A stretch of 23,484 bases of DNA, from positions 1 through 23,484 of the IMG/VR virus record IMGVR_UViG_3300007871_000131, one strand, 5' to 3'. A program made the position numbers and the translations under genes. Below the pieces are notes generated by a model, which had not been told where the DNA came from, searched no databases, and worked only from the letters and a program-made list of their open reading frames with translations. The stretch comes from a virus. The first letter of the stretch is position 1. Each line of letters opens with the position of its first letter. Of this stretch, positions 1 through 23,484 are shown one piece after another.

Positions 1-1
1 G

Positions 2-292
2 CACCAGGATAAGTATGTCCGAGATATAGGGCGAGATCGGTGGGTTCGGAAGGACTTGAAGGATGAAGAAAATAGACTTGCCTGGACAGATTTTGTAGTT
101 AATAAACTTATGAAGGTAAGGAAGACTTATGACGTTCCCCGTCTGCATTTCTATAAGCACCTTGAGGCGAAAGAGGAGTTTACAAGTCAGCATTTGATAC
201 ATGATTATGTAGGGGAACCGTCCGAGTTCAAGAAGATCCACAGCCATGCTTTCCATGATTTACTTGAGGAGTTTAAGAAGCTCTGTGAATAA
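2..292 (+). CDS. Hypothetical protein, 5' end outside window
   Basis: The reading frame is open from the first complete codon and stops with TAA at 290-292, so about 96 C-terminal residues are visible and the true start most likely lies upstream. A TTG at 56 is possible, but I see no convincing Shine-Dalgarno site before it. The product is hydrophilic and mixed-charge, with amphipathic helical stretches and many His, Lys and Glu residues near the end (HSHAFHDLLEEFKKL). There is no signal peptide or membrane segment, and I recognise no family motif. The next gene overlaps its last codons, so the two are probably translated together. The function is unknown. Confidence 0.6.
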   Translation, partial: HQDKYVRDIGRDRWVRKDLKDEENRLAWTDFVVNKLMKVRKTYDVPRLHFYKHLEAKEEFTSQHLIHDYVGEPSEFKKIHSHAFHDLLEEFKKLCE

Positions 293-461
293 ATTTAAGA
301 TCGAGTTAGCAGATGTTATCGCTTGCCGGTTTTGTAAGGAGCCGGTGAAGATCGTGATCAGGGGTGGTGATAAGTTTGAGGTTCCAACGGAATGTCCTCA
401 TTGTCACCACGAATGGAAAATAGTCGCATATTCTATTTATGCACAGGGTAAAGCTAAATAA
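285..461 (+). CDS. Small zinc-ribbon protein
   Basis: This 58-residue protein has two CxxC-type knuckles, CRFC near residues 11-14 and CPHC near 34-37, the second followed by HHEW. That spacing is typical of a zinc ribbon that binds one metal ion. I chose the GTG at 285 because purine-rich GAGGAG (266-271) and AAGAAG (275-280) lie upstream and it overlaps the preceding stop by 8 bases. An in-frame ATG at 246 would add 13 residues but lies deep inside the upstream gene. Phage zinc ribbons of this size are usually transcription- or DNA-associated accessory proteins. No specific role can be assigned. The zinc knuckles are clear; the start is less certain. Confidence 0.6.
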   Translation: MNKFKIELADVIACRFCKEPVKIVIRGGDKFEVPTECPHCHHEWKIVAYSIYAQGKAK

Positions 462-472
462 CGGAGGACTGA

Positions 473-631
473 ATGTTTGGAACATTATTTCTTGGTATGC
501 TGCATCTTATCGCCACCTTACTTGCAGCCGGTTATCTCTATCGGGTCCATTGGACGCTAACGATGGTCGTGGCCGGCATTGGAATTTTCTTCTTCGTCAA
601 GTGGCGACACTATTACTTGGGAAGAGGCTGA
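473..631 (+). CDS. Small two-helix membrane protein (holin candidate)
   Basis: This 52-codon gene begins at ATG 473 behind a well-placed GGAGG (463-467, 5-base spacing) and ends with TGA at 629-631. The peptide has two hydrophobic segments: about residues 3-22 (LFLGMLHLIATLLAAGYL) and about 31-42 (MVVAGIGIFFFV). They are separated by a short turn, and the C-terminus is basic and aromatic (KWRHYYLGRG). Two short transmembrane helices with a charged tail match the general form of class II holins, and phage holins are often this small. No lysis partner is visible next to it, so holin is only a candidate role. Its stop codon lies in the loop of a terminator-like hairpin. A longer open frame in another phase (439-708) overlaps it and is judged spurious. 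Confidence 0.55.
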   Translation: MFGTLFLGMLHLIATLLAAGYLYRVHWTLTMVVAGIGIFFFVKWRHYYLGRG

Positions 632-648
632 CTTCCCATCATTTTTTT
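618..648 (+). terminator. Probable rho-independent terminator
   Basis: The stem TGGGAAG (618-624) pairs with CTTCCCA (632-638) around a 7-base loop that contains the stop codon of the small membrane protein gene. Seven consecutive T follow at 642-648, after a 3-base offset. The position, just before the only long intergenic gap and a promoter-like sequence, supports a transcription end. The offset of the T-run from the stem weakens the case somewhat. Confidence 0.55.
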
Positions 649-767
649 CCTCTATTGAATTGTGGCCGGTCCTGCACTTCAATCCCAAACATTTTGGGGT
701 GGGGCTAAGGAGGTCCGTGGGGCCGGTCACTTGACAAACAATATCTTTTTATATAACTTAGTTAATA
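632..767 (+). other. Longest intergenic gap (136 bases)
   Basis: No supportable gene lies here. The gap holds the descending arm and T-run of a terminator, two copies of GGCCGGTC (about 663-670 and 720-727), an isolated AAGGAGG-like site near 709-715 that leads only to a 5-codon GTG frame (717), and a promoter candidate at its right edge. It appears to separate an upstream gene block from the packaging and head genes. Confidence 0.5.
731..757 (+). promoter_or_regulatory. Sigma70-type promoter candidate for the packaging/head block
   Basis: A perfect -35 hexamer TTGACA (731-736) is followed after 15 bases by TATAAC (752-757); TAACTT with a 17-base spacer is an alternative -10. It follows a terminator-like hairpin and precedes the first gene of a long co-directional block. 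Predicted initiation, about 7 bases beyond the -10, falls near 764, only a few bases before the ATG at 768. The 15-base spacer is shorter than ideal, so this needs transcript mapping. Confidence 0.5.
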
Positions 768-902
768 ATGCCTAAGAAATGGAAGCGGTGCGTAGCTAAG
801 GTAAAGGCCAAGAATCGGGGAAAAGCCAAATCTAAACGAGCAAACCCTTATGCTGTCTGCACTAAATCGACAAGTCAGAAACGTCATAAAAAGGGGAAGT
901 AA
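768..902 (+). CDS. Small highly basic protein with NPYAVC motif
   Basis: This 44-residue protein is dominated by Lys and Arg and carries two cysteines in a recognisable arrangement: KRCVAKVKAK near residues 6-15 and NPYAVC near 26-31. From memory, CV...NPYAVC-type basic peptides recur next to packaging or head genes in tailed phages and at the C-termini of some head proteins. Their role is not established to my knowledge; nucleic-acid binding or head assembly is inference. A TAG in the same frame at 759-761 leaves ATG 768 as the only reasonable start, and nothing resembling a Shine-Dalgarno site precedes it. The stop shares its last base with the next gene (TAATG), which implies coupled translation. 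Confidence 0.6.
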   Translation: MPKKWKRCVAKVKAKNRGKAKSKRANPYAVCTKSTSQKRHKKGK

Positions 903-1228
903 TGGAAAAGAAAGAAATTAGTATGGAATATCTCATGAACGAGATAGTCCCTGAAAGTAACTTTGGACCAAAAGCTGTTATTATCATGTGTCAAAGAGCC
1001 GTGGAGATTGGCAAAAACTTCAACATTAATGTCGGAGATGAGTCTTACGAGGTTCCAATCAAGAGCATCGAGGACTATCTGGAGCCAGACGTTCAACCGG
1101 AAGAGGTAGAATTGCCGGCCTTTGTTCCTCCGGATGCACAACCTTCTGTAACTGAGAAAGATCCAGTAATGGAGAGTCCACCGGATTCTCCTAGCAAACC
1201 TAAGTCTAAGACCACGAAGAAGAAGTAG
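902..1228 (+). CDS. Hypothetical protein with Pro/Lys-rich tail
   Basis: This 108-residue protein starts at the ATG of a TAATG overlap, behind a GGGGAAG sequence. The N-terminal 60 residues look like a small folded helix/strand domain (MEYLMNEIVPES, then AVIIMCQRAVEIGK). The rest is a low-complexity, probably disordered tail, first acidic and proline-rich, then ending in a Ser/Lys cluster (KPKSKTTKKK). It lies between the 44-aa basic protein and the small terminase subunit, so a role in packaging or head assembly is plausible from context only. I recognise no family. A 136-residue frame on the opposite strand covers the same bases and lacks any start context. Confidence 0.6.
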   Translation: MEKKEISMEYLMNEIVPESNFGPKAVIIMCQRAVEIGKNFNINVGDESYEVPIKSIEDYLEPDVQPEEVELPAFVPPDAQPSVTEKDPVMESPPDSPSKPKSKTTKKK

Positions 1229-1230
1229 GA

Positions 1231-1713
1231 GTGCCAAGACGCCCACTCGAATGGGAATCCGTAGAGAAACTTCCAACCGAAAAACAACAAGCAACCTTCA
1301 AGAAATTCTTGGAATCAGGGGGAGATCTTTCTAAATTAGAAAAAGCAGCCAAAGATTCTGGGTTTTCTAACGGGAAGCAAGGTGCTCAAAGCACCATGAG
1401 AGCTTATGCTGCTCATCCTGCCGTAATTGCTGCTCTTGATAATCATAAGGTAACTATCGATACGCTTGTTGGTAAACTTGTGGATCTAAAAGATGCCGAA
1501 CATCCAAACCCAAATTATGGAAAAGATAATGCGGTTCAGCACAAAGCTACCGTATCTCTTCTCCAACTTGCCGATGCCTTTCCATCAAAGAAAGTTGACG
1601 TAAGAGGTCAGGTCGATCATAAGCATCAGATAGTCATAACAAGCGAAACTATGGAAAGGATACAAAAAGCGTTACCGGCAGACGCGGAGATAATTGATGC
1701 AGATCCCATTTAA
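1231..1713 (+). CDS. terS: Terminase small subunit
   Basis: The 160-residue product matches terminase small subunits in size, position directly before the large subunit, and layout. A helix-rich N-terminal half contains a helix-turn-helix-like region at about residues 34-62 (KLEKAAKDSGFSNG, then AQSTMRAYAAHP). A second helical pair at about 75-118 would form the oligomer core, and a short tail (VDVRGQVDHKHQIVI, about 122-136) resembles the C-terminal strand region of many TerS proteins. TerS forms a ring that recognises phage DNA and stimulates TerL during headful or site-specific packaging. The GTG at 1231 follows the upstream stop by 2 bases; GGA abuts it too closely to be an ideal Shine-Dalgarno site, so coupling or the GAAGAAG stretch probably drives initiation. 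The end overlaps TerL by 17 bases. Confidence 0.75.
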   Translation: MPRRPLEWESVEKLPTEKQQATFKKFLESGGDLSKLEKAAKDSGFSNGKQGAQSTMRAYAAHPAVIAALDNHKVTIDTLVGKLVDLKDAEHPNPNYGKDNAVQHKATVSLLQLADAFPSKKVDVRGQVDHKHQIVITSETMERIQKALPADAEIIDADPI

Positions 1714-3205
1714 GTATGAGGATCGGGAGGCTTGGCTCCATGCTTGCAAGGATCTGTTCTTTTTCTGCCACGTTGTTTTAGCTGAGGGGTATCCGGATAA
1801 ATTCCATGACTTCGGAGATATGCACAGGAGAATTTGCAATTTCCTAGATCTCAGGCAACACCCATCAAGAAAGAAATTCCTTAGTGCTTTCCGTGGATCC
1901 TTGAAAACCACGGCACTTTTAGGGTTCTGTTTGTGGGTGTATTGCTGGACATTGCTCAGGGCAAAAGCCACAAGTATTATCTACCAGACAGCCACCAAAG
2001 ATAATGCGGAGAATTTCTATCTGGATTTCAAGCATTGCTTACTCGAAAATCCTCTTCTCCAGTATATTTTCGGTCTTCCTGGCATAGAGGGTGAGTATGT
2101 GAAAATGTCGAAGCGGAAAGTCCTCTATAATCATGTGAACATGGATTTCTCATCCACAGAAGAAACCCTTGTTTCACGGCATCATCCATGGTGGGTTAAT
2201 GATGATTTGGAGAATGACAAAAATACGCGAACAGCTACCGGAAGGAACCAGTTACATCGTGATTGGGCGTTTCAACAAGCCATTTTGACTAAATCTAAGA
2301 AGAAAAAAATCGGGTATCAGCTTGAAACAGGTACTCCGTACCATTATGATGGGCTAATTTGGGGGATCCAGCAGAAACCAAAGTACGATAAACTCATGAT
2401 TCCGTGTTATGTCTATGACAAAGATGGCACACGGCATAGTGCATGGCCAGAATTTTACGATGTTGAGGATTTTGAAGAAAAAGAAGAGGACATGGGATCC
2501 CACATTTTTTCAAGTCAATATTTACTCCTCCCATTGTCTGAAAAGGATGTTTTGTGTAATCCAAAGTGGGTTCAACGCTGGAATCACCTTCCTGACGTTA
2601 CTTGGAGGACTTGTGTTATCGATGCCGGTGGAATGGATCCGGAAATTAACGATGCTACGGGAATCACGATTATTGACACCGATGTTAAGGGGGATATGTA
2701 TGAAGTGCATACCGAGGAGTTTTGGGGAACTTCTGTAGAGCTTTACAATAAAATTCTTGAGATTAAAGAGAAATTTAATCCTGACGATACGAGACTTGAA
2801 AAAGAGAAATATGCCGTAACTATCGCGGATCTGATCGAGCATAAAGCACCTCAACTTAACGTGAGTTTTGTGGAGCATCAGGGAAGATCAAAGGGATATA
2901 AGGCTGGAGACATTCAATGGCAGGGCCGGATCTGGAGGATGCAGACATGGTTCCAAAAAGGTCGGTTCTTTTTTCATCCGACAAACTATCTGCTTTCAAC
3001 TCAGGCGACAAGGTATCCCTATTCAGAAAGAGATGATCTTGTGGATTCCCTGGCATATCACCTGGATATCAGGCGTGTCCCCAAAAACATATTTAAGCCG
3101 CGATTTACACCACAGATCGAACCTACGTTTGAGGCTGAACTTGATCGGTATCTGAATATCAAGAAAGGGAATGACAGGAAGACTTATCATGACTCGATAT
3201 ATTAG
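1697..3205 (+). CDS. terL: Terminase large subunit (packaging ATPase/nuclease)
   Basis: This 502-residue protein has both expected domains. The ATPase half has a Walker A-like segment AFRGSLKTT (about 64-72), a Walker B-like WWVNDDLEND (about 165-174) and the coupling motif TGTPYHYDG (about 211-219). The RNase H-like nuclease half has the acidic residues in order: CVIDAGG (Asp about 309), SFVEHQG (Glu about 393) and ERDDLVDSLAYH (Asp about 446, 447 and 450). TerL pumps DNA into the prohead through the portal and cuts the concatemer. The Walker A has Leu where the classical loop has Gly before the Lys; deviant P-loops are common in terminases. I chose ATG 1697 over TTG 1694 because GGAGA (1686-1690) lies 6 bases upstream. 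The gene overlaps terS. Confidence 0.93.
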   Translation: MQIPFKYEDREAWLHACKDLFFFCHVVLAEGYPDKFHDFGDMHRRICNFLDLRQHPSRKKFLSAFRGSLKTTALLGFCLWVYCWTLLRAKATSIIYQTATKDNAENFYLDFKHCLLENPLLQYIFGLPGIEGEYVKMSKRKVLYNHVNMDFSSTEETLVSRHHPWWVNDDLENDKNTRTATGRNQLHRDWAFQQAILTKSKKKKIGYQLETGTPYHYDGLIWGIQQKPKYDKLMIPCYVYDKDGTRHSAWPEFYDVEDFEEKEEDMGSHIFSSQYLLLPLSEKDVLCNPKWVQRWNHLPDVTWRTCVIDAGGMDPEINDATGITIIDTDVKGDMYEVHTEEFWGTSVELYNKILEIKEKFNPDDTRLEKEKYAVTIADLIEHKAPQLNVSFVEHQGRSKGYKAGDIQWQGRIWRMQTWFQKGRFFFHPTNYLLSTQATRYPYSERDDLVDSLAYHLDIRRVPKNIFKPRFTPQIEPTFEAELDRYLNIKKGNDRKTYHDSIY

Positions 3206-3214
3206 GAGATAAAA

Positions 3215-3478
3215 ATGAAAAGCATAAAAGACTTGGTTGAATCAACAAGAGCCCTTGGGAAACTCGAAGCTGAGAAAAATAAGTTGATGAAAGAGATTCT
3301 TGTCGAGCAGGGCAAGACGAATAAGGCTCTGGAAAGATTGTGTAATATTAATACGGAATTTATCCAGACGTTGACTCAATTTTTCGCTTTCGAGAAAAAA
3401 ATACATAAAGAAACTCAGGACGAAAGAAAGTTGAGGGAAATGAGAACCAAGCCAACTCCACACGATTTGATTTATTGA
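3215..3478 (+). CDS. Small coiled-coil protein between TerL and portal
   Basis: This 87-residue protein starts with ATG after a good AGGAGA and lies between terL and the portal gene. About residues 5-50 are strongly helical and heptad-like (LVESTRALGKLEAEKNKL and onwards), then comes an aromatic patch (LTQFFAFEKK) and a charged helix. The C-terminus, HDLIY, resembles the HDSIY end of the preceding terminase large subunit. No enzyme motif is present. A structural or assembly role, for example helping TerL dock or acting as a minor head protein, is suggested only by position. The function is unknown. Confidence 0.65.
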   Translation: MKSIKDLVESTRALGKLEAEKNKLMKEILVEQGKTNKALERLCNINTEFIQTLTQFFAFEKKIHKETQDERKLREMRTKPTPHDLIY

Positions 3479-3488
3479 GGAAGAAACC

Positions 3489-5435
3489 ATGGAAGAAAAC
3501 GAAAAAACGCCAGCAATCGACCGGAGTATTCTCCCATTAGATGAAGAAAAAGATGTTCTTGACAAAATAAACAGACAAGTAGATAGGCATCCTGTCGTAA
3601 AAAGTAAGCATAATAAGTGGAAGGAACTCATTGCATGGGGTGATGAGGGTAGGCAGTTTGAAGAATATGGAGACGGTGGGATGGCTCCCGTTACTTTCCA
3701 GAGGCGGTCGAAAAAAGTAGTCATTAATCTTATGAAACCTCTTGGTGAAGCAATCGAGGGGAAGATCAATATGTTTTATCAGGTTGCCGGTGTCCCAAAT
3801 TCTGGTGAAGATAAAGATGTGCAGAGTTCCAAGGCTGCCACAAAGATTAATGCTCATATCGATTACGATAACAAGATTGAGTCCATGAATGAGGATGTGA
3901 AATACGATCTAAGAAGTACGGGCAATGCTTTTCGAAAGTGGATATATGATAAAGACTACCCAGCAATGGGAAGGAAGGGCAAGATGAAGGGGGGGGTTAA
4001 GGGAAGTGTCCCCTCTGTTTTTCATGTTCGACCGGATCCTACCGGAAAAATAAGAGATGATTGGAGATGGCTCGTTGAGTTGATCGAGGTCACAGAAGAT
4101 GAGATTTTGGAGAAATTCAAAAATGTCACAAAAGAGATCCTGAAAGAAGCCGTAGGGGAAGGAAGGAATGAGGCTGATAAGTTTGTCGGGATGAATGAAC
4201 CTATTGAGGACAAGGACAGAGAAGAGGCGACTCATATTGTGGCTTATTATTGGGAAAAAGCGACAAAAAAATACCCAGAAGGAAGATTGATTATAGCCAT
4301 CACGGGGACAAACATTGTCCTCTGGGCAAAAAAGAACAAACCAGGACTAGGGGAAATTCCCTATTTCCATTATGGATACAAGCGTTCTGGAAATTCCATG
4401 TGGCATACAGGGCCATATCAGCACGTTCAGCCGATTCAGCGTGAGATCAATCGGACAGTAAGTATTATTTCGGAACATCACGAAGGATGGAGAGCAAAGA
4501 TGGCTGCTGCACCAGGGGCCGTGATAAAAGACGGGGCTTTTACAGAAGATTCCTTTGAGATCCTTGAAGTAGATTTGACGAAAGGAGACATAAGACCGGT
4601 TGTGATGCCAGAGCTTTCACCTCAGATCACAGCCTATCGGGATTATCTAATGACAGCATTTAACCTTGTGTCGAACGTGCATGAGGTTAGCTATTCTCAG
4701 TTGCCGAAATATGCCTCCAGAGCACCGGCCACGCTTTTCTCTATGATGCTGGAACAGGAGAATATGAAACTCGATCCGATGGTAAAAAGAATGAACCAGA
4801 CTGTTCTTGATGAGGCAAAATTCAAACTCAGGTTAGCCAAAGAATACTACAAGACTGAAAGGCTTATCAGTATCGTTGGAGAGAACAGAAAAGCTCAGGT
4901 GGAATATTTTAAGGGAGCAGATCTTGATGGGCATTTCGATGTAAAACTTGAGATAGGAATTAGTTTGAATCAGTCTAGAACAGTAAAGCAGCGACTTCTT
5001 CTTGAACTTAAACAGATGGGAGCACCGATTGATTGGAATAAGGTTTTCAGACTTCTAGAAGAGGGAGACGTAAGCGAGGAACTGAGAGAAGATATTGCAG
5101 ATGAAACAAGGGCAACAAGAGAGAATCAATCCTTCATCAACGAGACTTGGAATAAGCCGTTCAAGGATGGAGGTATCATGATTTATGTCCACGATAACCA
5201 CGAAATACATCTGGATAAACATACCGATTTAATGAAAAGTGAAGAAGTGCAGAAGTGGAAACCGGAAGCTATTGCAGCTCTGGATGCCCATACCAATAAT
5301 CATTGGGCTCTCTTCATGGAACAAATGAAAATGCAAATGAAGATGATGATGCAAGCACAGCAAGAACAACAGGGTCAGGGCCAAGGTGGATCTCCCGTAG
5401 GCGGATCTCCTCCGGCTAACCCACAAATGATGTAA
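3489..5435 (+). CDS. Portal protein (head-tail connector)
   Basis: The 648-residue product lies between terminase and scaffold/coat genes and is in the size range of podovirus-type portals. Portal-like features include RRSKKVVINLMKPLGEAIEG (about 75-94), SVFHVRPDPTG (about 177), and a long helical crown/clip region around LPKYASRAPATLFSMMLEQE (about 403-422), followed by MKLDPMVKRMNQTVLDE. Portals form a dodecameric ring at one vertex through which TerL translocates DNA and to which the tail adaptor binds. The last 40 residues are low-complexity Met/Gln/Gly/Pro sequence (about 610-648), probably a flexible tail. GAGGAAG lies before ATG 3489. A run of eight G occurs at 3989-3996; a slip there soon gives a stop, so it looks like a mutation-prone homopolymer rather than programmed frameshifting. 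Confidence 0.85.
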   Translation: MEENEKTPAIDRSILPLDEEKDVLDKINRQVDRHPVVKSKHNKWKELIAWGDEGRQFEEYGDGGMAPVTFQRRSKKVVINLMKPLGEAIEGKINMFYQVAGVPNSGEDKDVQSSKAATKINAHIDYDNKIESMNEDVKYDLRSTGNAFRKWIYDKDYPAMGRKGKMKGGVKGSVPSVFHVRPDPTGKIRDDWRWLVELIEVTEDEILEKFKNVTKEILKEAVGEGRNEADKFVGMNEPIEDKDREEATHIVAYYWEKATKKYPEGRLIIAITGTNIVLWAKKNKPGLGEIPYFHYGYKRSGNSMWHTGPYQHVQPIQREINRTVSIISEHHEGWRAKMAAAPGAVIKDGAFTEDSFEILEVDLTKGDIRPVVMPELSPQITAYRDYLMTAFNLVSNVHEVSYSQLPKYASRAPATLFSMMLEQENMKLDPMVKRMNQTVLDEAKFKLRLAKEYYKTERLISIVGENRKAQVEYFKGADLDGHFDVKLEIGISLNQSRTVKQRLLLELKQMGAPIDWNKVFRLLEEGDVSEELREDIADETRATRENQSFINETWNKPFKDGGIMIYVHDNHEIHLDKHTDLMKSEEVQKWKPEAIAALDAHTNNHWALFMEQMKMQMKMMMQAQQEQQGQGQGGSPVGGSPPANPQMM

Positions 5436-5445
5436 GGAGAATAAA

Positions 5446-6594
5446 ATGGCAAAAGACCAACCTAAAAATGAGGAGTCTAAAACTTTAGATGATCACTTTG
5501 ACGAGGGAGCTGCTGAATGGACCAAGGACGTAAAGGCAGCCGAGGAGATGGAGTTCGCCAAGAAGAAAGATGACAAAAGTGTAGGGGTGAAGGTCAAGGA
5601 AGAGAAGACTGAGGAGAAAAAAGAAGCAAAAGAAGAAGTCGTAGAGAAGAAAACTGAGGAGAAAAAAGAGGTAGAAAAGAAAGAAGAAGAGACAAGAGAA
5701 CCGATCATGACCCTGGAAAGGGGAGATGAGAAAATACCGATTTACACCCAGGACGAATTGAAGGAGTACGCCCAGAAAGGACTGGATTATACGAAAAAAA
5801 CTCAAAGTCTAGCCAATGAGAAAAAAGAGGTCGAGACAACTGCTGATAAGTTTACCGATGTTGCAGAGAAATTCATGTCTGCCATGGATAAACTTGAAGG
5901 GAAGACAGAGCCTGTGGAAATTCCAGAGACAAGAGAACAGATGGTAGTTAGGACATATAAAGAGTTTTCCATCGATCCGGAGTATGCCGAGCCGAATGAA
6001 AAAGCCTTGGTCGAGGAAATTGTTGATACTAGAGTGAAAACTAGTGCTCAGGAAAAGCGGATCGGGAAAATAGAAGAATTTCAGAAACTCATGGTCGCCA
6101 AAGAAGTCGGGCAAGACGTGAAGGATGCTGTGACAAGGGCCGGAGAGGAATTTCCTTTAGACGATATAAGAGACGAAGAAGGGAACAGCTTGACAAGCAA
6201 ACAATTCCAAAGTATGTTAATAGCGAAAGCTAATAGTAAAGAAGGAGAAAAAAGATCCTTCAAGGACTTAGCGGTTGAAACAGTTAAGGAACTTCATCAC
6301 CTACAAAAAGGGAGCAAGAAAGATATCCCCACAGGTGAAGACTTTTCTAAGCTGTCTCCTGAAGAATTTAAGGCTAAGTATCCGGAATATTACGAAAAGC
6401 TCACAACAGAGGCAGTTGAAGATCACGAAAAAGAAATGGAAGATCTTCCACCAAGCCTTGACCACAAAAGGTCAGAAATCGAATTGAAAAAGGGGAAACC
6501 AAAAAAGCCTAACGAGATGTCGAGGGATCCTATTGGGGATGCTCTGGACGCGGCTTTTGAAGACCCCGAAATCCGAGATGGATTATCACGTTAA
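5446..6594 (+). CDS. Probable scaffolding protein
   Basis: This 382-residue, extremely charged, helix-rich protein lies directly between portal and coat genes, the usual place of the internal scaffold. Residues about 40-85 are almost entirely Lys and Glu (low complexity). Next comes IPIYTQDELKEYAQKGLDYT (about 97-116), which resembles a segment I associate with phage scaffold proteins, and then long predicted coiled-coil helices. The C-terminus is mixed charge with Lys-rich stretches, as is usual for the coat-binding end of scaffolds. Scaffolds guide coat assembly and leave, or are cut, before packaging. No protease domain is visible here or next to it. AAGGAGA precedes ATG 5446. Confidence rests on composition and position more than on sequence motifs. 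Confidence 0.75.
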   Translation: MAKDQPKNEESKTLDDHFDEGAAEWTKDVKAAEEMEFAKKKDDKSVGVKVKEEKTEEKKEAKEEVVEKKTEEKKEVEKKEEETREPIMTLERGDEKIPIYTQDELKEYAQKGLDYTKKTQSLANEKKEVETTADKFTDVAEKFMSAMDKLEGKTEPVEIPETREQMVVRTYKEFSIDPEYAEPNEKALVEEIVDTRVKTSAQEKRIGKIEEFQKLMVAKEVGQDVKDAVTRAGEEFPLDDIRDEEGNSLTSKQFQSMLIAKANSKEGEKRSFKDLAVETVKELHHLQKGSKKDIPTGEDFSKLSPEEFKAKYPEYYEKLTTEAVEDHEKEMEDLPPSLDHKRSEIELKKGKPKKPNEMSRDPIGDALDAAFEDPEIRDGLSR

Positions 6595-6601
6595 ATTTCT
6601 C

Positions 6602-6607
6602 AGGAGG
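6602..6607 (+). promoter_or_regulatory. Strong Shine-Dalgarno site that fixes a TTG coat-protein start
   Basis: AGGAGG lies 7 bases before TTG 6615. The first in-frame ATG lies well inside the conserved N-terminal region (TMLYQN), so this site decides that the coat protein begins at a rare TTG codon. Confidence 0.7.
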
Positions 6608-6614
6608 ATAGTAA

Positions 6615-7904
6615 TTGTCAGTATTCAATATTAATGCTGCTGCAACAAATAAATTATTTCTTGAGCACATTAAGCCTGGCCTCAGAACAATGCTTTATCA
6701 GAATACAACCGTTTATGATCGGTTCAAAACTGATAAAGAAGCTGTTATGGGGAAACATGGAGTGATGAAGCTCAGGACAAAGACCCCCAAATCGGCAAGA
6801 GCCTCTTCAACTTCTTCTTTTCCTACCGCACAGCAAGGAACTTATGACGAGTTTATTTTCTATATCAAGAGAGGTATGTATGCCTCCTTGCAGTTTGATG
6901 GACTCGCCATTGCTTGCGGAAAAGGAAAGGGAGCCGTTATGGAGATCGTCCGTGCCGAGGTAGATGGTATTTCTCATTACATCGCCAATCGGATGAATAA
7001 ACAGTATTGGGGTGACGGGTCTGGACGACTGGCCCAGCTTGATGCTGCGTCTTCAAATTCCACAACCGTTACAATCAATAGTCCTTTGTTTGGACAGGAC
7101 TCTAATGAGTACACTTTGGCTCATCAGTATCTTGACGAAGAGATGGCTGTTGATATTCGGAATGGTACGACCGGAGCACTCGAAGCCGAGGAAGTTACCA
7201 TTAGTACGATCACCGATGATGGCGATGGAACTTCGACACTCGTTATGAGTGAGGCCGTTACTACGACAGACGATGCCTGGATTTTCGATCATGACACCTA
7301 CGCTGCCACAGAAGCAGCCGGTACTGGAGTCCCCATGGGACTGTACGGAATTATCAGCACATCAAATGCTACCGTAGGGATTACGGCTACGTCAGCTTTT
7401 CAGAACATCAATCGTAGCTCCAACACCTATGCTCAGGCTCAAACCTGGGATCATGGCTCTGCTGCATACACCAACAAGTCTCTCATAAAGGCAATCCAAA
7501 AGTGCGAAAGATACGGCTCGATTGATGCTGTTATCTGTTGCGATGCCTTGTGGCGTCAGCTCTATTCGATTCTGGAAGGCGACAAAACCATGCCTAATGA
7601 CCCAGCATTTTGGGGTGGAACAACAGGATTATCTTTTTATGCCGGAAAAAAGAAAAAGATACCTATAATTTTTGACGAGGATTGCCCAGACAATAGATTG
7701 GTCTTGGTCGATGATTCAAGCATCAAAATTGTTTCGCCAACCGGTGCTGGACTTGATTGGGTTCCTGGCGATACCGGAAATATCCTGACAAGAGTTCAGG
7801 GTAAAGACGAGATGGTAGCCAACCTGATTTCTTACTACAACATGACCGTTAATCAGCCCAAAGCGAATGGCGTTATTTATAACGTCAAACACGCTGAGAG
7901 TTAA
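6615..7904 (+). CDS. Major capsid protein (HK97-fold candidate)
   Basis: The 429-residue product follows the portal and scaffold genes and has the features expected of a major coat protein. The N-terminal arm (NAAATNKLFLEHIKPGLRTM) and the segment KRGMYASLQFDGLAIACG fit an HK97-type N-arm and E-loop. A long helix follows (MEIVRAEVDGISHYIANRMN, about 113-132), then insertion-domain-like beta sequence rich in Thr (about 145-230), and a C-terminal P/A-domain-like part containing DAVICCDALWRQLY and KKIPIIFDEDCP. The coat forms the icosahedral shell. Translation starts at TTG 6615 behind AGGAGG. I cannot name a specific coat family from sequence alone; the assignment rests on position, length and layout. 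Codon use looks typical of the neighbours. Confidence 0.82.
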   Translation: MSVFNINAAATNKLFLEHIKPGLRTMLYQNTTVYDRFKTDKEAVMGKHGVMKLRTKTPKSARASSTSSFPTAQQGTYDEFIFYIKRGMYASLQFDGLAIACGKGKGAVMEIVRAEVDGISHYIANRMNKQYWGDGSGRLAQLDAASSNSTTVTINSPLFGQDSNEYTLAHQYLDEEMAVDIRNGTTGALEAEEVTISTITDDGDGTSTLVMSEAVTTTDDAWIFDHDTYAATEAAGTGVPMGLYGIISTSNATVGITATSAFQNINRSSNTYAQAQTWDHGSAAYTNKSLIKAIQKCERYGSIDAVICCDALWRQLYSILEGDKTMPNDPAFWGGTTGLSFYAGKKKKIPIIFDEDCPDNRLVLVDDSSIKIVSPTGAGLDWVPGDTGNILTRVQGKDEMVANLISYYNMTVNQPKANGVIYNVKHAES

Positions 7905-7914
7905 GGAGAGATAG

Positions 7915-8274
7915 ATGAGCCTAGATAGTGCTAAACAAATCACATTACTTCTCGATACTCTCAGGTTGAAAGTCAGAGACAAGTTGATTTTTCTGGATAC
8001 GGAAACCCTTACTGCTACAACTGCGGTTGTTAGCGTAGAAGTTCCCGTGACCATGTTCGATACGACCCTTGGGGCATCGACAACTACCCTAGCAGCCGGA
8101 GAGGAAGGCCAGCTCAAAATCTGTTATATGAAAACAGATGGAGGAGATCAGGTCTTGACCCCTGCTAGTTTGGGTGATGGGACAACTATCACCTTTGATG
8201 CAAACGATGTTTGGATCGGGATTTATGTCGAAGGTGCTTGGCGTTCACTCGTAGCATCGGCTACAGTTGCGTAA
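7915..8274 (+). CDS. Small beta-rich virion protein (head decoration candidate)
   Basis: This 119-residue protein starts with ATG behind AAGGAGAG, 10 bases after the coat gene. After a short N-terminal helix (AKQITLLLDTLRLKVRD), the sequence alternates hydrophobic and polar residues in a pattern of 6-8 beta strands rich in Thr and Val, and includes the EEGQLKICYMKTDGGD and VWIGIYVEGAWRSL segments. Small beta-sandwich or beta-helical proteins encoded just after the coat gene are often capsid cement or decoration proteins, and this one fits that pattern. No catalytic motif is present. A strong terminator follows, so the gene is probably co-expressed with the coat protein at high level. The exact role is unproven. 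Confidence 0.65.
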   Translation: MSLDSAKQITLLLDTLRLKVRDKLIFLDTETLTATTAVVSVEVPVTMFDTTLGASTTTLAAGEEGQLKICYMKTDGGDQVLTPASLGDGTTITFDANDVWIGIYVEGAWRSLVASATVA

Positions 8275-8283
8275 GGAATAAAC

Positions 8284-8309
8284 GGGAGGGGCTTCGGCCT
8301 CTCCCTTTT
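8284..8309 (+). terminator. UUCG-loop terminator after the coat operon
   Basis: A 9-base-pair stem (8284-8292 with 8297-8305, one G-T wobble) closes on a C(TTCG)G tetraloop, the most stable class, and is followed by TTTT at 8306-8309 and AT-rich sequence. This is a textbook intrinsic terminator, placed 10 bases after the stop of the 119-aa gene. Genes downstream are co-directional with no clear promoter in the short gap, so partial read-through (attenuation) is likely. Confidence 0.85.
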
Positions 8310-8319
8310 ATAAAAACCG

Positions 8320-8640
8320 ATGGCAAATCTACTCAAAGCCCCAACAAAAACGTGGGTATGTGATACGGTTGCTGCTGTTACAGCAAATCCTGGCTATATA
8401 GTTGGGATCCTTCTTATTTCCAACGCTGCCGGAGATGCGGTTTCGCTAACGGACGCTGATGGAAATGCCATTTTTACACTCCAAGCTGAAGTTGACTCCA
8501 CAGGTACAAATATAAATAATGCCTGGGTCAGTTTTGCAGCAGAGAATAAAGGCAAAGGAAGGTATGTGCCAAGTATAACCATAAGTGCTCTTGACACAAG
8601 TGCCGTAGTCAACATCTTGATGAATAGTTCAAATTACTAA
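8320..8640 (+). CDS. Small beta-rich protein, probable virion component
   Basis: This 106-residue protein has an all-beta pattern: WVCDTVAAVT, YIVGILLISNAAGDAVSLTD, NAIFTLQAEVDS and SAVVNILMNS. Short beta proteins of this type occur near coat genes in many tailed phages, sometimes as decoration proteins, but I cannot place it in a named family. The ATG at 8320 lies only 10 bases after the T-run of a strong terminator, and no Shine-Dalgarno sequence is visible in the gap (TATAAAAACCG). The only purine-rich stretch is locked inside the hairpin stem. Expression therefore depends on read-through or on a start near the hairpin. Confidence 0.65.
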   Translation: MANLLKAPTKTWVCDTVAAVTANPGYIVGILLISNAAGDAVSLTDADGNAIFTLQAEVDSTGTNINNAWVSFAAENKGKGRYVPSITISALDTSAVVNILMNSSNY

Positions 8641-8675
8641 CGGGAAACGTGGTCGCCATAGTGCCTGTCCCGTTA
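8638..8675. repeat. 8-base inverted repeat before the 347-aa gene
   Basis: TAACGGGA (8638-8645, including the stop of the previous gene) and TCCCGTTA (8668-8675) are perfectly complementary around a 22-base spacer. The right arm ends at the Shine-Dalgarno sequence AAGGAGG (8675-8681) of the gene at 8692. There is no T-run, so it is not a standard terminator. It could be an RNA hairpin that affects mRNA stability or ribosome access. Confidence 0.5.
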
Positions 8676-8691
8676 AGGAGGAATTAGAGTT

Positions 8692-9735
8692 ATGGCCATT
8701 TTGAAAGGAACGGAAATTTCGGGAAGAATGAAGCTCAAGGATTATGGGCTTGATTTTACAAATTCTGACCGGAAAGTTGGAACAAATCCAGAAATTAAGT
8801 TGATGGGCGGACAGTTCATCGACACCGCTACAGCAAACAAGATTCTATTCAAGGACTCTAGCGGAAACGTTATTCATACCATGAGTTCGACTTACGGAAA
8901 TACGGATGCGGTCAATACGATGTTATCCCTTAAAGGAACGGTTGCACTTGCAAGTTTCCCACACAATGTTATAACTGCAACATCGCAGGCAGCCGGATAC
9001 GCCAAGGTCTACGATCTGAGTGCTGCTGCCTATCTTCCGTTTGCTACCTGTTCATCTGGTGCTGGCTACGCGGCCAACTATCAGCTATTCCCAGATACAG
9101 AGGCAATCGGTGACTATGCAATCTTTGGTGCTGCTGCTCCTTTTGGTGCGATGTGGACGAATGTATCCGCTACTGTAGCGACATATAGTGCCGATTCTAT
9201 CACTTGGCAGTATTGGAATGGTACGGCATGGGCAGACCTCACGATTCTCTGGGACGTTACAGATTCGACAGCAAATGACGGGAAACGACCCTTTCAAGTA
9301 GATGGTTATACCCTCTGGTCGGCTCCGACAGATTGGGCTGCAAGCACGATTGATAGTCAGTTAGCCTATTGGATTCGCATTTATGTCGATGCTGCTGGAG
9401 TTACCCAGATTCCGCTTCTTGATAGCGTGGAACATTCTATCCTGACCTGTCCTACTGCATCTGAAGTTCCTATTGGTGGAGTAGTTGGGCGAGGAAGATT
9501 CTCTTGGACGACTGTAAGTGGGGCAAATGCCAATACCACCTGTATTCTCTATAATATGACAAGTGGTGCTGCTTCGGCAGTTAAAACACTTACCAAGGCC
9601 ACCATCGAACAGGAGGTGGCTGATTTTGCTCTGACTGTTGCAAAGGACGACAAACTTGTTGTGTTCTATTGTGCAGAAGACGGAACCACGGAGTTCGCCA
9701 ACGGAACATTAGAGTTGAGGATCGCACAGAGTTAA
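8692..9735 (+). CDS. Beta-rich virion structural protein
   Basis: This 347-residue protein starts with ATG behind AAGGAGG (8675-8681). The N-terminal 30 residues include LKDYGLDFTNSD. The middle part contains a domain I recognise from phage tail/baseplate-type and surface proteins: SITWQYWNGTAWADL (about 166-180), the Asp/Thr-rich strand DVTDST, then WSAPTDWAAS and YWIRIYVDAAG (about 228-238). The C-terminus is a Thr/Val-rich beta domain (about 255-347). No enzyme motif, signal peptide or membrane segment is seen. The role is likely a structural head-tail or tail protein, and the exact position in the virion cannot be told. The stop overlaps the next start (TAATG). Confidence 0.65.
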   Translation: MAILKGTEISGRMKLKDYGLDFTNSDRKVGTNPEIKLMGGQFIDTATANKILFKDSSGNVIHTMSSTYGNTDAVNTMLSLKGTVALASFPHNVITATSQAAGYAKVYDLSAAAYLPFATCSSGAGYAANYQLFPDTEAIGDYAIFGAAAPFGAMWTNVSATVATYSADSITWQYWNGTAWADLTILWDVTDSTANDGKRPFQVDGYTLWSAPTDWAASTIDSQLAYWIRIYVDAAGVTQIPLLDSVEHSILTCPTASEVPIGGVVGRGRFSWTTVSGANANTTCILYNMTSGAASAVKTLTKATIEQEVADFALTVAKDDKLVVFYCAEDGTTEFANGTLELRIAQS

Positions 9736-10115
9736 TGAAATCAATCCCAGCTTGGTTTAAGAGAGAATTGAAGATTATAGATCCTGAGTTTTACGTTGTT
9801 TACGATGAGGAAGGCGATGTTTTTGATGTTCATAAGAAGTGCATTTTAGGAACAGGAAAGAACAAGTATGTTGAAGATTGCGTGGTGGCTTATTTCACGA
9901 TCCCGAATAGTGCTGCCCTTGATTCCATGCGGAGGCGGAAACAGTTGGGGATAGAACTCGATGTTGAAAGGAATCCGGAACGACACAGAAAATGGCTGTT
10001 CTATCAACAGATGAAGACAAAAAAAGCAAAGGAAGAAGAGGCTATCGAGCAGATAACGGAAGGACTTATGGAAATCGATAAATATGCAAAGCGGAAAAAA
10101 GTAACTTTTTCTTAA
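9735..10115 (+). CDS. Hypothetical helical phage protein
   Basis: This 126-residue protein starts at the ATG that shares a base with the previous stop (TAATG); the in-frame codons upstream of it lie inside the 347-aa gene. The N-terminal half is a small alpha/beta domain (AWFKRELKIIDPEFYVVYDEE, with a conserved-looking YVVYDEEGDVFDVH core). The C-terminal half is a long charged helix rich in Lys and Glu that ends in AKRKKVTFS. I associate the pattern with short proteins of unknown function found in podovirus tail and head clusters. Translation is probably coupled to the upstream gene. No catalytic or binding motif is evident, and no function is assigned. Confidence 0.6.
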   Translation: MKSIPAWFKRELKIIDPEFYVVYDEEGDVFDVHKKCILGTGKNKYVEDCVVAYFTIPNSAALDSMRRRKQLGIELDVERNPERHRKWLFYQQMKTKKAKEEEAIEQITEGLMEIDKYAKRKKVTFS

Positions 10116-10134
10116 ATCGTGGGAAGGAGAAATA

Positions 10135-10635
10135 ATGAAAAACCTGACAAAGCCTAAGCCGAAAGGTGAGGGCATCAAAATTCACGGATTCTATCGTGTG
10201 AATCTCGAAGAGAATGGTAAGATTGTTGGCGATAGTGGCTGGCAAGAGAATACGATTGTCAACGAGGGGTTCGATGATTTTCTGTGTAGGCTTTTGGCTG
10301 GCACAACCGATTCCAAGCAGATATCCTTTATATCGCTGGGAACTGGAACGGCTCCAAATGTCACACATGATACCCTTGACGGGGAAATCACAAATACCGA
10401 TTCAAGTCACACAAGAAAAGGCATTACCGTTACTGTAAGTGACTCGAAAACGCTTGAGTTGAGAGCAACATTTCTTTCTGCAAACAGCCACATCTCGGCC
10501 GTTCAGTCGTTGCGGAACATTGGACTTCATAACTCCAGCAACTCCGCTTCGATGTTTGCCGGAAGCACCTATGCCACAAGCTCCGTCAACACAAACCAGA
10601 ACATCAATGTGTCATACGATATCGAGTTCACTTAA
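10135..10635 (+). CDS. Conserved-type phage virion protein
   Basis: This 166-residue protein starts with ATG after AAGGAGA. The sequence begins with a basic arm (KNLTKPKPKGEG), followed by beta-rich sequence with GFYRVNLEENGKIVGDSGWQ (about 18-37) and ENTIVNEGFDDFLCRLLAG (about 38-56). The latter resembles a segment I know from structural proteins of short-tailed phages and prophages. A Ser/Thr-rich beta region fills the rest (FISLGTGTAP, then a C-terminal strand NVSYDIEF). It lies in the head-to-tail gene cluster and has no enzyme motif. A minor virion role is the best guess. Confidence 0.65.
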   Translation: MKNLTKPKPKGEGIKIHGFYRVNLEENGKIVGDSGWQENTIVNEGFDDFLCRLLAGTTDSKQISFISLGTGTAPNVTHDTLDGEITNTDSSHTRKGITVTVSDSKTLELRATFLSANSHISAVQSLRNIGLHNSSNSASMFAGSTYATSSVNTNQNINVSYDIEFT

Positions 10636-10647
10636 AGAGGGGGCAAT

Positions 10648-11172
10648 GTGGAGTCCTCTTGGACAACAAAGGATGAAGTCCTTGCATTAATTAAGGATTT
10701 CTCAGGAGTACGGCTAGATATAGGGTGTGGGGAAAACTGCCAACCTGGATTTATCGGTTTAGACAAGAGGCCGTTGCCAGGAGTCAAGGTGATACATGAC
10801 CTTGAAGTTTTCCCCTACCCTTTTCCAAACGATTGCTGTATTGCTGTAGTCGGCTCACATATAATCGAACATATTAATCCCGCAAATTTCGGGATGATTC
10901 GTCTTATGGATGAGCTGTGGAGGGTGATGAAACCTGGGGGGAAACTGGCTTTTTCTTATCCTTATGCCGGAAGTAGTTATTACTGGCAAGATCCTACTCA
11001 TATCAACGGTTGCAATCAGGCCACATGGCAGTATTTCGATCCAGAGAAACCTCTCTATGCTGTTTACAAACCGAAACCTTGGAAGATAGAGATGAACGCT
11101 TATAGGGAGGGGGGGATGGGAGAAGTGGTGCTTGAGAAGATATTAGCGGAGGCGATAAGTGCCAAGAAGTAA
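10648..11172 (+). CDS. SAM-dependent methyltransferase (class I, type 11-like)
   Basis: This 174-residue protein has the class I Rossmann methyltransferase signature. Motif I LDIGCGEN (about 23-30) binds S-adenosylmethionine, and the acidic end of strand 2 is GFIGLDKRP (about 34-42). An acidic/hydrophobic motif is followed by VVGSHIIEHI (about 67-76), and the post-motif helix and strand are ELWRVMKPGGKLAFSYPY (about 89-106). YWQDPTHING (about 112-121) resembles the DPTH loop of small type 11 enzymes. The acceptor is unknown; sugar methylation is plausible because a glycosyltransferase follows. GTG 10648 has AGAGGGGG just upstream; an ATG two bases earlier is out of frame and soon stops. At 174 residues it is shorter than most members and ends soon after the core. 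It overlaps the next gene by 14 bases. A G7 run at 11109-11115 does not disrupt the frame. Confidence 0.8.
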   Translation: MESSWTTKDEVLALIKDFSGVRLDIGCGENCQPGFIGLDKRPLPGVKVIHDLEVFPYPFPNDCCIAVVGSHIIEHINPANFGMIRLMDELWRVMKPGGKLAFSYPYAGSSYYWQDPTHINGCNQATWQYFDPEKPLYAVYKPKPWKIEMNAYREGGMGEVVLEKILAEAISAKK

Positions 11173-11974
11173 GACTGAGAAAATCGGAGGCTCGAAGATA
11201 ATTGCCTGTAATGAGAAACCCGTAAGGAGACTTCTTATCGGTGTCCCAACGACAGGGAAGATAACAATGGATTGGGCCTTGCATCGTTGGGGCCAGACAA
11301 TCCCCTGTAACTGGTCAAGCATAGATCACTTTGAGTGGATGAATCAGGATTCCCCAATAGACTTTTATGTTGCCAATGCAAGAAACCTGATTGTCCGGTC
11401 AGCGATTGAAATGAACGTTGAGTGGCTTTTGTTTATTGACCACGATGTTCTTTTGCCACCTTTGTTTTTCCAGAAGATGAATCAGTATATGGCTGAAAAG
11501 AAAGTTCCCATAGTCGGTGGGCTTTACTTTACAAAGAGTGTCCCATCGGAACCCCTGACGTATAGAGGACGGGGAAATAGCTTTTATAGCAAGTGGAAGA
11601 TCGGGGACAAGGTTTGGTTGGATGGGATGGGCCTTGGTTGTCACATGATCCACATGAGCATAATGAGGTTAATGTGGGAAGAAAGCGAGGAGTATCTTGT
11701 AGCTGGCCAAAGAGTAAGGAGAGTTTTTGAAGAACCTTTCAAAACTTTTTATGACCCAGAATTAAAAGCTCTGAACATTCAATCTGGCACAGAAGACCTT
11801 GCTTGGTACACAAGAATAATGAATGAGAATGTCTTAGGAAGGTCAGGTTGGAAACAGGTGGCTAAAAGAAAGAACCCGTTTCTCTGCGACACGGCTTTAT
11901 TTTGCTGGCACATTAATGAAGATAGAGTGCGATATCCGATGAGAGGAGAGCAGTTAAAGTTTATAAGAAAATGA
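11159..11974 (+). CDS. GT-A-like glycosyltransferase
   Basis: The 271-residue product looks like a phage-type family 2-like glycosyltransferase. RRLLIGVPTTGKITMDWAL (about 23-41) is the first strand/loop. ARNLIVRSAIEMN (about 74-86) precedes VEWLLFIDHDVLLPP (about 87-101), whose Asp-His-Asp is the metal- and nucleotide-sugar-binding DxD motif. VPIVGGLYFTKSVPSEPLTY (about 116-135) and DGMGLGCHMIHMS (about 155-167) match the acceptor-side loops of these enzymes. The expected reaction is transfer of a sugar from an NDP-sugar to an acceptor that is unknown here; virion proteins or host glycan are both possible. GTG 11159 is supported by GGAGG (11148-11152) 6 bases upstream and overlaps the methyltransferase. 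The end overlaps the next gene by 4 bases (ATGA). There is no membrane segment, so it is cytosolic. Confidence 0.75.
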   Translation: MPRSKTEKIGGSKIIACNEKPVRRLLIGVPTTGKITMDWALHRWGQTIPCNWSSIDHFEWMNQDSPIDFYVANARNLIVRSAIEMNVEWLLFIDHDVLLPPLFFQKMNQYMAEKKVPIVGGLYFTKSVPSEPLTYRGRGNSFYSKWKIGDKVWLDGMGLGCHMIHMSIMRLMWEESEEYLVAGQRVRRVFEEPFKTFYDPELKALNIQSGTEDLAWYTRIMNENVLGRSGWKQVAKRKNPFLCDTALFCWHINEDRVRYPMRGEQLKFIRK

Positions 11975-13386
11975 GCATATATTATGTTGATTATTCTGCT
12001 GGAGTCGATGGTCAAAGTGGTTTGTCTGAGGGGCAAGCCTGGAAGACCATCAACAAAGTCAACACCTCTATGGGGAGCTTTAGTCCAAACGATTTCATCT
12101 TATTCCAGGGTGGGGACACATGGCCGAACAGCGATTCTGATTTAGCTATAACCTGTCAGGGAACCTCTGGAAACCAAATTACCTTTGGCTCGTATGGGTC
12201 TGGGAGGCCACGATTTGCTGAGAATCGCATATCTTGTGGCTCAGGCAATGGATATATCAGCCTTGATAATATCGAAGTGGCTAGTGCTGCCGGTGGGAAT
12301 GGGGTGGATTTTTATAAGTCAGGTGGATGGCATTATGATATTTTCTTAACGAATATGCTTGTCTATGATGCAGCCAATGTGGGGATTTTTTTACAGTCCA
12401 TTGATGGATATCTGATAGATGGCTGTGAATGTTATTCCTGTTACAATGGAAACATCTATGTCTATGGCTCAAACTACCCTATAACCAATGGAACGATAAG
12501 TAATTGTGAATCATATAATGCGACCCAGAATGATGGGATAAGTGTCCATGAGGGAGACAGTCAAGAACCATGTGGCTCTAATCATCTCATCAGAGATTGC
12601 CTGTGTTATGGAAATGCAGAAGAGGGGTTTGATGTAAGCGATGGGTCAGAGGTTACTGTTCAAGATTGTGAGGCTTATGGAGATGCTTATGCTGGGTATA
12701 TCTTCGAGGGGCAGAACAACGTCACGGTCAACAGGTGTATCGCAAGGAATGGGAATCATGGGATGCACATCGGGGGGAGTAACGTCACGATACAGAATTG
12801 TCTGATTTATGATAACGGGTACAACGGAATCATCATGCAGCCCTATACTTCGGTTTCTGGGATTAATCTCTACAATAATACTCTCGTTCATCCAGACTCC
12901 GGTAATAGCGGAACCCTTATAGAGATAGACCCCAATGCCTCAAGTATGAATATCAAGAATAATATCATAATGACCAAACAGGCCACCTATCCCTCAAGGC
13001 TTATTATTTTCTACTCCGGCCTGACTCCGACAAATACCGGAACCGTGATGGATAACAACTGTTACTATCATGGGGGTGGAGACTCTGGAAGGTTTTTTGC
13101 TGATGATAGTGCTTATAGCTTTTCTACATGGCAATCCACGTTTAGCCATGAAGCAAGCTCTATCTTTTCTGACCCGAAGTTTGTTGACCAAGCGAATGAT
13201 AACTATCGACTTCAGGTAGATTCTCCATGTAAAAATACTGGAGCAAATGTTGGGGTAAGCGATGATTTCTACAAGACCGTAAGGCCACAGGGCGGAGGCT
13301 ATGAGATTGGGGCGGTAGAATTTCCCGAATCCGTGACACAGGGAAAGCCGGTTTATGAGGCTTTTAACGTGCAGGTAGAGGAGTAA
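11971..13386 (+). CDS. Parallel beta-helix tail fibre/spike protein
   Basis: This 471-residue protein is typical of right-handed parallel beta-helix proteins of the pectate-lyase-like class. The N-terminus YYVDYSAGVDGQSGLSEGQA with AWKTINKVN (about 4-31) is the usual cap of this group. The middle (about 90-330) has successive rungs with repeated N/G-rich turns and strands such as NVTIQNCLIYDNGYNGI. The C-terminal SPCKNTGANVG and YEIGAVEF segment (about 418-452) is the usual closing motif. Cysteines are frequent in the rungs. It could bind or cut a host polysaccharide; no catalytic residues can be assigned with certainty. It lies right after the glycosyltransferase (ATGA overlap) and has no signal peptide, as expected of a virion protein. 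Confidence 0.75.
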   Translation: MSIYYVDYSAGVDGQSGLSEGQAWKTINKVNTSMGSFSPNDFILFQGGDTWPNSDSDLAITCQGTSGNQITFGSYGSGRPRFAENRISCGSGNGYISLDNIEVASAAGGNGVDFYKSGGWHYDIFLTNMLVYDAANVGIFLQSIDGYLIDGCECYSCYNGNIYVYGSNYPITNGTISNCESYNATQNDGISVHEGDSQEPCGSNHLIRDCLCYGNAEEGFDVSDGSEVTVQDCEAYGDAYAGYIFEGQNNVTVNRCIARNGNHGMHIGGSNVTIQNCLIYDNGYNGIIMQPYTSVSGINLYNNTLVHPDSGNSGTLIEIDPNASSMNIKNNIIMTKQATYPSRLIIFYSGLTPTNTGTVMDNNCYYHGGGDSGRFFADDSAYSFSTWQSTFSHEASSIFSDPKFVDQANDNYRLQVDSPCKNTGANVGVSDDFYKTVRPQGGGYEIGAVEFPESVTQGKPVYEAFNVQVEE

Positions 13387-13389
13387 ACG

Positions 13390-14478
13390 ATGGCTGGAGA
13401 AAGTTGGCTCTCAGGATGGAATCACAGGAAAAAGCTAGAGACTCAGTATGCGAACATAGACTCGAATCTTAGTCATTTTCCTCTAAAGGTTACGTTTACA
13501 AACGATACAGACATTGGGGCTGATGTGAGGTCGGATGGCTACGATATCCGGTTCACTACTTCCGATGGCGAAACGCTGCTTGACTATGACAGGGTTTATT
13601 GGGACAAAACGGGTTCTAATGCAAGCGGTCTTTTTTATGTGAGTGATAGCACATGGACTCTAAGCTCATCGGCAGTAACGCCTTTCTATATTTATTACGG
13701 AAAGTCTGATGCCTCAGATGGAGAAAACAAAACAGGCGTGTGGGATTCTAACTTTGTGCTTGTATGCCATACGGTTGACCTCACGACAACTACACTAGAG
13801 GATGTTACCGGTGGGAATACGCTAGACAAAAAAGGAGATGGCGAACCAAACGAGATAGCAGGAAAACTTTATCTAGCTCAGGAATTTGACATAACTGATG
13901 ATTACCTAAATTTTAATTCTGCCACAGCGATTGATAATCTCTTTGATGGAGGGGGGACAATCTCAGCATGGGTCCAGGCAGATACTTATGGCGAGGGTGG
14001 TTATGGGACGGTATTTCAAAAAGGGACGACCCTCTCTTTTTTTATGGATAGTCAGCTTAGTGGGATTATGTGGATTAGGAAGTCATTTTCTACGACTCAG
14101 GGCAAGTGGTATTGGGCTTATGCGTCTGGTACGAACAGGTATTTCTGTATAACTTATGACTGTTCGAGTGATGCCAATGCTCCGACTGTTTTTGTGAACG
14201 GTGAGTCAATAACGGTGAATGAATCCGTTGCTCCAGAGGGAACATATACAACAGATGCCGGTGATGATATGACTGTCGGTGCAGAGAGCACAGCCGGAGG
14301 GCATGTTTTTGACGGCCCTATTGAGGAGATTAGATTCTCTGATATAGAGAGGGTGGCTGCATGGAAAAAATTTGAATATTATAATATGAACGAGGGTGAT
14401 AGTGAGATAGATTGGTTTTCCGAAGAGGACGTAGAGGCTGGAATAACAATAGCTATAAATGAGTGTATAGACTACTAA
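13390..14478 (+). CDS. DUF2341 plus LamG-like surface/tail protein
   Basis: This 362-residue protein has two recognisable parts. Residues about 5-130 match DUF2341: WLSGWNHRKKLE, SHFPLKVTF, GYDIRFTTSDGETLLDYD, FYIYYGKSDAS and VWDSNFVLVCHT in the usual order. Residues about 155-340 form a LamG/concanavalin-A-like jelly roll with ISAWVQADTYGEGG, FCITYDCSSDANAP, a VNGES turn and FDGPIEEIRFSDIERV. DUF2341 followed by LamG is common in extracellular and surface proteins that bind glycans; here it is a likely receptor-interaction or fibre protein. ATG 13390 lies 3 bases after the previous stop, with GAGGAG (13378-13383) just upstream. It has no signal peptide. The last about 15 residues are not assigned. 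Confidence 0.72.
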   Translation: MAGESWLSGWNHRKKLETQYANIDSNLSHFPLKVTFTNDTDIGADVRSDGYDIRFTTSDGETLLDYDRVYWDKTGSNASGLFYVSDSTWTLSSSAVTPFYIYYGKSDASDGENKTGVWDSNFVLVCHTVDLTTTTLEDVTGGNTLDKKGDGEPNEIAGKLYLAQEFDITDDYLNFNSATAIDNLFDGGGTISAWVQADTYGEGGYGTVFQKGTTLSFFMDSQLSGIMWIRKSFSTTQGKWYWAYASGTNRYFCITYDCSSDANAPTVFVNGESITVNESVAPEGTYTTDAGDDMTVGAESTAGGHVFDGPIEEIRFSDIERVAAWKKFEYYNMNEGDSEIDWFSEEDVEAGITIAINECIDY

Positions 14479-14479
14479 T

Positions 14480-17251
14480 ATGACACAATACGCCTATCCG
14501 ACCTCAGATATTTCTACGGGGAGTTGGACTACAACTCCTCTGTGGGGATACATAGACGAGGTTACTCCGGTTGATGCTGACAATATAAGAAGCTCAAAGA
14601 ATCCTGCTGCCGATGTTTTTGAGTGTAAATTCGGTAGCACCATAACAGACCCAGGCGACCATACTGGCCATGTTTTAAGAATCAGGATAAAAGACGATAA
14701 GAATAACCTAACCGGAACGCTTCAACTTTATCAATCGACAACACTAATCGCAAGTCAGGCTCTTACCGTAACCAGTTCATATGCAGAAGATACTCTGACC
14801 TTAACAGAGGTTCAGGCCGGAAATATAACAGATTACACGGATTTGCGTGTTCGGGTAACGGTTTCTGGTGCTGCTAATAATTACGGATACGTTTCTTGGG
14901 CGAGATTTGAGACACCAGATGTGGGTGCGATTACTCCAGAGATAGACGTAGCAGATAGTGTAGGTGTGGGAGATACAAACGGGGCAATCCTTGTTCCTTT
15001 TCTTGCTGTGTCAATAGCTGCCTCACTTGGCGTTGGGGAAGGAACACCGGCAGCTTATGTTGAGTCTGGGCCTGATATAGCGATAGATGTAAGTGATTCG
15101 GTTATAGTGGGCGTTGTCTGTCCCTCATGTTCCGATTCTGTTACTACTGGAGAAGACCCTGATGTTTATCGTGAGGGGGAACCGGAGTTTGATGTATCAG
15201 AAAGCATAACTCTTAGTGAAACTGTGGTCGTGGCTCTTGCTGACCTTGGGATATATGTCACGGATACCGTTAATGTATCTGAGGCAAATATACGAGTCCA
15301 CCCTGTTTTTCATATATATAAAACTGATAGTGTAGGGGTAGGCGAATACTTAAAGATGCACATTGGCTTTCAGATTGATGTGCAAGATTCTCTCTTATTG
15401 ACCGAGGACGTTAGCTCTGCTCTTGATGATTTAGAGATTTCCGTTGCTGATTCCGTAGGGGTTGCCGAAGACGGGGATGTTGCCTTAGATGCCCTTGGCG
15501 TAAGTGCTTCGGATACGGTAGGGATTACAGAGTCTAGGACGGTAGCTATCCCCTCTGGCCCAGATGTGGCCATTGACCTTGAGGATTCGGTGGGTCTTGG
15601 GGAATCTTCCGTAGCGTTAGAAATTGGGGCAGAACCTCCCAGGGAAATTGATGTATCTGATTCTGTTGGCGTGGGTGAGGCTGGAGATGTTGCCCTTGAC
15701 GACCTTGCCGTAGATGTGTCTGAGTCTATCGGAGTAACAGAGAGCAGGGATGCCGATATTCCCTTAGACATAGACACTTCGGATTCTGTGGGAACAGGGG
15801 AAAGCACAAGCGTTGCTCTTGATGCCCTGGAGATAGACACGGAAGATTCCGTTGGAACGGGAGAGTCGGTAGCCGTTTCTTTAGATGCTCTAGAGATAAG
15901 CACTTCTGAGAGTGTAGGAGTAACAGAAGATAGGACAGTAGAGATTATCGACCTTGAGCCAGGAGACATAGATGTTTCCGATGGGGTGTCCGTAGCTGAG
16001 AGTGGCAGCGTAAGTATTCCCTCCGGTCCAGATGTGGCTATCAATCGGAGTGATAGTGTAGGCGTTGGTGAAAGTCGAACTGTAAGCATCCCCTCTGGGC
16101 CAGATGTAAATATCGGCAGGTCGGAATCAGTCGGTGTAGGTGAGTCTTCATCAGTTGCCATTCCTTCCGGCCCAACGGTAACTATCGGGCTGTCGGATTC
16201 CGTGACTACCGGAGAAAGCGGAGGGGTTTCGATATCAGACCCAGATATCAGCGTTTCCGATGCGGTAAGCGTAGGCGAAACACCTACGGTAGCTGTGGTG
16301 GCTGGCCCAGATGTGAGTGTCAGCGTATCAGATTCAGTCGGTATTGGTGAGTCTGTAACTGTAAGCACACAGGTTATAACCGAGTTAAGCATCAGCGTTT
16401 CTGATAGTGTCATTGTTGGCGTGACTTGTCCAAGTTGCTCTGATTCTGTGACTACCGGAGAGTCCGTAACCGGCTCTGCTTTTTATGTATCCGAAGCCTT
16501 CCGAATAAGCGAAAGCGTTAATGTAGAGATTGAGACAGAGCCATTCGTGGTTTTTGAGTCTGTGTCTGTTGGAGAAAGCGTTACTGTATTTACCGGTGAA
16601 GGGAATATTTCCGTGGCGGATTCTGTGGGAGTCGGAGAGTCGATAGACGTTAGGCAAGAGACTCCTCATATCAGCGTTTCTGATTCTGTCTCTGTTAGTG
16701 AGACTATCGGAGAATCCTTCGAGTCCGTAGAGATAAGCGTATCTGATAGTATTGCTGTAAGCGAGAGCCGCGACCTGCAGCTATCAGAATTACACATAGA
16801 TGTGTCTGATGCAATATCTGTGGGGGAAAACATAGGTTTTCTTTTTGAATCTGAAGGTGAGGTCTTTACAGCAAAACCCAGGATCCGTATATTTAAGGCA
16901 AAGCCTAGAGAAAGAATTTTTGAGGCCAAGCCAAGGAAGAGAATATTTGTAGCAAATAAGTTGGAGGAACCAATGACTACGATAAGGGAGAAAAAACATC
17001 CAGATGAATCATTCCCAAAGGGTTTTCAATATATAGCCCCAGATCTTCTTGCCGGAGAAACCCTTTCCAGCTGTGCTGTGGTAGCAGAGGTGGGACTTAC
17101 GGTAACGACTCCAGGCACGATTAGCGGAGATGAGTGCGTTACTCAGGTGTCCGGTGGGACGTCAGGGGAGGAATATACGATAACGTTTACAATGACTACA
17201 TCGGCAGGGAATACTTATGTTGATAAAATAGTTATGAAGGTGCAATCATGA
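14480..17251 (+). CDS. Large repeat-built virion protein with Ig-like C-terminal domain
   Basis: This 923-residue, strongly acidic protein has three regions. The N-terminal domain (about 1-150) is a beta-sandwich I recognise in phage and environmental surface proteins: QYAYPTSDISTGSWTTTPLW, IDEVTPVDADNIRSS, GHVLRIRIK and ITDYTDLRVRV. Residues about 153-790 are about 28 imperfect repeats of 19-26 residues around a core SDSVGVGES, almost free of Lys and aromatics. Then come three 9-residue repeats FxAKPRxRI (about 796-822) and a C-terminal Ig-like domain (about 832-923: KHPDESFPKGFQY, then SGGTSGEEYTITFTMTTSAG) that resembles small standalone proteins of short-tailed phages. A fibre or stalk role is inferred. 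The domain also has its own Shine-Dalgarno site and start inside the gene. No Shine-Dalgarno site precedes ATG 14480; coupling to the stop 2 bases upstream is likely. The next gene overlaps by 4 bases. Confidence 0.7.
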   Translation: MTQYAYPTSDISTGSWTTTPLWGYIDEVTPVDADNIRSSKNPAADVFECKFGSTITDPGDHTGHVLRIRIKDDKNNLTGTLQLYQSTTLIASQALTVTSSYAEDTLTLTEVQAGNITDYTDLRVRVTVSGAANNYGYVSWARFETPDVGAITPEIDVADSVGVGDTNGAILVPFLAVSIAASLGVGEGTPAAYVESGPDIAIDVSDSVIVGVVCPSCSDSVTTGEDPDVYREGEPEFDVSESITLSETVVVALADLGIYVTDTVNVSEANIRVHPVFHIYKTDSVGVGEYLKMHIGFQIDVQDSLLLTEDVSSALDDLEISVADSVGVAEDGDVALDALGVSASDTVGITESRTVAIPSGPDVAIDLEDSVGLGESSVALEIGAEPPREIDVSDSVGVGEAGDVALDDLAVDVSESIGVTESRDADIPLDIDTSDSVGTGESTSVALDALEIDTEDSVGTGESVAVSLDALEISTSESVGVTEDRTVEIIDLEPGDIDVSDGVSVAESGSVSIPSGPDVAINRSDSVGVGESRTVSIPSGPDVNIGRSESVGVGESSSVAIPSGPTVTIGLSDSVTTGESGGVSISDPDISVSDAVSVGETPTVAVVAGPDVSVSVSDSVGIGESVTVSTQVITELSISVSDSVIVGVTCPSCSDSVTTGESVTGSAFYVSEAFRISESVNVEIETEPFVVFESVSVGESVTVFTGEGNISVADSVGVGESIDVRQETPHISVSDSVSVSETIGESFESVEISVSDSIAVSESRDLQLSELHIDVSDAISVGENIGFLFESEGEVFTAKPRIRIFKAKPRERIFEAKPRKRIFVANKLEEPMTTIREKKHPDESFPKGFQYIAPDLLAGETLSSCAVVAEVGLTVTTPGTISGDECVTQVSGGTSGEEYTITFTMTTSAGNTYVDKIVMKVQS
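14938..16850 (+). repeat. About 28 degenerate coding repeats (SDSVGVGES type)
   Basis: The coded repeat has a core of the form I-x-V-S-D-S-V-G-V-G-E-S followed by x-x-V-x-I and a variable linker (IPSGPD, ALDAL, LEPG). Units vary from 19 to 26 residues. The amino-acid core is held while the codons differ between copies (gattcggtt, gatagtgta, gactcagtc-type variation), so the repeats are old or their protein sequence is under selection. It is not a simple tandem DNA repeat. Confidence 0.8.
16865..16960 (+). repeat. Three tandem 9-residue repeats FxAKPRxRI plus a partial copy
   Basis: Coding repeats of 27 bases at 16865-16891, 16892-16918 and 16919-16945 give FTAKPRIRI, FKAKPRERI and FEAKPRKRI, followed by the incomplete FVANK (16946-16960). 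They form a basic linker between the acidic repeat array and the C-terminal domain. Confidence 0.75.
16963..16967 (+). promoter_or_regulatory. Internal Shine-Dalgarno site
   Basis: GGAGG lies 5 bases before the in-frame ATG at 16973, a better spaced site than that of the full-length gene, whose own ATG at 14480 has none. Confidence 0.6.
16973..17251 (+). CDS. Nested gene candidate: standalone Ig-like tail protein
   Basis: The in-frame ATG at 16973, behind GGAGG, would give a 92-residue protein identical to the C-terminus of the 923-residue product. It begins MTTIREKKHPDESFPKG and contains YIAPDLLAGETLSSCAVV, a Thr-rich strand, SGGTSGEEYTITFTMT, then TYVDKIVMKV. From memory, many short-tailed phages encode a separate protein of roughly this length and pattern (Lys-rich start, then LAGDTIASSTWTV- and LSGGTAGTEYTV-like segments) next to the tail adaptor gene, exactly where this one lies. 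Two readings fit: two proteins are made from one gene, or a formerly separate gene was fused to the repeat gene and its ribosome site remains as a relic. Confidence 0.5.
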   Translation: MTTIREKKHPDESFPKGFQYIAPDLLAGETLSSCAVVAEVGLTVTTPGTISGDECVTQVSGGTSGEEYTITFTMTTSAGNTYVDKIVMKVQS

Positions 17252-17952
17252 CTCGTTCAGATATAATACAGGCGATAAGAAACTTGGTGGTCGAGCAAGA
17301 GTCAGATGCCGGTGGGCTTTTAGATGATAGTGGGAATATGCTTGAATTTGTAAGCGATGCCCAGGAGCAGGTCATGATGGATCTCATTCCATTCATGCCA
17401 GGACAGTTCCTTTTTGTCGAGGATATAACTCTTGTGGCAAATACTCCAAGTTATACGATCACATCAGATTATTGGCAAGTCTATAAGGTTGAGAGGAATG
17501 AGACGGGGAAAGCTCCGAAAGAATTGGAGGTCGTGGATCCTTTGGAATTTCAGTTTCATACGAATGTTGGCGATACAGAAGAAAGGCCGGATGCTTGTTA
17601 TTTTATAGGAGATACTTTCTATCCTCTTCAGATCCCATCTGCTGCTCAAGCAAGCTGGGTTAGACTTTATCTTGTCCGGCCAGAGTTGGAAACGATGGAA
17701 GAAGATGGCCCGTCTTATATTCCAAGGCCGGCACATAGGATGATTGTATATCTTGGGGCTGCAATGGTAGCCATGTTGTTGAGGTCTGATCCAACACCAT
17801 TTATGGCTTTTTATGCAAAGAGATATAAAGCCGTGAAGAGTGTCTGGGCTGGAAGGTTTCAGCAAAAGCCACGATTTGTACGCCCAAGTGTTCGGGACAG
17901 GCTTTCTTTTGATGATAGGGAGAAGGCATTTACTGATCCGTATTGGCGGTAG
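17248..17952 (+). CDS. Tail adaptor / head-tail connector (gp11-like)
   Basis: This 234-residue protein has the pattern of podovirus adaptor (tail tube A-like) proteins: an N-terminal helical pair (SDIIQAIRNLVVEQE, then NMLEFVSDAQEQVMMDLIPF), a beta region with TPSYTITSDYWQVYKVERN, an IPSAAQASWVRLYLVRPELE strand pair, and a C-terminal helical bundle AHRMIVYLGAAMVAMLLR (about 171-188). These proteins form a ring below the portal to which the nozzle attaches, and the nozzle gene follows directly. The start shares ATGA with the previous stop. The hydrophobic stretch near 174-188 is judged to be part of a helical core, not a membrane helix. The assignment uses pattern plus gene order. Confidence 0.72.
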   Translation: MTRSDIIQAIRNLVVEQESDAGGLLDDSGNMLEFVSDAQEQVMMDLIPFMPGQFLFVEDITLVANTPSYTITSDYWQVYKVERNETGKAPKELEVVDPLEFQFHTNVGDTEERPDACYFIGDTFYPLQIPSAAQASWVRLYLVRPELETMEEDGPSYIPRPAHRMIVYLGAAMVAMLLRSDPTPFMAFYAKRYKAVKSVWAGRFQQKPRFVRPSVRDRLSFDDREKAFTDPYWR

Positions 17953-17954
17953 GC

Positions 17955-20630
17955 ATGATTAAAACTAAGGAAACAAAAACGATCCCACTCCTTGTTGGCG
18001 GTGGACTTGATGAGTCCTCTCCGGTCAATGATCTTGCTTATGAAGACTGTATAGAGATGGAGAATTGGAGAATAAGCAAAGATGGGAAGAGGTGGGAAAA
18101 AAGGCTCGGTTCTACTGAAGTCCTTAATCTTGGAGCTGTAGAGGATATCTATCACTACTCGACTTATTTTAATGGTAGCGATGAGTTTTGTGAGTTAGGG
18201 ATAACGGAGACAAGGATAATGCGGAGCATAAACTATGCAGCATGGTCAACGATTTATTCTTGGCCAGCCAACATTTATCATCCTATCAGACCTCTTAGCA
18301 TCAATGGAAAACAGTATATTATTCATGACGATTACAGCCGTGTCATTGAGGCAGATGATAGCGTATATCAGATAGGGATAGATAAGCCTGATCAGATGTT
18401 GGGGCTTTTGACTGATACAGACACGAATTTATTCGCTGATGATTGCTCTAGCCTGTCTGGGTGGGCAGATAATGATGCCGGAACGGGGGTAAGTTCCCAA
18501 GTTACCTATGATAGCAAGAGTTGTTTCAAGTTTGCCTCTGATGGTGGTGGTTATTCTGGGGCTTATAGAACGAAAGATCAGGGTTCAATCCCAAGCATTT
18601 ATACCCTTGAGTTTGAGATGCGGATTAATTCTGTTGGTGGCGTAGATGATTCCGGAGAAAATAATTTTCATATCATGGTCGGCAATGAGGATGGACATGA
18701 GTTTAGTGTTTATTTCTCTGATGAGGGAGATTCGTCTGGAGATCCAGCAATGTCGATTGCGACTTCTGCCTTTCCTCTTTATGTGACTAACGTTACAGCC
18801 GATACAGGTGGGTGGAATGTTTGGAAGTTTTGCGTGGACACAACCATCACGGATGAGGCGTGGGTGGATGTTTGGAAAGATGGTGATTTTCAGGGAAGGT
18901 TTAGCTGTACGGATACTACTCTTGCAGGAACAGATGGACAAATTGATCTTCAAGGATGGGGAGATTCGGTTGCTGGGGAAATGTATCTAAATTATATTCA
19001 ACTTGATTATTGGGACGATCAAGACAATGCGACTTTGAGGAGTTACGGAACTACATTTGTCAAGTCTGGCAATTTTGGAAATGAAAGCAATCCTCAGAAA
19101 TCTTATGTTGGATCAACTTTTTATGCGAACCTCTCCGGCTTAGATGATTTGACAATAGGTGGGAATTATTCTGGTACAGGGTCGAGGAGTGTTGTTGTAG
19201 AAATTGATGGTACTGGTGCGAGGGATACGATCAAGGTTTCTTATGATGGTGGGATGAATTGGGATTTAGAGTCTTATCCTATCTCAACCTCTGTGAGTAT
19301 AAATTATGGGCTTACCCTCACGTTTGGGGATATAACTGGCCATACCCTTGGAGGAAGGTGGATGGCTCCTTGTAGTCGGATGGGGGTTAGGAAGGCCGAA
19401 GGGCAGAAAGTATCGGTATATAATATCCCGACCTCTTCTGATGCACAGGTTGATCAGAGAAAGTTATATCGATCGGTTTCCGAAGGTGCGTCCTTTTACT
19501 GGCTAATGACCATAGATAACAATACTAACACTTATGTTGTGGATAACAATAAAGACTTGGCTCTTGGTTCGCTTGTCGAAGAAGATCATGATGTGTGTCC
19601 TCACGGGAAATTCTCGGTATGGTGTGACGATAGGTTGTGGGTGGCGGATCATAGCGGAAAGGTTGTCTATTATTCAGAAACAGGAAATCCAGAGGCTTTT
19701 GATATAAACAGAAGATACGTTACGGTCCAAAAGGGAAATTCCGGTGACGAGATAACTCAGATGGTTGTATTCCGTGATTCTATATACATATTTACGGAAC
19801 TTTCTGTGTTTATAATAATTAAACAACCAGACGGGGGATATGGAAGATATCAGCTCGACACGGACTTTGGGTGTTACTATCCATGGAGCATGATAGAGGC
19901 TAATGGATATCTTTACTTTCTCTCGGATAGAGGGTGGGAGAAGTTTGACGGGATTAATCAGACAGACCCGATATTTTCTATCCCATTAAAAAGGACAATA
20001 GAATCCCTTGATCTGACAGATGAATACGACCAAGATGAACCGTGTAGCGGTCACAACAGGAAGTTTAATGAGGTTTGGTGTTCTATCCCAAACTCTGGAA
20101 CTGGCCGTACAATTATGATACACAACTATCTGAGAAATAAGTTTTTCTTATTTACTTTTCCAAAGATCACCTCATCTCTTATGGAAGCCAGATACGAGAA
20201 TGGGGAGCTTATTTTCTATCGTGGGACTAGAGATGGATATTTGTATAAGCAGGATCTAGGATATCAGGATGGGGCTACAGATATAACTTGCAGATTGAGA
20301 AAGGGGTGGATCAAATATCCTGAGCATGGATTATCAAGAAGAATGAATATAGATTATGAGATCCCAAACGGGAAAAAGCTGACGGTTAATGTTTATACCG
20401 ACTATCATGTAAATCCGGAGAAATCAAAAAAACTTACGGGCGTAGCCATTGATTCAGAAGATATCGACTTGAGACGTCCTGTTGATGATATAATGGAACT
20501 TGGAGGAAGGGGGAAGGTGTTCAATGTGGAACTTATAAACGATGAAAACCTTGGTGGTGACTTGAAGATAAATGCCCTCAGTTTTACAAGGCAACCTACT
20601 GGAATAAAGGGAAAAACACATGGGAATTAA
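17955..20630 (+). CDS. Tail nozzle protein (gp12-like) with inserted beta domains
   Basis: The 891-residue protein follows the adaptor and matches the tail tube B/nozzle class: N-terminal LLVGGGLDESSPVND (about 12-26) and ENWRISKDGKRWEKRLGS (about 36-53), and propeller-like strands later, including DDRLWVADHSGKVVYYSETG, GDEITQMVVFRDSIYIFTEL and NGYLYFLSDRGWEKFDGI. Two extra segments interrupt the core. The first, about 157-353, begins LFADDCSSLSGW and looks like a concanavalin-type jelly roll. The second, about 365-475, contains VVVEIDGTGARDTIKVSYDG and TFGDITGHTLGGRW, a domain pattern seen in other phage proteins. The nozzle closes the tail and opens at DNA ejection; the inserts may face the host. 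ATG 17955 is 2 bases after the upstream stop; TTG 17943 is the alternative. It overlaps the next gene by 11 bases. Confidence 0.72.
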   Translation: MIKTKETKTIPLLVGGGLDESSPVNDLAYEDCIEMENWRISKDGKRWEKRLGSTEVLNLGAVEDIYHYSTYFNGSDEFCELGITETRIMRSINYAAWSTIYSWPANIYHPIRPLSINGKQYIIHDDYSRVIEADDSVYQIGIDKPDQMLGLLTDTDTNLFADDCSSLSGWADNDAGTGVSSQVTYDSKSCFKFASDGGGYSGAYRTKDQGSIPSIYTLEFEMRINSVGGVDDSGENNFHIMVGNEDGHEFSVYFSDEGDSSGDPAMSIATSAFPLYVTNVTADTGGWNVWKFCVDTTITDEAWVDVWKDGDFQGRFSCTDTTLAGTDGQIDLQGWGDSVAGEMYLNYIQLDYWDDQDNATLRSYGTTFVKSGNFGNESNPQKSYVGSTFYANLSGLDDLTIGGNYSGTGSRSVVVEIDGTGARDTIKVSYDGGMNWDLESYPISTSVSINYGLTLTFGDITGHTLGGRWMAPCSRMGVRKAEGQKVSVYNIPTSSDAQVDQRKLYRSVSEGASFYWLMTIDNNTNTYVVDNNKDLALGSLVEEDHDVCPHGKFSVWCDDRLWVADHSGKVVYYSETGNPEAFDINRRYVTVQKGNSGDEITQMVVFRDSIYIFTELSVFIIIKQPDGGYGRYQLDTDFGCYYPWSMIEANGYLYFLSDRGWEKFDGINQTDPIFSIPLKRTIESLDLTDEYDQDEPCSGHNRKFNEVWCSIPNSGTGRTIMIHNYLRNKFFLFTFPKITSSLMEARYENGELIFYRGTRDGYLYKQDLGYQDGATDITCRLRKGWIKYPEHGLSRRMNIDYEIPNGKKLTVNVYTDYHVNPEKSKKLTGVAIDSEDIDLRRPVDDIMELGGRGKVFNVELINDENLGGDLKINALSFTRQPTGIKGKTHGN

Positions 20631-22149
20631 TGATCTGATAGGAGACAAGGACAGGATCAAGCATCTCAAGATGTTCGGGATCCATGGCCTTGCAAGTCTG
20701 TCTGATGTTAATGCTATTTCCATGCGGAGTATGTCGTATAAAGATACCCGTGCCTATACCTCAGTCGAGAGGGCGTTGATAGAGAACGAAGATACGGAGA
20801 CGGCACTTCTTGTTTCTACGGAAAATAAACTGGATAGAGATTTAACTATTGTTGATAATATTCGCCTCCGTATAGAGAACGGGGGGATGCTGAACATACC
20901 AGAGGGTGCGACTCTAAAGATAAACGGTTCTCTTGATGCTGACCCGTATCAGGTTTTTGGTGGTGGAAAGGACGTTGATTTCGGTGGTTCATCTCGGATA
21001 CCTGTGGTCTATCCTCAATGGTTCGGGGCGACAGGAAAGGGATTGATAGATGATAGTCGTGCGATACAGAAGGCCATCGATTCATTAACCTCTGGTGGAA
21101 TAGTTGTGTTTCCCCCTGGCCAGTATTTGGTTCTTATCCCATTGGAACTCCGGAATAACGTTGTGTTACAGGGAACAGAAGGTGGGAGTGTCTTGACTTC
21201 TACGGGTACAAGGGGCTTGGTTCATGGCAATGGTGTTACCGGAGCTGGACTCGAACACCTCAAGCTGACCGGTGGAAATGATGGGGTGGTGTTTTTTAAT
21301 TTCTCTGATAGGTGTTTTGTTAACTGTTGCTGGCTCTATAATAATGCCAATAATGGCGTCCTGATAAACTCATCGGATAACTGTAAGGTAACTTTCTGCA
21401 CTATAGAGGATGCTGGGAAGAATGGGGTCTATCTTTATAATGGCACAACTAACAGTCGAGTCGAGGGGTGTAATATATTGTCTCCTGTAAATAAAGGGAT
21501 AAGCATATTTAACGGGAGTACCCATAACTTTGCGGTGGCAAATTACCTCTGGAATGTTGGTGAGGCTGGAATTTTTATCAATGATTCAACCGATACCACT
21601 CATTCAAATTACAATGAGATAATAGCAAATATCGTATATAGAAGCGGAGTGAGTGCTACCTCCGGTGGAAACGGGATAGAGGCTGGCCTAGAGCAGCTTG
21701 GGGCAAACATCATGGGAAACCTTATTGTTCAAGCAGGATATGGAAGGGCTGGGTTGTCTCTGCCTTCTCTGTATGGCGTTTCCATTCATGGAACCGATGT
21801 TAGCGTTATCGGAAACAAGGCCGTGAGTTCTCTCTATCATGGATTTTATTTTTATGAAGCATCTGACTGTACCTGTATAGGAAACACATCGCTAAACAGT
21901 TCCCAGGATAGCGTTGGGAGTTATGACGGAATCCGAGTACACGGAACGGTCACGAATCCAAGCAACGACAACACATTCATAGGGAATCGTTGTAGAGATA
22001 AGCAAGGTACAAAGACTCAAGACTATGGTATCCGAGAGGCAGGTACATCTGACTATAATCTTTTTATTGCAAATAGCCTGAGAGGAAATATCTCAGGTGG
22101 TATTACAACAGTCGGGGTTGGCACGATTGCTGACCATAACATGAGCTAG
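20620..22149 (+). CDS. Pectate-lyase-type tailspike
   Basis: This 509-residue protein has the classical sequence of phage tailspikes with a right-handed beta-helix. Residues about 45-125 form an N-terminal region with LRIENGGMLNIPEGATLKIN and DADPYQVFGGGKDVDFG. YPQWFGATGKGLIDDSRAIQ (about 131-150) with KAIDSLTSGGIVVFPPGQYL (about 151-170) is the Pectate_lyase_3 entry motif. Many N/G-turn rungs follow (such as NNGVLINSSDNCKVTFCTIE). Such proteins bind and often depolymerise host surface polysaccharides. Acidic candidates for catalysis cannot be picked safely from sequence. ATG 20620 overlaps the nozzle gene by 11 bases, with AAGGG upstream. The N-terminal about 40 residues may attach it to the tail. 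Confident in fold; substrate unknown. Confidence 0.82.
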   Translation: MGINDLIGDKDRIKHLKMFGIHGLASLSDVNAISMRSMSYKDTRAYTSVERALIENEDTETALLVSTENKLDRDLTIVDNIRLRIENGGMLNIPEGATLKINGSLDADPYQVFGGGKDVDFGGSSRIPVVYPQWFGATGKGLIDDSRAIQKAIDSLTSGGIVVFPPGQYLVLIPLELRNNVVLQGTEGGSVLTSTGTRGLVHGNGVTGAGLEHLKLTGGNDGVVFFNFSDRCFVNCCWLYNNANNGVLINSSDNCKVTFCTIEDAGKNGVYLYNGTTNSRVEGCNILSPVNKGISIFNGSTHNFAVANYLWNVGEAGIFINDSTDTTHSNYNEIIANIVYRSGVSATSGGNGIEAGLEQLGANIMGNLIVQAGYGRAGLSLPSLYGVSIHGTDVSVIGNKAVSSLYHGFYFYEASDCTCIGNTSLNSSQDSVGSYDGIRVHGTVTNPSNDNTFIGNRCRDKQGTKTQDYGIREAGTSDYNLFIANSLRGNISGGITTVGVGTIADHNMS

Positions 22150-22157
22150 GAGATAAC

Positions 22158-23474
22158 ATGAGTATGAAATGGTGGTTCGGTAAAAATTCTTGGTGGTGTA
22201 AATTCTGGTCGTGGTTTCGATTGCAGAGATTCTGCTACTCGCCTCCCCCAACACCAGAGCCTCCTTCGCCACCAGACCCTCCAATCCCCCCTATTCCCGA
22301 GCCACCATCCCCTACTCCTCCGATCCCTCCGACTCCTCCACCCTTGAAGAAGATCCCGAAAGAGAAGACCTATAAAGAACAGAGAAAGATAATGGCCCCA
22401 TTTCTTATCCCAACGATGCTGTTCAATAAGCAGATCACAGATGTATCTGTTGATAACTTTGCCAGAAAGTTTGCTGACGAAGAGTACGGCAACTGTCTGA
22501 GGTTTTTCTCGTATGGAATATGGGAGAATTGCTGGAAGAACAAACTTCATCTTCCATTTTTCCAGACCGGAGATTGGAAGTTCACTACCGAATTGTGGAG
22601 TGAAGACTATTGGGAAGTGCTTGTGCGAAGGCTCGACTCTTTCATCAAGAGGGATATTACCGTGATCCTGACGATGATAGACAACTGCTCTCTCCATGAG
22701 AGGAGAAATAGTCATTGGGCTTTACATCCCATGAATGGAAATAATAATATAAATGGGACAAGCGTTTGGATGCCTAGCAATTATCACTATTATGAAGACG
22801 AGTGGCATGATGTTGATTATGTGAGGGCAGCTAGAAAGAAAAGGAAGATGGCTGGCTTGAAGGACGATCCTACAGATGATGAGATTAACAAATGGATCAA
22901 GGCTTTGGATAAGACAGGCGTTGAGAATGAGGTCTTTTACAGGAATCTCGTCCAGAGAGTCGAGACTCAGTTTGGGCCGACAGTTATTTGGGAGGCCGTC
23001 AACGAGGGTCCGGCCGGTAATGGATGGCACAATATAATGGCAGGAATATTAAAAGAATTTAATGTTCCTAAATGGAGAAGATTGACGAGTATCAACCTTG
23101 ATCCGAGGTTCGATGATTTCTGGAAGAAACAGATATACAAGAAATTTATGTATAGTATGCACAAGATAAAAGATATAGATAGTTACGAGGAAAGGAAAGA
23201 GCTTATTCCTTTGGCTGCCAGAAAGACTTGGATGGCAAGTCAAGATGGGTTTCCCCCAACCAAGACTACAAAAGAAACGGAAGACTTGGTTCTTCACATT
23301 TTAGAAGATGGGTGCATGGGTTTCGAGCAGAATTTGAGGCCGATATTCGAGAAGCGTGGCGATATCTGGAAAAACGTATGCTGCAATGAGGATTGGTCGC
23401 TGACTTCTTTATGTTTTAACTATGCCAGAGCTATAAGAAATGCCTGGGAGAAATGGATGGAGGAAAATGATTGA
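22158..23474 (+). CDS. TIM-barrel glycoside-hydrolase-like protein with Pro-rich linker
   Basis: This 438-residue protein has three parts. Residues 1-28 are Trp/Phe-rich (KWWFGKNSWWCKFWSWF) and could anchor it to the virion or a membrane. Residues about 29-62 are almost only Pro with Ser, Thr, Glu and Ile, a rigid linker. Residues about 78-435 look like a clan-A (GH5-like) barrel: MAPFLIPTMLFN, LRFFSYGIWENCWKN, ITVILTMIDNCS, then GPTVIWEAVNEGPAGNGWHN (about 273-292). Its Asn-Glu (Glu about 283) is the usual acid/base pair of the clan. Glu about 390 in MGFEQNLRP is a candidate nucleophile. A tail-borne or lysis-associated glycanase is inferred. ATG 22158 has AGGAGA 4 bases upstream; ATG 22164 is equally possible. 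The substrate is unknown. Confidence 0.65.
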   Translation: MSMKWWFGKNSWWCKFWSWFRLQRFCYSPPPTPEPPSPPDPPIPPIPEPPSPTPPIPPTPPPLKKIPKEKTYKEQRKIMAPFLIPTMLFNKQITDVSVDNFARKFADEEYGNCLRFFSYGIWENCWKNKLHLPFFQTGDWKFTTELWSEDYWEVLVRRLDSFIKRDITVILTMIDNCSLHERRNSHWALHPMNGNNNINGTSVWMPSNYHYYEDEWHDVDYVRAARKKRKMAGLKDDPTDDEINKWIKALDKTGVENEVFYRNLVQRVETQFGPTVIWEAVNEGPAGNGWHNIMAGILKEFNVPKWRRLTSINLDPRFDDFWKKQIYKKFMYSMHKIKDIDSYEERKELIPLAARKTWMASQDGFPPTKTTKETEDLVLHILEDGCMGFEQNLRPIFEKRGDIWKNVCCNEDWSLTSLCFNYARAIRNAWEKWMEEND

Positions 23475-23484
23475 ACAATTAACC
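23467..23484 (+). CDS. Start of next gene, truncated by window
   Basis: ATG 23467 overlaps the end of the previous gene by 8 bases and runs open to the window edge (MIEQLT). GGAGGAAA lies just upstream (about 23459-23466), as at other starts here. Only six codons are visible, so nothing can be said about the product. Confidence 0.4.

Follow-up and report, generated by a model that had tools for sequence, protein, structure and literature searches.

What does a phage gain from a protein in which a glycosidase-like barrel is joined through a polyproline stalk to a tryptophan-rich tip, and where would such a protein act? The question is raised by the last complete open reading frame of the window, by which we mean the whole stretch of DNA analysed, a complete virus record of 23,484 bases that reads as a fragment of a short-tailed phage, with terminase, portal, head protein, an SU10-type adaptor, a Gp77-like fibre adaptor and a beta-helix spike. 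The encoded protein, here termed P0001, starts at an ATG five bases from its ribosome-binding site, and the locus is laid out as follows:

20620 to 22149, plus strand: beta-helix tailspike gene (domain match), directly upstream of P0001 and given as context, not as part of it
22148 to 22152, plus strand: AGGAG ribosome-binding site, overlapping the tailspike stop codon (sequence)
22158 to 23474, plus strand: GH5-like tethered protein P0001, 438 amino acids (open reading frame call and homology)
22158 to 22241, plus strand: cationic Trp/Phe-rich tip, residues 1-28 (composition and interface score)
22242 to 22346, plus strand: polyproline stalk, residues 29-63, with 23 Pro in 35 residues (composition)
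22395 to 23471, plus strand: predicted GH5-like (beta/alpha)8 barrel, about residues 80-438 (homology, model of the relative L029 and fold matches)

The layout proposed in the initial annotation, namely 28 Trp/Phe-rich residues, a proline-rich stalk and a barrel, is real, the barrel by way of homology and the L029 model described below. The tip contains six Trp and four Phe and has a net charge of +5; among 148 N-termini, that of P0001 alone reaches a Trp plus Phe count of at least 9. Its best membrane-interface score is -11.2 kcal/mol over 19 residues and has no equal among 167 background N-termini from 12 loci, a background from which a crude text filter had first removed 13 open reading frames (11 family members and two unrelated ones of the window). 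The score is extreme in P0001 and ordinary in the relatives L029 and L042. The proline content of the stalk compares with 16 Pro in the richest background open reading frame. By eye, P0001 shows no continuous hydrophobic (Sec-type) signal, nor does it have the signal peptide with lipobox of a secreted lipoprotein. Scanning with the tip pattern WWxGKNxWW returned 21 loci, and no relative of the tip was among their products: 15 have one short repeated peptide, two have one unrelated open frame, and four (L057, L059, L061 and L071) have short frames that, where read, are in a different phase from a longer frame. Separately, a phage carrying another member of the family (L078) encodes at 19334-19705 a 123-residue Trp- and Pro-rich protein starting MSLWWNPNNPPPPSGW; the GH5-like protein of that phage is without such a tip.

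P0001 has no family match in Pfam and nothing useful in PHROGs (best 0.15), direct searches and searches with its own peptides of phages, plasmids, viral_contigs and genome_contigs gave no useful match, and its neighbouring genes, used as queries, found no kin contigs in viral_contigs. Relatives came from motif-guided scans. The pattern W-E-A-V-N-E-G hit two loci only, both encoding one unrelated protein family, which we take to be of the T4 neck type. The strand-4 motif V-I-W-E-x-h-N-E found 53 viral loci, and 11 of these 53 open reading frames (some identical) passed the phmmer inclusion threshold, the strongest match covering residues 108-204, that is, outside the search motif. Alignment-guided scans gave 12 viral loci and one in a 98-kb contig of a Candidatus Aminicenantes MAG, and the loop motif N-G-x-N-N-I-N-G gave 39 loci with one new member (L114). 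When 396 genomes of the Candidatus Aminicenantes phylum were searched, eight had matches at E<=0.001, including G294, which carries two full members (L106 and L107) in two prophages; those of the remaining weak matches that were read resemble cellular GH5-like or DUF6298-like proteins. Among 142 genomes of the class to which G294 belongs, G294 and the Aminicenantes genome alone gave matches, and two hosts of relatives, one being the Candidatus Aminicenantes MAG, belong to one bacterial class. The family totals 14 distinct open reading frames at E<=1e-50, made up of P0001, 11 relatives, all of them in uncultivated phages and prophages, and a broken copy (L016) lying in two frames of 153 and 280 amino acids. 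One member, L031, has an internal gap and is missing the stretch between strands 5 and 7, including the conserved His. No description of the family was found in the open-licence literature.

These relatives give access to the fold. P0001 is linked to L029 by BLASTP (38% identity over 101 amino acids, E 2e-14, a single pair) and to a family profile built without it by hhalign (probability 97.3, residues 98-365); its lone-sequence model was unusable (pLDDT 39.1), and the PF00150 test gave no match. PF00150 appears at E<=1 in six of the seven members of alignment A1, with L029 above the cut-off (E 4e-7), and below the cut-off in L083; L106, L107 and L114 have no match at 0.05. Modelled from a 10-row alignment that includes P0001, the L029 core has eight strands (pLDDT 84.4, pTM 0.88), with N-E following strand 4 and D-G following strand 7. 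Foldseek returned 217 PDB matches at E<=0.001 with GH5 enzymes leading, and VIA-align placed GH5 mannanases first (1rh9, Z 21.4, rmsd 3.3, 289 aligned), followed by GH164 (Z 18.6-18.8) and GH140 (Z 18.7), in lists from which the absence of a family does not exclude it; the viral structure library yielded low TM-score matches only. The structure search suggested in the initial annotation, run with this model of a relative, bears out its reading of a clan GH-A (beta/alpha)8 fold, and homology and model together support a GH5-like barrel in P0001. A phmmer match to PLC-gamma (E 0.0013) spans residues 94-186 only, PI-PLC X is not listed for the family profiles, and we read the match as chance or remote TIM-barrel likeness. 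The view that P0001 is not a standard endolysin or tailspike agrees with Pfam, which detects in it neither a peptidoglycan hydrolase domain nor the right-handed beta-helix domain present in the neighbouring protein.

If the barrel is of this type, is it still an enzyme? In clan GH-A, an Asn-Glu pair at the end of strand 4 supplies the acid/base and a Glu at the end of strand 7 is the nucleophile. The positions of P0001 that bear on this rule, all taken from the alignment, are:

22500 to 22502, plus strand: R115, strand 2, invariant
23001 to 23006, plus strand: N282-E283 after strand 4, corresponding to the clan GH-A acid/base pair
23160 to 23162, plus strand: H335, strand 6, found in all 12 sequences that cover it
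23241 to 23249, plus strand: Q362-D363-G364, strand 7 (end), no Glu, invariant Asp-Gly
23325 to 23327, plus strand: E390, the earlier candidate second Glu, not conserved

The active-site alignment has 14 rows, 13 of which cover strands 4 and 7, and N282, E283, D363 and G364 are kept in all 13. In an alignment of 10 rows whose identity to P0001 is about 22%, the same four residues together with R115 and H335 are among 20 invariant columns. The canonical strand-7 Glu occurs in none of the 13 sequences covering that strand, where the motif is [S/A/Q/G]-Asp-Gly, the residue before Asp being S in seven, A in four, Q in one and G in one. The Asn-Glu noticed earlier, with Glu near 283, is therefore N282-E283 at the end of strand 4. 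The doubt then expressed about a second Glu near 390 was well placed, and E390 itself is rejected as the catalytic partner: it lies on strand 8, the family has E (five), D (one), I (five) or L (two) at its position, and the invariant acid of strand 7 is D363. As to how strand 7 lines up with that of cellular GH5-like proteins, the hhalign alignments end short of it and MAFFT left it unaligned; an ungapped pairing made by eye only, KTWMASQDGF of P0001 with KIAGFDESGF of L097, sets Q362 at the Glu position, and D363 would stand at or beside the position of the lost Glu.

Loss of the strand-7 Glu throughout the family speaks for a dead barrel that serves as a lectin, for example as a surface protein of the lysogen that masks or binds a glycan or blocks superinfection, and so does the moron-type position of the signal-bearing prophage copies, which are followed by other signal-like genes. 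Conservation of the Asn, Glu, Asp and Gly in every sequence argues against a dead barrel, and invariance of E283, H335, R115 and the strand-7 Asp at such low identity is unexpected for a dead site; we regard the lectin as unlikely. Since the other residues of the centre are invariant at that identity, we lean towards a working, altered enzyme: the barrel probably retains enzymatic activity through a non-canonical site, and because the Glu is lost and an Asp is invariant there or beside it, E283 and D363, rather than the usual two Glu, are the predicted catalytic pair.

How far does this set P0001 apart from known systems? Like GH5 (PF00150; mannanases PDB 1rh9 and 8gf3), the family combines a (beta/alpha)8 barrel with the strand-4 N-E, the strand-2 Arg and the strand-6 His; in contrast to GH5, it is without the strand-7 Glu. 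With that Glu absent and no PF00150 match for P0001, strict GH5 membership fails, and P0001 looks like a GH5-derived glycan-active protein. A GH5 fold in a phage is in itself unsurprising, given the parts we compared of the descriptions of a permafrost virus-encoded GH5 endomannanase (PMC6786970) and a rumen viral GH5 (PMC10465536), both reported as active auxiliary enzymes and, like P0001, GH5-type barrels from uncultivated phages; in these parts, unlike what we see in P0001, neither a tether nor an altered site is described. Such precedents (PMC6786970, PMC10465536), and the GH5 mannanases as nearest folds, would suit an ordinary auxiliary enzyme that degrades environmental polysaccharide for the host. 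The missing canonical Glu, the lack of a secretion signal in P0001 and the location of the genes in late structural blocks all count against this, and we consider it very improbable. The fold neighbours further include the Apiosidase-like and DUF6298 proteins (PF13204 and PF19815; PDB 8t9w, GH140, at the Z score given above); on this side of the comparison, L096, L097, L101 and L128 have an NN-I/V-N loop after strand 3 in common with the P0001 family. An Asp near strand 7 is also found in L128, where it is followed by His, whereas Gly follows it in the P0001 family, and no family member examined matched the models of these groups, which are absent from the listed matches of the seven A1 members and of L083, L106, L107 and L114. 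L128 itself (2-2905), encoded on a viral contig of 60 kb, is a 968-residue DUF6298/cellulase-like protein in which Asp-Thr-Asp-His occurs near strand 7. It is the altered site combined with swapped tethers that appears to be the new part.

The tethers differ from member to member. L042, L022, L015, L045, L023 and L083 begin with a cationic hydrophobic stretch and L029 has a cationic start; L114 has neither a cationic stretch nor a signal. A net charge of at least +5 is found in 8 of 11 listed family N-termini versus 11 of 167 in the background, a count in which the starts of L029, L042, L022 and L107 were placed by the analyst at an internal Met and the members are related (4 of 6 lineages by the analyst's grouping). 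Each of the two prophage proteins, L106 and L107, opens with a hydrophobic signal whose last residue is Cys, and PGPxPP comes next; the lipobox pattern fits L107, not L106. By alignment, a Cys-containing linker segment is common to L106 (9361-10608), L107 (9188-10510) and L083 (6294-7694). For L106, the segment has a match in a class A PBP of the host itself (a transglycosylase-transpeptidase; E 2.7e-6, 41%), and among 72,556 plasmid records it has 10 matches at E<=1, seven annotated as penicillin-binding proteins and three unannotated there; a family search with it gave PBP_1c only (0.069), and the segments of L083 and L107 gave no family match. Within class A PBPs, as delimited by their motifs, the Cys segment corresponding to the L106 linker lies between the transpeptidase domain and BiPBP_C, and L107 and L083 are alike by alignment. 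P0001 is without this segment, and polyproline occupies its place. A tree places P0001 together with L106 and L107 (bootstrap 99), but the branches measure about 1.8 and the grouping may reflect long-branch attraction. Judged from these sequences, the family has a variable front end, of which the Trp tip is one form, and the front ends suggest, for the most part, the membrane or the cell wall.

Gene order adds to this. In L084 and L089 the next gene has a weak M15 peptidase match (1e-3 in L084, below the cut-off) and is followed by a gene with a hydrophobic start; in L087 and L083 the GH5-like gene comes after the last tail-side gene, in L106 and L107 at the end of the prophage tail module, and in L078 among head-to-tail (connector) genes, with a clear, separate M15 peptidase gene (7e-18) 6.7 kb further on. 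These positions mark the relatives as late genes, and any peptidase seen near them is encoded separately. The L106 gene is followed, at 10715-12610, by three genes whose products begin with hydrophobic, signal-like stretches, one product having a Big_2 domain; the three are possibly a lipoprotein cassette of the lysogen.

The initial annotation had left two placements side by side, attachment to the virion and retention at the membrane during lysis. As a virion component, P0001 would dock on the tail with its Trp tip and extend the barrel on the stalk to bind or cut surface glycan, as a second receptor-binding or depolymerising spike; its gene follows directly on the tailspike gene with overlapping signals, and the relatives in L087, L083, L106 and L107 come after tail genes. 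Yet the export-type signals of L106 and L107 are ill-suited to assembly in the cytoplasm, the L078 gene sits among connector genes, and no tail-anchor domain was found in the first 76 residues of P0001, and this placement seems rather doubtful to us. The Sec- or lipoprotein-like signals of L106 and L107, the cationic starts of most others and the linker segment shared with the host PBP lean towards the envelope. Our preferred, still tentative, reading makes P0001 a late phage protein by which a GH5-like barrel that binds and probably cleaves glycan is retained at the envelope of the host cell. By calculation, the cationic Trp/Phe tip would partition into the membrane interface; we infer that the newly made tip would attach to the inner membrane and hold the barrel close to wall or surface glycan while the envelope is being opened by lysis; by loosening this glycan, the barrel may help progeny to escape. 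For the two related prophages, the part of the tip would fall to an anchor of signal- or lipoprotein-like type.

A wider claim, which we put forward as speculative, is that of a clan GH-A-fold family of phage glycosidases that pair the strand-4 Glu with an Asp newly placed at, or adjacent to, the position of the lost Glu and are aimed at the wall by exchangeable front ends: a Trp-rich interface helix with polyproline stalk, a cationic helix, a lipoprotein-like signal or a segment shared with a host PBP. Should E283 and D363 work as a pair, this small family, which lends itself to testing, would break the recognition rule of clan GH-A; should the barrel be inactive, it would be a phage glycan receptor built on a cellulase fold. 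In either case, the exchange of front ends would illustrate how a glycan-active domain is brought to the envelope of uncultivated hosts by phages, and the stretch that is also found in a host PBP gives a hint of its site of action.

Elsewhere in the window, methyltransferase-like and Anp1-like (glycosyltransferase) genes lie inside the structural block at 10648-11974 (weak Pfam matches), and a further right-handed beta-helix protein, in addition to the tailspike, is encoded at 11971-13386. The 923-residue protein encoded at 14480-17251 consists mostly of repeated S-D-S-V-G-V-G-E-S-type units and carries the Gp77 fibre-adaptor domain at its C-terminus.
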